DNA of 64,000 bases from Mesonia aquimarina (GTDB taxonomy: Bacteria > Bacteroidota > Bacteroidia > Flavobacteriales > Flavobacteriaceae), in assembly GCF_003667275.1 (NCBI RefSeq), contig NZ_RCNV01000002.1:248001-312000 (forward strand), given 5' to 3'. Of this stretch, positions 1 through 64,000 are shown piece by piece (the stretch's first letter is position 1; each line of letters starts with the position of its first letter). Below the pieces are notes generated by a model, which saw only the letters and a program-made list of their open reading frames with translations, did not search any database and was not told the DNA's origin. The translations under genes and the position numbers were made by a program.

Positions 1-107
1 CCGTAGAGTTGTTTACCCAAATAGAAATTTATTTAATGATTTTTCTTGCCCTTGGCATTCAAATTATTGTAATGTACAATCCTAAAGAAAAATCATCACA
101 AAAATAG
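1..107 (+). CDS. C-terminal end of a membrane protein (partial)
   Basis: The third forward frame is open from the window edge to a TAG at 105-107 and encodes about 34 residues. These contain one hydrophobic run (IYLMIFLALGIQIIVM) followed by a charged tail ending in KEKSSQK. This looks like the last transmembrane helix and cytoplasmic tail of a protein whose start lies outside the window. The product cannot be named. It converges on the next gene and overlaps its end by about 26 nt, which is slightly unusual and lowers my confidence. Confidence 0.5.
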   Translation, partial: VELFTQIEIYLMIFLALGIQIIVMYNPKEKSSQK

Positions 108-345
108 TTCCTATAGAAATAAATATTGGTAAAAAATATTTTAACCCTTTAGAAAATTTAGATTTCCCCCAAATTACTAAAGAAAAAATTGGCAGTAAAA
201 AAGTTGCTGCTACCGCTATAAGTGAAGTAAGTTCATAAATAGCCCCTAATACCACATAGTCATAGATATTTATAGTTTTTGTCACTAACCAATATAGCAA
301 AAGTATTACCGAAACAAGAGTTAATATTTTTGGTATATTTTTCAT
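82..345 (-). CDS. Small integral membrane protein, unknown function
   Basis: This 87-residue protein is almost entirely hydrophobic. It has three predicted helices, at about residues 7-22, 29-59 (possibly two short helices) and 69-87, with a lysine-rich turn (GKSKFSKG) between the last two. Its start codon shares one base with the stop of the upstream lipoprotein gene (TAATG), so the two are probably translated as a pair. I recognise no family and no catalytic motif. Confidence 0.6.
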   Translation of the reverse strand: MKNIPKILTLVSVILLLYWLVTKTINIYDYVVLGAIYELTSLIAVAATFLLPIFSLVIWGKSKFSKGLKYFLPIFISIGTIFVMIFL

Positions 346-848
346 TAGTTTTTTATTTCTAGAAACTGGTGAAGCTTTTTTACCAAAGCTTGATGCTGGG
401 TGTTTAGTTTAGCGATTACCGCAATTATTGGAAACCCCTCTATATCTTTTACATCTAGACTTTTTTGGTCTACTTTTTCTGGTAATTTAGTATTGACTAT
501 TTTTATAATTTTTGAAGCTTCTTTATTCAATTCTGACAAACTTCCATTCTTTAAAAGTTCGCTGTCAGGGTTTAATTCAGTTTCTAAATTTTCATAATCA
601 CTTTCTAATTCTGAAATAATAGCTTCTTTTTGGGTCTTATATTCGTTCAAACTTATGCGTATAAAACGCATTTCTAACATTGCTTCTCTATTTGTCTCTT
701 GTAAATTTTGTAAACTATCTATCGCCTTTTCTTCGGTCGCAATAGTTTTTTCGAGGTCTTTATTTATTTTAAAAAAAGCGCTTATTACTTCATTCTGACA
801 AGCTACTGCAGCGAATGTAATTAAAAAAAGTAGGATTGTTTTTTTCAT
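345..848 (-). CDS. Putative lipoprotein with a long helical region
   Basis: The N-terminus MKKTILLFLITFAAVACQNE is a type II signal peptide with lipobox AVAC, so the mature protein should be lipid-anchored at Cys17. Residues about 25-115 are rich in E, K, L and N without prolines and are probably a long helix or coiled coil. The C-terminal 50 residues are more mixed. No enzyme motif is visible. It is coupled to the small membrane protein downstream by a TAATG overlap, which suggests a two-gene unit of unknown role. Confidence 0.7.
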   Translation of the reverse strand: MKKTILLFLITFAAVACQNEVISAFFKINKDLEKTIATEEKAIDSLQNLQETNREAMLEMRFIRISLNEYKTQKEAIISELESDYENLETELNPDSELLKNGSLSELNKEASKIIKIVNTKLPEKVDQKSLDVKDIEGFPIIAVIAKLNTQHQALVKKLHQFLEIKN

Positions 849-883
849 AAAGGTTAAATATAAGAACGCAAACTTAATCTTTT

Positions 884-1594
884 CTAACGATATTCTGGGT
901 TTTCAAAGTTCCATCTTTTTCCCTTGTCCCAATCTTCTCTTGAATTTCCATAGGCAGGATAACCGTTTTGTTCTTTTAGCATTTTTGCTAAATGCAATAA
1001 ATTGTAAGTTAAAAATGTAGTGTTTCGGTTTGTAAAATCATTGTTCTTTGCATCGGACTCTTCATCTAAATAACTTGGCCCCGGGCCAACTTCTCCAATC
1101 CACCCGCTATCGGCTTGTGGCGGTATTGAATAACCTACGTGTTGTAGCGAATAAAGTAAACCCATTGCACAGTGTTTTACACCATCTTCATTACCGGTAA
1201 TAATGCATCCGCCTACTTTTCCGTAAAAAATATACTGTCCTTTTTTATTTGTTTTTCCGCTCATTGCATAAAGCCGCTCAATAAGTTTTTGAGCAATAGA
1301 AGATTTTTCGCCAAGCCAAATTGGGGTTCCTACTATTAAAATATCGGCTTTAAAAATGCGATCAAATAATTGAGGCCATTCATCTTTTTGCCAACCGTGC
1401 TCGGTCATATCAGGATAAACACCACTAGCTACTTCATGATCTACCAAGCGTATTTCATCAACTTCAACTTTTTCTTTCTTCATAATATTTTTAGAAAGAT
1501 TCATTAATCCGGAAGTATGACTAGTTTCTGGAGATTTTTTTAATGTACAATTTACATAAACGGCTTTAAGCAGGCTAAAATCCATTGCAGACAA
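884..1594 (-). CDS. Flavodoxin-like NAD(P)H-dependent oxidoreductase
   Basis: This 236-residue protein fits the NADPH-dependent FMN reductase / flavodoxin-fold family. It opens with a beta strand (KAVYVNCTLKKSP) followed by a loop suited to FMN phosphate binding. A central strand ADILIVGTPIWLGEKSS (about residues 84-100) matches the family's GTPIW segment, and GGCIITGNEDG (about 128-138) forms the second flavin loop. It probably transfers hydride from NAD(P)H through FMN to quinones or similar acceptors in the cytoplasm. The annotated ATG and a second ATG three codons later are both possible starts. It is an isolated minus-strand gene; the physiological acceptor cannot be read from sequence. 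Confidence 0.8.
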   Translation of the reverse strand: MSAMDFSLLKAVYVNCTLKKSPETSHTSGLMNLSKNIMKKEKVEVDEIRLVDHEVASGVYPDMTEHGWQKDEWPQLFDRIFKADILIVGTPIWLGEKSSIAQKLIERLYAMSGKTNKKGQYIFYGKVGGCIITGNEDGVKHCAMGLLYSLQHVGYSIPPQADSGWIGEVGPGPSYLDEESDAKNNDFTNRNTTFLTYNLLHLAKMLKEQNGYPAYGNSREDWDKGKRWNFENPEYR

Positions 1595-1688
1595 TTTAGG
1601 TTATCGTTTTAAAGATAAGCTATTTGTCTAATTTTTAAAAAAAAGTACTTTTCTTAAAAAATACTGATGCCCTATATAATCTAAAAAT

Positions 1689-1726
1689 AAAAAGCCTTAC
1701 AAACATTCTATTTGTAAGGCTTTTTT
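1689..1726 (-). terminator. Intrinsic terminator after the tRNA(CAU) gene
   Basis: A 15-bp inverted repeat (AAAAAGCCTTACAAA and its complement) with a 7-nt loop is followed by a T run on either strand. It sits just downstream of the minus-strand tRNA, whose transcript it most likely ends. Confidence 0.75.
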
Positions 1727-1739
1727 AAGATAAAATTTG

Positions 1740-1813
1740 TGGTCCCACCTGGGCTCGAACCAGGGACCCCTTGATTATGAGTCAAGTGCTCTAACCAGCT
1801 GAGCTATAGGACC
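1740..1813 (-). tRNA. tRNA with CAU anticodon (elongator Met, or Ile2)
   Basis: Read on the minus strand, the sequence folds into a complete cloverleaf. The acceptor stem is GGTCCTA/TGGGACC with one G-U pair, and the discriminator is A. The D arm is GCTC/GAGC. The anticodon stem CTTGA/TCAAG encloses the loop CTCATAA, and the T arm CCTGG/CCAGG carries TTCGAGC. The anticodon is CAT. This is not an initiator, which would have an unpaired 1-72 end. Whether it is elongator tRNA-Met or lysidine-modified tRNA-Ile2 cannot be decided by eye. The 3' CCA is not encoded. Confidence 0.95.
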
Positions 1814-1867
1814 CGAAACGGTTGGCAAAAATATACAATAGATTTTTAGGAGACAACTATTTTTAGC

Positions 1868-2272
1868 TTAATTTTTTATCTCCTCGCAAAGTTCTACCAA
1901 AACACCATGAGAAGATTTTGGATGTAAAAATGCAACTCGTTTATTATCAGCACCTTTTTTGGGATTTTCATTTAAGACCGTAAATCCCTTTGCTTTTAAT
2001 TCTTCTATTTCTTTTTCAATATCATCTACCGCAAAAGCAATATGGTGTATGCCTTCTCCTTTTTTATCAATAAATTTTGCAATCGGACTCTCAGGATTTG
2101 TTGCCGCTAATAATTCAATTTTACTTTCTCCGGCTCTAAAAAACGAAGTCAGCACGCCTTCACTCTCCACGCCTTCTTCTTTATAAGGCTCTTCGTTTAA
2201 TAACTGACTGTATAATTTATTAGCTTCTTCTAAGTTTTTAACAGCAATACCTAAATGTTCTATTTTTTTCAT
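1868..2272 (-). CDS. mce: Methylmalonyl-CoA epimerase
   Basis: This 134-residue protein is a vicinal-oxygen-chelate (glyoxalase-fold) enzyme. It shows the epimerase pattern IEHLGIAVKNLEEANKLY at residues 3-20, and GEGIHHIAFAVDDIE at about 72-86, which supplies the metal-binding His. A Glu in VLVELCEE near the C-terminus completes the metal site. It should interconvert (2R)- and (2S)-methylmalonyl-CoA between propionyl-CoA carboxylase and methylmalonyl-CoA mutase. The length is typical for the family. It is transcribed toward the tRNA gene and diverges from rbfA across a 110-bp gap. Confidence 0.92.
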   Translation of the reverse strand: MKKIEHLGIAVKNLEEANKLYSQLLNEEPYKEEGVESEGVLTSFFRAGESKIELLAATNPESPIAKFIDKKGEGIHHIAFAVDDIEKEIEELKAKGFTVLNENPKKGADNKRVAFLHPKSSHGVLVELCEEIKN

Positions 2273-2370
2273 CTAACTTTTTTTAAAGGTTTTGTATTAT
2301 AAAAATAGGCTTAATTGTAAGAAATTTTCTATTTTTTGTTCTACAAAAATACCATAACTTTTAAAAAGGC

Positions 2371-2378
2371 TACTTTTG
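2371..2378 (+). promoter_or_regulatory. Candidate Bacteroidota -7 box before rbfA
   Basis: TACTTTTG matches TAnnTTTG exactly and ends 4 nt before the rbfA ATG, so the transcript would have little or no leader. No TTG is seen at the expected upstream spacing, so this is only half a promoter. Confidence 0.3.
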
Positions 2379-2382
2379 CACT

Positions 2383-2784
2383 ATGGAAGAAACAAACAGA
2401 CAAAAAAAAATTGGTGGGGTTTTACAAAAAGACCTTACCGATGTAATACAAGAAGAATTAAGAAAAGCAGGTGAAAACCGTGTAATAGTTTCGGTTTCTA
2501 AAGTTCGAGTAACAACAGATCTTTCTATTGCGAAAGCTTATATTAGTATTTTTCCGAATGAAAAAGCTAAACCGATTTTAGAAGAGTTAAAATCTATAAA
2601 ATCTCAACTGAAGCATCAAATTGCACTACGCACAAAAAATCAGCTTCGAAAAATGCCCGATCTTTCCTTATTTCTAGATGATTCTTTAGAGCATATAGAT
2701 TCGATTGAAAAGGCTGTAAAAGGAGATGAAGAAGAAGATCCTATTAAAAACCCAGATTTACTAGACAAACGCAAAAAGTCTTAA
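2383..2784 (+). CDS. rbfA: 30S ribosome-binding factor RbfA
   Basis: This 133-residue protein has the RbfA KH-like domain. It begins with NRQKKIGGVLQKDLTDVIQE and continues through the strand-turn VSVSKVRVTTDLSIAKAYIS and the family signature IRxxL-like block (KHQIALRTKNQLRKMPDLSLFLDDS, about residues 85-109). It binds the 30S subunit and supports late maturation of the 16S rRNA 5' end, notably in the cold. The short acidic tail is variable in the family. It ends 2 nt before the TTG start of the permease gene, so the two are co-transcribed. Confidence 0.92.
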   Translation: MEETNRQKKIGGVLQKDLTDVIQEELRKAGENRVIVSVSKVRVTTDLSIAKAYISIFPNEKAKPILEELKSIKSQLKHQIALRTKNQLRKMPDLSLFLDDSLEHIDSIEKAVKGDEEEDPIKNPDLLDKRKKS

Positions 2785-2786
2785 AA

Positions 2787-3989
2787 TTGAATTTTTCGTA
2801 TTACATCGCCAAGCGGTATTTGTTTACAAAAAGCAAAAACAACGCCATCAATATTATTACCATTATTGCGGGTATTGGTGTTTTTGCCGGTGCTTTGGCT
2901 TTGTTTATTGTACTTTCAGGTTTTTCGGGTTTAAAAGAATTTAGTCTTTCTTTTTCTAATGAATTTGATCCAGATTTAAAAGTACTACCAACTACCGGAA
3001 AAACATTTTCTCTATCTCAAGAAGAAAAGAACCGATTAAAAGAAATTTCGGGCATCAAAAATTATTCAAGTATAGTTGAAGAACGTGTATTGCTGAATTT
3101 TAATAAGAAAAACTTACCTGCTTTTATTAAAGGCATAGATGATAATTATCTGAATGTTAACCACGTAGACAGTGCTCTTATTGCCGGAACGTGGCTACAT
3201 CAACAAGAAAAACAAGTTGTAATAGGAGCAAGCATTTCGCGTAAGCTTTCATTGGGCGTGATGGATTACAGCGGAATGTTAAAAATGATGGTTCCTCGCC
3301 CGGGAAAAGGACAAGTTATCGACCCGAGAAAAGCTTTTCATTCAGAAAAAGCGATGGTTATTGGGGTTTATAACATCAATGAAGAACTTAACGGAAAATA
3401 TGTATTTACTCCACTAACGTTAGCGCAAGACTTATTAGAGCTCGATGAAAATAGTATTTCAGGTATAGAAATAGAACTTAAAAACACCGAGCAAGAAATT
3501 GCGGTTACTCAAGAGCTTCGTAAAATTTTTGATGAAGAAAATTTCAGTATTAAAAATAGAATGCAGTTAAATGATAAACTCTATAAAATGCTAAACACAG
3601 AAAATTTAGCGGTTTATCTAATTTTTACGTTGGTGCTAATTATTGCATTATTCAACGTGGGCGGAGCAATTGTTATGGCAATTTTAGACAAGCAACATAA
3701 TATTAAAACACTTTTTAATTTAGGCGCTCGCGCTAAAGAAATAAAACGAATATTCTTTTTGCAAGGTTCACTTTTAACATTTATTGGTGGTGTGCTTGGT
3801 TTATTTGTAGGTTGGCTAATTATCTTTTTACAGCTAAAATTTGATCTGGTTATGATTACTCCTACTCTAGCTTATCCTGTAAAATTAGTAGCCGAAAATT
3901 TTGTAGTCGTCTTTTTTACAATTATGATTTTAGGCGTAAGTGCCTCCTATATTGGGGCAACTCGGGTTGGAAAAATTCTAAGAGATTAA
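2787..3989 (+). CDS. FtsX-family ABC transporter permease (LolC/LolE-like)
   Basis: This 400-residue inner-membrane protein has the MacB/LolCE layout: one N-terminal helix (about 22-44, INIITIIAGIGVFAGALALF), a periplasmic domain of about 220 residues, and three C-terminal helices (about 272-300, 320-348, 367-390) with FtsX-family loop residues (FNLGARAKEIKRIFFLQG). By family knowledge it would pair with a LolD-type ATPase to release lipoproteins toward the outer membrane; no ATPase gene is in this window. The start is TTG, two bases after the rbfA stop, and the resulting N-terminus (MNFSYYIAKRYLFTKSKNNAINII) is exactly the family form. Confidence 0.87.
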   Translation: MNFSYYIAKRYLFTKSKNNAINIITIIAGIGVFAGALALFIVLSGFSGLKEFSLSFSNEFDPDLKVLPTTGKTFSLSQEEKNRLKEISGIKNYSSIVEERVLLNFNKKNLPAFIKGIDDNYLNVNHVDSALIAGTWLHQQEKQVVIGASISRKLSLGVMDYSGMLKMMVPRPGKGQVIDPRKAFHSEKAMVIGVYNINEELNGKYVFTPLTLAQDLLELDENSISGIEIELKNTEQEIAVTQELRKIFDEENFSIKNRMQLNDKLYKMLNTENLAVYLIFTLVLIIALFNVGGAIVMAILDKQHNIKTLFNLGARAKEIKRIFFLQGSLLTFIGGVLGLFVGWLIIFLQLKFDLVMITPTLAYPVKLVAENFVVVFFTIMILGVSASYIGATRVGKILRD

Positions 3990-3993
3990 GAAT

Positions 3994-4944
3994 TTATAAA
4001 TTCAAATTCTCTTCAGATTCTTTTTTTATATGCCTTAAAACCCTCTTATGAATTCTGTGAATAATAAAGTCTGACCAGGACTTCCAATAAAACTCAGGTG
4101 AAATTGAAACTTTATACCAAGTAGTTCCTTCTATTTCTGTTTTATTACTATTTATTTTTTTTAGTTTAAATTGTCCTTTGTAAGACTTAAAATAACCTTC
4201 TAGATGTGGTGGGTGAACTTCATAAAATGGATTTATTTCATTCATCGGTATAGGTTGTTCTTTTACATCGAACTGAAGCAAAGTTGGTTTATTCCAAGTT
4301 GTAATTGGCTCAACAAAACTTCCGGTCGTAAAATTACAATATCTAACTGCTCCTACTCCATTTCCTTTAATTTCAGCATCAACTGGATATGAAATTCCTG
4401 TTTTAAATATCCAATCTTCAGGCTCTTCGAGTTTATCAAATTGAATTACATTTTCCCAGACTTTCTCTATAGGAGCATCAATAACAATTTTTGTTTTAAC
4501 AGGAGTTAATTCAGCTGGTAAATTAATATAATCAAAACTCATAAAGCCTAAGCACAAAATAACAAGAAGAGAATTTACTATTTTCGATTTTAAAAATTTT
4601 CTTTCAGAAATTATAAAGCCAATATAAGATCCCAACCAAATGCTCAATAACAGCAACGGACTTGCCATTATAACACAAATAAGTCCTTCAATTGCTAAAA
4701 CAAAAAGTAGCAAAATAGTGCAAAGTGCTGTGAAAAAACTTAATTTATATGCCTGAGCTTTCGTAACCTTTTTTCTTATACCAAAAATATAAGGTGGTAA
4801 AAAACCTATAAGAAAAGGTATCAAAATAAATAATAACCAACCATAACTTTCAAAAAGATAAATAGATAAATAACCAAGAGCATAAGTACTAATTATCGTA
4901 ATTAGAATTGAAACTATACCCGCTCTAGTCCAAATTTCCCGCAT
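3994..4944 (-). CDS. Membrane protein with C-terminal SRPBCC domain
   Basis: The N-terminal half (residues about 8-145) contains four or five transmembrane helices. The C-terminal part, from about residue 152, begins KTKIVIDAPIEKVWENVIQFDKLEEP, the opening strand and helix of a START/SRPBCC (polyketide cyclase-like) lipid- or ligand-binding fold. It ends with a long helix (SPEFYWKSWSDFIIHRIHKRVLRHIKKE). It probably presents a hydrophobic-ligand cavity next to the membrane; the ligand is unknown. It converges on the permease gene with only 4 nt between stops, and dusB lies upstream on the same strand. Confidence 0.7.
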   Translation of the reverse strand: MREIWTRAGIVSILITIISTYALGYLSIYLFESYGWLLFILIPFLIGFLPPYIFGIRKKVTKAQAYKLSFFTALCTILLLFVLAIEGLICVIMASPLLLLSIWLGSYIGFIISERKFLKSKIVNSLLVILCLGFMSFDYINLPAELTPVKTKIVIDAPIEKVWENVIQFDKLEEPEDWIFKTGISYPVDAEIKGNGVGAVRYCNFTTGSFVEPITTWNKPTLLQFDVKEQPIPMNEINPFYEVHPPHLEGYFKSYKGQFKLKKINSNKTEIEGTTWYKVSISPEFYWKSWSDFIIHRIHKRVLRHIKKESEENLNL

Positions 4945-4986
4945 TTATCAATATATAAAGTTATAATTTTATTAAAGCTCTGAACA

Positions 4987-5982
4987 CTACCTACTAAAAA
5001 CAAAATCACCAAACTCTTGTTCAACCTCATCAAAGGCAGCAAAAACATCGGCAGCATCGTCGCTGGTCACCATTTTCATGCGGTATTCTTTAAAATGTGG
5101 TATTCCTTTAAAGTAATTAGTATAGTGACGACGCGTTTCAAAAACACCAAGCTTCTCTCCTTTCCAATCGATTGCCATTTGCAAGTGTCTTCTAGCGGCT
5201 TCTACGCGTTCTATCATTGTTGGCGGATCTAAATGCTCACCGGTTTCAATATAATGCTTCACTTCTCTAAAAAACCAAGGGTAACCAATACAAGCTCGAC
5301 CAATCATTGCGCCGTCTAATCCGTATTTATCACGCATTTCTACTGCACGTTCAGGGGAATTTACATCTCCATTACCAAAAACAGGAATGTGCATACGTGG
5401 GTTGTTTTTTACCTCAGCAATCGGATTCCAATCGGCATCGCCCTTGTACATTTGTACACGTGTTCTGCCGTGAATAGAAATTGCCTGGCAACCAACATCT
5501 TGCAAACGTTCAGCAACTTCTACAATTTTAATTGAATCGTTATCCCAACCTAATCTGGTTTTAACTGTAACGGGAAGTTTGGTATGTTTTACCATCGCTT
5601 CGGTTAAGGAAACCATCTTGTCGATATCTTTTAGAATTCCGGCACCGGCTCCTTTAGAAACCACTTTTTTTACCGGACATCCAAAGTTTATATCAATAAT
5701 GTCGGGCCCTGATTTTTCAACGATTTCTACCGATTCCAGCATTGCTTCTAGATCGGCTCCAAAAATTTGAATTCCAATAGGGCGTTCTTTTTCGTAAATA
5801 TCTAGCTTCATTACGCTTTTTGCAGCATCACGTATTAAGCCTTCAGAAGAGATAAATTCTGTATACATCACATCGGCACCTTGCTCTTTGCATAATGCTC
5901 TAAAAGGAGGATCGCTCACATCTTCCATTGGTGCTAACAATAATGGAAATTCGCCTACATCTATATCGCCTATTTTTGCCAA
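4987..5982 (-). CDS. dusB: tRNA-dihydrouridine synthase (DusB type)
   Basis: This 331-residue FMN-dependent TIM-barrel enzyme reduces uridines in the tRNA D loop. The N-terminal signature PMEDVSDPPFR (18-28) and the active-site block NFGCPVKKVVSKGAG (99-113, catalytic Cys102) are present. VKTRLGWD (140-147) and the phosphate-binding IHGRTR (170-175) follow, as does the later GNGDV and IGRACIGYPWFF segment. The C-terminal helical domain is present and the length is normal. The start is the ATG giving MAKIGDIDVGEFPLLLAPM. It is the upstream neighbour of the SRPBCC gene on the minus strand with a 42-nt gap. Confidence 0.95.
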   Translation of the reverse strand: MAKIGDIDVGEFPLLLAPMEDVSDPPFRALCKEQGADVMYTEFISSEGLIRDAAKSVMKLDIYEKERPIGIQIFGADLEAMLESVEIVEKSGPDIIDINFGCPVKKVVSKGAGAGILKDIDKMVSLTEAMVKHTKLPVTVKTRLGWDNDSIKIVEVAERLQDVGCQAISIHGRTRVQMYKGDADWNPIAEVKNNPRMHIPVFGNGDVNSPERAVEMRDKYGLDGAMIGRACIGYPWFFREVKHYIETGEHLDPPTMIERVEAARRHLQMAIDWKGEKLGVFETRRHYTNYFKGIPHFKEYRMKMVTSDDAADVFAAFDEVEQEFGDFVFSR

Positions 5983-6051
5983 ATCAATTTATTTTAGACC
6001 GCAAAATTAATAAATAAACAGCGAATAATATTTTTTTCAAGTATCGAACTC

Positions 6052-6438
6052 TTAATTTATGCGTTCGCGTTCTTTAGAGTCTATAGTTTTTTGGTTGCTC
6101 TTTAGTTTAAAATTACCGAAATTATAGGTGAAACCTAAACGGAAATATCTGTTTTCCGGTAGAGCATAAAAACCATTATCTTGGTTTAAATAATCTGAAC
6201 GAAGCCAAGTTGCTTGTTGATTTAAAATATCGGCTACATGCATAGAAACCTCTGCTCTACCGTTCCAAAATGTTTTTCGTAAACCTAAAGAAATACTTGA
6301 AATTTCTTCCATTAAATAAGAACCTTGAATAAAGGAAGAAAAATATAAGAAGCTTACATCAGCAGAAAAAGTTTTGTCTTTTGTGAATTTAAAATTGTTA
6401 TAAACCGAAGCATAAAAACCATCGGTTTTATTAGTCAC
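6052..6438 (-). CDS. 3' part of the frameshifted outer-membrane receptor
   Basis: This frame encodes the last five or so beta strands of the receptor. The nominal start is a GTG inside the former reading frame (codons before it read ESNNQQ), so it is a fragment and not an independent gene. Confidence 0.65.
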   Translation of the reverse strand: MTNKTDGFYASVYNNFKFTKDKTFSADVSFLYFSSFIQGSYLMEEISSISLGLRKTFWNGRAEVSMHVADILNQQATWLRSDYLNQDNGFYALPENRYFRLGFTYNFGNFKLKSNQKTIDSKERERIN

Positions 6439-6461
6439 TTGTTGATTATTGCTTTCTATAG

Positions 6462-8498
6462 CTAAAAAGTTTCATCTTCATAGTAAACCGATAAAATTGC
6501 CTGTGCGTACCACCATTTTTTGATGGATCTTCTATGTAAAAATTCCACTCCGTACGAATTACTTTCTAATACATTGGCATAAATAGAGCGTAAATTTAGC
6601 TGTTCGTTATCTTGAAAAACCAGTTGAGTTGCATTATTGCCGTTGTCACGATAATAAAAATCAAAAATATATGCATTTTTAAACGTGTAATTTAAATTGA
6701 AATTATTACTGATAGCTGCACTTAAATTAGGATTTCCCGATTGAAAATTATTTTCATTTAAAAAATACCGAAACGGATTTAAACTTTTATAACGAGGTCT
6801 TTTTATTTTTCTTCCGTAATCAAATGAAAATTCGTGGTCTTTAGAAAGCTTATATTTTATATGCAAGTTAGGAAAGAGCTCAACATAATCTCTTTTGGTT
6901 ACTTGTTCTGTTCCGGTTGAATGTCCTTCTCTATGTGTGTCTTCTATTCTTAATCCAAAGGTTAAACCAAATTTATCCCAGTTTCTACTTCCTTCAGCAT
7001 AAAAAGCAGTAATATATTCATGGTAATCAAACTCATCAAGCAGAGGAACTTCCTGAAAGCTTGATGCTGTAGTATTCACATCGAAAAACTCAAGTTTACT
7101 ATTAGAGTCAATTCTAGATATTTTAGCACCGGTATTGAAATCTACATCTCCTATTTTTGTCTGAAAATCCGCTTGAAGAGCGTAAATATTTATCTTTTGA
7201 TATGCTTCTGTATTAAAAGAGTTCTCATTAATTAACATTCCAGAAGGTAAAAAATAATCTGTTAAAACATCTTGTTTTTTATCCTGATGGTAATAGGTAA
7301 AATGTGCATCTACCGATAGTTTGGTTATTTCTTCATCAAAAAAATGAACGTATTTTATATTAGTAGCAGAATTTAGCATATCGTTATCTAAATTACTTCT
7401 CGTACTAAAAGTAGAATCTAACTGTTTTTGGTTATTAAAAATTTTAGTTTCCACTTCATTAAAAACATCTTCATTTGGAGAAAACAATATATTGCTATTT
7501 AGACTTATTGTGTTAGATTTATTAATCTCATAATCTAAAATAGCGTGTGCGTTTTGCGATACACTTCTTGTGGTTTTATCAAAATCTGTTTGCCAAGTTG
7601 AAAAAACTTCATCTTGTAGATTGATGTAATTGATATAACTCGTATCGGTCTTAAATTTCTTTAGCGGATTTATACTATAATTTATAAAGAAATTAAACTT
7701 CTTAGTACGATAGTAATGGCTTGTTCCTACTTGATATTTTGCATAAATCCCTTGAGAATAATTTTTATAAATGCTTCCTTTATAAGTTGGCAATAAAACC
7801 TTAGAAGTAATAATGTTTAAAATTGGACCATCTTCTGCATCATATTTTGCTGAAGGGTTATGTATCACTTCAATAGATCTAATATTTTCTGCAGAATAAC
7901 TTTCTAACAACTGCTTTCGTTCTGTTGTAGAAAGATATACTTTCTGACTGTTTATATAAATAGTTGCTTGTTGATTTCTTACTAGTAAATCATTTTGAAC
8001 GCTTATAACTCCGGGGGTTTGTTTAAGTAAGCTCCATGTATTCCCTGAAGATAAACTTGTATTCTCTACATTAAAAATAAGCTTGCCATCTTCTTTCCTA
8101 ATATTAGGTTGTTTTATTTCTATTTGAACTTCAGATAAATGAGATTGATTTGTTGATAACACTATTGGGTTTAAAATTGTATCCTCAAGCAAATCTATTT
8201 GTAATTCTTCTTTCGTGAAACCCATAAAGCTAACATGAAGGACATAGCTTCCCCTAGGGATATCTTCAAAAATAAAGTCCCCCGATTTATTAGAAATCGT
8301 GCCTTGAATAAAGTCTGTATTTTCAGCAGAAAATAAACTTAAATTCACATATTCTAGTACCCGTTTATCTTTACCCAATACTTTCCCTGAAATGGAATGT
8401 TGAGCATGTAGCATAAAAGGAAAAAGAATTAAAATAAATAGTATTTTTCTAGTCAATAATCTAAAAATTGCTAAGCTGGTTTTCTCTTTGCAATGCAA
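6462..8498 (-). CDS. 5' part of the frameshifted outer-membrane receptor
   Basis: This 678-codon frame encodes the signal peptide, the regulatory-like domain, the plug and most of the barrel, and stops at a TAG created by the frameshift, right after YYEDETF. If translated as it stands it would lack the final strands and the C-terminal outer-membrane insertion signal, and so is unlikely to fold in the outer membrane. Confidence 0.7.
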   Translation of the reverse strand: MHCKEKTSLAIFRLLTRKILFILILFPFMLHAQHSISGKVLGKDKRVLEYVNLSLFSAENTDFIQGTISNKSGDFIFEDIPRGSYVLHVSFMGFTKEELQIDLLEDTILNPIVLSTNQSHLSEVQIEIKQPNIRKEDGKLIFNVENTSLSSGNTWSLLKQTPGVISVQNDLLVRNQQATIYINSQKVYLSTTERKQLLESYSAENIRSIEVIHNPSAKYDAEDGPILNIITSKVLLPTYKGSIYKNYSQGIYAKYQVGTSHYYRTKKFNFFINYSINPLKKFKTDTSYINYINLQDEVFSTWQTDFDKTTRSVSQNAHAILDYEINKSNTISLNSNILFSPNEDVFNEVETKIFNNQKQLDSTFSTRSNLDNDMLNSATNIKYVHFFDEEITKLSVDAHFTYYHQDKKQDVLTDYFLPSGMLINENSFNTEAYQKINIYALQADFQTKIGDVDFNTGAKISRIDSNSKLEFFDVNTTASSFQEVPLLDEFDYHEYITAFYAEGSRNWDKFGLTFGLRIEDTHREGHSTGTEQVTKRDYVELFPNLHIKYKLSKDHEFSFDYGRKIKRPRYKSLNPFRYFLNENNFQSGNPNLSAAISNNFNLNYTFKNAYIFDFYYRDNGNNATQLVFQDNEQLNLRSIYANVLESNSYGVEFLHRRSIKKWWYAQAILSVYYEDETF

Positions 8499-8547
8499 GA
8501 TAGCATAAACTTACCAAATAGAATATCAATTTTCCTTTTCAAAAAGC

Positions 8548-8555
8548 TATATTTG
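8548..8555 (+). promoter_or_regulatory. Candidate -7 box for lepA
   Basis: TATATTTG matches TAnnTTTG and lies 85 nt upstream of the lepA start, leaving a leader of roughly 75 nt. No clear TTG at -33 was found. Confidence 0.3.
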
Positions 8556-8639
8556 CAACAAATTTTCTCTTGAGTGGCTTAAAATGAGAATCTTATAAAA
8601 AAAGCCCTTAAGATTTTAACAACTGAAGTTGAGATATAT

Positions 8640-10436
8640 ATGAAGCATATCCGAAATTTTTGCATAATTGCCCATATTGATCATGGTAAAAGTACCTTAG
8701 CCGACAGATTATTAGATTTCACAGGTTCTGTTACCGATCGGGAAAAGCAAGAACAATTATTAGATAGTATGGACTTAGAACGTGAACGTGGAATCACTAT
8801 TAAAAGTCACGCTATTCAAATGAATTTTCCATACAACGGAGAAGAATATACATTAAACTTAATAGACACGCCAGGACACGTAGATTTTTCTTACGAAGTT
8901 TCTAGATCTATAGCCGCTTGCGAAGGTGCTTTGCTAGTTGTTGATGCTGCACAAAGCATACAAGCACAAACTATTTCTAATCTTTATTTGGCATTAGAAA
9001 ATGATTTAGAGATAATCCCAGTTTTAAATAAAGTAGATTTACCTAGCGCTAATCCAGAAGAAGTTACAGATGATATTGTTGATCTTTTAGGCTGCGAACG
9101 AGACGAAATTATTCCTGCCAGCGCAAAAACCGGTTTAGGAATAGATGAAATTTTAGCCGCCATTATTCAACGTGTTCCTGCTCCCTCAGGAAAAGTAGAT
9201 GCGCCCCTACGTGCTTTAATTTTTGATTCAGTTTACAATCCTTTTAGAGGTGTAGAAACCTTTTTTAGAGTAATTAATGGAAGTATAAAAAAAGGACAAC
9301 AGATTAAGTTTGTTAACACTAATAAAAGTTATACAGCTGATGAAGTTGGTACATTAAAGCTGAAACAATTTCCCCAAAAAGAAATTAAAACCGGTGATGT
9401 TGGGTATTTAATTACAGGAATTAAAGACGCACGCGAAGTAAAAGTAGGAGATACAATTACCGATGCCCAAAACCCCACCACAGAAGCTGTCGCAGGATTT
9501 GAAGATGTAAAACCTATGGTTTTTGCAGGAATCTATCCTGTTGATACCGAAGATTATGAAGAGCTTCGTTCTTGTATGGAAAAGCTACAACTAAACGATG
9601 CTTCATTGGTTTTTCAACCTGAAAGCTCCGCAGCATTAGGCTTTGGTTTTCGTTGTGGGTTTTTAGGAATGCTTCACCTAGAAATTATTCAAGAGCGCTT
9701 AGAACGTGAGTTTGATATGACCGTAATTACTACGGTTCCTAACGTTTCTTACTATGCTTTTACTAATAAAGAACCAGACGAAATTCTACTGGTTAATAAC
9801 CCGTCTGACCTTCCTGAACCTTCAAAACTTGATCGTGTAGAAGAGCCTTTTATTAAAGCCACTATAATTACAAAAGCAGATTTTGTTGGCCCCGTAATGT
9901 CTTTATGTATTGAAAAACGAGGAGAAATTGTTAATCAAACTTATTTAACAACAGAACGAGTAGAGCTTACTTTTAATATGCCGCTAGCTGAAATTGTATT
10001 TGATTTTTATGATCGTTTAAAAACCGTATCTAAAGGTTACGCTTCTTTTGATTATGCTCCAATCGGTATGAAGCCGTCTAAATTAGTAAAAGTTGATGTT
10101 TTGCTTAACGGAAATACTGTAGATGCTTTATCTGCATTATTACACGTGGATAATGCTTACGACATTGGGAAAAAGATGTGTGAAAAACTAAAAGAGCTTA
10201 TTCCGCGTCAACAATTTGATATTCCAATTCAAGCTGCCATCGGTGCAAAAATTATCGCTCGAGAAACCGTAAAAGCTTTACGAAAAGATGTAACAGCAAA
10301 ATGTTACGGTGGAGATATTTCTAGAAAACGTAAGCTGTTAGAAAAACAGAAAAAAGGAAAGAAACGTATGCGCCAAGTTGGTAATGTAGAAATTCCGCAA
10401 GAAGCATTTATGGCTGTTTTAAAATTAAATGATTAA
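8640..10436 (+). CDS. lepA: Elongation factor 4 (LepA)
   Basis: This 598-residue translational GTPase has a P-loop AHIDHGKST (11-19), DTPGH (76-80) and NKVD (130-133), the G1, G3 and G4 motifs. After domains II, III and V comes the LepA-specific C-terminal domain, including [19 protein letters not shown] and the family block [21 protein letters not shown] near residues 555-580. It acts on stalled or mistranslocated ribosomes. Length and domains are fully typical. It is a single-gene transcript with its own upstream -7 box and a strong downstream terminator. Confidence 0.98.
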
Positions 10437-10465
10437 AAAAAAACCTCCAAATTTGGAGGTTTTTT
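10435..10465. terminator. Bidirectional intrinsic terminator between lepA and the lipoprotein gene
   Basis: The hairpin AAACCTCCAA/TTGGAGGTTT has a 2-nt spacer (effective loop about 4 nt). It is flanked by A and T runs on both sides, so it can serve both convergent genes. Confidence 0.8.
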
Positions 10466-10482
10466 CATAATATGTTTATTAG

Positions 10483-11022
10483 TTATTGACGTTCTAAAGT
10501 AATTTCTAAATCAACTTCTGCATCCAAGCCTGGCATACCAGCATTTGGCATTGCATAATCGTCCATCGTTAATTTTAGTGTTGTATCATTTAATACTTCT
10601 ATAGTAGAAACTCCTGTTTCCCCACTCTCATCATCAGTTGTAGAGAACTCATTTCCATTACGCTCCCAAGTACCAGTTCCTAGAAAATCAGACATGGTTA
10701 CTTCATCTGTAATATCTTGCCCCATTCCACTAACTGTAAGTTCAATAGTATAACTGCCTGAACTTTCATATGTTTGATCTTCATTAATCATTACTACATA
10801 ATCATCAAAAGAAACAGACTGTCCAGTAAAGTTTAAAGTAATTGTTTGTCCTCCTGCACTACTTGTAGATTCTCCTTCGTAATAAACATCTGTAGGTTCC
10901 CAAGTACCTGTTAAGTCAGCTGATTGATCGATCCCTCCGTTATCTCCTCCATCGTCATCACTTGAACAAGATCCAAATGTTAGCGCTCCTACGGCAATAG
11001 CCATTAACATAAATTTTTTCAT
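10483..11022 (-). CDS. Lipocalin-like lipoprotein
   Basis: This 179-residue protein has a lipoprotein signal (MKKFMLMAIAVGALTFGSC, lipobox FGSC, Cys19). An acidic, Gly-rich linker (SSDDDGGDNGG) typical of surface-exposed Bacteroidota lipoproteins follows. The mature part starts DLTGTWEPTDVYYEG and continues as alternating strands (DQTYESSGSYTIEL, GTWERNGNEFST, IEVLNDTTLKLTMDD), the pattern of lipocalin-like DUF proteins common in flavobacteria. The ligand and role are unknown. The acidic linker after the Cys is similar to the lipoprotein export signal described for surface lipoproteins in this phylum, so it may be displayed outside the cell. Confidence 0.75.
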   Translation of the reverse strand: MKKFMLMAIAVGALTFGSCSSDDDGGDNGGIDQSADLTGTWEPTDVYYEGESTSSAGGQTITLNFTGQSVSFDDYVVMINEDQTYESSGSYTIELTVSGMGQDITDEVTMSDFLGTGTWERNGNEFSTTDDESGETGVSTIEVLNDTTLKLTMDDYAMPNAGMPGLDAEVDLEITLERQ

Positions 11023-11146
11023 AATAGATTTAAATTTTATTAGTTTGCGGCTAATATAGTTTTTTTTGACAAAAATTTATTTATTTTATTAATATTTTTT
11101 TAACATAAAGCACATCCTTTATTGTTGATCTTATAAATCGATTATT

Positions 11147-11908
11147 ATGGCAGGACATAGTAAATGGGCAAATATTAAACACAGAAAAGGAGCCCAAGAC
11201 AAAAAAAGAGCAAAACAATTTACACGAGCTATTAAAGATATTAGTGTAGCCGTAAAAGAAGGTGGTGGACCAGATCCTGAATCTAACCCAAGCCTTAGAA
11301 ACGCCATTGCAAATGCAAAAGGTGTGAATATGCCAAAAGACACCATAGAAAGAGCCGTTAAAAAAGCAAGTGGTGCAGATGCCGAAAATTACGAATCCGT
11401 TACTTTTGAAGGTTATGGCCCACACGGAATTGCTATTTATGTAGAGTGTACCACAGATAATACCAATAGAACGGTTGCTTCGGTACGCTCTATATTTTCA
11501 AAAAATGGAGGTAGCTTAGGCACCAATGGTTCTTTAGAATTTTTATTTGATAGAAAAGGAGTTTTTGTTATTGAAAAAGAAAAACTGAATCGTTCTATTG
11601 AAGAATTGGAACTTGAACTTATTGAAGCTGGAGCGGAATCTTTTGATAATGAAGAAGATTTTTTAACAATTTACACCGAATTCATAGACTATGGGAAAAT
11701 GTCTGAAGCTTTAGAAAAATTATCTATTGAAGTTAAAAATTCTGAATTACAGCGAATTCCTCTCAACACAACAAAACTTCCTTTAGAAGATGCAAAGCAA
11801 ATCGTTTCACTAATAGATAAGTTTGAAGATGATGACGATGTACAAAACGTATTTCACAGCTTAGAACTTACCCCCGAACTTCTAAAATCTATAGGGGAAG
11901 AAGATTAA
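11147..11908 (+). CDS. YebC/PmpR-family regulatory or translation factor
   Basis: The N-terminus MAGHSKWANIKHRKGAQDKKRAK is the YebC/TACO1 signature. The three-domain family pattern follows, including NMPKDTIERAVKKASG, the conserved YEGYGPxG-type segment (here TFEGYGPHGIAIYVECTTDN) and RSIFSKNGGSLGTNGSLEFLFDRKG. Members act as DNA-binding regulators and, in recent work on the family, as ribosome factors for proline-rich stalls; the sequence does not say which applies here. At 253 residues it is slightly longer than the usual 235-250 because of an acidic C-terminus. The gene ends within 4 nt of overlap with the convergent antiporter gene. Confidence 0.93.
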   Translation: MAGHSKWANIKHRKGAQDKKRAKQFTRAIKDISVAVKEGGGPDPESNPSLRNAIANAKGVNMPKDTIERAVKKASGADAENYESVTFEGYGPHGIAIYVECTTDNTNRTVASVRSIFSKNGGSLGTNGSLEFLFDRKGVFVIEKEKLNRSIEELELELIEAGAESFDNEEDFLTIYTEFIDYGKMSEALEKLSIEVKNSELQRIPLNTTKLPLEDAKQIVSLIDKFEDDDDVQNVFHSLELTPELLKSIGEED

Positions 11909-11930
11909 TTATCTTCTTCCTTTTGTTTTT
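11896..11930 (+). terminator. Terminator hairpin spanning the yebC and antiporter stop codons
   Basis: Left arm GGAAGAAGAT (11896-11905) is the last coding bases of yebC. The loop TAATT holds the yebC stop. Right arm ATCTTCTTCC (11911-11920) is the antisense of the last antiporter codons, and TTTTGTTTTT follows. All ten pairs are perfect. The T run is only on the plus strand, so it should mainly end yebC transcripts. Confidence 0.7.
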
Positions 11931-13800
11931 GATCCGTATCGGCAACCGTACTTTCTAAATCGGTTTCTTCTTCATTTTCGTCTAGCTCTAATGTTTTTCC
12001 TAAATAAACAAGCATAAAGCCTTCTTCAATATCAACTTCTTGACTATTTGAAGGGATTATGCTTAAATCTCCTTGATTATCTTTTACAAATAATGGAATA
12101 ATCTCAGGATCGGTTTTAGTAATTTCAATTAATCCGCTATAATGTTCCTGTGAATTAATTTTTATCTCTTGAATTACAGGATATTTTCGAGCTACCTCAG
12201 TCAACTTTATATAATCATCTGTATGCGAAAATAGGCCTTCTTTTGGGTTGTTTTCAGGATCAGACATTTCATCTGAAGAAACCACTCTAAACGATCCATT
12301 TTCACCAAAATGCTTTTGAAACTTTTCAATCGCCATATTATTGATATCTGAGTTTCCGGTGAGCGCCATTAGATACCCAACGTCATTAAGCTCGATATTA
12401 TTTGATAAATCATCTTCATAAACACTTCCTTGAATGGCCTCTAGACCTAATTCTTTTGCCTTTTTAATATTAGTTCGGTTATTATCAACAAGGACTACGT
12501 GTCGTTTATTCTTTTTCAAATAGGTTGCAATTAACCTTGATATTGACGAAGCTCCAACAATTAAAATCCCTTCAGAATTTTTGAGAAAAACACCTACTAA
12601 TTGCGCAAATAAACGAGCGGTTGTTGCATTTAATAAAACGGTTCCTAAAACCACCATAAAAACCAAGGGGGTAATATATTCTGCTCCATCTACACCTTGA
12701 CTCGCCAGTTTTAAACCGAATAAAGAAGCTATACCAGCTGCAACAATACCGCGCGGTCCTACCCAGCTGATAAATAGTTTTTCATTAAATTGTAAAGAAG
12801 AATTAAAACTACTTATAAAAACTCCTAAAGGGCGAACTAAAAATACAACAGTAGCAAAAAGTATAAGTGCATTCCAGTTATACACCAATAATAAATCGTC
12901 TATATTAATATTTGCTGCCAGTAAAATGAATAAAATTGAAATAAGCAGAACACTAAGTGATTCTTTAAAGTATAAGAGTTCTTTAATATTTGGGAGATTA
13001 ATATTTCCTAATACCATCCCCATAATAACGACAGCTAATAATCCACTCTCGTGTGCAAAAACATCAGACAATACAAAAACACCTAAAACTGTTGCAAGGG
13101 TAAATACGTTTAATAAATAATGAGGAATCACATTTTTCTTAATACAAAATGCCAAAGCGTGAGCAAAAGTAAAACCAAAGGTAAAACCGAATAAAACAAT
13201 TTTTCCAAAACCTATTAAGGCGGTTTGTGTGAACTCTTTTCCTTCTCCGGCGCTAATAAATTCAAACACCAAAACGGCTACTAAAGCTCCAATTGGATCG
13301 ATTAAAATTCCTTCCCATTTTAAAATTGCCGAAACATCTTTTTTAAGCGGGATATTTCTTAAAATAGGTGTAATTACTGTAGGGCCGGTAACTATAATCA
13401 GTGCTGCAAAAAGAAAAGATATTTGCCAAGAAAGGTCAAAAATAAAATGAGCAGCAATTCCTGCTCCAATAAAGGTAATGATAACGGCTACGGTAATCAG
13501 TTTTACAATTACAGGACCAACATTAAGTACTTCTCCACGTCTCAAAGTGAGCCCTCCTTCAAAAAGAATAATACTAATAGCCAAGGAAACAAAATAGAAC
13601 AAGCTCTCGCCGGGAAACAATCCTGAATCTCCGTTCCAAATTGGCTCTATTAATTTACCTCCGTCTTCGGTAAATAATGTAGCAATTGGACCAACGGCTA
13701 AACCAATAAGAATTAAAGGTAAAATTGCTGGGATTTTAAATTTCCAAGCAACCCATTGGGCTAATATTCCTAAAATTATGATTCCGGCTAGTTCTAACAT
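11905..13800 (-). CDS. Cation:proton antiporter (CPA family) with TrkA-N domain
   Basis: From the ATG giving MLELAGIIILGILAQWVAWKF the protein has 631 residues. An in-frame ATG 13 codons upstream adds MYKRSYFAVNLRL, which breaks the hydrophobic start, so I prefer the later codon. About 12 helices follow to residue ~400, including the sodium/proton-exchanger segment ITGPTVITPIL and a downstream WVGPRGIVAAG block typical of NhaP/CPA1 relatives. Then comes a Rossmann domain (GILIVGASSISRLIATYLKKNKRHVVLVD, NAD-binding RCK/TrkA-N, about 410-530). The tail is acidic. It probably exchanges Na+ or K+ for H+, gated by NAD(H). Confidence 0.88.
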   Translation of the reverse strand: MLELAGIIILGILAQWVAWKFKIPAILPLILIGLAVGPIATLFTEDGGKLIEPIWNGDSGLFPGESLFYFVSLAISIILFEGGLTLRRGEVLNVGPVIVKLITVAVIITFIGAGIAAHFIFDLSWQISFLFAALIIVTGPTVITPILRNIPLKKDVSAILKWEGILIDPIGALVAVLVFEFISAGEGKEFTQTALIGFGKIVLFGFTFGFTFAHALAFCIKKNVIPHYLLNVFTLATVLGVFVLSDVFAHESGLLAVVIMGMVLGNINLPNIKELLYFKESLSVLLISILFILLAANINIDDLLLVYNWNALILFATVVFLVRPLGVFISSFNSSLQFNEKLFISWVGPRGIVAAGIASLFGLKLASQGVDGAEYITPLVFMVVLGTVLLNATTARLFAQLVGVFLKNSEGILIVGASSISRLIATYLKKNKRHVVLVDNNRTNIKKAKELGLEAIQGSVYEDDLSNNIELNDVGYLMALTGNSDINNMAIEKFQKHFGENGSFRVVSSDEMSDPENNPKEGLFSHTDDYIKLTEVARKYPVIQEIKINSQEHYSGLIEITKTDPEIIPLFVKDNQGDLSIIPSNSQEVDIEEGFMLVYLGKTLELDENEEETDLESTVADTDQKQKEEDN

Positions 13801-13976
13801 CAATCGTAAATTTACTGCAAAATAACTTCTTTTGTACAAAAAAAAACTTTTTTCGATAAAAGCTTTCTATAAAATCATTTTCATTAACAAACTATTGTTA
13901 AAACACTATAAAGCTGAGCTTAAAAAAATTCATTTTGTTATTTTGCGTCGTTAAATTTGAATTTAAACTCAATTAT

Positions 13977-14840
13977 ATGACGTTACATCCAATAGAAGCA
14001 GGAAATTTTAAACTCGATGGTGGAGCCATGTTTGGTGTAGTTCCTAAAACATTATGGACAAGAACTAACCCTGCTGATGAAAATAATATGATTGATATTG
14101 CTGCCCGTTGTTTATTAATTGAAGAAGGTGATAAACTTACCTTAATAGATAATGGTTTAGGTGATAAACAAAGCGAAAAATTTTTTAAACACTACCACCG
14201 CTGGGGTGATCATTCTTTAGACAAATCTTTACAAGAAAAAGGATTTCATCGAGATGATATTACCGATGTTTTTTTAACCCACCTGCATTTTGATCATTGT
14301 GGCGGAAGCGTACAATGGAACAAAGACCGAACAGGTTATGAACCTGCCTTTAAAAATGCTAAATTCTGGACCAATGAAGAACATTGGAAGTGGGCAATCC
14401 AACCTAACGCTCGAGAAAAAGCCTCTTTTCTTAAAGAAAATTTACTTCCGATGGAAGAAAGCGGTCAATTAAATTTTTTAGATCGAAATGAAAAAGGCTC
14501 AAATTTCTACGATTATTTTAATTTTGGCGTTTTATTTGTAGACGGTCATACCGATAAACAAATGATTCCTCATATCAGTTACAAAGGAAAAACAATTGTT
14601 TTTATGGCTGACTTATTACCTACTGCGGGTCACGTACCATTACCCTACGTAATGGGTTATGATACTAGACCTTTATTAACCTTAGCAGAAAAGCGTGCGT
14701 TTTTAGACAAAGCAGCTGATGAAGGCTTTTACTTATTTTTAGAACACGATGCTCATAATGAGCTCATAACGCTAAAACATACAGAAAAAGGCGTTAGACA
14801 CGATAAAACCTATACATTTAACGAAGTATTTAATTCATAA
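13977..14840 (+). CDS. MBL-fold metallo-hydrolase (YtnP/lactonase-like)
   Basis: The metal-binding motif THLHFDHCGG (residues 101-110 counted from MTLHPIEAGN) identifies a metallo-beta-lactamase-fold hydrolase. Further metal ligands are expected in the VDGHTD segment (His about 200) and LEHDAH near residue 263. The layout, with an IDNGLGDK segment near 57-64 and an aromatic HYHRWGDHSLDKSL stretch, resembles the YtnP/AHL-lactonase-like group. A lactone substrate is only an inference. I use the ATG at 13977; an upstream in-frame ATG at 13935 would prepend a hydrophobic stretch unlike the family. The subtilisin gene starts 9 nt downstream, so they are likely co-transcribed. Confidence 0.87.
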   Translation: MTLHPIEAGNFKLDGGAMFGVVPKTLWTRTNPADENNMIDIAARCLLIEEGDKLTLIDNGLGDKQSEKFFKHYHRWGDHSLDKSLQEKGFHRDDITDVFLTHLHFDHCGGSVQWNKDRTGYEPAFKNAKFWTNEEHWKWAIQPNAREKASFLKENLLPMEESGQLNFLDRNEKGSNFYDYFNFGVLFVDGHTDKQMIPHISYKGKTIVFMADLLPTAGHVPLPYVMGYDTRPLLTLAEKRAFLDKAADEGFYLFLEHDAHNELITLKHTEKGVRHDKTYTFNEVFNS

Positions 14841-14848
14841 CAAATCAA

Positions 14849-16519
14849 ATGAAAAGAAGATTTATTAAACCTACATTCGCTGCCCTTATTGCAGCAGTTT
14901 TTGCGGCATCTTGTGGAACTACCGGTCCGGTACTTACCTCAACTCCTATTGAAAATATCGATCAACAACCTTTAAAAAACTCTGCTTTAAGCGATACAGA
15001 ATTAAAAGGTTGGGGAGGAGCTGATTTAAAAAAAGACACTATTCCTGGAATGAGTGTTCAAAAAGCTTACGATGAAATTTTAAATAACTACCAAGGAAAA
15101 ACAGTAATCGTTGGTGTTATTGATAGTGGTGTAGATATAGAGCACGAAGATTTAAAAAATGTTATTTGGACCAATGAAGATGAAGTTCCTGGAAACGGAA
15201 TTGACGATGACAAAAACGGTTATGTAGATGACATTCACGGATGGAACTTTTTAGGAGACGCTGTAAAAGAAAATATGCAGTTTGTAAGAATCCTTAAAAA
15301 GCTTAAGCCTAAATATGAAGGAAAATCTGCTTCAGAAATAAGTGAAGCAAATAAAGAAGAGTTTGAGCTTTATACCAAAGCACAAGAAGAATTCAACAAG
15401 GAGTATAATGATGTTCTTAAAAATAAGAACTATTACACACAACTTCAGCAACAAGTTAATGCTGCCCAAAATGCTGTTAGTACAAAATTAGGTAAAGAAG
15501 ATTTTACCAAAGAAGAACTTGCAGAAATGGAAGCAGACACGCAAGAGTTAAAGCAGTCTAAAGCTTTTTTAATGCAAATCTTTAATAATACGGATGATCT
15601 TGCTGAAGTAGACAAACAATTATCTAGCGGAATCGAATATTTTCAAGGGAGATTAGATTCTCACTTAAATATGGAGCTAGACGGCAGAAAAACAGGTGAT
15701 GATGTAGATGATTTAACCGATACAGATTATGGAAATAATGATGTAGATGGTCCAGATCCTAAAAAGGAAGATGCAAAGCACGGTACGCACGTTGCAGGAA
15801 TTATCGCGGCAGAACGTAATAACGGTATCGGGATGAATGGTGTTGCTAAAAATGTAGAAATTATGGCTGTTCGTGCAGTTCCAGATGGCGATGAGTACGA
15901 TAAAGATATTGCCCTTGCAATTCGTTATGCAGTCGATAACGGAGCAAAAGTAATTAACACAAGCTTTGGAAAGTATTTTTCTACACATCCAGAATGGGTG
16001 ATCGATGCTATTAAATATGCTGCCAAAAAAGATGTTCTTATTGTAAATGCTGCCGGAAACGATGGTTTAGACCTAGATGGAAATCGCGTTTATCCAAATG
16101 ATCAAGACCCGGTAAATACTGCAGAAATTTCTGATAATTTCTTAACGGTTGGTGCTTCAAATTATGAATATGGTTCAGGTTTAGTGGCTACATTTTCTAA
16201 CTATGGAAAAACCAATGTAGATGTATTTGCACCAGGAACTAAAATTTGGTCAACTACGCCATTAGATAGTTATGAGTATTTACAAGGAACTTCTATGGCT
16301 TCTCCTGCAGTTGCCGGAGTTGCAGCTTTAATTCGTTCATACTATCCAAAATTAAGTGCCGCTGAGGTAAAAGAAGTTATCATGAAAAGTGGGTTAAGCA
16401 CAACTGCAGATGTTATGGTTGCAGGAGATGCTGAAGATGTTAGACCATTCAACAATCTTTCTACTTCAGGAAAAATGGTAAACTTGTACAATGCCTTAAT
16501 TATGGCAAGCAAAATGTAA
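14849..16519 (+). CDS. S8 subtilisin-family serine peptidase, lipoprotein
   Basis: This 556-residue protein has a lipoprotein signal with lipobox AASC (Cys22). The catalytic triad is visible: Asp92 in GVIDSGVD, His311 in HGTHVAG and Ser482 in GTSMASP, with the oxyanion Asn in NAAGNDG (about 400-406). Between Asp and His lie about 220 residues rich in K, E and Q (roughly 140-300), an insertion into the subtilisin core that is probably helical. The domain ends about 70 residues after Ser. It should be a cell-envelope protease anchored in a membrane. The M1 peptidase gene follows after 5 nt, suggesting a shared role in degrading extracellular peptides. Confidence 0.92.
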   Translation: MKRRFIKPTFAALIAAVFAASCGTTGPVLTSTPIENIDQQPLKNSALSDTELKGWGGADLKKDTIPGMSVQKAYDEILNNYQGKTVIVGVIDSGVDIEHEDLKNVIWTNEDEVPGNGIDDDKNGYVDDIHGWNFLGDAVKENMQFVRILKKLKPKYEGKSASEISEANKEEFELYTKAQEEFNKEYNDVLKNKNYYTQLQQQVNAAQNAVSTKLGKEDFTKEELAEMEADTQELKQSKAFLMQIFNNTDDLAEVDKQLSSGIEYFQGRLDSHLNMELDGRKTGDDVDDLTDTDYGNNDVDGPDPKKEDAKHGTHVAGIIAAERNNGIGMNGVAKNVEIMAVRAVPDGDEYDKDIALAIRYAVDNGAKVINTSFGKYFSTHPEWVIDAIKYAAKKDVLIVNAAGNDGLDLDGNRVYPNDQDPVNTAEISDNFLTVGASNYEYGSGLVATFSNYGKTNVDVFAPGTKIWSTTPLDSYEYLQGTSMASPAVAGVAALIRSYYPKLSAAEVKEVIMKSGLSTTADVMVAGDAEDVRPFNNLSTSGKMVNLYNALIMASKM

Positions 16520-16524
16520 TTTTT

Positions 16525-18396
16525 ATGAATTTTATTAAAAGTAGTCTTCTATTTATTACAATCATTTCAGTTGTTTCTTGCGGAACAACTGAAATGACTA
16601 CCACTAATGGAAATCAATATACTAAATCTAATTATTGGCAACAACACGTAGATTATTCCATGGCGGTAGATGTAAACGTCAATAATTATCAATATACCGG
16701 AACGCAAGAATTAGTTTATTCTAACAACAGTCCTGACACGCTTCGTCAAGTTTTTTATCATCTATATTTCAACGCTTTCCAACCGGGAAGTCAGATGGAT
16801 GTTCGTTCGAGAACTATTCAAGATCCAGATAGTAGAGTTGGTGATAGAATCAGTAAACTTTCTCCGGAAGAAATTGGTTATTTAAAAGTGAATAAGTTAA
16901 CACAAGACAATAAAAATTTAAGCTATAAAGTTGCCGGAACTGTTTTGCAAGTAACTTTAGACAAACCTATTTTACCGGGTGAAAAAACGACTTTCAATAT
17001 GAATTTTGAAGGTCAAGTACCTGAGCAAATTCGTCGTTCAGGAAGAAATAATGAAGAAGGTGTTGCTTTATCGATGACGCAATGGTATCCTAAATTAGCC
17101 GAATACGATTTTGAAGGTTGGCACGCCGATCAATATATTGGTCGCGAATTTCACGGTGTTTGGGGAGATTTTGATGTAAAAATCAGCATTGATAAAGATT
17201 ATATTTTAGGCGGTACAGGTTATTTACAAAATCCTAATGAAATTGGTTACGGTTACCAAGATGAAGGAAAAGAAGTAACTCCATCTGGAGAAAAGTTAAC
17301 CTGGCATTTTAAAGCACCAAAAGTACACGATTTTACTTGGGCAGCAGATCCGGAATTTGTGCATACCAAACGTACTGCGAAAGATGGCACGGTACTTCAC
17401 TTTTTATATAAAGACAATCCATCTTACGAAGATGAAAATAACTTTACCGAGAATTGGGAAAACTTACCTGAAAAAACAGAGGAGTTGTTATTGTACTTTA
17501 ATGAGCACATAGGTCAATATCCGTACGATCAGTATTCTGTAATTCAAGGAGGCGATGGCGGAATGGAATATGGAATGTGTACACTTATTACCGGAAACAG
17601 AACTTTTGGTAGTTTAGTTGGTGTAACCGCCCACGAAATGGCACATTCTTGGTTTCAGTTCTTATTGGCAACCAATGAAGCTAAACACGAGTGGATGGAC
17701 GAAGGTTTTACCACCTACATTTCTAGTTTAGCAGAAAATGAAGTTATGAATAACAATAAAGAACGTCCACTTTCAAATTCATACCGCGGTTATTTTTATA
17801 TGGCCAATTCAGGTAAAGAGCAGCCGCAAACTACCTATGCAGATCGTTATGAAACCAATCAAAATTATGGAATTACTGCCTACGCAAAAGGTTCGGTTTT
17901 TTTACGTCAGTTAGAATATGTAATTGGGAAGGAAAATGTTGCTAAAACCCTAAAACGTTATTTTTACGATTGGAAATTTAAACACCCTACGCCAAATGAT
18001 TTTATTCGCGTAGCCGAAAAAGTTTCCGGAGCGCAATTAGATTGGTATTTAACCGATTGGACAAAAACTACCAACACTATAGATTACGCTATAAAAAATG
18101 TTGTTGCTGAAGGAAACAATACGAAAGTAACCTTAGAGCGCATCGGATTAATGCCAATGCCAATTGATTTAGAAGTTACCTATACCAATGGTGAAGTTAA
18201 ACAATTTTATATTCCATTAACAATGATGTACTGGCAAAAACAAAATGCCGGAGAAATCTTAAATGATTGGCCTTGGGCTTATCCTTCAAAAACTATAGAA
18301 TTATTGACTGGAAAAGAAAATATTTCTAAAATTGAAATAGACCCTTCACAAAAAATGGCTGATGTAAACCGAGATAATAACGTTTACAATAAATAG
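16525..18396 (+). CDS. M1-family metallopeptidase, lipoprotein
   Basis: This 623-residue zinc aminopeptidase-like protein has a lipobox VVSC (Cys19) after a hydrophobic signal. The M1 exopeptidase motif is GGMEYG (345-350) and the zinc site is HEMAH (370-374) with the third ligand Glu393 in WMDEGF. The N-terminal half is the M1 beta-saddle domain (about 40-270); the C-terminal half is short, as in the compact M1 proteins of Bacteroidota. It lies 5 nt after the subtilisin gene and is followed by a strong terminator, so the MBL-S8-M1 block is probably one transcript. Confidence 0.92.
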   Translation: MNFIKSSLLFITIISVVSCGTTEMTTTNGNQYTKSNYWQQHVDYSMAVDVNVNNYQYTGTQELVYSNNSPDTLRQVFYHLYFNAFQPGSQMDVRSRTIQDPDSRVGDRISKLSPEEIGYLKVNKLTQDNKNLSYKVAGTVLQVTLDKPILPGEKTTFNMNFEGQVPEQIRRSGRNNEEGVALSMTQWYPKLAEYDFEGWHADQYIGREFHGVWGDFDVKISIDKDYILGGTGYLQNPNEIGYGYQDEGKEVTPSGEKLTWHFKAPKVHDFTWAADPEFVHTKRTAKDGTVLHFLYKDNPSYEDENNFTENWENLPEKTEELLLYFNEHIGQYPYDQYSVIQGGDGGMEYGMCTLITGNRTFGSLVGVTAHEMAHSWFQFLLATNEAKHEWMDEGFTTYISSLAENEVMNNNKERPLSNSYRGYFYMANSGKEQPQTTYADRYETNQNYGITAYAKGSVFLRQLEYVIGKENVAKTLKRYFYDWKFKHPTPNDFIRVAEKVSGAQLDWYLTDWTKTTNTIDYAIKNVVAEGNNTKVTLERIGLMPMPIDLEVTYTNGEVKQFYIPLTMMYWQKQNAGEILNDWPWAYPSKTIELLTGKENISKIEIDPSQKMADVNRDNNVYNK

Positions 18397-18416
18397 CATT
18401 TTTTTTAAAAATTGAT

Positions 18417-18444
18417 AAACCCCGCAAAATTGCGGGGTTTTTTT
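18417..18444 (+). terminator. Intrinsic terminator before rnpA
   Basis: A 10-bp perfect stem AAACCCCGCA/TGCGGGGTTT with an AAAT loop and a T7 run ends the M1 transcript, leaving only 11 nt before the rnpA ATG. Confidence 0.85.
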
Positions 18445-18455
18445 ATCTTTACCCT

Positions 18456-18821
18456 ATGGAACAAAGCTTCGGAAAACAAGAAAAACTCAAGAGCAAAATT
18501 TTTATCGGTCAATTATTTGAAGAAGGAAAACAACTTAAAAAATACCCGATAAAATTAATCTACGTTCCTATTCCTTCCACAGAAAAAAAACATCAAGTTG
18601 GGGTTTCTGTTCCAAAAAGAGGCTTTAAAAATGCGGTAGATCGCAATTACTTAAAACGATTATTACGAGAGGCTTACCGAAAAAATAAGTATCTTGTAGC
18701 TTCCGCTGAAAAAAGCTACGCCTTAATGTTTATTTATCTAGGAAAAGAAAAAAAAGAATTTTCCGTTATAGAAAAACAGATGCAAAAATTATTGAACGAA
18801 TTAGCAACGAAAGTATCCTAA
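18456..18821 (+). CDS. rnpA: Ribonuclease P protein component
   Basis: This 121-residue basic protein carries the RNase P protein signature GVSVPKRGFKNAVDRNYLKR (about 49-68), whose RNR-like motif (here DRNYLKRLLREAYR) contacts the RNA subunit. It assists 5' maturation of tRNA precursors. It is not next to rpmH here, but leads an operon: the S41 protease starts 1 nt after its stop. The preceding terminator lies only 11 nt upstream, so the promoter must overlap or be very close (TATCTTTA at 18444-18451 is a weak TAnnTTTG-like candidate). Confidence 0.95.
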   Translation: MEQSFGKQEKLKSKIFIGQLFEEGKQLKKYPIKLIYVPIPSTEKKHQVGVSVPKRGFKNAVDRNYLKRLLREAYRKNKYLVASAEKSYALMFIYLGKEKKEFSVIEKQMQKLLNELATKVS

Positions 18822-18822
18822 T

Positions 18823-20454
18823 ATGAAGATGAAGAAGCGAATTTTACTCCCATTACTTGCCGTTGGAATATTTTTTTCGACTACAAGTTACAAATCAGAT
18901 TTTTTTGAAATCGCCAAACAGATTGAAATTTTCACGACCTTGTTTAAAGAATTAAACATGAATTATGTGGATGAAACCAATCCAGCAGAACTTATGGATA
19001 CGGCAATTACAGCGATGCTGGAAGATTTAGATCCGTACACTAAATTTTGGAACGAACAAGAAGTAGAACAAGCCCGCATTCAAAATTCTGGCGATTACAC
19101 AGGAATTGGTGCTTCTGTAGAAACGCGTGAAGAAAAAATAACTATTGTTGAACCTTACAAAAATTACCCGGCAGATAAAGCCGGTTTAAAAGCCGGAGAT
19201 GAAATTATTAAAATTGGAGATATAAATGTTTCAGATTTTAATGAAGACGCAGGAGAATTGTTAAAAGGAGCTCCGGGAACTTCTGTAGATTTAACGTTTA
19301 AAAGACAAGGAGAAGTAAAAAAAACTACCTTAAAACGTGAAGCTGTAGAATTAAATGCCGTTCCATTTTATAAATTAATGGACGGTAAAATCGGATATAT
19401 TGTACTTTCAAAATTTACTCGAACCGCTTCAACTGAAGTTGCTAAAGCTTTACAAGAACTAAAAAAAGAAGGCGCCGAAAAAATTGTTTTAGATCTCCGC
19501 GGAAATCCGGGTGGTTTACTTTCAGAAGCTGTTAATTTAACCAATCTTTTTGTAGCCAAGGGAGAAACTATAGTTACCACAAAATCTGTCATTGAAAAAT
19601 ATAACAAAGCCTATCAAACACAGCGCGACCCAATAGATACACAAATTCCGCTTGCGGTATTAATCAACGGGAAAAGTGCTTCGGCCAGTGAAATTGTTTC
19701 CGGAAGTTTACAAGATCTAGACCGCGCGGTGATTATTGGCGCCAGAAGTTTTGGAAAAGGTTTGGTACAACGTCCTAAAAAATTAACCTACGGGACGCAA
19801 TTTAAAGTAACCATATCTCGCTATTACACACCAAGCGGAAGATGTATTCAGGCCTTAGATTATTGGCATCGTGATGAACAAGGAAACGCAACCAGAACGC
19901 GCGAAGAAGATTATAATGAATTTACAACTCGTGGTGGAAGAAAAGTTTACGATGGTGGCGGAATTTTACCTGATATTAGCCTAGAAACTTCTGCTTACAG
20001 CGGTATAACCAACGCACTTTTAGAAGAAAATGCCATTTTTGATTTTGCAACCAATTATTATTATAACAATAAAGTAGAAAATTTAAACGATTTTAAATTT
20101 AGTAACAGCGATTATCAAGATTTTAAGAATTTTTTAGAAGAGACTAATTTTACTTACGAAACCAAAACTGAAAAAGAATTAAAAAAAGCACTTAAAACAG
20201 CAAAAGGTGAAGGTTTTAAGGAAGAAATTGCAAGTGAATATAAAGATTTATTAGCATCAATTTCAAAGGCTAAAAAAGAAGATTTAGAAGAAAAAAAGCC
20301 AGAAATTGAAAGCTTGTTAACCGATGAGATTTTAAAGCGTTATTTTTACGAAGAAGGTTTGTATACCTATTATTTAACGCATAATCCTGAAATTTTAGAG
20401 GCTAAAAAAGTTTTAAATAATTCCACTAAATATCAGCAAATTTTAAGCAAGTAA
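18823..20454 (+). CDS. S41-family C-terminal processing peptidase
   Basis: This 543-residue protease has an N-terminal signal anchor (about 6-22). A helical segment with LEDLDPYTKFW is followed by a PDZ domain (about 90-165, DYTGIGASVETRE and AGLKAGDEIIKIGD). The S41 catalytic core includes LDLRGNPGG (224-232), the serine region NGKSASASEI (282-291) and the general-base Lys312 in FGKGLVQ. The C-terminal 130 residues are Lys/Glu-rich and helical. It should cleave protein C-termini in the periplasm, like Prc/CtpA. The adjacency to rnpA and the next small gene (3-nt gap) indicates one operon. Confidence 0.93.
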   Translation: MKMKKRILLPLLAVGIFFSTTSYKSDFFEIAKQIEIFTTLFKELNMNYVDETNPAELMDTAITAMLEDLDPYTKFWNEQEVEQARIQNSGDYTGIGASVETREEKITIVEPYKNYPADKAGLKAGDEIIKIGDINVSDFNEDAGELLKGAPGTSVDLTFKRQGEVKKTTLKREAVELNAVPFYKLMDGKIGYIVLSKFTRTASTEVAKALQELKKEGAEKIVLDLRGNPGGLLSEAVNLTNLFVAKGETIVTTKSVIEKYNKAYQTQRDPIDTQIPLAVLINGKSASASEIVSGSLQDLDRAVIIGARSFGKGLVQRPKKLTYGTQFKVTISRYYTPSGRCIQALDYWHRDEQGNATRTREEDYNEFTTRGGRKVYDGGGILPDISLETSAYSGITNALLEENAIFDFATNYYYNNKVENLNDFKFSNSDYQDFKNFLEETNFTYETKTEKELKKALKTAKGEGFKEEIASEYKDLLASISKAKKEDLEEKKPEIESLLTDEILKRYFYEEGLYTYYLTHNPEILEAKKVLNNSTKYQQILSK

Positions 20455-20457
20455 TCA

Positions 20458-20658
20458 ATGAAAATTTCTTTTCAAACCAAAGCAGAAAGCAATAAGCAAC
20501 AACAAGCGGCATTTTCAAAATTAACGCCTGTAGAACGTTTTTATGCATTTTTGGAATTGAGTTTTCGTTTAAAAGATTTTCCGCAAAAAAATAAACCAAA
20601 AAAATCTTCAGAAAATTTTGTAATCAAAATTACCGATGAAACATTTATGGAAAAATAA
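20458..20658 (+). CDS. Small conserved-looking protein paired with a nucleotidyltransferase
   Basis: This 66-residue protein has a predicted helix LTPVERFYAFLELSFRL (about 22-38) and a basic, proline-containing segment KDFPQKNKPKKSSENF. No named domain is recognised. It starts 3 nt after the S41 stop and its last 23 nt overlap the start of the nucleotidyltransferase in another frame, so the pair is translationally linked. The overlap and size are consistent with a partner protein or antitoxin-like subunit, but that is inference. Confidence 0.65.
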   Translation: MKISFQTKAESNKQQQAAFSKLTPVERFYAFLELSFRLKDFPQKNKPKKSSENFVIKITDETFMEK

Positions 20659-21118
20659 AATCAACCGTTTTATTGAACTTTGTCAAAAAAACAGAGTAAG
20701 AATGGTAATGGTTGGCGGTGGTGCAGTTAATTTTCACGGCTATCAACGTCATTCTGCAGATGTTGATTTTTGGATTGAAACTACAGATGCTAATTTTCAA
20801 AATCTAGTAAGTGTTTTTAAAGAAATGAATTATGATATAGATGATTTTCCTGATGAAGTTAAAAATAAACAGAAAAATATATCGGTTAAATTCTCACCAA
20901 GTGATTTAAATTTAGAGTTAATTACTAATTTTTCTTCCTTTAAAACTTTTAATGAAGCTTATAAAAACAGTGAAATTGTTGAAGTTGACGGTCATAAACT
21001 TTTAAAGTGGCGTGTTTTATCTTATGATGATTTAATAGAAAGTAAACTTAGAGCACGACGCCCTAAAGATTTACTAGATGTACAACAACTTAAAGAAATA
21101 AAAAACACCAAAAATTAA
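20636..21118 (+). CDS. Nucleotidyltransferase-fold protein (AbiEii/DUF6036-like)
   Basis: This 160-residue protein shows a polymerase-beta-type nucleotidyltransferase core. A Gly-rich turn VMVGGGAVNFHGYQRHSADVDFW (about 23-45) contains GGGA and the DxD metal pair in ADVDFW. A later strand LNLELITNF could supply the third carboxylate, and the C-terminal block SYDDLIESKLRARRPKDLLDV matches the helix that follows in MNT and AbiEii-like proteins. It would transfer a nucleotide to an RNA, protein or small-molecule target that is unknown. It overlaps the 66-residue gene and, at its stop, the DUF1853 gene. Confidence 0.8.
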   Translation: MKHLWKNKINRFIELCQKNRVRMVMVGGGAVNFHGYQRHSADVDFWIETTDANFQNLVSVFKEMNYDIDDFPDEVKNKQKNISVKFSPSDLNLELITNFSSFKTFNEAYKNSEIVEVDGHKLLKWRVLSYDDLIESKLRARRPKDLLDVQQLKEIKNTKN

Positions 21119-21935
21119 TTCAAAAAATCTATTACAATATCAAGGTTTTATAAAAACACCTTCGCTTTGGAAAGGTGATTTTTTAGGCTTAAATTCGTTT
21201 GAATTAGCAGAAAATAGTACAAAAAAACTACTGCCTGAAAATATTCAATTACCCGAAAATTTAGTCTTAGGAAAACGCGCTGAACGCTTTTTTGCTGAAG
21301 CGATATCGCAAACAAATAGCTATGAAATTATTGCTGAAAATATTCAAATAATTCACGAAAAGCAGACGCTTGGCGAATTTGATTTTTTTTTGAAAGAAAC
21401 CCATTGCGAACAAATTTTTCATGTAGAATTAGTATATAAATTTTATGTGTACGACCCTTCTATTGAAAATGAACTAAACCGTTGGATTGGCCCGAACAGA
21501 AAAGATAGTTTAGTTAGAAAAATTAATCACTTAAAAAACCATCAACTGCCGTTGCTGTTTCGCGAAGAAAGTTTAGCTTCTCTGAAAGAATTAAAATTAT
21601 CACCTAAAAAAATAGAACAAAAGGTCTGTTTTAAAGCTAATTTATTTGTTCCTAAAAAGCTTCAACATAGTTCGTTTTCTTACATCAATCAAAATTGTAT
21701 TGTTGGGTTTTGGCTTCATTTAAACGAGTTTTCTGCAGAAGAATATGCCGGTTTTCAGTTTTATTCTCCTAAAAAGAAAGACTGGTCTATAGAACCTACT
21801 AATCATCACGAATGGAAAAATTATACTGAAATAAATAAAGAGATCAACTATTTATTTCAGCATAAAAAGGCAGCACTCCTCTGGATGAAAAAAGACGAAC
21901 ACACTTTTGAACGTTTTTTTGTGGTTTGGTGGTAA
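21114..21935 (+). CDS. DUF1853-family protein with apparent ATT start
   Basis: The open frame runs from just after a TAA at 21099 to 21935. The segment YQGFIKTPSLWKGDFLG (codons 21138-21188) is the expected DUF1853 N-terminus. GEFDFFL and HVELVYKFYVYD (around 21372-21450) form the nuclease-like core of the family, and QNCIVGFWLHLNEF follows. No ATG, GTG or TTG exists in frame before 21390, which would delete about 90 conserved residues. The only plausible start is ATT at 21114, whose last base is the first base of the upstream TAA. That gives a 273-residue protein beginning (M)NSKNLLQYQGF. The function of DUF1853 is not established. Confidence 0.72.
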   Translation: MNSKNLLQYQGFIKTPSLWKGDFLGLNSFELAENSTKKLLPENIQLPENLVLGKRAERFFAEAISQTNSYEIIAENIQIIHEKQTLGEFDFFLKETHCEQIFHVELVYKFYVYDPSIENELNRWIGPNRKDSLVRKINHLKNHQLPLLFREESLASLKELKLSPKKIEQKVCFKANLFVPKKLQHSSFSYINQNCIVGFWLHLNEFSAEEYAGFQFYSPKKKDWSIEPTNHHEWKNYTEINKEINYLFQHKKAALLWMKKDEHTFERFFVVWW

Positions 21936-21950
21936 AAAAACCACATTTTA
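21920..21950 (+). terminator. Probable terminator overlapping the DUF1853 stop
   Basis: TGTGGTTT pairs with AAACCACA across a 10-nt loop that holds the stop codon, followed by TTTTATTT. It probably ends the rnpA operon. Confidence 0.5.
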
Positions 21951-22015
21951 TTTGTAATTTTTAACAACTATTTTTTACGCTGTTTCGTATTTATTTAAAA
22001 GCAAAAAATATTATT

Positions 22016-22819
22016 ATGAATATATTCAATAATTTTACCAAGTTATTATTTTTTAGTCCGTTTTTGTTGATGATTGCTTGTGGTTCCAGCAAAAAAGAGG
22101 AGCAAAATCTTACCGCAGCACAAGAAAAAATAAACCCGATTGAAATTTCTAAAGATTTTTTTGATGCCGTAAAACAAGATAAAAATGCAGAAAAATATAA
22201 AGAAAAACTAGCACAAATTTCACCGGAAGTTTTACAGGCATCGCTTAAAAATGATCAATTAAAAAAAGCTTTTTGGTTAAACATTTACAATACCTACGTA
22301 CAATATTTACTAAAGAAAAACCCAGATTTATATGAAGATAGATCTGCATTTTTTAGTGAAGATCGCTTTACCATTGCAGGAGAAAAAATGAGCTTAGACG
22401 ATGTAGAACACGGAATGATTAGAGATTCGCGTGTAAAACTTTCCTTGGGTCATATTAAAGATCCGTTTGCTTCAAAATTTGAAAAAAAGCTCCGTGTTTC
22501 TGAAGTTGATTGGCGCATTCATTTTGCCTTAAATTGCGGAGCAAAAAGTTGTCCGCCGGTTCGATATTATTCCGTTAAAAACTTAGATGAAGAATTAGAA
22601 CAGTCAGCTAAAACCTATTTAACCAAAGAAGTTACCTATAAAAAAGAGGAAGAAAAAGTATTTGTACCGCGATTAATGGATTGGTTTAGAGCCGATTTTG
22701 AGGGAAAAGATGGTGTGATAGAAATCTTGAAAAACTATCAATTAATTCCACAATCTAGCGATCCCGATGTTGAATTCTCAGATTATGATTGGACGCTAGA
22801 TGTAAATAATTATCAATAA
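22016..22819 (+). CDS. DUF547-family lipoprotein
   Basis: This 267-residue protein has a hydrophobic signal and lipobox MIAC (Cys22). The DUF547 domain occupies about residues 65-220. It has KKAFWLNIYNTYVQYLL (about 83-99) with its Asn-Xaa-Tyr-Asn-type core, IRDSRVKLSLGHIKDPF, and the strongly conserved RIHFALNCGAKSCPPV (about 167-182). The Cys-Gly-Ala-Lys-Ser-Cys-Pro stretch suggests a papain-like cysteine-enzyme relationship, but the activity is not known. DUF547 genes often accompany TIGR04283 glycosyltransferases, as here 152 nt downstream. Confidence 0.85.
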   Translation: MNIFNNFTKLLFFSPFLLMIACGSSKKEEQNLTAAQEKINPIEISKDFFDAVKQDKNAEKYKEKLAQISPEVLQASLKNDQLKKAFWLNIYNTYVQYLLKKNPDLYEDRSAFFSEDRFTIAGEKMSLDDVEHGMIRDSRVKLSLGHIKDPFASKFEKKLRVSEVDWRIHFALNCGAKSCPPVRYYSVKNLDEELEQSAKTYLTKEVTYKKEEEKVFVPRLMDWFRADFEGKDGVIEILKNYQLIPQSSDPDVEFSDYDWTLDVNNYQ

Positions 22820-22971
22820 AATCATTGTATATTAATTAGTCAAGACCGCTTTGCTTTTAAAACAAAACTAAGGCTCCCTTGTACCTAAATTTTAAAACAA
22901 TAGTAAACTACCTCTAGGCAAACCTCGAGATATTAAATATTTTGGCGGCGCCAACAAATTTTAAATTATAG

Positions 22972-23643
22972 ATGAAGCTAAGCATTATTATTCCTGTATT
23001 AAACGAGGCATCAAATCTTAAAAAATTACTTCCTGGATTAACCCAAGAAAGTAATGAGATTATTATAGTAGACGGTGGCTGTACAGATAAAAGCAAACAA
23101 ATTTCTGAAGCTTTTGGAGCAAAGGTTATAACAGCTCCTAAAAGTCGTGCAAAACAAATGAATGCAGGTGCAAAAATAGCAAAAGGCGATGTTTTATTTT
23201 TTGTTCATGCCGATAGCATACCACCCAATGATTTTTACAGCGCAATACAAAAAAATATTAGCGAAGAAACACCTTTTGGCTGCTTTAGATCCTTATTTGA
23301 TACTAAAAGTAGGTTTCTCTTAATCAACAGTTATTTTTCTCGTTTTAAAGGTATGATGTTTCGTGGGGGCGGACAAACCTTGTGGATAACTAAAACGCTA
23401 TTCGAAAAGCTAAACGGCTATGATGAATCCTTAAAATTAATGGAAGAATACGACTTTATAAAACGCGCCACAAAAGTAGCCGATTATAAAGTAATTCAAA
23501 AAGATGTGTTAGTAAGTCCACGAACCTACGATGACAATGGAAATTTTAAAACTCAACTGGTTTATGGCTTAATCATGTTCGGTTTTTTTAGAGGAATTCA
23601 TCAAGATAAATTAATAAAATTCGGTAAACGTTGGTTGAAATAA
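22972..23643 (+). CDS. Family 2 glycosyltransferase (TIGR04283-like)
   Basis: This 223-residue GT-A protein begins KLSIIIPVLNEASNLKKLL. The nucleotide-sugar strand EIIIVDGGCTDKS (about 29-41) and the metal-binding FVHADSIPP (about 76-84, with the HADS variant of DxD typical of TIGR04283) follow. RGGGQTLWITKTLFEKLNGYDESLKLMEEYDF (about 127-158) is the acceptor-site block with the ED-type base. The family is known from clusters with radical-SAM proteins in arsenosugar or selenium-related pathways. No radical-SAM gene is present here, so the substrate remains open. Confidence 0.85.
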   Translation: MKLSIIIPVLNEASNLKKLLPGLTQESNEIIIVDGGCTDKSKQISEAFGAKVITAPKSRAKQMNAGAKIAKGDVLFFVHADSIPPNDFYSAIQKNISEETPFGCFRSLFDTKSRFLLINSYFSRFKGMMFRGGGQTLWITKTLFEKLNGYDESLKLMEEYDFIKRATKVADYKVIQKDVLVSPRTYDDNGNFKTQLVYGLIMFGFFRGIHQDKLIKFGKRWLK

Positions 23644-23673
23644 TTTTTCAATTAGAACTTTTTAGAAAAAAAC

Positions 23674-23704
23674 AGCCGATAAAATTAAATTTTATCGGCT
23701 ATTT
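23674..23704. terminator. Bidirectional terminator between the glycosyltransferase and sulP
   Basis: A near-perfect palindrome with arms AGCCGATAAAATT and its complement, separated by one base, forms a stem of about 11 bp with a short loop. It has an A run before and T-rich sequence after, and serves both convergent genes. Confidence 0.75.
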
Positions 23705-23723
23705 TAATTGAGTTATTTTTCAA

Positions 23724-25262
23724 TCAATAATTATCAGAAACTACCTTATAGGTTGGATCTTCAATAATATTGACATCAATAATTTTATCAGCATTATGCA
23801 ACAATCTTCTACAGTCTGCACTTAAATGCTTCAAGTGAATTTTTTTACCTTCTTTTTCGTAACGTTCTGTAATTTTATTCACCGCGTCAATCGCACTCAT
23901 ATCGGTAATTTTACTTTCAGCAAAATCAATTACTACTTCTTCAGGATCATTTTCTACATCAAACTTTTCAGCAAAAGCAGCTGTTGACCCAAAAAATAGC
24001 GGTCCGTATAATTCATAGTATTTTACGCCGTGTTCATCTGTCCTTTTTCTTGCTCTAATGCGTTTAGCGCTTTCCCAGGCAAAAACTAAGGCCGAAATTA
24101 TAACTCCAATTAATACAGCTAAGGCTAAATTATGCATAACAATAGTAATTATGGTTACTACTACCATGACAAAAATATCGTGTTTTGGCATTTTTGTAAA
24201 CGCTCTAAAGCTGGTCCACTCAAACGTACCAATAGCTACCATAATCATAACGCCGGTTAAAGCTGCCATTGGTAATAATTCAATTACTGGTGCGCCCACC
24301 AAAATGATGACCAAAATAGTAAGGGCCGCAATAATTCCTGATAATCTAGCTCTAGAACCTGAGGATAAATTTACCAAAGTTTGCGCAAGCATTGGACAAC
24401 CACCCATACCGTAAAAAAAGCCGTTAGCAATATTTGCTGCGCCTTGCGCTAGACATTCTCGGTTACTGTTTCCTTTGGTTTTAGTTATTTCATCGACTAA
24501 ATTTAGCGTTAGTAAACCTTCAGTTAAACCAACCGCAGCCATAATTAATCCGTAAGGTAAAATAATCTGCAAAGTTTCTAAAGTAAACGGAATCTCAGGA
24601 ATATGAAATGGCGGTAAAGTTCCGCTTACTGAAGCAATATCTACTACTTGTTTAGTATCTATATTAAAACCAAGAACAATACCAAAAACCACTATTATAG
24701 CTACTAATGAAGCCGGAATAGCTTTGGTAAATCTTGGAAGAATAAGAATAATAGCAATTGTTAGCGCGACTAAGCCCGCCATAATTAAAAATGGCGTTCC
24801 AGTCATCCAAGAAACTTCCCCATTAATTATAGTTTTAAATTGTTCTATTTGTGCCATAAAAATTATGACTGCCAGACCGTTTACAAAACCAAACATTACC
24901 GGCTGCGGCACCAAACGAATAAATTTACCGAGCTTAAAAACTCCTACAATTAACTGAATAACTCCCGCTAAGGCAACAGCTGCAAATACATATTCTAAGC
25001 CATGAGAATTCATAAGAGCAATTAAAACCACAACTGTTGCACCAGCTCCTCCGGAAACTAATCCTGGTCTGCCTCCAAAAATGGCGGTAATTAAGCCCAT
25101 AATAAATGCACCGTATAAACCTACAAGTGGTGGAAAACCGGCAAGAATAGCAAACGATAATGATTCTGGAATCATAGTCATCGCTACGGTAAGCCCGGCT
25201 AGAATTTCGGTTTTGTAATTTACTTTCTGCTGAAAATCGAAAAGGTTAAGTACTTTTTTCAT
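23724..25262 (-). CDS. SulP-family inorganic anion transporter
   Basis: This 512-residue inner-membrane protein starts with the family block NYKTEILAGLTVAMTMIPESLSFAILAG (about 16-43) and has 10-12 further helices. The segment GLTEGLLTLNLVDEITKTKGN and the downstream FFYGMGGCPMLAQTLVNLSSG match the SulP signature region. A C-terminal STAS domain (about 410-505) contains VVIDFAESKITDMSAIDAV. It should move sulfate, bicarbonate or another oxyanion, with Na+ or H+ coupling; specificity is not readable. The gene stands alone with a 263-bp upstream region containing a structured inverted repeat. Confidence 0.9.
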   Translation of the reverse strand: MKKVLNLFDFQQKVNYKTEILAGLTVAMTMIPESLSFAILAGFPPLVGLYGAFIMGLITAIFGGRPGLVSGGAGATVVVLIALMNSHGLEYVFAAVALAGVIQLIVGVFKLGKFIRLVPQPVMFGFVNGLAVIIFMAQIEQFKTIINGEVSWMTGTPFLIMAGLVALTIAIILILPRFTKAIPASLVAIIVVFGIVLGFNIDTKQVVDIASVSGTLPPFHIPEIPFTLETLQIILPYGLIMAAVGLTEGLLTLNLVDEITKTKGNSNRECLAQGAANIANGFFYGMGGCPMLAQTLVNLSSGSRARLSGIIAALTILVIILVGAPVIELLPMAALTGVMIMVAIGTFEWTSFRAFTKMPKHDIFVMVVVTIITIVMHNLALAVLIGVIISALVFAWESAKRIRARKRTDEHGVKYYELYGPLFFGSTAAFAEKFDVENDPEEVVIDFAESKITDMSAIDAVNKITERYEKEGKKIHLKHLSADCRRLLHNADKIIDVNIIEDPTYKVVSDNY

Positions 25263-25364
25263 AACAAGTTAAAATCTTAACTATAAAGGCTTTCTTATTG
25301 GAAAGCTAAATAAATTTAGTGTTGAAATATTGGAAATAATCTCTTCCTTTCAAGAAAAGATAAC

Positions 25365-25406
25365 AAGCTTTACGTGAGATAATTACCGCTATGGCGGCGT
25401 AAGCTT
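25365..25406 (-). promoter_or_regulatory. Two-level hairpin in the sulP upstream region
   Basis: Outer arms AAGCTTTACG (25365-25374) and CGTAAGCTT (25398-25406) pair with one bulge. Inside them CCGC (25386-25389) pairs with GCGG (25394-25397) around a TATG loop. It lies about 100-145 nt upstream of the sulP start and could be a leader structure or a remnant; no known riboswitch is recognised. Confidence 0.3.
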
Positions 25407-25525
25407 AAATTTATATGAATAAAAAAACGTTCTCATAAGAGCGCGCAAAACTATTGATAAAAAGCCTTTTGCACAAACAATTTGTAGTTAAACTTTGAGA
25501 ATGAAATTTTAAGGATTTGTAAACT

Positions 25526-25966
25526 CTATTTTTTGATCATGGCAATATGCGGAATACCATCTTCTAAATAGTCTTCTCCTATTTGTTGAAAATTATGCGA
25601 TTCGTAAAATTTAATCAAGTATTGTTGGGCAGATAGTTTTATGATTGAGGTTTTATATTCTTTTTGAATCGCTTTTATAGAAGCTTCTAAAATTTGATGT
25701 CCAAACTTATGTTTTCGCTGATTTTCTTGAACAACTACACGACCAATTGCGGCTTCTTTAAAATAAATTCCGGGAGCAAAACAACGTGTATAAGCGATTA
25801 TTTTGCCTTCTTTTTTTCCGATTAGGTGAAGCGCTTTTTCATCTTTGCCATCAATATCTTGATACACACAATCTTGTTCAACTACAAAAACTTCAGAGCG
25901 TAATTGCAAAATCTGGTATAATTCAGAAAGACTTAATTCTTCAAATTTTTTACTAATAACTCTCAA
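25526..25966 (-). CDS. ElaA-like GNAT acetyltransferase
   Basis: This 146-residue protein opens with KFEELSLSELYQILQLRSEVFVVEQDCVYQDIDGKD, the ElaA-type form of the GNAT N-terminus. It then shows IGRVVVQENQRKHKFGHQIL (about 72-91), which carries the acetyl-CoA pyrophosphate loop in a slightly degenerate form (QRKHKFG in place of the usual R/QxxGxG/A). It ends with FYESHNFQQIGEDYLEDGIPHIAM, the standard last strands. It would acetylate an amine on a small molecule or protein. It is followed upstream by the CDF exporter with 12 nt between, so they are likely in one minus-strand operon. Confidence 0.85.
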   Translation of the reverse strand: MRVISKKFEELSLSELYQILQLRSEVFVVEQDCVYQDIDGKDEKALHLIGKKEGKIIAYTRCFAPGIYFKEAAIGRVVVQENQRKHKFGHQILEASIKAIQKEYKTSIIKLSAQQYLIKFYESHNFQQIGEDYLEDGIPHIAMIKK

Positions 25967-25978
25967 TAGATAATGACT

Positions 25979-26887
25979 TTAATCTTGAACAATAATGGCT
26001 TTGCTATCGGGTTTATTAAATTCAGGCTGAATATTGATATGATTAATATTAAATTCTTGCTGAACTACTTTTTCTATTTCAACTAAAATTTTATCAAATT
26101 CTGAAAGGCTAATATCTTCATGAAAATCCATATGCGCTTCTAAATGAATTTCATCTTCATTGAGCTGCCAAATATGAATATGATGCATATTTTTCACCTG
26201 TTTAATTTGGCAAACTTTTTCAACAATATCTTTAATTGCAATATCGTTGGGCGTAAATAGCATAAGTACTTGAAAAGAAGATTTCAGCAACGCAAAACCT
26301 ACTATAATTAAATAGATAGCAATGCCGGCAGTGAGTAAACTATCTACCCAATAAATTTGATAGAATTTCATTAACAACCCGCCAATTAAAACGGCAACAG
26401 ATGCTAACATGTCGGTTAATAAATGAAGGTAAGCAGAGCGCATATTCATATTGGCTTTGCTATCTTTTTTCATTAACAATACACTGAAACCGTTCCCGGC
26501 AATAGCTAAAATAGCCAACCAAATTACTAAGTTAGAATCTATAGTTTGCGGATTTAAGAAGCGCTCAATTGCTTCTTTTATCAATATAACCGCAATAACG
26601 ATTAAGGAAGCTGCGTTTATAAATGCAGCAATAATTTCGGCACGTTTATAACCAAAGGTTTTACTAACGGAAGCGTCTTTTCCTGCTATTCTATTAGCTG
26701 CGTAACTAATTATTAAGGATACAACGTCACTAAAATTATGTAAAGCATCAGAAAGTAGCGATAGACTACCACTAATCAATCCGCCAATTACTTGCGAAGC
26801 AGTAATCAGTATATTCAATACAATCGAAATTAACAGATTTCTTCCGCTTAAGCTCGTATGCGAATGTGAATGTTCATGCTTACTCAT
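25979..26887 (-). CDS. Cation diffusion facilitator (CzcD-like metal exporter)
   Basis: This 302-residue protein begins with a His-rich metal-binding tail (SKHEHSHSHTSLSG) and has six transmembrane helices. The first metal-site motif is SLLSDALHNFSDVVSL in helix 2, and YLHLLTDMLASVAV in helix 5 supplies the HxxxD pair. A cytoplasmic ferredoxin-like domain follows (about 205-295) with MHHIHIWQLNEDEIHLEAH, the typical HIHxW strand. It should export Zn2+ or similar divalent ions in exchange for protons. It lies between rpiB (6 nt) and the acetyltransferase (12 nt) in one operon. Confidence 0.93.
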   Translation of the reverse strand: MSKHEHSHSHTSLSGRNLLISIVLNILITASQVIGGLISGSLSLLSDALHNFSDVVSLIISYAANRIAGKDASVSKTFGYKRAEIIAAFINAASLIVIAVILIKEAIERFLNPQTIDSNLVIWLAILAIAGNGFSVLLMKKDSKANMNMRSAYLHLLTDMLASVAVLIGGLLMKFYQIYWVDSLLTAGIAIYLIIVGFALLKSSFQVLMLFTPNDIAIKDIVEKVCQIKQVKNMHHIHIWQLNEDEIHLEAHMDFHEDISLSEFDKILVEIEKVVQQEFNINHINIQPEFNKPDSKAIIVQD

Positions 26888-26893
26888 AAAGTT

Positions 26894-27325
26894 TTATTGA
26901 CAAGCAATTTTCTCTACTCTACGTTGGTGCCGCCCACCTTCAAATTTTGTATTCAGAAAAACTTTTACCATATCTAAAGCTTGATGAGCAGAAGTAAAAC
27001 GAGCCGGAATACTCAGTACATTTGCATTATTATGCTCTCTCGCCAAGGCGGTAATTTCTGAAGTCCAACATAAAGCTGCACGCACATTTTGGTGTTTATT
27101 AGCAGTCATAGATGCGCCGTTTCCACTTCCGCAGATAATGATTCCAAAGTTTACTTTATCTTCTTCTACATCTTTTGCAACCGGATGTACAAAATCTGGA
27201 TAATCTACACTTTCTTCTTCATTGGTACCATAATTGGTAACTTCTATATTTTGTTCTTTTAAGTAAGCTACAATTTTATTTTTATAAGTTGTACCCGCAT
27301 GATCGTTGCCAATAGCTATTTTCAT
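26894..27325 (-). CDS. rpiB: Ribose-5-phosphate isomerase B
   Basis: This 143-residue protein matches RpiB/LacAB: KIAIGNDHAGTTYKNKI (2-18, phosphate binding), DYPDFVHPVAKDV (41-53), then the active-site loop IIICGSGNGASMTANKH (about 62-78) with the catalytic Cys. The C-terminal RFTSAHQALDMVKVFL supplies substrate-phosphate contacts. It interconverts ribose-5-phosphate and ribulose-5-phosphate in the pentose phosphate pathway. It is the first gene of a three-gene minus-strand operon and has the best second promoter candidate in the window just upstream. Confidence 0.95.
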   Translation of the reverse strand: MKIAIGNDHAGTTYKNKIVAYLKEQNIEVTNYGTNEEESVDYPDFVHPVAKDVEEDKVNFGIIICGSGNGASMTANKHQNVRAALCWTSEITALAREHNNANVLSIPARFTSAHQALDMVKVFLNTKFEGGRHQRRVEKIACQ

Positions 27326-27844
27326 AATTTAATTTTAAAGGTTTATGCAAAGGTAACCAAAGCCTTTTTAACTCCAATTTTTAGCTTGTTAATTAAAAAA
27401 TATAAATGCCTATTGTTTAAGGTTTTAAAATTAAAGGGGAATTGTGCATAAGTTTAGGTTACTTTTTATAAAGTATTTTTGCATTTTAAGATTAAAAATC
27501 AATAGAGAAAATATTATCAATTTTCAAAATAGACTTGTTAGAATTTCTTGAAAAGTTATGAAATGGTTAAATCTAATTGTTAACAGTAAAATCTGGGTTA
27601 AAAAGTAAACCTTATTTTTTGAAGCTATTTTTTAACTTTTGTTAATAAAGTCTAAAAACTACTTTAGAATCAGCTTTTTAAAATTAACAATGAAGTTGAT
27701 AAGATGTTTACAAGCGTTCAACTTATAGATTTCCAAATTTTAATTGAATAAAATATACCGCTATTCACAAGCAATAATCATCATCATTTATTTTTTAAAT
27801 TTTAAAGAAAAGAAAGATATAATATTTAATAGTGTTAACAAGTG
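27326..27844. other. 519-bp very AT-rich intergenic region
   Basis: No credible gene, tRNA or terminator is seen. Counting rows by hand, 27481-27780 is only about 18-27% G+C per 60 nt, below its surroundings. It contains a TTATGCACA on the minus strand (27443-27451), which fits the DnaA-box consensus TTATNCACA, and a one-mismatch box CTATTCACA (27761-27769). Several TGTTAAY words (around 27579, 27640 and 27834) are also present. It may be a replication-related or regulatory segment, but this is unproven. Confidence 0.35.
27348..27377 (-). promoter_or_regulatory. Candidate promoter of the rpiB operon
   Basis: On the minus strand TACCTTTG (27355-27348) matches TAnnTTTG, with TTG 19 nt upstream (27377-27375). 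The spacing is within the range known for Bacteroidota sigma-ABfr promoters. It would give a leader of about 15-20 nt. Confidence 0.4.
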
Positions 27845-28084
27845 TTAGACAATTTTAAGGTGATTATCGTTTTCAAAAGCTTGAAGAATTTTTAAAGCTT
27901 GTGAGTAATCTTCGGGATGTACTTTTAAAAAAATTCCGCCGAGTGCGTTAGAATAAAAAGGAACCAAGCCAACCAAAGTTTCATTCTGAAAGAAAAACCG
28001 AATAGCTTCTTTTTCTAACAAGAGTTTTAGCACGGCATATTCAAATGGATACGTAAAGGTAGCTAAGGTTATAAAATTCTGCAT
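27845..28084 (-). CDS. DUF2007-type putative signal-transducing protein
   Basis: This 79-residue protein has the DUF2007 ferredoxin-like pattern: FITLATFTYPFEYAVLKLLLEKEAIRFFFQNE (3-34), a switch to an extended FYSNALGGIFLKVHPED (44-60), and the final helix YSQALKILQAF. Such domains bind small ligands or proteins, but no function is established. The last bases overlap the edge of the AT-rich region. Confidence 0.75.
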   Translation of the reverse strand: MQNFITLATFTYPFEYAVLKLLLEKEAIRFFFQNETLVGLVPFYSNALGGIFLKVHPEDYSQALKILQAFENDNHLKIV

Positions 28085-28133
28085 CGCATCTTTTCTTTAA
28101 AGATAAGATAAATCCTAAAAAAAGTAAGGCAGT

Positions 28134-28298
28134 TTATTTAGCAGTTCTGCTTATAAAAGTGATGTTATAATTGCTTTGAGTAGAAAATTGTTCGCTTACA
28201 GTTTTATTGAGCGAAATATTTACATAGTAAACAACAGCAACTACACCTAATAAAAAGATGATTGCAAATAAAAATGGAAGTTTACGCGCTTTAAGCAT
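28134..28298 (-). CDS. Small single-pass membrane protein (54 aa)
   Basis: On the minus strand an ATG at 28298 opens 54 codons to a TAA at 28134-28136. The product begins MLKARKLPFLFAIIFLLGVV, with a basic cytoplasmic start and one hydrophobic helix (about 8-26) ending VVYYVNI, followed by a polar periplasmic tail containing TVSEQFSTQSNYN. The positive-inside layout and lack of rare features suggest a real small gene. It lies 49 nt upstream of the DUF2007 gene on the same strand. No family is recognised. Confidence 0.55.
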   Translation of the reverse strand: MLKARKLPFLFAIIFLLGVVAVVYYVNISLNKTVSEQFSTQSNYNITFISRTAK

Positions 28299-28523
28299 TT
28301 GATCTAGTATAAGCTATGTAAAGCAAATTATATTAACAAAAATAATAAATTTTATAATAAGTTTAACAAAACTGTGTAAAATTAAGATTAATAAATCCTT
28401 ATAAATCTTAATTTGACGGTATTTTTTTAATTATATGTTAATTAACTACTTAACAAAACTTTAATTTTAATGCCTTCAATTGTCAAATTTTAACTGTAAT
28501 TTTAAAGCAATAGAATAAATTAA

Positions 28524-30722
28524 ATGGCAAAAGGAAAAAAGAAGAAAAAAGGACAAAAAAAAATTGAAAACCTTTCAAAAAAAATACTTTCAATATTAAG
28601 AAAACAGCCTACTGAAGCGCTGAACTATAAACAGATTGCGTCTAAACTTCAAGTAGATGATGCAAATAGCCGAAACCAAATTATTAGAAAATTAGCTCAT
28701 TTGGCCGGTAAAAAACAAATTTTAGAAACCGATCGCGGAAAATTTCAGATTAATGCCAGACGCGATTATCACGAAGGCTACTTAGACATCACTTCAAAAA
28801 AAGATGGTTATGTAATAGTAGATGGTTTAGATGATGATATTTTTATACCTCATAAAAATTTAAATAAAGCTTTTGATGGCGATTTTGTACAAGTTTATGT
28901 GTATAAACGCAGAAGGCGCAATAATGAAGGTGAAATTACCAAAGTTATAGAACGTAAAAAAACCACTTTTGTGGGAGTTTTACAGATGCAAAAAAACTTC
29001 GGTTTTGTAGAAGTGAAAAGCGGAAAAATGTATACCGACATTTTTGTGCCGAAAAACAAAACCATGAAAGCCGAAGATAACACGGTGGTTTTGGTTGAAG
29101 TAGAAGATTGGCCAGATGATGCAGATTCACCTTTTGGAAAAGTAATTGAAATTTTAGGAAAACCCGGCGAGCATGAAACCGTAATGCAATCAATTTTGGT
29201 AGAAAACGGTTTGCCGCATGATTTTCCGAAAGAAGTAGAAGAATTTGCAGATCAAATCGATACATCAATTCAAGAAGGCGAAATTAAAAAGCGTCGCGAT
29301 ATGCGCGAAACGCTTACGTTTACAATAGACCCTAAAGACGCTAAAGATTTTGATGACGCCTTGAGCTTTAAAATTTTAGAGAACGGAAATTATGAAGTTG
29401 GTATTCACATTGCCGATATTTCGCATTATTTACAACCCGGTACCATTCTCGATGAAGAAGCTTACGAACGCGCAACTTCAATTTATTTGGTAGATCGCGT
29501 AGTACCGATGTTACCTGAAGTTTTATCAAATAATGCTTGTTCTTTACGCCCGCACGAAGAAAAATACACTTTTTCTGCTGTGTTTGAAATCAATAAAAAA
29601 GCAGAAGTTGTTAACCAATGGTTTGGAAGAACAGTAACTTACAGTGATGCTCGATTTGCTTATGAAGAAGCGCAACACATTATAGAAACTAAAACTGGTG
29701 ATATACCGAGTGATATTTCTATAACCGATAAAATGTATAGTACTTCTCCAGCAATTGTAGAAGCGGTATTAACTTTAGACAGTCTGGCAAAAAAAATGCG
29801 TGCAAAACGCATGAGTAGCGGTGCTATTTCTTTTGATAAAGTGGAAGTGAAATTCAATTTAAATGAAGAAAATGAACCGGTTGGCGTATATTTTAAAACT
29901 TCTAAAGATGCCAATAAACTTATTGAAGAATTTATGCTGCTTGCCAATAAAAAGGTATCAGAATTTATTGGAAAAAAACAGCCTAAAAAAACCTTTGTTT
30001 ACCGTTGTCACGATGAACCAAATGATGAAAAATTAGCTTCGCTTCAAAACATCGTTTCACAATTTGGACATTCGCTAAATTTAAAAGATAAAAAAGGTAT
30101 TAACACCTCTTTAAATCGATTGTTGAAAGATGTACAAGGGCAGAAAGAGCAAAATTTAGTGGATACGTTAACCATTAGAACCATGAGCAAAGCTTATTAC
30201 AGCACAAATAATATTGGGCATTACGGCTTGGCATTTGACTATTATTCGCATTTTACATCGCCTATTCGTCGTTATCCCGATGTTATGGTACATCGTTTAC
30301 TACAAACTTATTTAGACGGACAAGAATCTGCTAGTCAAGAAGAGTACGAAGATAAAAGTGCGCATTGCAGTGATATGGAAAATTTTGCAACTAGTGCCGA
30401 ACGTGATTCTATAAAATACATGCAGGTAAAATTTATGAAAGATCACGAAAACGAACAGTTTTTAGGAATTATTTCTGGTGTTACCGAATGGGGAATTTAT
30501 ATAGAAATTGAGCAAAATAAATGTGAAGGAATGGTGCGCTTACGTGATATTAAAGAAGACCATTTTGATTTTGATCAAGAACAATATGCTATTGTGGGTA
30601 GAAATACGCTAAAAACCTATCAATTAGGAGATGAAGTGTATGTAACCGTTAAGAAAGCAGATTTGGAAAAACGCCATCTAGATTTTAATTTAATCGGCAG
30701 TAAAACTGAAGTCGAAATGTAA
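28524..30722 (+). CDS. rnr: Ribonuclease R
   Basis: This 732-residue 3'-5' exoribonuclease has a very basic N-terminus (MAKGKKKKKGQKK) and a winged-helix segment (about 18-70). Two cold-shock-like OB domains follow (about 75-215). The RNB catalytic domain starts near 255 with TIDPKDAKDFDDALSF (about 267-282), whose aspartates bind Mg2+. A C-terminal S1 domain (about 640-720, GIISGVTEWGIYIEI) completes it. It degrades structured RNA and rRNA fragments. The last residues read LIGSKTEVEM; a diverged copy of this end occurs again at 32115-32147, beyond the next gene. Confidence 0.96.
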   Translation: MAKGKKKKKGQKKIENLSKKILSILRKQPTEALNYKQIASKLQVDDANSRNQIIRKLAHLAGKKQILETDRGKFQINARRDYHEGYLDITSKKDGYVIVDGLDDDIFIPHKNLNKAFDGDFVQVYVYKRRRRNNEGEITKVIERKKTTFVGVLQMQKNFGFVEVKSGKMYTDIFVPKNKTMKAEDNTVVLVEVEDWPDDADSPFGKVIEILGKPGEHETVMQSILVENGLPHDFPKEVEEFADQIDTSIQEGEIKKRRDMRETLTFTIDPKDAKDFDDALSFKILENGNYEVGIHIADISHYLQPGTILDEEAYERATSIYLVDRVVPMLPEVLSNNACSLRPHEEKYTFSAVFEINKKAEVVNQWFGRTVTYSDARFAYEEAQHIIETKTGDIPSDISITDKMYSTSPAIVEAVLTLDSLAKKMRAKRMSSGAISFDKVEVKFNLNEENEPVGVYFKTSKDANKLIEEFMLLANKKVSEFIGKKQPKKTFVYRCHDEPNDEKLASLQNIVSQFGHSLNLKDKKGINTSLNRLLKDVQGQKEQNLVDTLTIRTMSKAYYSTNNIGHYGLAFDYYSHFTSPIRRYPDVMVHRLLQTYLDGQESASQEEYEDKSAHCSDMENFATSAERDSIKYMQVKFMKDHENEQFLGIISGVTEWGIYIEIEQNKCEGMVRLRDIKEDHFDFDQEQYAIVGRNTLKTYQLGDEVYVTVKKADLEKRHLDFNLIGSKTEVEM

Positions 30723-30726
30723 TATT
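30694..30726 (+). repeat. Direct repeat copy 1 (native rnr 3' end)
   Basis: These 33 nt cover the last rnr codons, the stop and TATT. They match 32119-32151 at 30 of 33 positions; the three differences are agt/tct (both Ser) and atg/ttg in the last codon. Confidence 0.85.
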
Positions 30727-30731
30727 ATAAA

Positions 30732-30757
30732 AAAAGCTGGATAAGAATCCAGCTTTT
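30732..30757. terminator. Terminator between rnr and the Kelch/T9SS gene
   Basis: The 11-bp stem AAAAGCTGGAT/ATCCAGCTTTT with an AAGA loop can act on both convergent genes. It lies just inside the segment bounded by the rnr-end repeats, so it may have arrived with the insertion. Confidence 0.75.
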
Positions 30758-30779
30758 GTAATTAAAATAAATTTTTAAA

Positions 30780-31988
30780 TTACTCTTTTACAAACTTTAT
30801 AGTTGATGTTTGTTTGTCATCAGTAATTTCTAAAATATAAACACCAGAATTAATTGAACTGATGTCAATATTTTCAGTGTAATTTATTTCTTTTATTAAC
30901 CTCCCATCTAAGCTATAAATATTAATTGTTGGATTTTTTAATTGCTCTTTTGTGCTTAAGGTGATGCTATTTTTTGCTGGGTTAGGATACAATGTAATTG
31001 CATTCTTTTCAAAAGAATTATTATTCAATAGATTATTTAAATCTGTTGTCCACATGCCGGTTTGAAAAGTTTGTCCAATAAAATCTACTCCACCAAAAAA
31101 GTAAAGCGTATCATTAATAATAAAAGAACCCGGTGCCCAAATACTATTTCCAGGGTGTGGATTTAATACGGTCCATGAATCTGTAGCTGGGTCATACATC
31201 CAAAAAATAGAAGGATTAGTTGCATCGTGATTTTCTGCATCGCCGCTTAAAACAAAGCCTTTTCCGTTATGGGAGAATTGAGTTCCCGCAATTCTAGCTC
31301 CAGGTGCGGTAGCCATTTGATCCCAAGAATTATCAGAAGGATCAAAACGATACCAATCATCTCTAGCCATTTGCGGACTTCCATCGTGTCCTAAGCCGGT
31401 ATAACTATAATTACCGATAGAGAAGTGGTACGGATGGTGTCTAGCTGTTCCTGGAAAGTCTATTAACTGTGTCCAAGTATCGGTTGCAATGTCATACTCC
31501 CACCAGTCATCTAAATTTCCTGAAGCATTATTACCTTTACCTACATATATTTTTCCGTATTGATCATTAATGGTAAAAGTTGGGTGCTTTCTTCCTGTAC
31601 AAGGGCAGGAACTTAATTCTTCCCATGTTTCTGTAGTAGGATTATATTTCCATAAGTCATTTAAATCATTAGAAGTTCCTGCTCCAAAACCTAAATAAGC
31701 TTCGCCATTATAAACACCACCTATAGAAAAACTACGCGCCGGACCAGGAAAATCTGATAATGTTTCCCAAGAATCTGTAGTAGGATCGTATTTATTAAAA
31801 TCTTTGGTAGGATTGTTATTTACATTAGTTCCTGTTGCAGCATAGCCGTAGCCGTTTAATGCCCAAGTAACAGGATGATGCCTTGTGTTATTTCCTAATC
31901 CCGTTTTACTTTGCCAAGTTTGAGCAAATACAAAAGTTGTAAAGCTTAAAAAGATTAGCGTAAAAAAATTAGTAGTATTATTTTTCAT
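30780..31988 (-). CDS. Kelch-repeat protein with type A T9SS sorting domain
   Basis: Started at the ATG giving MKNNTTNFFTLIFLSFTTFVFAQ, the protein has 402 residues and a Sec signal peptide. A longer frame to 32174 only adds AT-rich, implausible sequence. Five or six Kelch-like blades follow, each with a YDPxTDxW-type edge (KYDPTTDSWETL, KYNPTTETWEEL, EYDIATDTWTQL, RFDPSDNSWDQM, MYDPATDSWTVL). The last 70 residues are a Por secretion-system C-terminal domain: LYPNPAKNSITL, INIYSLDGRLIKE and a terminal TIKFVKE. It should be exported across the outer membrane by the type IX system. It sits between two copies of the rnr end. Confidence 0.9.
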   Translation of the reverse strand: MKNNTTNFFTLIFLSFTTFVFAQTWQSKTGLGNNTRHHPVTWALNGYGYAATGTNVNNNPTKDFNKYDPTTDSWETLSDFPGPARSFSIGGVYNGEAYLGFGAGTSNDLNDLWKYNPTTETWEELSSCPCTGRKHPTFTINDQYGKIYVGKGNNASGNLDDWWEYDIATDTWTQLIDFPGTARHHPYHFSIGNYSYTGLGHDGSPQMARDDWYRFDPSDNSWDQMATAPGARIAGTQFSHNGKGFVLSGDAENHDATNPSIFWMYDPATDSWTVLNPHPGNSIWAPGSFIINDTLYFFGGVDFIGQTFQTGMWTTDLNNLLNNNSFEKNAITLYPNPAKNSITLSTKEQLKNPTINIYSLDGRLIKEINYTENIDISSINSGVYILEITDDKQTSTIKFVKE

Positions 31989-32118
31989 ATAAATTGAGTA
32001 TTGATTTTTAGAAATATAATGAAAATAATTTATATTTTTTAATAGTAGTTTTCTTTCCTGTTTTTTCTGTAGTTGAAAAAACTTTTTTAATTTGTAATTA
32101 GAAATAAATTTTATTTGG

Positions 32119-32151
32119 TCGGCTCTAAAACTGAAGTCGAATTGTAATATT
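32119..32151 (+). repeat. Direct repeat copy 2 (remnant of a second rnr 3' end)
   Basis: In frame from 32115 it reads LVGSKTEVEL then TAA, matching the rnr C-terminus LIGSKTEVEM with conservative codon changes. No longer rnr sequence precedes it. It ends 4 nt before the DUF2807 start. Confidence 0.85.
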
Positions 32152-32155
32152 TTGT

Positions 32156-32833
32156 ATGATGAAAAAAACAGCATTTATACTTTTTGGATTAATGACAGCT
32201 AATGTACAAGCGCAAGAAATTGAAATTCCGATTACAGAATCTTTCAACGAAATAAAAATTTACAATAAAATTGAAGCGCGTTTAATTCCTTCAACAGAAA
32301 ATAAAGTAATTGCTAAAGGAGTAGATAAGGAAGAAATTGAAGCAAAAGTTAAAAACAATACGCTTAAAATTAAATCAGACTTAGATAATATCTGGAGTGA
32401 AGACGATACCATTGTTGAAATATATTATACTTCTGCAGAAATTATTGATGCTAACGAAGGTTCTAATGTTACTAGTAATCAAAAAATTGTACAAGAAAAT
32501 CTAACGCTTTCTGCACAGGAAGGAAGCAGAATTGCTTTAGAGCTGGAAGTAGAAAACTTAGAATCAAAAATTTATACCGGCGGTACCATAAAAGTTTGGG
32601 GCAAGGCATCTGCACAGGAAGCTTCTATTAAAGCCGGTGGAGAATATAATGCAGATGAATTATTAACCGAAGATACTAACGTTAAAATTAGTGCGGGGGG
32701 AAATGCTGCTGTTCACGCTAGCAATTCCTGCAAGGCAAAAGTTAGTGCTGGAGGTACAATTACCATTTATGGAAATCCTTCTTCTATTAAAAAAAAGACT
32801 AGCTTAGGCGGGAAAATTATTGAAAAGAAATAG
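32156..32833 (+). CDS. DUF2807-type (GIN-domain) secreted protein
   Basis: This 225-residue protein has a signal peptide (AFILFGLMTANVQAQ) and a putative auto-transporter adhesin head GIN domain. The start is ITESFNEIKIYNKIEARLIPST, and the rest is a right-handed beta-solenoid-like series of short repeats (EGSNVTSNQKI, EGSRIALELEV, GGTIKVWGKA, GGEYNADELLT, GGNAAVHASNSCKAKVSAGG). The start is one of two adjacent ATGs. Its promoter region was probably displaced: the remnant of an rnr end directly upstream implies it once followed rnr within 4-10 nt. The role in the envelope is unknown. Confidence 0.8.
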   Translation: MMKKTAFILFGLMTANVQAQEIEIPITESFNEIKIYNKIEARLIPSTENKVIAKGVDKEEIEAKVKNNTLKIKSDLDNIWSEDDTIVEIYYTSAEIIDANEGSNVTSNQKIVQENLTLSAQEGSRIALELEVENLESKIYTGGTIKVWGKASAQEASIKAGGEYNADELLTEDTNVKISAGGNAAVHASNSCKAKVSAGGTITIYGNPSSIKKKTSLGGKIIEKK

Positions 32834-32886
32834 TAAGGCTTCATAAGCTTCATAAGACTAAAAGGTTATTTGATATTTCATTTTAT

Positions 32887-32894
32887 TACCTTTG
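32887..32894 (+). promoter_or_regulatory. Candidate -7 box for the LysE-type gene
   Basis: TACCTTTG matches TAnnTTTG and lies 24 nt before the ATG; the nearest upstream TTTG (32869-32872) is spaced only 14 nt away, which is short. Confidence 0.3.
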
Positions 32895-32918
32895 TCGGTA
32901 TAAAAGCAGTTTAATGCG

Positions 32919-33611
32919 ATGATTCAAGATATTTTTGCAGCAGTACCTTTAGGAATTTTTTTAGCGTTTTTATTAGGTCCTGTTTTTTTTGTATTGCTAG
33001 AAACTGCTGCTATAAAAGGATTTAGAGCAGCTGTTTTTTTTGATATTGGCGTCATTTTATCTGACGTTGTTTTTTTACTGATCGCTTATTTTAGTACTAG
33101 CAAACTTTTAAATAGCATTAAAGACGATCCCGGATTATTTATTTTTGGTGGTTGTATTTTAGCTACTTACGGTATTGTAACTTTTGTTAAAGAAAAAAAA
33201 GCCATTCCACATCCCGATGATGCAGAACTTAGAAAACTTAAAAAAAGTGATTTTATAGGATTAGTAGTTAAAGGTTTTCTACTAAATTTTGTCAACATTG
33301 GTGTATTAGGTTTTTGGCTGGGATTAATCATTGTTTTTGGTCCTACAATGGATATGAATCCAGAACGTTTACTAGTGTTTTTTACGGCAGTAATTGTAAC
33401 CTATTTTATTATAGATATTTTAAAAATTTTACTGGCAAAAAAATTGAATCATAAATTAACTCCTATAAGAATTTATCGCTTAAAAAAGGGCATTAGTATT
33501 TTAATTGTATTTTTTGGTGTTATCCTTATTAGTAGAGGTTTATTTCCTTCAGAAATGGATAGTTTAGAAAATAAAGTTGAAGAAATTATGCCGGGTGAAG
33601 AAGAGGTATAA
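32919..33611 (+). CDS. LysE-family translocator
   Basis: This 230-residue membrane protein starts IFAAVPLGIFLAFLLGPVFFVLLETAAIKGFRAAVFFDIGVILSDVVFLLIAYF, the LysE/RhtB N-terminus with its conserved G-P-x-FF segment (about residues 20-26). It has six predicted helices, and a hydrophilic loop near 90-112. By family it exports amino acids or related small solutes; the substrate is unknown. It has its own -7 box and a strong terminator, so it is monocistronic. An acidic tail (EEIMPGEEEV) is a species-level feature. Confidence 0.88.
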   Translation: MIQDIFAAVPLGIFLAFLLGPVFFVLLETAAIKGFRAAVFFDIGVILSDVVFLLIAYFSTSKLLNSIKDDPGLFIFGGCILATYGIVTFVKEKKAIPHPDDAELRKLKKSDFIGLVVKGFLLNFVNIGVLGFWLGLIIVFGPTMDMNPERLLVFFTAVIVTYFIIDILKILLAKKLNHKLTPIRIYRLKKGISILIVFFGVILISRGLFPSEMDSLENKVEEIMPGEEEV

Positions 33612-33645
33612 AAAAAGCTTCCAAAAATTTTGGAAGCTTTTTTTT
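33611..33645 (+). terminator. Intrinsic terminator after the LysE-type gene
   Basis: A stem AAAAAAGCTTCCAAAA with its complement and a T8 run. It also lies directly downstream of the minus-strand tRNA-Cys and can terminate that transcript. Confidence 0.8.
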
Positions 33646-33646
33646 G

Positions 33647-33717
33647 AGGTGCCGAGCGGATTCGAACCGCTGTAGATGGTGTTGCAGACCACTGCCTAGC
33701 CACTCGGCCACGGCACC
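33647..33717 (-). tRNA. tRNA-Cys (GCA)
   Basis: The minus strand folds into a cloverleaf with a perfect acceptor stem GGTGCCG/CGGCACC and discriminator T (U73 is a known cysteine identity base). The anticodon stem is GTGGT/ACCAT, with loop CTGCAAC and anticodon GCA. The T arm GCGG/CCGC has loop TTCGAAT. CCA is not encoded. Confidence 0.95.
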
Positions 33718-33768
33718 CTTTTAAGATAGGAATGCAAATGTAATAATTTTTAATTCATTTAAGCAAAC

Positions 33769-34125
33769 TTATTGTTGCTTAGATAACACAATTGTTACAT
33801 TTTCTACATCGCCACCCAATGGCGGATTGAGTTTAGAAACCTCAACTGTCGCTTTTTCAATCTGTTGTATTTCTTGTAAAGAACGATCTAAAATTCGTTG
33901 AGCAACGTGTTCTAATAATTTAGAACGAACTGCCATTTCTTCTTTTACAATTTTGTTCAAATGTACATAATCTACCGTATCACTCAATTCGTCGCTTTTT
34001 GCTGAAGCAGCTAGATTAGCCTCAATTTGCAAATCAATTCTGTAATCACTCCCTATTTTGCCTTCTTCAGTTAAACATCCGTGATGCGCGTAAACACGAA
34101 TGTTATTTAGTTTTATAATTCCCAC
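33769..34125 (-). CDS. folB: Dihydroneopterin aldolase
   Basis: Starting at GTG (34125), the protein has 118 residues and begins (M)GIIKLNNIRVYAHHGCLTEEG, which matches FolB, with the HHG and the Glu of TEEG near the pterin site. LDYxxL-like DTVDYVHLNKIV and LLEHVAQRILDRSL follow. The C-terminus has VEVSKLNPPLGGDVENVTI, which contains the family's K-x-x-PP. It converts dihydroneopterin to 6-hydroxymethyl-dihydropterin in folate synthesis. An upstream ATG at 34149 would place the promoter box TATCTTTG inside the gene, so I reject it. Confidence 0.88.
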   Translation of the reverse strand: MGIIKLNNIRVYAHHGCLTEEGKIGSDYRIDLQIEANLAASAKSDELSDTVDYVHLNKIVKEEMAVRSKLLEHVAQRILDRSLQEIQQIEKATVEVSKLNPPLGGDVENVTIVLSKQQ

Positions 34126-34138
34126 AACAATTTTTTTG

Positions 34139-34146
34139 CAAAGATA
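34139..34146 (-). promoter_or_regulatory. Candidate -7 box for folB
   Basis: TATCTTTG on the minus strand matches TAnnTTTG and ends 13 nt before the GTG start, supporting that start over the upstream ATG. No TTG at -33 was found. Confidence 0.35.
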
Positions 34147-34162
34147 CAAGCAATTAATTTTT

Positions 34163-34879
34163 TTAACCGATTAATTTTTCACCAATAATACCGATTAAAA
34201 AACCAAGGTTTGCGCCTAAAGCAGGCATCCAAGTGCGTTCTAATTTAGCTTGTGGTGCAATATCTTCAAAAATTAAATATAAAATTCCGCCGCTGGCAAA
34301 AAGCATTAACGAAGAAGTTATTTCGGGTTGATCTTGTAAAAAGAAATAGCCAATTAAAGAACCTATAATTCCACTAAAGCTCAAGACAAACAATAAAATT
34401 AAGGTTTTTTTAGCTGAAAAATTACTAGCACATAAATCTTGATAAGAATTAAAAGCTTCCGGTAAATTTTGTAAGCCAATAAAAATAGCTAGTAAAGTTC
34501 CGGTTTTTGTATCAGTAGCAAAAATAGCTCCCAATGCAATAGCTTCTGGAACAAAATCCATCAACATGGCTAATAATTGGGCAATTTTCCCACCTCTTTT
34601 TGCTAAAATCCTATCGATAACGAAAAATATAAGTGAGCCTAATACAAACCAAATAATAACCGGAAGAATAGATAGGTTTTTCATGCCTTTAGGAACCAAA
34701 ACTAGTGCAAGAGCCGATAAAATTATTCCACCCCCAAAAGCGGTAATACCATGGTTAAGTTCTTTTTTAAAATTGTTTTCGCCTAATTTTTTGGAAAAAT
34801 ACCACGATAGTAATCCGCCAATAAAAACGGTAATTCCCGAAAAACCTGAAAAGAGTATAATTTTATGAAGCTGATTCAT
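34163..34879 (-). CDS. ZIP-family metal transporter
   Basis: Started at the ATG giving MNQLHKIILFSGFSGITVFIGG, the protein has 238 residues; a longer frame to 34921 adds an unconvincing stretch. It has eight hydrophobic segments. The metal pathway is visible in helix 4 (AMLMDFVPEAIALGAIFA, with the P-E-A pattern) and helix 5 (FIGLQNLPEAFNSYQDL, with Q-N-x-P-E). A final LIFEDIAPQAKLERTWMPALGANLGF is family-typical. It should import Zn2+ or another divalent cation, with no obvious regulator nearby. Confidence 0.87.
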   Translation of the reverse strand: MNQLHKIILFSGFSGITVFIGGLLSWYFSKKLGENNFKKELNHGITAFGGGIILSALALVLVPKGMKNLSILPVIIWFVLGSLIFFVIDRILAKRGGKIAQLLAMLMDFVPEAIALGAIFATDTKTGTLLAIFIGLQNLPEAFNSYQDLCASNFSAKKTLILLFVLSFSGIIGSLIGYFFLQDQPEITSSLMLFASGGILYLIFEDIAPQAKLERTWMPALGANLGFLIGIIGEKLIG

Positions 34880-34931
34880 TGCTAAGTATTTTAATACTAT
34901 AAATTTATAAAATACTTTCATGAGAACATTC

Positions 34932-34959
34932 TTGTACGTTTTTATTTTTGATAACTTTG
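34932..34959 (+). promoter_or_regulatory. Promoter of glnS, TTG-N17-TAnnTTTG
   Basis: TTG at 34932-34934, then exactly 17 nt, then TAACTTTG at 34952-34959: a complete match to the flavobacterial consensus. It ends 21 nt before the glnS ATG at 34981. It is the cleanest promoter in the window, and it also favours 34981 over the upstream in-frame codon at 34948. Confidence 0.65.
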
Positions 34960-34980
34960 CTACTTATCATTTTTAAGGTT

Positions 34981-36657
34981 ATGACAGAAGAAAAAAAATC
35001 ATTGAATTTTATAGAGCAAATTATAGAAGAAGATTTAAAGAACGGGTATAAAAAAGAAAACCTGAAATTTCGTTTTCCACCCGAGCCAAACGGTTATCTT
35101 CATATAGGTCATGCTTCATCAATCAATCTAAATTTTGGATTGGGTTTACGTTACAATGCACCAGTAAATTTGCGTTTTGATGATACCAATCCCATTAAGG
35201 AAGAACAAGAATTTGTAGATTCTATAAAAAAGGATGTTGAGTGGTTAGGTTTTAAATGGGAAAAAGAATGCTATGCTTCAGATTATTTTCAGCAATTGTA
35301 TGATTGGGCTGTAGAAATGATTAAAAATGGCGATGCTTATGTAGATAGTCAAACTTCTGAAGCAATTGCAGAACAAAAAGGAACACCAACCGAAGCTGGA
35401 AAACCAAGTCCGTATAGAGATCGCTCTGTAGAAGAAAACCTTGAACTTTTTGAAGCCATGAAAAATGGCGGAACACCAGAAGGAAAAGATGTTTTACGCG
35501 CTAAAATAGATATGGCATCAAAAAATATGTTGATGCGCGATCCAATTATGTATCGCTGTTTGCATAAAAGTCATCATCGTACAAAAGACGAATGGAAAAT
35601 TTATCCGATGTATGATTGGGCGCACGGTGAAAGTGATTTTCTGGAAAGTATTTCGCATTCATTTTGTACCCTAGAATTTCTTCCGCACCGCGAATTGTAT
35701 AATTGGTTTGTAAATAAAGTAAGTCAACCTGAAGATTTTCAGCCAAAACAACGTGAATTTGCCAGAAGAAATTTAAGTCATACCGTGGTTAGTAAACGTA
35801 AGTTGGCACAATTGGTAGAAAAGAATTTGGTAGAATCTTGGGACGATCCTAGAATGCCAACCATTTCCGGTTTACGAAGAAGAGGTTACACACCGGCTTC
35901 CATTAGAAATTTTGCTGAATCTATTGGCGTTGGGAAACGTGAAAATATGATTGATATGTCTCATCTTGAATTTTGTGCAAGAGAAGACCTCAATAAAACT
36001 GCACCACGAGTTATGGGTGTTTTAGATCCGTTAAAAGTGGTTATTACCAATTATGAAGGAGATGAAGAATGGTTAGAAGCAGAAAATAATCCGGAAGATG
36101 AACAAGCCGGAAGCAGACAAGTTCCTTTTTCAAAGGAAATTTATATTGAAAAAGAAGACTTTAGAGAAGAAGCAAACCGAAAGTTTTTCCGTTTAAAACT
36201 TGGCAAAGAAGTGCGTTTAAAAAATGCCTATATCATTAAAGCCGAAAGTTGTGTAAAAGATGAAAACGGAAATATTACAGAAGTTCATTGTACTTATGAT
36301 CCCAAAAGTAAAAGCGGAAGCGGCACCGAAGAATCTAAGCGTAAAGTAAAAGGAACTTTGCATTGGGTATCTATAAAACATGCTGTTGCAACTGAAATTC
36401 GTCTGTATGATCGTTTATTTACTGTTGATGATCCAACTGCCGATAAAGAGAAAGATTATCTAGAATTTATTAATCCAGATTCTTTACAGAAAATTACCGG
36501 TTATGTAGAGCCAAGTTTGCAAGATGCTAAAGAATTAGAACAGTTTCAATTTCAGCGAATTGGGTATTTCTGCGTAGATAAAACAAGTACCAATAAAAAA
36601 CCTGTTTTCAACAAAACTGTAGGCTTAAGAGATTCTTGGGCAAAAAAAGGGAATTAA
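34981..36657 (+). CDS. glnS: Glutaminyl-tRNA synthetase
   Basis: The start at 34981 gives MTEEKKSLNFIEQIIEEDLK and a 558-residue protein. The class I signatures are PPEPNGYLHIGHA (33-45) and VVSKRKL (KMSKR loop, about 258-264). Between them are FDDTNP and the acceptor-binding DYFQQLYDWA region, with YPMYDWAHGESD near 203-214. The all-beta anticodon-binding domains occupy the C-terminal 200 residues. It charges tRNA-Gln directly. A true GlnRS with direct charging is usual in Bacteroidota. It diverges from the ZIP gene across a promoter region of about 100 nt. Confidence 0.96.
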   Translation: MTEEKKSLNFIEQIIEEDLKNGYKKENLKFRFPPEPNGYLHIGHASSINLNFGLGLRYNAPVNLRFDDTNPIKEEQEFVDSIKKDVEWLGFKWEKECYASDYFQQLYDWAVEMIKNGDAYVDSQTSEAIAEQKGTPTEAGKPSPYRDRSVEENLELFEAMKNGGTPEGKDVLRAKIDMASKNMLMRDPIMYRCLHKSHHRTKDEWKIYPMYDWAHGESDFLESISHSFCTLEFLPHRELYNWFVNKVSQPEDFQPKQREFARRNLSHTVVSKRKLAQLVEKNLVESWDDPRMPTISGLRRRGYTPASIRNFAESIGVGKRENMIDMSHLEFCAREDLNKTAPRVMGVLDPLKVVITNYEGDEEWLEAENNPEDEQAGSRQVPFSKEIYIEKEDFREEANRKFFRLKLGKEVRLKNAYIIKAESCVKDENGNITEVHCTYDPKSKSGSGTEESKRKVKGTLHWVSIKHAVATEIRLYDRLFTVDDPTADKEKDYLEFINPDSLQKITGYVEPSLQDAKELEQFQFQRIGYFCVDKTSTNKKPVFNKTVGLRDSWAKKGN

Positions 36658-36723
36658 GAAGAATTTAGCATTGTGTTTCAAGATATTAACCGGTTATTAA
36701 CAGCCAAAATAGTTGAACTCTCG

Positions 36724-36731
36724 TACATTTG
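36724..36731 (+). promoter_or_regulatory. Candidate -7 box for the YtxH cassette
   Basis: TACATTTG matches TAnnTTTG, 32 nt before the ATG. It overlaps GTACATTTGATGTAC (36723-36737), a short near-palindrome that could also be an operator. Confidence 0.35.
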
Positions 36732-36763
36732 ATGTACATTAATTATTAAAACAAAAAACTATT

Positions 36764-37138
36764 ATGGCAAATACAGGGAACACGATTTTAGCATTATTAA
36801 CCGGCGCAGCAATCGGAGCTGGCGTGGGCTTACTTTATGCTCCAGATAAAGGAGAAAATACACGCAAAAAATTAAATAAAGAAGCTAAAAAAGCTAAAGG
36901 AAAATTAGACAAACAAGTTAGAGAAACGACTTCTCACTTAACTGAATCTGCTAGTCGTGCAAAACACGATTTTGAAACTAAATTAGACGAAACCTTATCT
37001 TCAGCAAGTTACAAAGCTGATGATATTTTAGTTGCGATGGAAGGAAAGTTAGAAGAATTGAGAAAAAAAAACGCTAAATTCCACGCAGAAGCTAAAAAAG
37101 AAGAGCTAAAAGGAAAAGCAAAACAATCAATAGCCTAA
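36764..37138 (+). CDS. YtxH-domain protein
   Basis: This 124-residue protein has a Gly/Ala-rich N-terminal helix, TILALLTGAAIGAGVGLLYAPDKGENTRKKL (about 7-37), the YtxH/GxxxG signature with the YAPxxGxxTR end. An amphipathic helix rich in Lys, Glu and Ala extends to the C-terminus. Such proteins associate with the inner membrane and are often general-stress genes. It is the first of three closely spaced genes (9 and 11 nt gaps). Confidence 0.88.
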   Translation: MANTGNTILALLTGAAIGAGVGLLYAPDKGENTRKKLNKEAKKAKGKLDKQVRETTSHLTESASRAKHDFETKLDETLSSASYKADDILVAMEGKLEELRKKNAKFHAEAKKEELKGKAKQSIA

Positions 37139-37147
37139 AATAATTGA

Positions 37148-37549
37148 ATGGCATTTACCAAACTAACTGACCATATAGACGAATTAAGCGATAATATTCA
37201 ATCATACATCGAAAGTATGATTGAATATTACAAGCTTGACGCCTTTAAAAAAACAAGTAAAATTACTTCCTTAATCGTTAAGTTATTCGTGATCGGAAGT
37301 ATTTTTTTATTTTTTTTAGGTTTCATATCGCTTGGACTCGCCTTCCTTATCGGTAATGCCATCGGTACACTAAGTACTGGCTTCTTTATAGTTGGAGGTA
37401 TTTATCTTGTTGGCTTTATACTGTTTATGCTTTTTGGCAAGAAGCACATCGACAATATTGTGATATCAAAATTTTCTAAACGATATTTTCGTGAAGATAG
37501 ACTAGATGATGTTGTAGATGAACCACTGGAAGATGAAACTGCCGCTTAA
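37148..37549 (+). CDS. Phage-holin-III-like (YqjE-type) membrane protein
   Basis: This 133-residue protein has an amphipathic N-terminal helix (LTDHIDELSDNIQSYIESMIEYYKL). Two adjacent transmembrane helices (about 44-68 and 74-99) are separated by a short turn (GNAIGTLS), and the C-terminal tail is charged and acidic. This is the layout of YqjE/holin-III family proteins, which in enterobacteria sit beside YqjD and YqjK. It is probably an inner-membrane stress protein, not a phage holin: no phage genes are nearby. Confidence 0.8.
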   Translation: MAFTKLTDHIDELSDNIQSYIESMIEYYKLDAFKKTSKITSLIVKLFVIGSIFLFFLGFISLGLAFLIGNAIGTLSTGFFIVGGIYLVGFILFMLFGKKHIDNIVISKFSKRYFREDRLDDVVDEPLEDETAA

Positions 37550-37560
37550 AAATTTTTGTT

Positions 37561-37794
37561 ATGAAAGCATACAATTCTTTTGACGAAATAAACCACGATC
37601 TTAAAATTTTAAAATTGCAAACTCGTATTAATAAAGAAAAGATAAAGCGAGATGTACATTATATTAAAGAAGATTTATCTCCCATAAGTTTAGTTGCTAA
37701 TGTTGCCAGTTCCATAGCAAAAAAAGCTTTTATTATGAAAGCTGTTGCAAAAATTATTGGTATTAGGAAAGCAAAAATTGTAGGAAAAACATAA
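37561..37794 (+). CDS. Small basic protein, third gene of the cassette
   Basis: This 77-residue protein begins YNSFDEINHDLKILKLQTRINKEKIK, a charged helix, followed by a weakly hydrophobic helix (ISLVANVASSIAKKAFIMKAVAKIIG) and a basic end. The gene position corresponds to YqjK in the enterobacterial yqjDEK arrangement, but sequence similarity cannot be judged by eye. A strong terminator follows. Confidence 0.7.
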   Translation: MKAYNSFDEINHDLKILKLQTRINKEKIKRDVHYIKEDLSPISLVANVASSIAKKAFIMKAVAKIIGIRKAKIVGKT

Positions 37795-37817
37795 AATTAG
37801 GAACATAAATTTTATAG

Positions 37818-37851
37818 GCCGTTCTTGAAATCAATCAAGAACGGCTTTTTT
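37818..37851 (+). terminator. Intrinsic terminator after the YqjDEK-like cassette
   Basis: An 11-bp perfect stem GCCGTTCTTGA/TCAAGAACGGC with a 6-nt loop and a T6 tail. Confidence 0.85.
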
Positions 37852-37932
37852 AGTTAAAAGTATCTTAGGGTTTGTCGGTTCTATATATAAATTATATTTT
37901 TAGCATTCTATTAATCCCATATTATAAATCTT

Positions 37933-40773
37933 ATGAAACTAAACCAAGTAAGCTTATGGGCTGCCGTTGCTATTTCATTTCTTTCATTTCAAGAAATTTC
38001 AGCGCAGCAATCACAAGCCACAGAAGCTAATCTTTCTAAAAAGATTCCCTTTAATCCCGAAGTTAAAAAAGGTGTTTTAGACAACGGACTAACCTATTAC
38101 ATTAGAAATAACGGCAAACCGGAAGATAAAGTAGAATTGCGCTTAGTTGTAAACGCGGGTTCTATTTTAGAAACAGAAGACCAGCGTGGACTTGCTCATT
38201 TTATGGAGCATATGAATTTTAATGGCACTAAAAATTTCAAAAAAAATGAACTGGTAGATTACCTGCAGAGTATCGGAGTAAAATTTGGTGCGCATTTAAA
38301 CGCTTATACCAGTTTTGATGAAACCGTTTATATTCTTCCAATTCCAAGTGATGATCCTAAGAAATTAGAACAAGGTTTCCAAATTATAGAAGATTGGGCG
38401 CACAATGCCTTACTAAAAGGAGATGATATTGATGAAGAACGAGGTGTTGTCTTAGAAGAATATAGATTAGGACAAGGCGCTAGCCAACGGATGCTTAAAG
38501 AATATTTACCAAAAGTTGCATACGGATCTAAATACGCTAATCGTCTACCAATAGGAACAAAAGAAAATCTAGAGAATTTCGATTATGAAGATATTAGAAG
38601 TTTTTATAAGGATTGGTATCGTCCAAATTTAATGGCCGTTATGGCAGTGGGAGATGTAGATGTGGAAACCTCAGAAAAGAAAATCAAGGAACATTTTTCA
38701 GGTCTAAAAAATCCTAAAAACCCAAAAGAGCGTGAAGTTTTTGAAATGCCAAATCACGAAGAAACTTTAATTGCTATAGAATCTGATGAGGAAGCTTCTT
38801 CTGCGCGTGTTCAAGTGATGTTTAAAGACGAAACTAATGCAGAAGCAGATACAACTCTAGAAGAATATAGAAAGTCGATGGTAGAGTCTTTATTCTCGCA
38901 GATGATCAATAATCGCTTAGACGAATTACGCAACAGTCCAAATCCGCCTTTTGTTTATGGAGCAAGTTATCACGGTGGAACATGGGCAAGAACAAAAGAA
39001 GCTTATCAATCTTTTGCCATGACCGATGCTAGTAAGCAATTAGAAGCTTTAGAAGCACTTTTAAAAGAAAATGAGCGCGTAGAGCGTTATGGTTTTTATA
39101 AAGGTGAATTAAAGCGTGCAAAAAGCGATATTTTGGCGCGTTTAGAAAAATCTTTTAATAACCGCAACAAAAGAGAATCAAGTAGAGTAGTAGGCGAGTA
39201 TATTAGAAACTTTTTAGAAAACGAACCTATGCCGGGAATTGAGTGGGAATATAACTTCCACAAAGAACAATTACCAACTATTCAAGTTGAAGAAATCAAT
39301 AAATTAATTGAAGATTACATCAAAGATGAAAATCGTGTAATTGTACTTACCGGACCAGAAAAAGAAGATGTAGAAAAAGTTACTGAGGCAGAAGTAAGAG
39401 AATTATTAAACAGCATAGAAAATGCTGAAATTGAGCCTTATAAAGATGAAGCTGTAGCAGAATCTTTAATGACAACAATGCCTACAAAAGGAAGTATTGT
39501 AAAAAGTACCAGCAATAAAAAATTAGGAACAACCACCTTGACCTTGAGCAACGGTGCAAAAGTAACCTATAAAAATACAGATTTTAAAAACGACGAAGTC
39601 TTATTTGAAGCTTTCAGCTATGGTGGAACTTCGCTTTATTCTGATGAAGTTCATAAGGCTACTGCACTTGCCAATGGCGGTTTAACTGAAGCCGGTGTAA
39701 ACGATTTTGATAAAGTTACACTAAACAAAATGTTATCCGGTAAAATCGTTTCTGTGCGTCCGTATATCGGTACGTATAGCGAAGGTTTTTCAGGAAGTGC
39801 TTCGCCTAAAAATTTAGAAGAATTATTTCAATTAACGCACTTGTATTTTACAGATTTAAACAAAGATGAAGAAGCTTATCAATCGTTTGTGAGCAAGCAG
39901 AAAGCATTTTTAGGAAATATGTTGGCAAACCCACAAGTATATTTTCAAATTGAAATGGGAGAATTTATCTACGGCGATAGTCCGCGTTATATGGGTTTCC
40001 CGACTCCAGAGAAAATGGATGCGGCCGATTATGATTTAGCCTATAAAAAATACCAAGAGCGTTTTGAAGATGCCGGAGATTTCCATTTCTATTTTGTAGG
40101 AAACATAGACGAAGCGAAATTAAAGGATTATGCTGAAACCTATTTGGCAAGCTTACCGGGTAAAGATTCTGATGAAATGTACAAAGTAATGGATTTTAGA
40201 CCCTTAACCGGATCGCATAAAAAAGTGGTAGAAAAAGGAAAAGACCCTAAAAGTTCGGTTAGAATTACGTATCAAGGTGAAACTAAATACGACAAAAAAG
40301 AAGCATTTGCTTTAAAAACCTTAGGTGAAATTTTAACCATTAAATTAGTTGAAAAATTACGTGAAGAAGAAGGCGGAGTTTACGGAGTAGGAGCAAGAGG
40401 AAGCATCAGCAAAACGCCTTATGGTTGGTATTCGTTTAGCATTAGTTTTCCTTGCGGACCCGAAAATGTTGATAAATTGAAAAAAGCAGCCATTAAAGAA
40501 GTTGAAAAATTGGTTGAAGAAGGACCAACCGAAAAAGATTTAGCGAAAGTAAAAGAGTCGCAAATTTTGGAAAGAAAAGAAGAATTAAAAGAAAATAAAT
40601 TCTGGATCAACACTTTAAAAGATGCTGATTATGAAGATGAAGACGCTGAAAATGTATTTGAATTTGAAAAAAGCGTAAACAGTTTAACTCCTAAATATTT
40701 ACAAAAAGTAGCCAAAAAATATTTAACCGATGGTTATATTTTAGGAATCCATAATCCAGAAGCTACCGAGTAA
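37933..40773 (+). CDS. M16-family zinc peptidase (pitrilysin/insulinase type)
   Basis: This 946-residue protein has a signal peptide ending ISAQ (about 24). The active N-terminal M16 domain has the inverted zinc motif HFMEH (89-93) and the downstream Glu about 76 residues later in DDIDEERGVVLEE. A second, inactive M16 domain lies near 230-500. The C-terminal half repeats both, without HxxEH (about 520-940, with REEEGGVYGVGARG as the family's R-Y-type site). It should degrade peptides in the periplasm. The gene is alone, with a terminator 52 nt downstream. Confidence 0.94.
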   Translation: MKLNQVSLWAAVAISFLSFQEISAQQSQATEANLSKKIPFNPEVKKGVLDNGLTYYIRNNGKPEDKVELRLVVNAGSILETEDQRGLAHFMEHMNFNGTKNFKKNELVDYLQSIGVKFGAHLNAYTSFDETVYILPIPSDDPKKLEQGFQIIEDWAHNALLKGDDIDEERGVVLEEYRLGQGASQRMLKEYLPKVAYGSKYANRLPIGTKENLENFDYEDIRSFYKDWYRPNLMAVMAVGDVDVETSEKKIKEHFSGLKNPKNPKEREVFEMPNHEETLIAIESDEEASSARVQVMFKDETNAEADTTLEEYRKSMVESLFSQMINNRLDELRNSPNPPFVYGASYHGGTWARTKEAYQSFAMTDASKQLEALEALLKENERVERYGFYKGELKRAKSDILARLEKSFNNRNKRESSRVVGEYIRNFLENEPMPGIEWEYNFHKEQLPTIQVEEINKLIEDYIKDENRVIVLTGPEKEDVEKVTEAEVRELLNSIENAEIEPYKDEAVAESLMTTMPTKGSIVKSTSNKKLGTTTLTLSNGAKVTYKNTDFKNDEVLFEAFSYGGTSLYSDEVHKATALANGGLTEAGVNDFDKVTLNKMLSGKIVSVRPYIGTYSEGFSGSASPKNLEELFQLTHLYFTDLNKDEEAYQSFVSKQKAFLGNMLANPQVYFQIEMGEFIYGDSPRYMGFPTPEKMDAADYDLAYKKYQERFEDAGDFHFYFVGNIDEAKLKDYAETYLASLPGKDSDEMYKVMDFRPLTGSHKKVVEKGKDPKSSVRITYQGETKYDKKEAFALKTLGEILTIKLVEKLREEEGGVYGVGARGSISKTPYGWYSFSISFPCGPENVDKLKKAAIKEVEKLVEEGPTEKDLAKVKESQILERKEELKENKFWINTLKDADYEDEDAENVFEFEKSVNSLTPKYLQKVAKKYLTDGYILGIHNPEATE

Positions 40774-40824
40774 TTTATTGGTACTGCCAAAGGCTTAATA
40801 ACCCGAAGCAATTTACTTTTCACA

Positions 40825-40860
40825 AACCTACAAGGTCTTTTTGATCTTGTAGGTTTTTTA
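40825..40860 (+). terminator. Intrinsic terminator after the M16 gene
   Basis: Arms AACCTACAAG/CTTGTAGGTT pair around an 11-nt loop, then a T6 run. Confidence 0.8.
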
Positions 40861-40977
40861 TTTCCATATAAAATCTATAAAGTCTTTCAAGTTTTTTTGG
40901 TAAAACATTAAAATACCTGATAATGGGTAGATTATGAAATATTAATTACGTGTATATTTAACAATAAATCTATTATT

Positions 40978-41595
40978 ATGAAAAATGATATCAAGCTTTT
41001 AGTTCTAGTTTTAGTATTTCCGCTGTTTACCTTTGCGCAAAATAAAATCTATTCTGCCCATTATAAAATTGATATTTATTATACAGGAAATGATACTTTT
41101 AAAGATTTTATTTCGGCAAATAATTCTATAAAAAATTATGCTGTTAAAGTGATAACAATGGATAGGTATATTTGGGCGAATGAAGATTATATGAAGATAA
41201 AAATGATAACGACTTCTTATGATAAAGAAACAAAAAAATCCACTCAAGACAGTACCATTCTTAGCATAGATAAAAATCGAGCACTTGTTTTAAATGAAAA
41301 AAAGAATGAATTTTTCAAAATAAAAAAATATGAGCTTGTAGATAATGGTTTTTTGGTCAAGGTAAAGACCAAGGACAATGAAAGTCATGTCTTTTTTGAT
41401 AATGAAATTCCAAAACCTATCATGCCATTTTACACCGAAGGTTTAGGAATTAATGGAGGCGTGAATGTTTCTATGGGTGCAAATTCTATAATCCGTTTAA
41501 TTAGTTGGGAAGAAACGAATAAAGCGATAGATTATTCTCAAGTATTCAGTAAAATTAAAGAACCCGAAACCTTAGAAGAAATGGATTTTTTTTAA
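40978..41595 (+). CDS. Secreted protein of unknown function
   Basis: This 205-residue protein has a Sec signal peptide (MKNDIKLLVLVLVFPLFTFAQN, cleavage after FAQ). The mature part is a beta-rich series: IYSAHYKIDIYYTG, IWANEDYMKIKMITTSYDK, ILSIDKNRALVLNEKKNEFFKI, then GLGINGGVNVSMGANSIIRLISWEE. The overall look (a Tyr/Asn/Lys-rich secreted beta protein with a late GLG-containing strand) recalls GLPGLI-type flavobacterial proteins, but the signature itself is missing and I do not assign it. It is followed by its own terminator. Confidence 0.65.
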   Translation: MKNDIKLLVLVLVFPLFTFAQNKIYSAHYKIDIYYTGNDTFKDFISANNSIKNYAVKVITMDRYIWANEDYMKIKMITTSYDKETKKSTQDSTILSIDKNRALVLNEKKNEFFKIKKYELVDNGFLVKVKTKDNESHVFFDNEIPKPIMPFYTEGLGINGGVNVSMGANSIIRLISWEETNKAIDYSQVFSKIKEPETLEEMDFF

Positions 41596-41611
41596 TAAAA
41601 AAATGTTAACC

Positions 41612-41644
41612 AAAAAGACCGCTTTGTTAGATGGTCTTTTTTTA
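41612..41644 (+). terminator. Intrinsic terminator between the two secreted-protein genes
   Basis: AAAAAGACC pairs with GGTCTTTTT around a 12-nt loop, followed by continued T. Confidence 0.7.
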
Positions 41645-41667
41645 TATTTATTTCTTAAAGAGGTTTT

Positions 41668-42201
41668 ATGAAAAGACTATTTATTTTTTCACTCATTTTT
41701 TTAAGCTTATTTTCTTGCAATAAAGATGATGATCAAAGTTCAAAAGATCCTGTAAGCCAATTACCAGCAGCTACGCAAACAGGTGAAAATACTTTTGGTT
41801 GTTTATTGGATGGAGAGGTTTTTTTACCGGACAACCACCATTTATCTTTAGATTGTGTATATCAGTATGTAAATGGAGGATATTATTTTGCTCTACAAGG
41901 GAATAGGGATAATGAAAATTTTGATAGTATATTGATAGGTGTTTCAACAAATGATTTAAAAATAGAAGAAGAAGGTTTGTATCCACTTAGAGAAAATATA
42001 CCTACAAATGCTTATGGTACATATGGATATGCTGGAATATTTTCTCAAACATCTCAACAATATACAGGAGAATTGATTATTACCTATTTAGATGAAGAAC
42101 AAGGGATTGTGTTAGGAACTTTTTGGTTTGACATCGAGGACCACAATGGAGTAGTACATAGAATAAGGAAAGGTAGATTTGATATGCAGTTTACAAATTA
42201 A
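41668..42201 (+). CDS. DUF6252-like lipoprotein
   Basis: This 177-residue lipoprotein has lipobox LFSC (Cys17) followed by NKDDDQSS, an acidic surface-export-like signal. The mature start LPAATQTGENTFGCLLDGEVFLP matches the DUF6252 opening block known from flavobacterial lipoproteins. The rest is alternating beta strands (GGYYFALQGNR, DSILIGVS, YAGIFSQTSQQYTGELIITYLDEEQGIVLGTFWFDI). The function is unknown. It is convergent with the stomatin-like gene. Confidence 0.75.
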   Translation: MKRLFIFSLIFLSLFSCNKDDDQSSKDPVSQLPAATQTGENTFGCLLDGEVFLPDNHHLSLDCVYQYVNGGYYFALQGNRDNENFDSILIGVSTNDLKIEEEGLYPLRENIPTNAYGTYGYAGIFSQTSQQYTGELIITYLDEEQGIVLGTFWFDIEDHNGVVHRIRKGRFDMQFTN

Positions 42202-42226
42202 TATTTTAAGTTATTATCAATAAAAA

Positions 42227-42259
42227 AATCCTCCAAAATCTTAAAAACCTTGAAGGATT
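42227..42259. terminator. Weak terminator between the DUF6252 and stomatin-like genes
   Basis: AATCCTCCAA pairs with TTGAAGGATT with one mismatch around a 13-nt loop. It has an A7 run on the left, giving a T tail on the minus strand. Confidence 0.4.
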
Positions 42260-42279
42260 GATTCATATTAATTAAAAAA

Positions 42280-43284
42280 TTACTCCTCACTTCTATACTC
42301 CGGATCGTTATCATCAGGATTTTGTTTTGGTGGAGTTGGTTTCTTGCGTTTTTTAGGAGTAATTCCTTTTAGCTTATTTTGCTTTTTCATCTCTTCACCA
42401 ATTTGGTTAGAAGCGGTAAACGAAGCAATCATATTATTCAGCATATCGCTTCCGGCTTGTGGAGAATTTGGCAAGAGAATTAAATTGCTATTGGTTTCTT
42501 CACCAATCGATTGTAAGGTATCGTAATGTTGCGTCACCACAATTAGTGCCGAAGCTTCTTGGGAGTTAATCCCCACATTGTTCAACACATCTACAGATTC
42601 TTCTAAACCACGCGCAATTTCACGACGCTGGTCGGCAATACCTTGACCTTGTAAACGCTTACTTTCCGCTTCAGCTCTGGCTTTAGCAACAATCTTAATC
42701 CGTTCTGCTTCCGCTTCAAATTCTGCGGCAACTTTTTCACGTTCAGAAGCATTAATTCTGTTCATTGCTGCTTTTACTTGCACATCGGGGTCAATATCAG
42801 TCACTAAAGTTTTAATAATATCGTATCCATAATCAATCATCGCGTCGTTTAATTCAGCTTTTACCGCATTGGCAATATCATCTTTTCGTTCAAAAACATT
42901 GTCTAATTTCATTTTAGGAACTTCAGCACGAACCACATCAAAAACATACGAAGTGATTTGATCTTGCGGATTTTCAAGTTTATAAAACGCATCGTAAATT
43001 TTAGTTTGCAGCACTTTAAATTGAACGGATATTTTTAAACGCACAAAAACATCGTCTTTGGTTTTGGTTTCCACAATTACATCTAATTGTTGAATACGCA
43101 GATTAATACGCCCCGGAATACGGTCTACAATCGGAATTTTAAGGTGTAAACCCGAATTGCGAATGCTTTGAAATTTACCAAAACGTTCTACCACAGCGGC
43201 GGTTTGTTGTTTTACGGTAAAAATACCGGTGATAAGAATGATTAGTCCTAAAAAAATGACAAATCCGAATAAAAAATAACCCAT
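42280..43284 (-). CDS. SPFH/Band 7 stomatin-like protein (slipin/QmcA type)
   Basis: This 334-residue protein has one N-terminal helix (GYFLFGFVIFLGLIILITGIF). The SPFH domain begins TVKQQTAAVVERFGKFQSIRNSGLHLKIP (about 23-51) and continues through MKLDNVFERKDDIANAVKAELNDAMIDYGYDI. A long coiled-coil follows (about 175-240, EREKVAAEFEAEAERIKIVAKARAEAESKRLQGQG). The Lys/Pro-rich tail is compositional. Such proteins form oligomeric membrane rings, often with an NfeD partner; no NfeD gene is present here. Confidence 0.92.
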   Translation of the reverse strand: MGYFLFGFVIFLGLIILITGIFTVKQQTAAVVERFGKFQSIRNSGLHLKIPIVDRIPGRINLRIQQLDVIVETKTKDDVFVRLKISVQFKVLQTKIYDAFYKLENPQDQITSYVFDVVRAEVPKMKLDNVFERKDDIANAVKAELNDAMIDYGYDIIKTLVTDIDPDVQVKAAMNRINASEREKVAAEFEAEAERIKIVAKARAEAESKRLQGQGIADQRREIARGLEESVDVLNNVGINSQEASALIVVTQHYDTLQSIGEETNSNLILLPNSPQAGSDMLNNMIASFTASNQIGEEMKKQNKLKGITPKKRKKPTPPKQNPDDNDPEYRSEE

Positions 43285-43340
43285 AAATTTTGTTTAGATT
43301 GAAGTTTAAAGATAACACAAAACAACGGAAGTTTATAAAC

Positions 43341-43374
43341 AAAAAACCTTCAACTATAATTGAAGGTTTTTTTG
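43341..43374 (-). terminator. Intrinsic terminator downstream of gltX
   Basis: Stem AAAAACCTTCAA/TTGAAGGTTTTT with a 7-9 nt loop. On the minus strand it has a T run after it, and gltX ends about 120 nt upstream of it. Confidence 0.7.
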
Positions 43375-43385
43375 TCAATAGAACC

Positions 43386-43464
43386 GTCATGCTGAACTTG
43401 ATTCAGCATCACATATGGTAGCTTCATCAAGCATTATGGAGCCCTGAATCAAGTTCAGGGTGAC
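43386..43464. repeat. REP-like imperfect palindrome
   Basis: Left arm 43386-43409 contains CTGAACTTGATTCAG and right arm 43442-43464 contains its complement CTGAATCAAGTTCAG, flanked by GTCA and TGAC. Each arm is itself a small palindrome (CTGAA/TTCAG). Similar palindromes are dispersed in many bacterial genomes. It lies between gltX and the terminator above. Confidence 0.65.
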
Positions 43465-43495
43465 AAAGTTTTAAAACTTTTGCAGGAGATTCTTT

Positions 43496-45016
43496 TTAAC
43501 GAAGTTCAGCTATAGCGAAATCTATACGCTGTATAGCATTTTCTTTTCCGATGGAAGAAATGATGTGGAATAAATCGGGTCCTTTCATTTCGCCTACCAT
43601 TGCTAAACGTAGTGGTTGCATTACTTTTCCGAAACCAATTTCTTGATCAGTAATCCATTTTTTTACATTTTCTTGAAGGGTTTCTTGGGAAAAATCTTCT
43701 GTGCCTTGCAAGAGAATTTTGATATTCTCCATAATTTCTGGCGTCTGTTCTTTCCAAGCTTTTTTAGCGGCTTTTTTCTCAAAACTTTCCGGAGCAACAA
43801 AATAAAACGAACTCAACTCCCAAAAATCATTAACAAAGGTAGCGCGTTCTTTAATGGTTTTAACCACCTCTTCAACATAAGGTAAACTTGCTTCAATATT
43901 TTTTTCGGCTAAAATCTGAAGGTATCTTTTGGCTAAATCTAAGTTTTCTTCTTCTTGTAAATAATGATGCTGAAACCATTTTGTTTTTTCAGGATCAAAT
44001 TTAGCACCGCCTTTAGAAACGTGTTCTAAACTAAAAGCTTTAATTAATTCATCTAACGAATAAATTTCTTTTTCTGAACCTTCACCTTCATTCCAACCTA
44101 AAAAGGCTAACATATTCATTACAGCTTCCGGAACATAACCTTCTTCTCTGTAACCTGATGCAATATCGCTAGTTTTAGGATCTTTCCATTCTAATGGGAA
44201 AACCGGGAAGCCCATTTTATCGCCATCACGTTTGCTTAATTTTCCTTTTCCTGTAGGTTTTAAAATTAAGGGTAAATGTGCAAATTTTGGTGTTTCCCAA
44301 CCAAAGGCTTTGTACAATAAAACGTGTAACGGCATGCTTGGCAACCATTCTTCTCCACGAATTACGTGGGTAATTTTCATTAAATGGTCATCTACAATAT
44401 TTGCTAAATGATAGGTTGGCATTCCATCGCTTTTAAACAAAACTTTATCATCTAGAATATTGGTATCAATATCTATTTCACCACGAATTTCATCTTGCAT
44501 TTTTAAAGCTTCATCTTGTGGCGATTTAAATCGAATGACATACGGCTCGTTATTAGCCAATTTTTTCTGAACTTCTTCTTCACTTAACGCAAGCGAATTG
44601 GAAAGTTTTAAACGATTATGCCAATTATAAATGAAGGTTTTTCCCTTAGCTTCATGATCTTTTCTGTGCGCTGTTAATTCATCTGGGGTATCAAAAGCAT
44701 AATAAGCATTGCCAGATGCTAATAAATTATCGGCATAAGCTGTGTATAAATCTTTACGTTCGCTTTGTCTGTACGGACCTACATTACCTTCTTTTTCGGG
44801 TCCTTCATCAAAAGGAATATTGCACCAATTTAGGGTTTCAATAATGTAATCTTCTGCACCTTCTACATAGCGTGTTTGGTCGGTATCTTCTATACGTAAC
44901 ACAAAATCGCCGTCATTTTTTTTGGCAAATAGGTAATTAAAAAGTGCCGTTCTTACGCCACCAATATGTAAAGGTCCGGTTGGACTCGGGGCAAATCGTA
45001 CTCTAACTTTTGACAT
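43496..45016 (-). CDS. gltX: Glutamyl-tRNA synthetase
   Basis: This 506-residue class I synthetase has the HIGH-type signature FAPSPTGPLHIGGVRTALFN (8-27) and the KMSKR-type loop KLSKRDGDKMG (about 258-268), with FRIEDTD-like LRIEDTDQTRY near residue 41. The C-terminal helical anticodon-binding domain is complete and ends in IDFAIAELR. Length and motifs are normal for a discriminating or non-discriminating GluRS; because a glnS is in this window, tRNA-Gln misacylation is not needed. The start is the ATG giving MSKVRVRFAPS. Confidence 0.97.
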   Translation of the reverse strand: MSKVRVRFAPSPTGPLHIGGVRTALFNYLFAKKNDGDFVLRIEDTDQTRYVEGAEDYIIETLNWCNIPFDEGPEKEGNVGPYRQSERKDLYTAYADNLLASGNAYYAFDTPDELTAHRKDHEAKGKTFIYNWHNRLKLSNSLALSEEEVQKKLANNEPYVIRFKSPQDEALKMQDEIRGEIDIDTNILDDKVLFKSDGMPTYHLANIVDDHLMKITHVIRGEEWLPSMPLHVLLYKAFGWETPKFAHLPLILKPTGKGKLSKRDGDKMGFPVFPLEWKDPKTSDIASGYREEGYVPEAVMNMLAFLGWNEGEGSEKEIYSLDELIKAFSLEHVSKGGAKFDPEKTKWFQHHYLQEEENLDLAKRYLQILAEKNIEASLPYVEEVVKTIKERATFVNDFWELSSFYFVAPESFEKKAAKKAWKEQTPEIMENIKILLQGTEDFSQETLQENVKKWITDQEIGFGKVMQPLRLAMVGEMKGPDLFHIISSIGKENAIQRIDFAIAELR

Positions 45017-45565
45017 TCCTCTTTTTTTTGCAAAGATACAATCTTATTGCTCTTTTGCTAAAGCCTTTTTTTAGAAGTATTTTTTAATGCTGCTAATCCT
45101 ACTTTAAATAGTTTATGTATTCATTTTTTCCAATGATGAAAAAACGAAACAAAAAAATCTAGGCTTACGAAACTTTATCTAAATTTATTGTTCGCCTTCT
45201 AAATTTTAGGAACTCGCCTTAAAAAATAGTGCTTTTTGGAATATTCTGGTTGGCTCAGACAGCCTAAAATTTTACTCTAAAGCACTATTACTATTTACTT
45301 TCAAAGTTTTAAACTTCGACACCTTGCTTTTTTGTAAAAATACATAAAACCTAATGCTAATTATTTTTGTTCCTGTTTATTAGGTAGTTACAATCAGGTC
45401 TTGATTCTTGTTTCTAAAAGCGAAGCGGTCTGGGTTCTATATTGGACAGCAAATACTTTTATGGTAAGAATTTTGCACTATACTTCCCGTTAAAGCCATT
45501 TTAAAAAATAGCGGAGTAAAATTTTTATTGTACTTTTAAAGGTTATAGAAATTGCATAGAAGAAC
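45017..45565. other. 549-bp non-coding gap with interleaved inverted repeats
   Basis: No credible gene is seen. A TATCTTTG on the minus strand (45038-45031) may be the gltX -7 box. Two perfect inverted-repeat pairs occur: AAATTTTAGG (45201-45210) with CCTAAAATTT (45263-45272), and AATAGTGCTTT (45225-45235) with AAAGCACTATT (45279-45289). The pairs interleave instead of nesting. They may be the remnant of a mobile element or a structured RNA. Confidence 0.4.
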
Positions 45566-48500
45566 ATGAGTAATTACGATAAAATAATACATAAACTTGA
45601 AAGTTTCATTAAGCGGTATTACACCAATGAGTTAATAAAAGGAGCAATCCTTTTTTTTGCTATTGGTTTGCTTTATTTTTTACTCACCGTTTCTTTTGAA
45701 TATTTCTTTTGGCTAGGCAGTTTAGGGAGAACTATTTTGTTTTGGTTGTTTATTGCAGTAGAAGTTGGACTTTTTGGCCGATTTATTTTGTTTCCCCTTG
45801 CCAAACTTTTTAAGCTTTCTAAAGGAATAGATTATTATGAAGCCTCAAAAATTATTGGTCAACATTTTCCTGAAGTTAATGATAAATTACTGAATGTTAT
45901 ACAGTTAAAACAAAATGCAAGTTCTAAAGATTCTGAATTAGCTTTAGCGAGTATAGAACAAAAATCGGTAGAACTACAACCTATTCCTTTTCAAATAGCT
46001 ATTAATTTTAAACAAAATTTGCGCTATATAAAATATGCTGCCATTCCATTACTTATAGTCTTGGCAATATATATTTCAGGAAACAGCTCTTTATTTTCTG
46101 AAGGTTATACGCGAGTTGTTAATTATGAAAAAGCATACGAACCACCGGCACCTTTTCAGTTTACTATTAACAATAAAAGTTTACAGGTTAATGAAAATGA
46201 GAATTTTCTTGTTGAAGTAGAAACTAACGGAAAAATTATTCCGGAAGATGCTCAAATTCATATTGGCGATAATGATTATTTATTGACAAAAATTTCGCCC
46301 GGTGTTTTTCAATTTAGTTTTGATAATGTAAAAAAAGATCAGGAATTCTATTTTTCGGCTAATAAAGTTGAATCGAAACCATATACGTTAAAAGTCACAC
46401 AAGTTCCTACTTTGTTGAATTTTGAAATGCGTTTAGATTACCCGGCATATCTTCAAAAACAAGATGAAGTTATTAAAGGGAACGGAAACGCCAATATTCC
46501 TGAAGGTACAAAAGTTACTTGGAATCTTAAAACTAGAAGTACAGATCAAGTTCAATTAGAATGGAACGACAGCCTAATTGATTTTTCGAAGGCAAATAAC
46601 AGCTTTACACAGCAAATGCCGGTATATAGAAATAAATATTATAGCATTGCTACTTCCAATAAAGATTTAAAAAATTATGAGAAACTTTCCTATGCTTTTA
46701 AAGTAGTACGCGATCAATTTCCGGAGATAGAAGTGGAGATGAAAAAGGATAGTGTAACCGAAGATCAATTATATTTTCGGGGCAGAATTTCTGATGATTA
46801 TGGCTTACGAAAAGTGGAACTTGTTTATTATCCTATCGAAAATAAAAAAGATACACAGCGAAAATCAATTTCAATTTCAAGAGAAAATTTCGATCAGTTC
46901 TTATATAGTTTCCCTGCTGGCGTGGACTTACAAGAAGGTAAGGCTTATGAATTGTTTTTTCAAGTTTACGATAATGATGGCGTAAACGGATCTAAAACCA
47001 GTAAAAGTTCGACGTTTGTTTATAGAAAAAGAACTGAGGACGAGGAAGAGGAGCGCCAACTCAATAACCAAAATGAAATGATTCAAGGGATGAATAAATC
47101 ACTTGAAAAAATGAAAGAATCTAATGAAGAATTACAAGAAATAGATCAGCTTCAAAAGGAGAAGAAACAATTAAATTATAACGATCAAAAAAAATTGGAA
47201 CGTTTCATCGAACGACAAAAACAACAAGAAAAAATGATGAAACAGTATTCCAAAAAAATGAAGGAAAACTTAGAAGATTTTAAATCTAAAGACAAAGAAG
47301 ATCCTTACAAAAAGAATTTAGAAGAACGTTTTGAAAGAAATGAAAAGAAATTAGAGGAAAATGAAAAACTCTTAAAAGAATTAGAAAAGTATAACAAGAA
47401 AATTTCTAAAGAAGAACTAACCAAAAAGCTTGAAAAACTCTCTAAGCAAAATATTAACCAGCAAAAAAATTTAGAGCAATTATTGGAGTTAACAAAGCGA
47501 TATTATGTTCAGGAAAAGGCAAAAAAACTGGCTTCGGATTTAGAAAAACTTTCAAAGAAACAAGAGGATTTAAGTAATAAAAAAGAAGAGAATACAAGTG
47601 AGGCTCAGAAAAAAATGAATAAAGATTTTGAAGAGTTGACCAAAGATATTGATAGTCTTCAGAAAGAAAATAAAAACTTAAAAAAACCCATGGAGCTGGG
47701 TATGAAAAAAGAAGACGAAGATGCTGTAAAAAAGGATCAAGAAGAAGCTACCAAAGAATTGGAGAAAAAGGAGGATGCTGAAAAAAGTGATTCCGAAAAC
47801 AGTGAAGGAGATTCTGAAAAAAAGGATGCTGAGAAGGGTAGTAAATCTTCATCCAATTCTGCTAGTCAAAAAGCACAAAAAAAGCAACAATCAGCAGCAA
47901 AAAAAATGAAGCAAATGAGTTCTCAAATGCAGCAGCAAATGAGTCAATCCGGAGGAGAACAGCAACAGGAAGATGCCGAAATGCTGCGTCAAATTTTAGA
48001 TAATTTAATTACCTTTTCTTTTCAGCAAGAAAATTTAATGGAAGATTTTAAGGCTTTGAGTGATAATAGTCCAAATTTTGGTAAAAAATTGCGTTACCAA
48101 AATGTATTGCGTGAAAATTTCCAACACATAGATGATAGTCTTTATGCACTTGCCTTAAGAAACCCGATGATTTCAGAAAAAATCACTGCTAAATTAACTG
48201 ATGTAGAATTTAATCTAGAAAAGTCTTTAGAGCGTTTGGCTCAAAACGATTTACGTACAGGTACTGCTAGTCAGCAATATACTTTAACTGGTGCTAATGA
48301 TTTAGCTAACTTGCTTGGGGATGCTTTAAATCAAATGCAAATGAGTATGCAAGGCTCAGATGGACAAGGAAAACCCGGTAAATCAGGTAAAGGACAGGGT
48401 CAAGGACGAGGTTTTCAATTACCCGATATCATAAAAAAGCAAGGAGATTTAAACTCGAAAATGCAAAATGGTCAGAAGCCTGGAGAAAAACCTGGTGGTG

Positions 48501-49030
48501 AACAACAAGGCCAAAATGGGAAAAATGGTCAATCGCAAGGTCAACAAGACGGACAGGGAAAATCAGGCCAAGGTTCGCAAGGGAATAATGGAAAAGGAGA
48601 ACAAGGCCAAGGTCAAAATGGTGAACAACAAAGTGAGCGACTTTATGAAATTTACCAAGAACAACAGCGACTACGAATGCAGTTAGAAGATTTAATAGAA
48701 CGCGAAGGCTTAGGAGGAGATGCAAAACGTCTTGCTAAAAGTATGGACCAAATAGAACAAGAATTATTACAAAATGGTTTTAATAGGCAAACTGAAGAAC
48801 GCATGATGAATCTTCAACATCGATTATTACAATTAAAAGACGCAAGTTTAAAGCAAGGAAAAGATAATAAAAGGCAATCACAAACCAATGAAGATGAGTA
48901 TGTTAATGAAGTAAATGATTCTTATAAAAAGGCAAAAGATTATTTTAATACCACTGAAATATTAAATAGACAAAGCTTACCTTTGCGCCAAAATTATAAA
49001 GAGCTTGTTGAGGAGTATTTTAAAGAATAA
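45566..49030 (+). CDS. DUF4175-type large membrane protein with coiled-coil and Gln/Gly-rich tail
   Basis: This 1154-residue protein starts with two transmembrane helices (about 22-45 and 50-74), then a third near 155-172. A beta-rich extracytoplasmic region follows (about 190-490, with PPAPFQFTINNKSLQVNENENFLVEVE). From about 492 to 770 it is almost continuous Lys/Glu-rich coiled coil. A Met/Gln-rich stretch (KMKQMSSQMQQQMSQSGGEQQQ), a helical segment, and a Gly/Gln/Asn-rich low-complexity region (about 930-1025, GQGQGRGF and similar) come after. This matches DUF4175 proteins of Bacteroidota, whose function is not established. It runs into ybeY after 2 nt. Confidence 0.85.
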   Translation: MSNYDKIIHKLESFIKRYYTNELIKGAILFFAIGLLYFLLTVSFEYFFWLGSLGRTILFWLFIAVEVGLFGRFILFPLAKLFKLSKGIDYYEASKIIGQHFPEVNDKLLNVIQLKQNASSKDSELALASIEQKSVELQPIPFQIAINFKQNLRYIKYAAIPLLIVLAIYISGNSSLFSEGYTRVVNYEKAYEPPAPFQFTINNKSLQVNENENFLVEVETNGKIIPEDAQIHIGDNDYLLTKISPGVFQFSFDNVKKDQEFYFSANKVESKPYTLKVTQVPTLLNFEMRLDYPAYLQKQDEVIKGNGNANIPEGTKVTWNLKTRSTDQVQLEWNDSLIDFSKANNSFTQQMPVYRNKYYSIATSNKDLKNYEKLSYAFKVVRDQFPEIEVEMKKDSVTEDQLYFRGRISDDYGLRKVELVYYPIENKKDTQRKSISISRENFDQFLYSFPAGVDLQEGKAYELFFQVYDNDGVNGSKTSKSSTFVYRKRTEDEEEERQLNNQNEMIQGMNKSLEKMKESNEELQEIDQLQKEKKQLNYNDQKKLERFIERQKQQEKMMKQYSKKMKENLEDFKSKDKEDPYKKNLEERFERNEKKLEENEKLLKELEKYNKKISKEELTKKLEKLSKQNINQQKNLEQLLELTKRYYVQEKAKKLASDLEKLSKKQEDLSNKKEENTSEAQKKMNKDFEELTKDIDSLQKENKNLKKPMELGMKKEDEDAVKKDQEEATKELEKKEDAEKSDSENSEGDSEKKDAEKGSKSSSNSASQKAQKKQQSAAKKMKQMSSQMQQQMSQSGGEQQQEDAEMLRQILDNLITFSFQQENLMEDFKALSDNSPNFGKKLRYQNVLRENFQHIDDSLYALALRNPMISEKITAKLTDVEFNLEKSLERLAQNDLRTGTASQQYTLTGANDLANLLGDALNQMQMSMQGSDGQGKPGKSGKGQGQGRGFQLPDIIKKQGDLNSKMQNGQKPGEKPGGEQQGQNGKNGQSQGQQDGQGKSGQGSQGNNGKGEQGQGQNGEQQSERLYEIYQEQQRLRMQLEDLIEREGLGGDAKRLAKSMDQIEQELLQNGFNRQTEERMMNLQHRLLQLKDASLKQGKDNKRQSQTNEDEYVNEVNDSYKKAKDYFNTTEILNRQSLPLRQNYKELVEEYFKE

Positions 49031-49032
49031 TA

Positions 49033-49452
49033 ATGATTAATTTTTTTAGCGAAACAAATTTTAATTTAGATTCTAGTCAAAATTTTGAAGATTGGATTAC
49101 TAAGGTAATTTCATCAGAATCCAAAAATTTAGGCGATATAAATTATATTTTTTGTGATGACGAATATTTACATGAGATTAATCTAAAATACCTTCAACAC
49201 GACACCCTTACAGATATTATAACTTTTGATTCAGTTGAAGGAGACATTATAAATGCCGATATCTTTATCAGTATTGACCGCGTTAACGATAATGCCAAAG
49301 ATTTAAATATAAACTTTAATGAAGAATTAAAACGTGTTATGATTCATGGCATTCTTCATTTATGTGGTTTTTCAGATCATTCTACTGAAGAAAAGCAAAT
49401 TATGAGGGAAAAAGAAAACGAAAAAATTAAAATGTTCCACGTGGAACAATAG
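49033..49452 (+). CDS. ybeY: Endoribonuclease YbeY
   Basis: This 139-residue metalloprotein matures rRNA 3' ends. The zinc motif MIHGILHLCGFSDHS supplies His105, His109 and His116, with one extra residue (Ser114) before the third ligand, a form common in this phylum. The upstream block LNLKYLQHDTLTDIITFD is family-typical. The last codons read KMFHVEQ and are formed by a parS-type palindrome (49433-49448), so the C-terminal residues are shaped by a DNA site. It starts 2 nt after DUF4175 and ends 12 nt before mnmG. Confidence 0.93.
   Translation: MINFFSETNFNLDSSQNFEDWITKVISSESKNLGDINYIFCDDEYLHEINLKYLQHDTLTDIITFDSVEGDIINADIFISIDRVNDNAKDLNINFNEELKRVMIHGILHLCGFSDHSTEEKQIMREKENEKIKMFHVEQ
49433..49448. 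promoter_or_regulatory. parS-type ParB-binding palindrome (site 1)
   Basis: TGTTCCACGTGGAACA is a perfect 16-bp palindrome. It matches the chromosomal parS consensus TGTTNCACGTGAAACA except for the symmetric G-A change that keeps the palindrome. It lies inside the end of ybeY. An identical site is 1.9 kb away. Confidence 0.75.
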
Positions 49453-49464
49453 AATTGCAATGTT

Positions 49465-51336
49465 ATGTTTGAAAAGGAGTATGATGTAATTGTAGTAGGA
49501 GGAGGGCACGCAGGAAGTGAAGCTGCTGCAGCTGCTGCAAATATGGGAAGCAAAACGTTATTAGTGACTATGAACCTCCAAAATATCGCGCAAATGTCCT
49601 GCAATCCTGCTATGGGAGGTATTGCAAAAGGTCAAATTTTGCGTGAAATTGATGCCATGGGCGGTTACAGTGGAATTGTAAGCGATACGAGTGCTATACA
49701 ATTTAAAATGCTTAATAAATCTAAAGGACCAGCAATGTGGAGTCCACGTGTTCAAAGCGATCGAATGCGTTTTGCTGAAGATTGGCGTATGATGCTTGAA
49801 AAGACTCAAAACCTTGATTTCTATCAAGAAATGGTAGCCGGAATACTCATTGAAAATGGAAAAATATCCGGTGTTAAAACATCCTTAGGTCTAGAAATTA
49901 AATCCAAAAGTGTAATCCTTACTAATGGAACCTTCTTAAACGGACTTATTCATATTGGTGAAAAAAACTTTGGGGGAGGGCGATCTGGTGAACGTGCTGC
50001 AACGGGAATTACTGCGGATTTAGTTGAACTAGGTTTTGAATCTGGAAGAATGAAAACCGGAACACCACCAAGAGTAGACGGAAGGTCCTTAGATTTTTCT
50101 AAAATGATAGAGCAACCCGGTGATGAAATCCCGGCAAAATTTTCTTTTTTGGATTCAACAAAACCATTAACGCATCAACGATCTTGTCATATGACGTATA
50201 CTTCCCCTGAAGTACACAATCTATTGAAAGAAGGTTTTGATCGTTCGCCTATGTTTAATGGAAGAATAGATAGCGTTGGCCCGCGTTATTGCCCAAGTAT
50301 TGAAGATAAAATTAATCGATTTGCCGATAAAGACCGTCACCAACTATTTGTTGAGCCAGAAGGATGGAATACAGTAGAGTATTATGTGAATGGATTTTCA
50401 ACAAGTCTACCGGAAGATGTACAATATAAAGCTTTGAAATCTGTAGCTGGTTTTGAAAACGTAAAGTTTTTTAGACCGGGTTATGCAATAGAGTACGATT
50501 ATTTTCCACCGACACAATTAAAACATACCTTAGAAACTAAACTTGTAGAAGGACTTTATTTTGCGGGTCAAATTAACGGAACCACAGGTTATGAAGAAGC
50601 TGCTTGTCAAGGATTAATGGCCGGTATAAATGCTGCCCTTAAAATACAAGAAAAGGAAGAATTTATTTTGAGTAGAGATGAAGCTTATATAGGCGTTTTA
50701 ATTGATGATCTTATTACAAAGGGAACAGAAGAGCCTTATAGAATGTTTACTTCTCGTGCTGAATATAGAACACTTTTAAGGCAGGACAATGCTGATTTTA
50801 GACTTACTGAAAAAAGCTACAATCTTGGTTTAGCTTCGGAAAAAAGGCTAACGCGTATGCTTGAGAAAAAAATGGCAGCTGAAAAATTTGTTGACTTTTT
50901 TAAAGATACGAGTGTTAAACCCGAAGAAATTAATCCGGTTTTAAAAGTTAATAATTCTGCTCAGGTTAAACAAAGTGGAAAAATGTTTAAGATTTTTGCT
51001 CGTCCCAATATCAGTATGAATGATATCAGAAAGGTTGAATCTATAGAAAATTATATTCAAGAAAATAATTTAGATACAGAAGTGTTAGAACAGGCAGAAA
51101 TTCAAGTAAAATATTCTGGATATATTGATAAGGAAAAAAATAATGCCGATAAATTACATCGATTAGAAGGTTTAAAAATCCCTGCAAATTTTGATTATTC
51201 CGGTCTTCAATCTATGTCTCTAGAAGCAAGAGAAAAATTGAATAAAATTCAACCCAGAACAGTTTCGCAAGCTTCAAGAGTAAGCGGTGTAAGCCCGAGT
51301 GATATTTCGGTTTTATTGGTATATATGGGGAGATAA
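49465..51336 (+). CDS. mnmG: tRNA uridine-5-carboxymethylaminomethyl modification enzyme MnmG
   Basis: This 623-residue FAD protein has the dinucleotide-binding start YDVIVVGGGHAGSEAAAAAA (6-25) and the conserved CNPAMGGIAKGQILREIDAMGG (46-67). TGTPPRVDGRSLDFS and the second FAD block YFAGQINGTTGYEEAACQGLMAG (about 367-389) follow. The C-terminal helical GidA domain includes YEEAACQG-to-RAEYRTLLRQDNAD. With MnmE it installs cmnm5U at the wobble position of tRNAs. In many bacteria mnmG lies near the origin with parAB; here it is bracketed by two parS-type sites. Confidence 0.97.
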   Translation: MFEKEYDVIVVGGGHAGSEAAAAAANMGSKTLLVTMNLQNIAQMSCNPAMGGIAKGQILREIDAMGGYSGIVSDTSAIQFKMLNKSKGPAMWSPRVQSDRMRFAEDWRMMLEKTQNLDFYQEMVAGILIENGKISGVKTSLGLEIKSKSVILTNGTFLNGLIHIGEKNFGGGRSGERAATGITADLVELGFESGRMKTGTPPRVDGRSLDFSKMIEQPGDEIPAKFSFLDSTKPLTHQRSCHMTYTSPEVHNLLKEGFDRSPMFNGRIDSVGPRYCPSIEDKINRFADKDRHQLFVEPEGWNTVEYYVNGFSTSLPEDVQYKALKSVAGFENVKFFRPGYAIEYDYFPPTQLKHTLETKLVEGLYFAGQINGTTGYEEAACQGLMAGINAALKIQEKEEFILSRDEAYIGVLIDDLITKGTEEPYRMFTSRAEYRTLLRQDNADFRLTEKSYNLGLASEKRLTRMLEKKMAAEKFVDFFKDTSVKPEEINPVLKVNNSAQVKQSGKMFKIFARPNISMNDIRKVESIENYIQENNLDTEVLEQAEIQVKYSGYIDKEKNNADKLHRLEGLKIPANFDYSGLQSMSLEAREKLNKIQPRTVSQASRVSGVSPSDISVLLVYMGR

Positions 51337-51340
51337 TTTT

Positions 51341-51362
51341 ATATGTTCCACGTGGAACATAT
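51341..51362. promoter_or_regulatory. parS-type ParB-binding palindrome (site 2)
   Basis: The same 16-bp core as site 1 occupies 51344-51359, and here the palindrome extends to 22 bp (51341-51362). It is in the 32-bp gap between mnmG and the lipoprotein gene, 7 nt before the latter's start. Confidence 0.75.
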
Positions 51363-51368
51363 TATTAT

Positions 51369-51899
51369 ATGCTTAAAAAAGTTGCTTTTTTATTTGTTTT
51401 ATTTTTCTTTATGTACTCTTGTATTCCTGTTTATACAGCTAAAAGAATTAGTACACACGAGATTTCAGATGGAGGTCAGGAGTTTTTAGAACTGAAAGCC
51501 TATACCTTTCAATATAAAGGAAACAATTTTAATTATTTCAAGGCTATTCGAGATTTTTTTGAGTTGTCTAATGATGTCAATTTAAATGAATTTATTACAA
51601 ATGATTTCATTGAAAATAAAGAGCTAAAGTTTTTTATTTCTCGAGATATTGATAGGGATAGTTATTTAGATCTAACCGGATTAGTTTTCGGAAATAAGGA
51701 TAATGACAATCAAAACAACTCTCATAATATAAATGATAAAGAAGGTGATATAACAATAAAAAATGGTGGAGAAGTTCACTATGTTTATATTCAAATTTTA
51801 GATGAAAATGGTAATGATTTACTTGCAACAGATAATTTTTGGAAATCTATTGCCATACAAAAGTTGAAAAAACTTCAAGAAAAGATTAATAACAGATGA
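51369..51899 (+). CDS. Lipoprotein of unknown function
   Basis: This 176-residue protein has a hydrophobic signal (MLKKVAFLFVLFFFMYSC) with lipobox MYSC (Cys18). The mature part begins IPVYTAKRISTHEISDGGQEFLELKAYTFQYK. A charged, Asn-rich low-complexity stretch follows near 115-130 (GNKDNDNQNNSHN), then strands VHYVYIQILDENGNDLL. No family is recognised. Its end overlaps the methyltransferase start by 4 nt (ATGA), so the two are translated together. Confidence 0.7.
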   Translation: MLKKVAFLFVLFFFMYSCIPVYTAKRISTHEISDGGQEFLELKAYTFQYKGNNFNYFKAIRDFFELSNDVNLNEFITNDFIENKELKFFISRDIDRDSYLDLTGLVFGNKDNDNQNNSHNINDKEGDITIKNGGEVHYVYIQILDENGNDLLATDNFWKSIAIQKLKKLQEKINNR

Positions 51900-52741
51900 C
51901 CAAAAAATTAGATCGCTATTTTTTAAGCTGTCGAGATTATACAGTTTCCGGAAAAGAATTTGATTTGTATTGGAATGAAGAAAGAGATATCCTTCAAACA
52001 TTTCCGGTTCCGTCTTCATCAGAATTACCCGGTTATTATAAAAGTCAAGATTATATTTCGCATACCGATTCTTCTAAAACATTGATTGATAAAATTTATC
52101 AAGCGGTAAAAAGCAAAATGCTTCAAAAAAAACTAGATTTAATTTCATCTTTTTCTAGCGGAAAAACTTTGTTAGACATCGGCGCGGGAACAGGAGATTT
52201 TTTAGCTTTAGCAAAACAAAACTACTGGCGTATAAATGGAATTGAACCAAATACCAATGCCAGAAAATTAGCCCTTGATAAGGGTGTTAATTTATCAGCT
52301 AATAAAAATACTTTAGAGCCTGAAAAATATGATGCTATTACACTTTGGCATGTGTTAGAACATATTCCAAATTTAGAAGAAGAAATAGAATCATTAAAAT
52401 CACTTTTAAACATTGACGGAACTTTATTTATTGCTGTACCCAATTTCAAAAGTTACGATGCCAGGCATTATAAAAAATATTGGGCGGCTTACGATGTGCC
52501 TCGGCATATATGGCATTTTTCAAAAGAAGGAATAGAACGCTTATTTTCTCAACATAATTTAAAATTGGTTAAAACTAAACCCTTAGTGTATGACTCTTTT
52601 TATGTTAGTTTACTTTCTGAAAAATACAAAGGAGGAAATTTTAAATTTATCAAAGCATTCTTAACCGGATTAAAAAGTAATATTCTTGCAAGACGCTCTA
52701 AAGAGTACTCTTCTATAATTTATATATTTAAACAAGCTTAA
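51896..52741 (+). CDS. Class I SAM-dependent methyltransferase
   Basis: This 281-residue protein contains the SAM-binding Rossmann core. Motif I is TLLDIGAGTGDFLALA (about 94-109), the acidic SAM-ribose loop follows in GIEPNTNA, and motif IV is YDAITLWHVLEHIPNLEEEI (about 143-162). AVPNFKSYDARHYKKYWAAYDVPRHIWHF is the C-terminal conserved block of Methyltransf_23 proteins. The N-terminus (RYFLSCRDYTVSGKEFDLYWN) looks like a substrate-recognition or zinc-less variant of the usual sugar-methyltransferase start. The substrate is unknown, possibly a polysaccharide or lipid sugar. Confidence 0.87.
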   Translation: MTKKLDRYFLSCRDYTVSGKEFDLYWNEERDILQTFPVPSSSELPGYYKSQDYISHTDSSKTLIDKIYQAVKSKMLQKKLDLISSFSSGKTLLDIGAGTGDFLALAKQNYWRINGIEPNTNARKLALDKGVNLSANKNTLEPEKYDAITLWHVLEHIPNLEEEIESLKSLLNIDGTLFIAVPNFKSYDARHYKKYWAAYDVPRHIWHFSKEGIERLFSQHNLKLVKTKPLVYDSFYVSLLSEKYKGGNFKFIKAFLTGLKSNILARRSKEYSSIIYIFKQA

Positions 52742-52924
52742 AACGTTTTTTAAGGACATTATTTGCATTTTATTATAGATGAGTAGGCTTTTGTTCATAA
52801 ATTCTACTGAATTCCATTAAAAAGCTCTTATTTAATCGATTTATAATAATAATTATCTATTCGAAAATAATTTATATAAATTTAAACTATAGCAACTTAT
52901 TTTCTTCATTTTATTTAAAATATT

Positions 52925-52932
52925 TACATTTG
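52925..52932 (+). promoter_or_regulatory. Candidate -7 box for the OmpH-like gene
   Basis: TACATTTG matches TAnnTTTG, 17 nt before the ATG; TTC sits where TTG is expected at N17 spacing. Confidence 0.4.
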
Positions 52933-52949
52933 ACCAAAATCAAAAAATC

Positions 52950-53483
52950 ATGAAAAAGTTTGCCTTAATTTTTATAGCCGCACTTGCTATTTCTTGTAAT
53001 CAAGATAAAACAGCTTATGTAGACAATACTGTTTTAATAAAGGAGTATAAGAATATGAAAGCTACCGAGGAGAGATTCAATGAAAAATCTAAGGAAATGC
53101 AAAAGGAGCTTGATGCTGTAGCAAAACAATTTCAAAATGAGGTAGAAGCTTTTCAGCAGCAGTCCGCTTCTATGTCAGATGAAGAATTGCAAAAAAAACG
53201 AACACAGTTGATGCAGCGTCAACAACAATTGCAACAACAACAGCAAGCTAAAAGTCAAGCTTTACGCGAAGAAAGTGATAAGGTAATTGATAGTTTAATA
53301 GACGAAGTAAAAGGCTTTGTTGTAGACTATGGTAAAGAACATAATTACACCTATATTTTTGGCTCTAATGAATCTGCAAACATTATGTATGCTAAAGAAG
53401 GAAAAGATATTACACAAGATGTTTTAAAAGAGCTTAACGGTATTGAAGAAACTACTTCTAAATCTGAAAAAAAGGAAGAGTAA
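52950..53483 (+). CDS. OmpH/Skp-family chaperone-like protein
   Basis: This 177-residue protein has a signal with lipobox AISC (Cys16). The start DKTAYVDNTVLIKEYKNMKATEERF is OmpH-type. A long coiled coil (about 35-125, Gln-rich in the middle: LMQRQQQLQQQQQAK) folds back, and VDYGKEHNYTYIFGSNESANIMYAKEGKDIT is the typical C-terminal body. Skp relatives chaperone outer-membrane proteins; the lipobox suggests it stays membrane-anchored. A terminator follows immediately. Confidence 0.88.
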   Translation: MKKFALIFIAALAISCNQDKTAYVDNTVLIKEYKNMKATEERFNEKSKEMQKELDAVAKQFQNEVEAFQQQSASMSDEELQKKRTQLMQRQQQLQQQQQAKSQALREESDKVIDSLIDEVKGFVVDYGKEHNYTYIFGSNESANIMYAKEGKDITQDVLKELNGIEETTSKSEKKEE

Positions 53484-53492
53484 TTATTCACA
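53484..53492 (+). other. Isolated DnaA-box-like 9-mer
   Basis: TTATTCACA matches TTATNCACA exactly, right after the OmpH-like stop. A single box is weak evidence for anything. Confidence 0.2.
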
Positions 53493-53504
53493 AATCTATA
53501 TGTA

Positions 53505-53532
53505 TAACCGACTTTTATAGGTCGGTTTTTTT
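53505..53532 (+). terminator. Intrinsic terminator after the OmpH-like gene
   Basis: AACCGAC pairs with GTCGGTT around an 8-nt loop, then T7. It abuts the convergent holB stop. Confidence 0.75.
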
Positions 53533-54679
53533 ATGCTTTTTTGTGAAGTAATCGTGTTAATTTGATGGATAAATCGGTTAAAATTATTTTAGCATTTCCA
53601 TTTCGTTCGATGTGAAAAATAGCTTTTTCCAATTCTTCAGTTATAGCTAAAATATTGTTTCCGTGTACAAAAGGAGCAAATTTAGAAAGATCAAAACCTT
53701 GTGTTTGCGATTCAAAAAAGACTAAATTTTCAGCTTTATAATTTAATAATAAAGCTTGCCTAAAAAAATCAATACAATAATTTAGAAATTTCTTTTGCGT
53801 TTCTCTTCCTGAAGCTGCAATTTCTTCTGCCCAAGCTAAAAGTTCACTAATGGCACTTTTATTTCCTTTAGCTTTAAAGGCTGTACGAATCCATTTTATA
53901 AATAATTGCTCAAAATCTTCATCTTCCGAGTTATGGTTTAGAATTTCTAAGGCTTTAGTAAAATTTCCATCAGCCTGATGCGCAATCTTTTTTGCCTCAA
54001 GATTGGCAACATCTTTTTTTAGCAATGCATTTTTTATATCAATTTCACCCAATGGCGGAAAATGTAAAACTTGGCATCGCGAACGGATGGTTTGTAAGAT
54101 TTGTTCTTCATCTTCGGTAATAAGCAAAAAGATGGTTTTCTGAGGCGGTTCTTCAATTAATTTCAACAATTTATTGGCCGCAGCAATATTCATTTTTTCG
54201 GCACACCAAATCAGCATTATTTTATAGCCACCTTCGTAAGCTTTTAAAGAGAGAGATTTTACAATATCTTGGGCTTCATCTACGCCAATCCTTCCTTGTT
54301 TATTCTCAATATCTAATTTTTGATACCAATTAAATAAAGTACCGTAAGGATTTTCGGCAATAAATGCCCGCCATTCTTCTAAAAAATGACTTGAAACGGG
54401 GTGTTTTTTTACTTTATTTGTTCCTGCTACCGGAAAGGCAAAATGAAGATCTGCGTGGGCTAGCTTTTTAAAATTAAGGTTGCAAGAATTTTTACCGGTA
54501 TTATTTTCTCCATCAGAATTTTGGCACAAAAGATATTGGGCATAAGCAATAGCCATAGGTAGAGTACCGCTGCCGTGCTTGCCAACAAATAACTGTGCAT
54601 GCGGAATTCTACCGCGATCTGCACTTGTGGTAAGGTGATTTTTAAGGTGAGTTAAGCCAACTATTTCCGAAAATAACAT
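53531..54679 (-). CDS. holB: DNA polymerase III delta' subunit
   Basis: This 382-residue clamp-loader subunit begins FSEIVGLTHLKNHLTTSADRGRIPHAQLFVGKHGSGTLPMAIAYA. GKHGSG stands in the P-loop position but is degenerate, as in delta'. The zinc-module region is reduced (LLCQNSDG, NSCNLNFKKL). The sensor and arginine-finger-like segment KLLKLIEEPPQKTIFLLITEDEEQILQTIRSRCQ (about 168-201, with S-R-C) is a clear delta'/DnaX block. It loads the sliding clamp at replication forks. Confidence 0.92.
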   Translation of the reverse strand: MLFSEIVGLTHLKNHLTTSADRGRIPHAQLFVGKHGSGTLPMAIAYAQYLLCQNSDGENNTGKNSCNLNFKKLAHADLHFAFPVAGTNKVKKHPVSSHFLEEWRAFIAENPYGTLFNWYQKLDIENKQGRIGVDEAQDIVKSLSLKAYEGGYKIMLIWCAEKMNIAAANKLLKLIEEPPQKTIFLLITEDEEQILQTIRSRCQVLHFPPLGEIDIKNALLKKDVANLEAKKIAHQADGNFTKALEILNHNSEDEDFEQLFIKWIRTAFKAKGNKSAISELLAWAEEIAASGRETQKKFLNYCIDFFRQALLLNYKAENLVFFESQTQGFDLSKFAPFVHGNNILAITEELEKAIFHIERNGNAKIILTDLSIKLTRLLHKKA

Positions 54680-54742
54680 AGGGCGAAATTAGCTATTTTT
54701 AATTTATTTTAAAGCAGACAAGCCTTAAAAACAAGAAATAAT

Positions 54743-54750
54743 TAAATTTG
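54743..54750 (+). promoter_or_regulatory. Candidate -7 box for pgk
   Basis: TAAATTTG matches TAnnTTTG, 16 nt before the ATG; no -33 TTG seen. Confidence 0.25.
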
Positions 54751-54766
54751 AAGAAAAATAGAACTT

Positions 54767-55951
54767 ATGATGACTCTAGACGACTATAATTTTGAAAATA
54801 AGCAAGCCTTAATCCGAGTTGATTTTAATGTACCGCTAAATGAAAATTTTGAAGTAACTGATACCACAAGAATAGAAGCTGCAAAACCTACTATTACCAA
54901 AGTTTTAGAAGATGGCGGTTCTGTAGTTTTAATGTCGCATTTAGGAAGGCCAGAAGGAAAAGAAGAAAAATTCTCTTTAAAACATATTGTAGCAAAAGTA
55001 TCAGAAATTATAGGTGTTCAAGTTAAATTTGCTGAAGATTGTGTAGATGATGAAGCTCAAAAAGCATCTGATGAATTGGCAAATGGAGAAATTTTATTGC
55101 TCGAAAATTTACGTTTTCATCCGGAAGAAAAAAAGGGTGACGAAAATTTTGCTGAAAAACTAGTGCAACACGGAGACTGCTATATAAATGATGCTTTTGG
55201 AACTGCGCACAGAGCACACGCCTCAACCACCGTAGTTGCTAAATATTTTAACGAAAAATGCTTCGGATATTTATTAGCGAAAGAAATTGAAAGCCTTCAA
55301 GAAGTTCTAGACTCAGATGATAAAGTAACCGCTATTTTGGGCGGAGCAAAAGTTTCTTCAAAAATTACGGTAATTGAAAATATACTAGATAAAGTAGATC
55401 ATTTAATTATTGGCGGCGGAATGACATTTACCTTTATAAAAGCGCAAGGAGGAAAAGTAGGAAATTCTTTAGTTGAAGAAGATAAATTAGACTTAGCCCT
55501 AGAAATTTTAGAAAAAGCAAAGGCAAAAAATGTACAAGTTCACCTGCCGAAAGATGCTATTATTGCCGATGCTTTTGCTAATGATGCAAATACAAAGATT
55601 ACTGCTATAAATGAAATTCCAGAAGGCTGGATGGGTTTAGATGTAGGTCCGGAAACCTTAATAGACTTTGATAAGGTTGTATTAAATTCAGCTAAAATTC
55701 TCTGGAACGGTCCGCTTGGCGTTTTTGAAATGGAAAATTTTGCTAAAGGAACAATCTCCTTAGGAAACAGTATTGCGCAGGCAACAAAAAACGGCGCTTT
55801 TTCGTTAGTAGGAGGAGGAGATAGTGTAGCGGCTGTAAAACAATTTGGTTTCGAAGATAAGGTAAGTTATGTTTCTACCGGAGGAGGCGCTATGTTAGAA
55901 ATGCTAGAAGGAAAAACGCTTCCAGGAATTGCAGCCATCAAAAATGCTTAG
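54767..55951 (+). CDS. pgk: Phosphoglycerate kinase
   Basis: This 394-residue two-domain kinase has the signature [11 protein letters not shown] (about 15-25). The basic substrate patch [10 protein letters not shown] and ENLRFHPEE are in the N-domain. The C-domain nucleotide site is [11 protein letters not shown] (about 190-200) with VGGGDSVAA and [19 protein letters not shown] at the end. It transfers phosphate between 1,3-bisphosphoglycerate and ADP in glycolysis. The start gives [17 protein letters not shown]; either of the two ATGs is possible. Confidence 0.97.
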
Positions 55952-55993
55952 GCATCATTTTTGATATTATCTTAACAAAAATTAACAAAGTAT

Positions 55994-57547
55994 ATGAAGA
56001 AACTCTTTTTTCTGTTAGCATTTGGTTCAACATTATTGGTACAAGCGCAACAAAAATCGCATTTAGACAAGCAAGAAAACGACTCATTAATAGCAAAAGA
56101 GAGCCTTGTAGAACGCGATTTCTCTGCCATAAATCCCGCTCCGGAAATAATGAAAGATTCCGTAGTATTACGGTTAATGGATTATAAACCTGCTGCTCGC
56201 GTAGATTCTTTATGGGAAAAGGAGCTTTTAAATTCAGACTTATATAAAAAAATGCAAGAGGCAATTGTTAATGCAGCATATGCAGATTCTCTTGTAAAAA
56301 AAGAAGTTTCAACCGATACCTTAAAATCTCGTTTAGCTAGATTAAATGCAAAAACTCCATTTCGTGTAGAATATAATACTTCTTTAGAAAGCGTTATTAA
56401 TTATTATTTGAAGCGCAATAGAGAATCGATGGAGCGTTTACTTTCGCTAAGTCATTATTATTTCCCATTATTTGAACAAAAGTTAGATCAGTACGATATT
56501 CCACTAGAAATGAAATATCTGGCTATTGTTGAATCAGCACTTAATCCGCAAGCAAAATCTAGAGTAGGAGCAACCGGACTTTGGCAGTTTATGTTTGCTA
56601 CCGGAAAAATGCATGGGTTAGATGTTAGTAGTTATGTAGATGAACGTATGGATCCTGTTTTAGCAACCGATGCGGCTTGTCAATATTTGGCAAAATTACA
56701 CGGTATGTTTAACGATTGGGATTTAGCTTTAGCATCGTATAATTCTGGCCCGGGTAATGTTTCTAAAGCAATTAGAAGAAGTGGTGGAAATACAAATTAC
56801 TGGGAGTTAAGAAGATATTTGCCAAGAGAAACCGCGGGTTACGTGCCGGCTTTTATAGCAACAATGTATATTTTTGAATATGCAGAAGAGCATGGTTTTA
56901 ATACTTACAAACCGCAAGTTACATATTACGAAACCGATACTATTCAAGTAAAGCAATTATTGAAGTTTGACCAAATTTCTAAAGTTACCGGAATTGATAA
57001 AGAATTACTTTCATTTCTTAACCCAAGTTATAAATTAGGAATTATTCCTTTTATAGAGGATGAAGAATATTATGTGCGTTTACCGATTAGAGAATCTGGC
57101 GTTTTTGTAGCCAATGAAAATGAAATTTACGGGCACGTAACAAAAGAGCTAGAAGAAGCAAAAGAAGAGTTACCACGTTATGTTGAAGCAGACGCAAAAA
57201 TAAGATATCGCGTTCGTAGTGGAGATTATCTAGGCAGAATTGCTGAGCGTTATGGCGTTGGTGTAAGCAAAATACGACGCTGGAATAATATGCGAAATAA
57301 TAATATTCGTGTGGGGCAATACTTAACAATTTACCCAAGAAAACCAGCTGAACAAATTGCGATTACCGCTTCAAAAAAAGAAGAAAAAAAATCGATTAAA
57401 GAATTTTATACCGTGAGAAAAGGAGATTCTCTTTGGAGTATTTCAAAAAAGTTTCCGGGGGTTACTGTTCAGAATATTCAAAAATGGAATGATATTAGCG
57501 GGAATAGATTAAAACCAGGAATGAAGCTCAAAATATCTAAGAGTTAA
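55994..57547 (+). CDS. Lytic transglycosylase with LysM repeats (MltD type)
   Basis: This 517-residue secreted enzyme has a signal peptide (LFFLLAFGSTLLVQAQ). The SLT domain is at about 120-310, with the catalytic Glu180 in LAIVESALNPQAKS. RVGATGLWQFMFATGKMHG and ALASYNSGPGNVSKAI follow, all family 1 goose-lysozyme-like motifs of MltD. Two LysM domains lie at about 407-450 (YRVRSGDYLGRIAERY) and 472-515 (YTVRKGDSLWSISKKF). It cleaves peptidoglycan glycan strands with 1,6-anhydro ends. The DUF4837 gene starts 24 nt later. Confidence 0.93.
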   Translation: MKKLFFLLAFGSTLLVQAQQKSHLDKQENDSLIAKESLVERDFSAINPAPEIMKDSVVLRLMDYKPAARVDSLWEKELLNSDLYKKMQEAIVNAAYADSLVKKEVSTDTLKSRLARLNAKTPFRVEYNTSLESVINYYLKRNRESMERLLSLSHYYFPLFEQKLDQYDIPLEMKYLAIVESALNPQAKSRVGATGLWQFMFATGKMHGLDVSSYVDERMDPVLATDAACQYLAKLHGMFNDWDLALASYNSGPGNVSKAIRRSGGNTNYWELRRYLPRETAGYVPAFIATMYIFEYAEEHGFNTYKPQVTYYETDTIQVKQLLKFDQISKVTGIDKELLSFLNPSYKLGIIPFIEDEEYYVRLPIRESGVFVANENEIYGHVTKELEEAKEELPRYVEADAKIRYRVRSGDYLGRIAERYGVGVSKIRRWNNMRNNNIRVGQYLTIYPRKPAEQIAITASKKEEKKSIKEFYTVRKGDSLWSISKKFPGVTVQNIQKWNDISGNRLKPGMKLKISKS

Positions 57548-57571
57548 ACACGCACTACAGGAAACTTTATT

Positions 57572-58546
57572 ATGAAAAAACTAATCGTATTTCTAGCTAT
57601 TATCAGTGTTTTTACAGGATGTAAAGACGGTAAAAAAGATCAAATTATATTAACAACCTCTTCGGGAAGGTTAAACCATCTTTCTATAATTTCAGATAAT
57701 GATTTGTGGCAAGGAGAAATTGGCGAAATGTTACGAAATAAATTAGCAGCTCCCGTAGAAGGCTTACCGCAACAAGAACCTTTATTTACGTTAAGTCACA
57801 TCCCGACTAATGCTTTTGAAGGTTTTGTAAGAAAAAACCGTACTTTTTTAAAAATACAAAAACGCGAAAAGGCATCGTTTAAAATTGTACAAGATACGTT
57901 TGCACGCCCACAAACAGGAATTTACATTTCCGGGCCTACAACAAGATCAATAGTTGATTTAATTGAGCAAAAAAGTTTAAAAATTATAACAAGTTTAAAA
58001 AATACAGAGATCAATGAACAGCAAAACCGTATCTCAAAATCACTAAAAAATGATAAGTTTTTAGAAGAAAAAATGGGCGTTTCTTTAAAATTCCCTACAG
58101 CTTATCGATATGCAAAAAGGAAGGATGATTTTTTCTGGATTAGAAAAGATATTCCTAACGGAAGCATGGAAATTTTGGTTTACGAAGTTCCGTTTAGTAC
58201 CATAGAAAGCGACACCAATACTATTGGCGATATCATAAAAATGCGCGATTCTATAGGAAAACAATATGTTCCCGGACCAACAGAAGGAACCTATATGATT
58301 ACCGAAGCGGCTTATGCTCCGTATTTATTTGAATCTAAAATTGATGGAAAGTTTGCTTATGAAACCAAAGGAACTTGGGAAGTAAAAGATGCATTTATGG
58401 CCGGTCCATTTTTAAACTATGCTGTTAGAGACCAAAAAAATAATCGTTATGTGGTTTTAGAAGGATTTGTTTTTAAGCCTTCAGCTACAAAACGAGACCA
58501 TATTTTTGAAATAGAGTCTATTTTAAAATCAGCTAAGATTAAGTAA
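57572..58546 (+). CDS. DUF4837-family lipoprotein
   Basis: This 324-residue lipoprotein has lipobox FTGC (Cys17). The start is SGRLNHLSIISDNDLWQGEIGEMLR, a phylum-specific DUF4837 block with the downstream PQQEPLFTLSHIPTNAFEGFVRKNRTF. FFWIRKDIPNGSMEILVYEVP and a late GPTEGTYMITEAAYAPY follow. The function is unknown. It shares a transcript with the lytic transglycosylase, so a wall- or envelope-related role is a fair guess. Confidence 0.85.
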   Translation: MKKLIVFLAIISVFTGCKDGKKDQIILTTSSGRLNHLSIISDNDLWQGEIGEMLRNKLAAPVEGLPQQEPLFTLSHIPTNAFEGFVRKNRTFLKIQKREKASFKIVQDTFARPQTGIYISGPTTRSIVDLIEQKSLKIITSLKNTEINEQQNRISKSLKNDKFLEEKMGVSLKFPTAYRYAKRKDDFFWIRKDIPNGSMEILVYEVPFSTIESDTNTIGDIIKMRDSIGKQYVPGPTEGTYMITEAAYAPYLFESKIDGKFAYETKGTWEVKDAFMAGPFLNYAVRDQKNNRYVVLEGFVFKPSATKRDHIFEIESILKSAKIK

Positions 58547-58564
58547 AGTAAAAAAAAGAAGCAT

Positions 58565-58600
58565 AAAAAAATCCGAACAAAAATTGTTCGGATTTTTTTA
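58565..58600. terminator. Bidirectional terminator between DUF4837 and tatA
   Basis: Stem AAAAAATCCGAACAA/TTGTTCGGATTTTTT with a 3-nt spacer (effective loop about 5 nt). Strong A and T runs serve both convergent genes. Confidence 0.85.
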
Positions 58601-58622
58601 TTTAACCAAGACAATAAAAAAA

Positions 58623-58823
58623 TTATTGCTTATTATTTTCAACTTTTTTATCAGTTTTCACGTCTTCTTCATCTTCTTTTGAGGCGTCTTTAAATTCCTT
58701 CAGACCGCTTCCTAATCCCTTCATTAATTCTGGAATCTTTTTCCCTCCGAATAACAAAAGAATGACAACAGCTATAACCACACCTTGCCAAACTCCAAAT
58801 GCTAAAAATATTCCTAAAGTCAT
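58623..58823 (-). CDS. tatA: Twin-arginine translocase subunit TatA/TatE
   Basis: This 66-residue protein has an N-terminal membrane helix ([23 protein letters not shown]). The hinge and amphipathic helix [23 protein letters not shown] carry the TatA FGxxKxPE motif, and a charged tail follows. It forms the protein-conducting element of the Tat pathway. No tatC is in the window. Confidence 0.92.
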
Positions 58824-58914
58824 AATTTCAATTTTTTTCTAATACAAACTTAATAATTAATATCTAAAGATTACGTTAACTTCTTAATAAATCAATTACA
58901 AGAATAGAATATCC

Positions 58915-58922
58915 TATATTTG
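58915..58922 (+). promoter_or_regulatory. Candidate -7 box for the M23-GH3 operon
   Basis: TATATTTG matches TAnnTTTG, 19 nt before the M23 ATG; no good -33 TTG. Confidence 0.35.
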
Positions 58923-58941
58923 TGGCGTAAGAAGCTTAAGT

Positions 58942-59811
58942 ATGGCAGAAAAAAGAGAGAAAAAACGCTTAGCAAAAAAACTCTTGCATAAGTATCGATT
59001 AGTAATCCTTAACGAGGATACTTTTGAAGAACGTTTTGCATTTAAGTTAACCCGCTTAAATGTTTTTGTTACAGTAGGCTTATCGGCAATTGTTCTTATA
59101 ACCTTAACTATTTTACTGATTGCTTTTACGCCCTTACGCGAGTATATTCCCGGATATTCATCAACCGCATTAAGGCAACGTGCTACAGAATTAGTTTACA
59201 CAACAGATTCTTTACAACAAGTTATAGAAAAAAGAAACCGTTACTTTTCATCTATCCGAAAAGTCTTGAGTGGCGATGTTTCTCCAGCAGAAATCCAAAA
59301 CCAAGATTCTTCAGGATATACCAATGCAATTTCTCCAGATAGTATAAATTTAAATCCGTCTAAAGCAGACTCTCTTTTACGAGACAAAGTTGAGCAAGAA
59401 GATAAATACAATGTGTTTGATGTGGCTGTTTCACGTTTAGATTTTAAATTATTTGCACCGGTTAACGGAAGTATTTCTGAAGCATATGATGTAGAAAAGA
59501 AACATTTTGCAGTAGACATTGTAACGGCTGAAAACACGCCCGTAAAAGCAACAGCAGACGGCACAGTAATTTTTGCCGAATGGACTTCAGAAACCGGTTT
59601 TGTTATTATTTTAGAACACAGTTACGGATTAATTTCTGTTTATAAACACAACTCTTCGTTGACAAAAGAACAAGGAGAATTGGTGAAAGCAGGCGAAGTT
59701 ATTGCTATGGTAGGTTCTACCGGAGAATTTACCACCGGACCACACCTTCATTTTGAATTGTGGAGCGATGGTTATCCTGTAAATCCAAGTGAATTTTTAG
59801 AGTTTGAATAA
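58942..59811 (+). CDS. M23-family peptidase
   Basis: This 289-residue protein has a basic cytoplasmic start, one membrane helix (about 37-64) and a coiled linker. A LytM-type domain (about 165-285) follows: KHFAVDIVTAENTPVKATADGTVI and, near the end, GPHLHFELW with the HLH zinc ligands. In the first block the usual HxGxD is reduced to HFAVD, so His and Asp are both present. It cleaves, or helps activate cleavage of, peptidoglycan peptides. The GH3 gene begins 9 nt downstream. Confidence 0.9.
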   Translation: MAEKREKKRLAKKLLHKYRLVILNEDTFEERFAFKLTRLNVFVTVGLSAIVLITLTILLIAFTPLREYIPGYSSTALRQRATELVYTTDSLQQVIEKRNRYFSSIRKVLSGDVSPAEIQNQDSSGYTNAISPDSINLNPSKADSLLRDKVEQEDKYNVFDVAVSRLDFKLFAPVNGSISEAYDVEKKHFAVDIVTAENTPVKATADGTVIFAEWTSETGFVIILEHSYGLISVYKHNSSLTKEQGELVKAGEVIAMVGSTGEFTTGPHLHFELWSDGYPVNPSEFLEFE

Positions 59812-59820
59812 ATACACTTT

Positions 59821-61314
59821 ATGTCTTTAAAATCTATTTCGGCCAAAATATTTGCTAAAATCATCAAGAAAAAAATTGATCATTGGGCAAAGAAACCTGT
59901 AGAAACACAACAGAAATTATTAAAGTCACTTATAGAAAGTGCTAAAGACACAAAGTTTGGTAAAGACCATGATTTTTCGTCAATAGCTAATGCAAAAGAC
60001 TTTGCCATTAAAGTTCCTATAAGAGATTACGAAGCCTTAAAACCTTATGTGGATGAAGTAGTGGCTGGAAAAGATAATATTCTCTGGCCAGGAAAACCCC
60101 TTTACTTTGCAAAAACCTCAGGGACAACAAGCGGAGCAAAATATATACCGTTAACTAAAGCTTCTATGCCGAGTCATATTGAAGGAGCACGAAACGCAAT
60201 TTTGTGTTACATTGCAGAAACCGGTAAAGCAGATTTTGTAGATGGAAAAATGATTTTTCTGCAAGGAAGCCCGGTTATGCACGAAAAAAACGGCATTAAA
60301 AATGGTCGACTTTCCGGAATTGTAGCACATTATGTACCGGCTTATTTACAGAAAAACAGATTGCCAAGCTGGGAAACTAATTGCATAGAAGATTGGGAAG
60401 AAAAAGTAGAAGCTATTATTGAAGAAACCTTACCTGAAGATATGGCTGTTATCAGCGGTATTCCCTCTTGGGTACAGATGTATTTTGAGCGAATTCAGCA
60501 AAAAACAGGAAAAAAAATAGGCGAGGTTTTTCCTAATTTTAACCTCTTTATTTATGGAGGAGTTAATTTTGAACCCTACCGCACGAAGTTTGAAGAATTA
60601 ATAGGTAAAAAAATTCCAAGTATAGAATTATTTCCGGCTTCCGAAGGTTTTTTTGCTTATCAAGATTCACAAAAAGAAAAAGGAATGTTGTTGCGCTTAG
60701 ATGCCGGCATTTATTATGAATTTATTAAAGCAGATGAATTTTTTGAAGAAAACCCTAAACGACTCACAATTGGCGAAGTAAAAAAAGACATTAATTATGT
60801 TATGATAATTTCTACCAATGCAGGTTTATGGGGCTATAATTTAGGAGATACGGTTATGTTTACTTCAATAAAGCCCTATCGTGTTATTGTTTCCGGTAGA
60901 ATTAAACATTTTACCTCTGCCTTTGGAGAGCACGTTATTGCTAAGGAAGTAGAATATGCTATGAAAGAAGTAGCGGCAAAAATGAAAGTTCAAATTAACG
61001 AGTTTAGCGTAGCGCCACAAACCAATCCTAAAGAAGGCTTGCCGTATCACGAATGGTTTGTAGAATTTGAAAAAAGCCCCAAAAAATTAGATACCTTTGC
61101 AAAAGCGCTAGACGAAGCATTGCAAGCACAGAACAGCTATTATAAAGATTTAATTGAAGGAAATATTTTACGTACTTTAGTGATTAACACGGTTGCAAAA
61201 GGCGGATTTAAAAGCTATATGAAATCTATCGGAAAACTAGGAGGACAAAATAAACTGCCTCGCTTATCTAACGATAGAAAAATTGCAGAAGCACTAGAAA
61301 AAATCGATAAATAA
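59821..61314 (+). CDS. GH3-family acyl-acid-amido-synthetase-like protein
   Basis: This 497-residue protein is a bacterial GH3 member, a relative of plant auxin/jasmonate amido synthetases in the acyl-adenylate superfamily. The ATP phosphate loop is KTSGTTSGAKYIPLT (98-112). A second conserved strand LFIYGGVNFEPY and the SIELFPASEGFFAYQD block follow (motif 2, about 265-284). The hinge and adenosine contacts are at ISTNAGLWGYNLGDTVMF (about 330-347). It probably adenylates a carboxylic acid and joins it to an amine; the substrate is not known. It is co-transcribed with M23, DUF6909 and the Wzz-like gene. Confidence 0.87.
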   Translation: MSLKSISAKIFAKIIKKKIDHWAKKPVETQQKLLKSLIESAKDTKFGKDHDFSSIANAKDFAIKVPIRDYEALKPYVDEVVAGKDNILWPGKPLYFAKTSGTTSGAKYIPLTKASMPSHIEGARNAILCYIAETGKADFVDGKMIFLQGSPVMHEKNGIKNGRLSGIVAHYVPAYLQKNRLPSWETNCIEDWEEKVEAIIEETLPEDMAVISGIPSWVQMYFERIQQKTGKKIGEVFPNFNLFIYGGVNFEPYRTKFEELIGKKIPSIELFPASEGFFAYQDSQKEKGMLLRLDAGIYYEFIKADEFFEENPKRLTIGEVKKDINYVMIISTNAGLWGYNLGDTVMFTSIKPYRVIVSGRIKHFTSAFGEHVIAKEVEYAMKEVAAKMKVQINEFSVAPQTNPKEGLPYHEWFVEFEKSPKKLDTFAKALDEALQAQNSYYKDLIEGNILRTLVINTVAKGGFKSYMKSIGKLGGQNKLPRLSNDRKIAEALEKIDK

Positions 61315-61328
61315 AAACGATAAGATTT

Positions 61329-63008
61329 ATGAATACGGTAAAAAATATAGGCAGAAATAGAGCGCAAGAAAGCTCTAACGCTATTGAGCGGCTCTATATT
61401 ACCATGCGTCATTTATTTAATCGCGGTTTTTATAAACCAATGGGCGTTTCCGGAGAAACCCTTCGTGAAGCGTTATTAATTTTACGTCCTGAAATTTACG
61501 GAAGTGTTGCAGAAAATAAAGTAGAATTAAACGGATTGTTATATGTTGTAGATCGCTTGCCGGTTGGCATAGAAGAATGTCGTTATATTAACTTAACCAG
61601 TGACGAAGGCTATGGCGAATCTCATTTTAAACCGATTGTTCCACCAAAAAGAAGAAGAAATTGCTACCGAATAGATGAGGAGCAAATGAATATTGAAATA
61701 ACACGTGGACGTTCAGAAATTTATGATATTCTTACCCATCTAACCTTTCTTTTTATCGAATCTCATAAAATAATGCGTCGGGTAATTATTGATGAAGAAG
61801 ATAGTTTAACGCGCGATTGGCAAAAGCTGGAAGAAGCAGTTCATAAAAAAGAATTATCACAAGCAGAACGAGAAATTGCATTAACACATACCGCAAATAT
61901 TTTAGGACGTACTTTTCAAGAAGTATCGCATATTTATCCGCTATTCAGTACACCCGAAAATAACAAACGGTTTTTACATCTAATATATTATTTAGGTCGT
62001 TTAGCAATCGATGAAAGTATTCATAATAATAAACGTATTGTTACCTTTACACCCGTACTTCGTGAACGCTTAGGGCATCATATTCACGGGGAAATTTGGG
62101 CCGATAAAATAAAGCAAACCTTAGCAGAAAAAGGCTTACTAAATCGTGAAATTCATATCATTAGTGCCAATATGCATAGTGTTATGAATACGCTTTATGC
62201 GCCTATAGCTTTAAAGGAAGAATTAAAAAATAAATCGAGAGAAGAACTTTACGAAGCCTTAAGTAACAGCGCCAACGGTAAGTTGCGAATGAAAGTTCAG
62301 AAAACGGCTTTAGAAAATGGAATGGTTTATATAGAAGACCAGAGTGGTGCCAATATAAATGTGCAACTTTTTGATACTTCAAAAATAAATCATCCGGAAA
62401 AACGATTTCAAGCAGATATTGAAAATGCTCCTGTTTTAATTGTGATGGACTATGCTTTTGGTGAGCAAGCTTACGAAACCATGGATGAATTGCTAAAACC
62501 TTACGCAACCATCGAAGAAAAAGTTCATCTACCGGTTAACTCAATCTCAATTATGGGTAAAGCGGGAATTTTGGAAGGTAAAAAAGGAGATATTATGATT
62601 CCGAATGCACATCTATTTGAGGGAACAGCAGATAACTATCCGTTTAAAAATAAGCTTAAAAAGAAACATTTAGCCGGCCATGGAATTCAAGTATATGATG
62701 GAGCTATGATAACCGTCTTAGGAACATCACTTCAAAATAAAGATATTTTACGCTTTTTTCATGATTCTACCTGGAATGTTATTGGCTTAGAAATGGAAGG
62801 AGCACATTACCAAAAAGCAATACAAGCAGCTTCACGCTTACGTGGAAATATAAAAAACAAAGTAAAGGTACGATACGCATATTACGCTAGTGATAACCCT
62901 TTAGAAACCGGAAGCACATTAGCTTCAGGTGGATTAGGAACTACAGGTGTAAAACCAACCTATTTAATTACAGAAAAGATTTTAGAACAAATTTTTGAAA
63001 ACGAATGA
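61329..63008 (+). CDS. DUF6909-type protein with nucleoside-phosphorylase-fold C-terminus
   Basis: This 559-residue protein starts 14 nt after GH3. The N-terminal 330 residues are mostly helical with no known motif. The C-terminal part (about 365-555) shows the PNP/MTAN pattern: SIMGKAGILEGKKGDIMIPN (408-427) in place of the GxAGGL-GD strand-loop, DGAMITVLGT (457-466), GLEMEGAHYQKA (486-497) for the catalytic VEMEGA-type helix, and YYASDNP (518-524) for the RxxSD Asp. I infer a phosphorylase- or nucleosidase-fold domain, with Glu490 and Asp522 retained. The ligand is unknown. Its stop overlaps the next ATG by 4 nt. Confidence 0.75.
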   Translation: MNTVKNIGRNRAQESSNAIERLYITMRHLFNRGFYKPMGVSGETLREALLILRPEIYGSVAENKVELNGLLYVVDRLPVGIEECRYINLTSDEGYGESHFKPIVPPKRRRNCYRIDEEQMNIEITRGRSEIYDILTHLTFLFIESHKIMRRVIIDEEDSLTRDWQKLEEAVHKKELSQAEREIALTHTANILGRTFQEVSHIYPLFSTPENNKRFLHLIYYLGRLAIDESIHNNKRIVTFTPVLRERLGHHIHGEIWADKIKQTLAEKGLLNREIHIISANMHSVMNTLYAPIALKEELKNKSREELYEALSNSANGKLRMKVQKTALENGMVYIEDQSGANINVQLFDTSKINHPEKRFQADIENAPVLIVMDYAFGEQAYETMDELLKPYATIEEKVHLPVNSISIMGKAGILEGKKGDIMIPNAHLFEGTADNYPFKNKLKKKHLAGHGIQVYDGAMITVLGTSLQNKDILRFFHDSTWNVIGLEMEGAHYQKAIQAASRLRGNIKNKVKVRYAYYASDNPLETGSTLASGGLGTTGVKPTYLITEKILEQIFENE

Positions 63009-63973
63009 GCACAAAACAAACAACCAAAGAAGAAACAGATGTAATTGATCTGTACGAACTTACTAAAAAAGTTTTTTATAAAACACTACAACTTTTTTTT
63101 AGGTTTATTAATTTCTTGATTAGGAATATAGTTATAATAGCAATATTAATTGCTATAGGTGGCGGCTTAGGCTATTTTCTAGATAAAAATAAACCTGATA
63201 TTTACAAAACAGAGTTTATTGTTGCAACAGATTTTGATGCCGCTGAATATTTATATAAGTCGATTGAAGAATTAAAATTTGGGCTTAAGCACTATAACGA
63301 TTCTTTTATGAACGAATTGGAAATACCTAAAGAGAAAGCTGCTAAAATAAACTTAGACATAGAGCCCATTGTCGTATTAAATGAACTTAATAAAGAAGAA
63401 CAAGCTTATGCAGAGTTTTTAGACGAAAACATTGAAATTGAACAGAAAGAAAGATTGTATATCAATAGTGTAAAACGTCATAAGCTTACATTATACCATC
63501 CTGATGATATTGATTCTAAAGAGTACTTGACAAAAATAATTAAATATCTTAGGAAAAATGATTATTACCAAGACCTTTATTCATTATATGAAAAAGAAGC
63601 AAATCGCCAATATAAAAGCACAACAAATCTTTTAAGTCAAATTGACTCATTAGTTATAAACTACTCAAACAGTTTTAGACAAGAAAAGTATACCACTCCA
63701 GGGGTTACCTATTTTAACTCTGGAACGGTTATGGATCTAGGAATGGTTCTAGAAAACAGAACGCTTATTCAAGACGATGTTAACCGTCTTTTAGAAAATA
63801 CAATAACAAGTACAGAGTTTTTAAAAATTATTGATAAGGGCTCTCCAAGAAACTTAGAGCATTTTAATCCATTTTCTCGTAAAATGTATTTTTATCCAGT
63901 TCTATTAGTTCTTATTTTTATTTTAATTAAATTAATTAGAGTGATTTATAGAAAGGCTAAAGCACTATCATAA
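63005..63973 (+). CDS. Wzz-like two-helix inner-membrane protein
   Basis: This 322-residue protein has an N-terminal helix (about 32-58, FLIRNIVIIAILIAIGGGLGYFL) and a C-terminal helix (about 292-315, MYFYPVLLVLIFILIKLIRVIY). They enclose a charged, helical periplasmic domain that begins PDIYKTEFIVATDFDAAEYLYKSI. This is the topology of Wzz/polysaccharide chain-length regulators, but the Pro-rich second-helix motif is missing, so I call it only Wzz-like. It overlaps DUF6909 by 4 nt (ATGA), so both are probably made together. Confidence 0.75.
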   Translation: MSTKQTTKEETDVIDLYELTKKVFYKTLQLFFRFINFLIRNIVIIAILIAIGGGLGYFLDKNKPDIYKTEFIVATDFDAAEYLYKSIEELKFGLKHYNDSFMNELEIPKEKAAKINLDIEPIVVLNELNKEEQAYAEFLDENIEIEQKERLYINSVKRHKLTLYHPDDIDSKEYLTKIIKYLRKNDYYQDLYSLYEKEANRQYKSTTNLLSQIDSLVINYSNSFRQEKYTTPGVTYFNSGTVMDLGMVLENRTLIQDDVNRLLENTITSTEFLKIIDKGSPRNLEHFNPFSRKMYFYPVLLVLIFILIKLIRVIYRKAKALS

Positions 63974-64000
63974 AAGCTTTAATTTTTACAAAAAAATGCC

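Follow-up and report, generated by a model that had tools for sequence, protein, structure and literature searches.

A probable recombination scar between rnr and a DUF2807 gene in Mesonia aquimarina

Genomic islands that occupy gene 3′ ends are bordered by a direct repeat of that 3′ end on both sides of the insert, and the gene itself stays intact. The rnr locus of Mesonia aquimarina resembles them in that its insert is flanked by a direct repeat of the rnr 3′ end and rnr is intact, but it differs in that the insert is 1.4 kb long and lacks an integrase, the repeat is imperfect and other inserts at the site carry no such repeats. A site-specific integrative element would bring a recombinase and show the same repeats around other inserts. 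Using ORF calls and domain searches, we found no integrase or transposase in the 1.4 kb between the two copies, where a Kelch gene is the sole large gene, and no rnr-tail copy scored above the maximum of its own shuffles in nine other gaps of the genus (the closest, in genome G014, was equalled by 2 of 60 shuffles).

Homology-facilitated illegitimate recombination (HFIR) is a mechanistic parallel. HFIR joins show 3–10 bp microhomology and the products generally lose recipient DNA of insert-like size (PMC3240628). The combination of a homologous and an illegitimate side would leave the conserved gene intact, with a new gene after it and a remnant of resident sequence, as seen here; in contrast to such products, the Mesonia locus seems to have lost little or nothing. 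Displaced 3′ ends and orphan genes are likewise described for the T6SS clusters and rhs loci of Vibrio cholerae, with HFIR proposed as their origin (PMC5361080). There, as proposed for Mesonia, an incoming module settles downstream of a conserved stretch and displaces the old 3′ end, which persists further along as a remnant; those loci, however, are arrays of effector and immunity genes, while ours comprises a housekeeping gene and a functionless 47-nt tail.

The repeated rnr end and the junction in relatives

The window analysed here is a stretch of 64,000 nt of M. aquimarina (contig NZ_RCNV01000002.1, positions 248,001–312,000). The locus within it is arranged as follows.

28524–30722, + strand: rnr (ribonuclease R), 732 aa, intact; TIGR02063 above its cut-off
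30679–30726, + strand: copy 1, the working 3′ end of rnr with its stop and 4 nt (repeat search, alignment)
30732–30757: terminator-like hairpin in the rnr/Kelch spacer (terminator scoring, RNA folding)
30780–31988, − strand: gene for a Kelch-repeat protein with a T9SS type A sorting domain, 402 aa (domain matches, ortholog in G014)
31989–32104: Kelch upstream region, with a presumed illegitimate join at or near its right end
32105–32151, + strand: copy 2, the probable rnr 3′ end relic, 47 nt; one 1-nt deletion and six substitutions relative to copy 1
32156–32833, + strand: DUF2807 gene, 225 aa (PF10988), starting 8 nt past the stop of copy 2
32919–33611, + strand: LysE-type transporter gene (lysE; PF01810), a conserved neighbour on the right that serves as a flank marker

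The initial annotation had described a repeat of the rnr end in front of the DUF2807 gene, and this repeat is real, standing well above shuffle and tail controls. Direct comparison of 30694–30726 with 32119–32151 gave 30 identical bases out of 33. The repeat search (family D2) lengthened the ungapped pair to 43 nt (30684–30726 and 32109–32151; 37/43 identical, 86%), and allowing one 1-nt gap extended the alignment to 30679–30726 and 32105–32151, with 41 of 48 columns identical. Past the stop, both copies share the four bases TATT. The alignment scores 58, compared with a maximum of 31 in 60 shuffles; the shuffles used for this score, for repeat D7 and for upstream homology were two-base block shuffles, not strict dinucleotide shuffles. 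The window contains 50 mechanical ORFs of 120 aa or longer; aligning each tail with as much as 6 kb of flanking sequence per side (99 comparisons) placed the rnr tail first, with the next tail at 39. At the best 80 of 581 related loci, no rnr tail scored above 31 when aligned with as much as 6 kb of the sequence that follows it. A 31-nt core motif (≤3 mismatches) occurs twice in the M. aquimarina genome, both times at this locus, and has no occurrence in the 15 other genomes of the genus. Homology to rnr further upstream of copy 2 is at chance level (476 of 1,000 shuffles were as good). Another short repeat bordering the insert (D7, 30755–30777 and 32091–32113) was rejected as AT-rich chance, 52 of 2,000 shuffles scoring as high.

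Examining the junction in relatives revealed that the Kelch gene is not universal at this place: 4 of the 16 Mesonia genomes (G007, G001, G006 and G012) have an uninterrupted rnr–DUF2807 junction of 6–10 nt. Using the C-terminal part of rnr as query, we confirmed 581 stretches; the best 80, which include other genera as well as five Mesonia genomes also among the 16, contain 10 loci at which the two genes lie within 20 nt or overlap. An earlier contig scan with DUF2807 as query confirmed no relative. The 8 nt between the stop of copy 2 and the DUF2807 start match the spacing of the bare junctions, and relatives with inserts carry different sequences ahead of DUF2807. The proposal that DUF2807 once lay within about 10 nt of rnr is borne out by the bare junctions and the fitting distance, and the likeliest interpretation of copy 2 is that it remains from the old rnr–DUF2807 junction.

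The Kelch gene and its surroundings

The Kelch gene is rare. Matches at 1e-30 or better were found in 8 of 395 Bacteroidota genomes, its own included, the best outside the genus reaching 42% identity. At 1e-60 its own was the one match among 299 genomes of the family, with two other genus members visible among the matches listed, and at 1e-20 an ortholog was present in 2 of the 16 genus genomes (its own and G014). Plasmid matches comprised 15 records, every one below 60% identity, and viral contigs a single locus (32%). The mechanical ORF reaches 32174; we set the ATG at 31988, as indicated by the G014 ortholog and by a start that resembles a signal peptide. N-acetylneuraminate epimerase and cyclically permuted mutarotase were rejected as identities, both falling far under the NCBIfam cut-offs. 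A check of composition showed nothing odd: the gene has 35.0% G+C and 23.1% GC3, close to rnr (34.3 and 25.4), and the idea of a compositional stranger was dropped.

In G014, another Mesonia, the Kelch ortholog (75%) lies behind rnr at the same place and in the same orientation. A single blastn alignment between the window and G014 spans the rnr end, Kelch and part of the Kelch upstream region (74% over 1,434 columns), where homology stops near 32027. Nucleotide identity to G014 is about equal for Kelch (75.3%), rnr (74.7%) and lysE (74.4%). The 57-nt spacer between rnr and Kelch matches G014 weakly, and a comparison restricted to the gap begins at the Kelch 3′ end. Ahead of DUF2807, G014 carries Kelch and further DNA. 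Given an ortholog in the same place and orientation, the rnr–Kelch neighbourhood is therefore probably old and only its junction with copy 2 young.

The hairpin at 30732–30757 has a terminator score on the minus strand only, that is, downstream of Kelch. As + strand RNA the region is far stabler than its shuffles (z = −4.91), and it might serve rnr as a terminator too. G014 has a hairpin with a different stem at the equivalent place.

Probable decay of the second copy

The six substitutions that separate the copies are distributed 4:1:1 over codon positions 1, 2 and 3. The tail comprises 13 codons including the stop, and 14-codon windows of rnr from the genus served as controls (omitting the truncated rnr of G012 and representing G009 by its longer piece only). 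At most one difference at position 3 was observed in 36 of 18,961 windows with 5–8 differences and in 3 of 4,336 windows with exactly six, counts that are not independent, since the windows overlap and were drawn from related pairs. In the sister pair G005/G010, five of the six sites carry the base of copy 1 and none carries that of copy 2; polarity is not clean, because at three of the sites the base of copy 2 occurs in 3, 4 and 8 of the 15 relatives. Copy 2 aligns best with the window's own rnr tail (score 50), the next best among 15 other tails scoring 31.

The codon pattern, the sister pair and the closeness of copy 2 to its own tail all argue against the claim of the initial annotation that each copy had evolved as a genuine rnr end in a separate genome. 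The substitutions are few, six in all, and the gapped alignment adds one 1-nt deletion; on this evidence copy 2 resembles the tail of its own lineage, decaying without coding constraint. Kept protein sense in so short a relic is weak evidence of separate coding histories, and here the codon-position counts and the relatives pointed the opposite way. Four-fold sites of rnr are just 40 and 37% identical to those of G005 and G010, and a neutral relic at 86% should therefore have arisen long after those lineages separated. An older relic could also look this young through ectopic gene conversion by copy 1.

A proposed exchange and its alternatives

We favour, at a probability of about 0.58, the reading that the locus is a recombination scar in which copy 2 is a relic of the ancestral rnr–DUF2807 junction, left by exchange between Kelch-bearing and Kelch-less close kin. 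Two arrangements probably coexisted among these kin, the older rnr–hairpin–Kelch order, as in G014, and the ancestral rnr–DUF2807 pair. We infer both parents, and a fairly recent exchange between them that would have fused the two arrangements through two kinds of crossover. One side would be ordinary homology, which an incoming Kelch arrangement would place in rnr and an incoming bare junction in DUF2807 or past it; the other would be an illegitimate join of the Kelch upstream region to a point ~45 nt ahead of the rnr stop. The product would be rnr–Kelch followed by a useless rnr tail ahead of DUF2807, a tail that may since have decayed without selection. With a bare-junction recipient, no loss of DNA is evident; if the recipient carried Kelch and more DNA, as G014 does, a loss would be invisible. 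The exchange does not require the four bases shared past the stop. The scar is ordinary in kind and unusually readable, a small legible case of a gene, here for a surface protein, that has come to separate two housekeeping genes; no mobile element is seen, and the old border is still discernible.

Alternatively, DNA of another species with its own diverged rnr end and Kelch might have replaced the junction, copy 1 then being the donor's and copy 2 the recipient's, both under coding selection. Consistent with this, a serine is retained between the copies through a two-base change, the Ile/Val and Met/Leu replacements are mild, G003 shares the TTG-GT of copy 2 and the rnr–Kelch neighbourhood exists in G014. 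The 4:1:1 pattern, with its 3 counterparts among the six-difference windows, and the resemblance of copy 2 to its own tail speak against it, as does rnr itself, whose last 60 nt are nearest G005 and G010 (80% each) and G003 (78%), roughly like the whole gene, with no turn towards G014 (67%; the identity scan omitted the truncated rnr of G012 and one outgroup and used the longer piece of G009). The idea that a G014-like donor supplied the rnr end was rejected at the available resolution, no such tract being seen at the 3′ end. Trees group the window genome with G005 and G010 (rnr 83/96, lysE 89/89, DUF2807 100/99; the rpiB tree, in which 1 of 10 inner branches had good support, was not used). 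Of the original proposal that a relative's rnr end, Kelch gene and terminator replaced the junction, the order rnr end–hairpin–reversed Kelch does exist in G014, but nothing marks the 3′ end of rnr as foreign and the flank trees agree. We regard a donor from another species as unlikely; had the donor belonged to the same species, the sampled genomes would reveal no tract break.

Somewhat less remote, though still doubtful, is a fresh insertion of a Kelch cassette into an intact rnr–DUF2807 junction that duplicated ~48 nt of the rnr end, by target duplication or by integration of a circle through short homology. The shared TATT past the stop would fit, as would the resemblance of copy 2 to its own tail, as if copy 2 alone had changed, but the G014 Kelch on the same side of rnr and in the same orientation would be a coincidence unless the cassette were site-specific, no integrase or transposase lies in the insert and no rnr-tail copy stands out in the other nine gaps. 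Selection might instead have kept copy 2 as a DUF2807 leader, for example as a translation start context or coupling from the old pair: it sits 4–50 nt ahead of the DUF2807 start, its last 31 nt are the best preserved (28/31), and DUF2807 lies directly behind or overlaps rnr in relatives. This is very unlikely, since the motif is found in 1 of 16 genus genomes only, insert-bearing relatives have other sequences in its place, and a Bacteroidota promoter pattern (19-nt spacing only, ≤1 mismatch) has no match between rnr and DUF2807. Over 19 kb this pattern occurs at chance level (16 found, 17.09 expected), as does a sigma-70-like consensus (8 versus 7.2). Chance similarity, or a secondary rnr-tail copy unconnected with the old junction, would suit a short repeat in an AT-rich region, where D7 is itself chance-like, yet it is extremely improbable given a score of 58 against control bests of 39 and, among the best 80 of 581 loci, 31, and a spacing to DUF2807 equal to that of the ancestral pair.

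In the window, as in roughly half of the genus members sampled, DUF2807 has given up its position immediately behind rnr. Beyond the scar itself, we tentatively consider that the rnr 3′ border might be a recurrent exchange point in Mesonia, at which small cassettes would be swapped behind rnr through conserved flanks, with relic tails as datable, orientable footprints. The cassettes named for this reading are the Kelch protein, a beta-lactamase-fold hydrolase and small secreted or membrane proteins.

A second copy of the rnr 3′ end

The locus lies on contig 18 of the 3.28-Mb genome and is arranged as listed here.

Features of the rnr–DUF2807 locus (window positions)
28524–30722, plus strand: rnr
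30732–30757: hairpin after rnr, with a terminator score on the minus strand and z = −4.91 when folded as plus-strand RNA
30780–31988, minus strand: Kelch gene with a T9SS sorting tail
116 nt between the Kelch gene and copy 2: Kelch upstream sequence
32105–32151: copy 2, the rnr-end copy (47 nt), followed by 4 more nt and then DUF2807
32156–32833, plus strand: DUF2807 gene

The initial annotation described a repeat of the rnr end directly before the DUF2807 gene, which we confirmed. The functional rnr end (copy 1) and copy 2 are identical at 30 of the 33 bases noted there, within an ungapped repeat of 43 nt with 86% identity; a gapped alignment matched 41 of 48 columns with one gap. The rnr tail scored 58; of the 50 mechanical ORF tails compared within the window, the runner-up reached 39, and the highest-scoring rnr tail among the best 80 of 581 related loci reached 31. 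The mechanical Kelch ORF (30780–32174) crosses the relic into the DUF2807 gene. A Kelch start at 31988 fits better than one at 32174, so automatic annotation might wrongly extend the gene to the longer start.

The probable ancestral junction and the likely origin of copy 2

Using 16 Mesonia genomes, the sixteenth being the window's own, we found DUF2807 6–10 nt after the rnr stop in four (G007, G001, G006 and G012). The gap is ~170–215 nt in G002, G003 and G015, ~1.1–1.8 kb in G004, G005, G010, G011 and G013, and ~4.6 kb in G014. No DUF2807 match was found in the 12 kb fetched from G008, and G009 has the two genes on separate contigs, each at a contig end. Among the best 80 of 581 related rnr loci, five of them Mesonia genomes already among the 16, gap lengths based on script-chosen start codons were ≤20 nt or overlapping at 10 loci, 21–60 nt at 11, 61–250 nt at 26, 251–1000 nt at 14 and >1000 nt at 6; DUF2807 was not found downstream of rnr at 13. 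The ten tightest pairs in this set come from Salinimicrobium, Gillisia, Salegentibacter, Zunongwangia and Aequorivita. Because the bare junction occurs both in the genus and among these related loci, it is probably old. The copy 2 stop lies 8 nt ahead of DUF2807, and copy 2 occupies the expected place of this junction. The central proposal of the initial annotation, an old rnr–DUF2807 junction preserved as a scar, is supported.

Two working rnr ends are expected to differ mostly at third codon positions. Instead, four of the six differences between copies 1 and 2 are at first positions, one is at a second position and one at a third. As a control, we examined overlapping 14-codon windows in pairs of 15 genus rnr genes. 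At most one third-position difference was seen in 36 of 18,961 windows with 5–8 differences and in 3 of 4,336 with exactly six; within the last 60 alignment codons, the counts were 2 of 1,065 and 0 of 240, respectively. The chance of at most one third-position change in six is 0.0016 at a third-position share of 0.8 and 0.35 at equal shares. The sister pair G005/G010 carries the copy 1 base at five of the six sites and the copy 2 base at none. This polarity is good but not clean, since the copy 2 base occurs at three of the six sites among the 15 genes compared (in 3, 4 and 8 genes). Retention of a serine through a two-base change favours the earlier argument that both copies diverged as coding ends, but, as far as six changes allow, the 4:1:1 distribution and the absence of copy 2 bases in G005/G010 contradict it. 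Copy 2 aligned with its own rnr tail at a score of 50, and at 31 with the top of 15 other tails (G003). On these comparisons, copy 2 is best read as the lineage's own rnr tail, decaying. Because rnr four-fold sites are only 40% (G005) and 37% (G010) identical to the window, a relic that evolves neutrally yet keeps 86% identity should have arisen long after the splits from these genomes, barring upkeep by conversion or selection.

The Kelch gene and a proposed assembly of the locus

Two of the 16 genus genomes, the window's own and G014, carry a Kelch ortholog (75% amino acid identity), which in both is oriented alike and flanks rnr on the same side. A single blastn alignment extends from the rnr end across Kelch into its upstream sequence (1064 of 1434 columns identical). 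The rnr–Kelch spacer matches weakly, a gap-only alignment starting at the Kelch 3′ end, and the hairpin stems differ. Window–G014 nucleotide identities are 75.3% for Kelch, 74.7% for rnr and 74.4% for lysE, a conserved flank marker, with 44, 39 and 40% of four-fold sites identical, respectively. As Kelch is as diverged as rnr and lysE and is placed identically in G014, the left (rnr–Kelch) junction is probably a single old event that either descended vertically and was lost in other genomes or spread together with its rnr flank. The Kelch upstream sides differ: where G014 has ~3.3 kb with two further large ORFs, the window carries the relic.

A new insertion that duplicated its target is a less probable alternative: the four bases after the stop common to both copies speak for it, and the equivalent position of the Kelch ortholog in G014 speaks against it. 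The old rnr–Kelch arrangement and the old rnr–DUF2807 junction seem to have been brought together fairly recently in a single chromosome. A homologous crossover can have formed one side; the other side would be a join of the Kelch upstream region to the rnr tail, between which no homology was found. One homologous and one non-homologous side would fit homology-facilitated illegitimate recombination, which is reported in transformable bacteria (PMC3240628) and has been proposed to explain how 3′ ends were displaced in the T6SS clusters of Vibrio cholerae (PMC5361080). The window locus is a tidy example of an already known kind of event. The window groups with G005 and G010 in trees of rnr (support 83/96), lysE (89/89) and DUF2807 (100/99), and identity along rnr showed no turn towards G014 at the 3′ end; an exchange partner was therefore close kin, probably conspecific or from a near sister.

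Variability behind rnr in Mesonia

The interval behind rnr looks like a variable site. Between rnr and DUF2807, G005 and G010 carry a beta-lactamase-fold hydrolase, G011, G013 and G004 small ORFs without a Pfam match, and G014 the Kelch gene with 680-aa and 195-aa ORFs, while G002, G003 and G015 have ~200 nt with no ORF of 50 aa. A palindromic-looking repeat starting GGGCGTT lies immediately or shortly after the rnr stop in G011, G013, G015, G003 and G009; a loose pattern for it was unmatched in the window. The G009 rnr (contig 43, 42088–44278) matches in two frames and hence contains a frameshift or assembly error. At the same site, the 680-aa ORF of G014 and a 153-aa ORF of G004, neither with a Pfam match, have by eye a common MRYD..TD.PI.W.PV.G stretch and may be pieces of one family.
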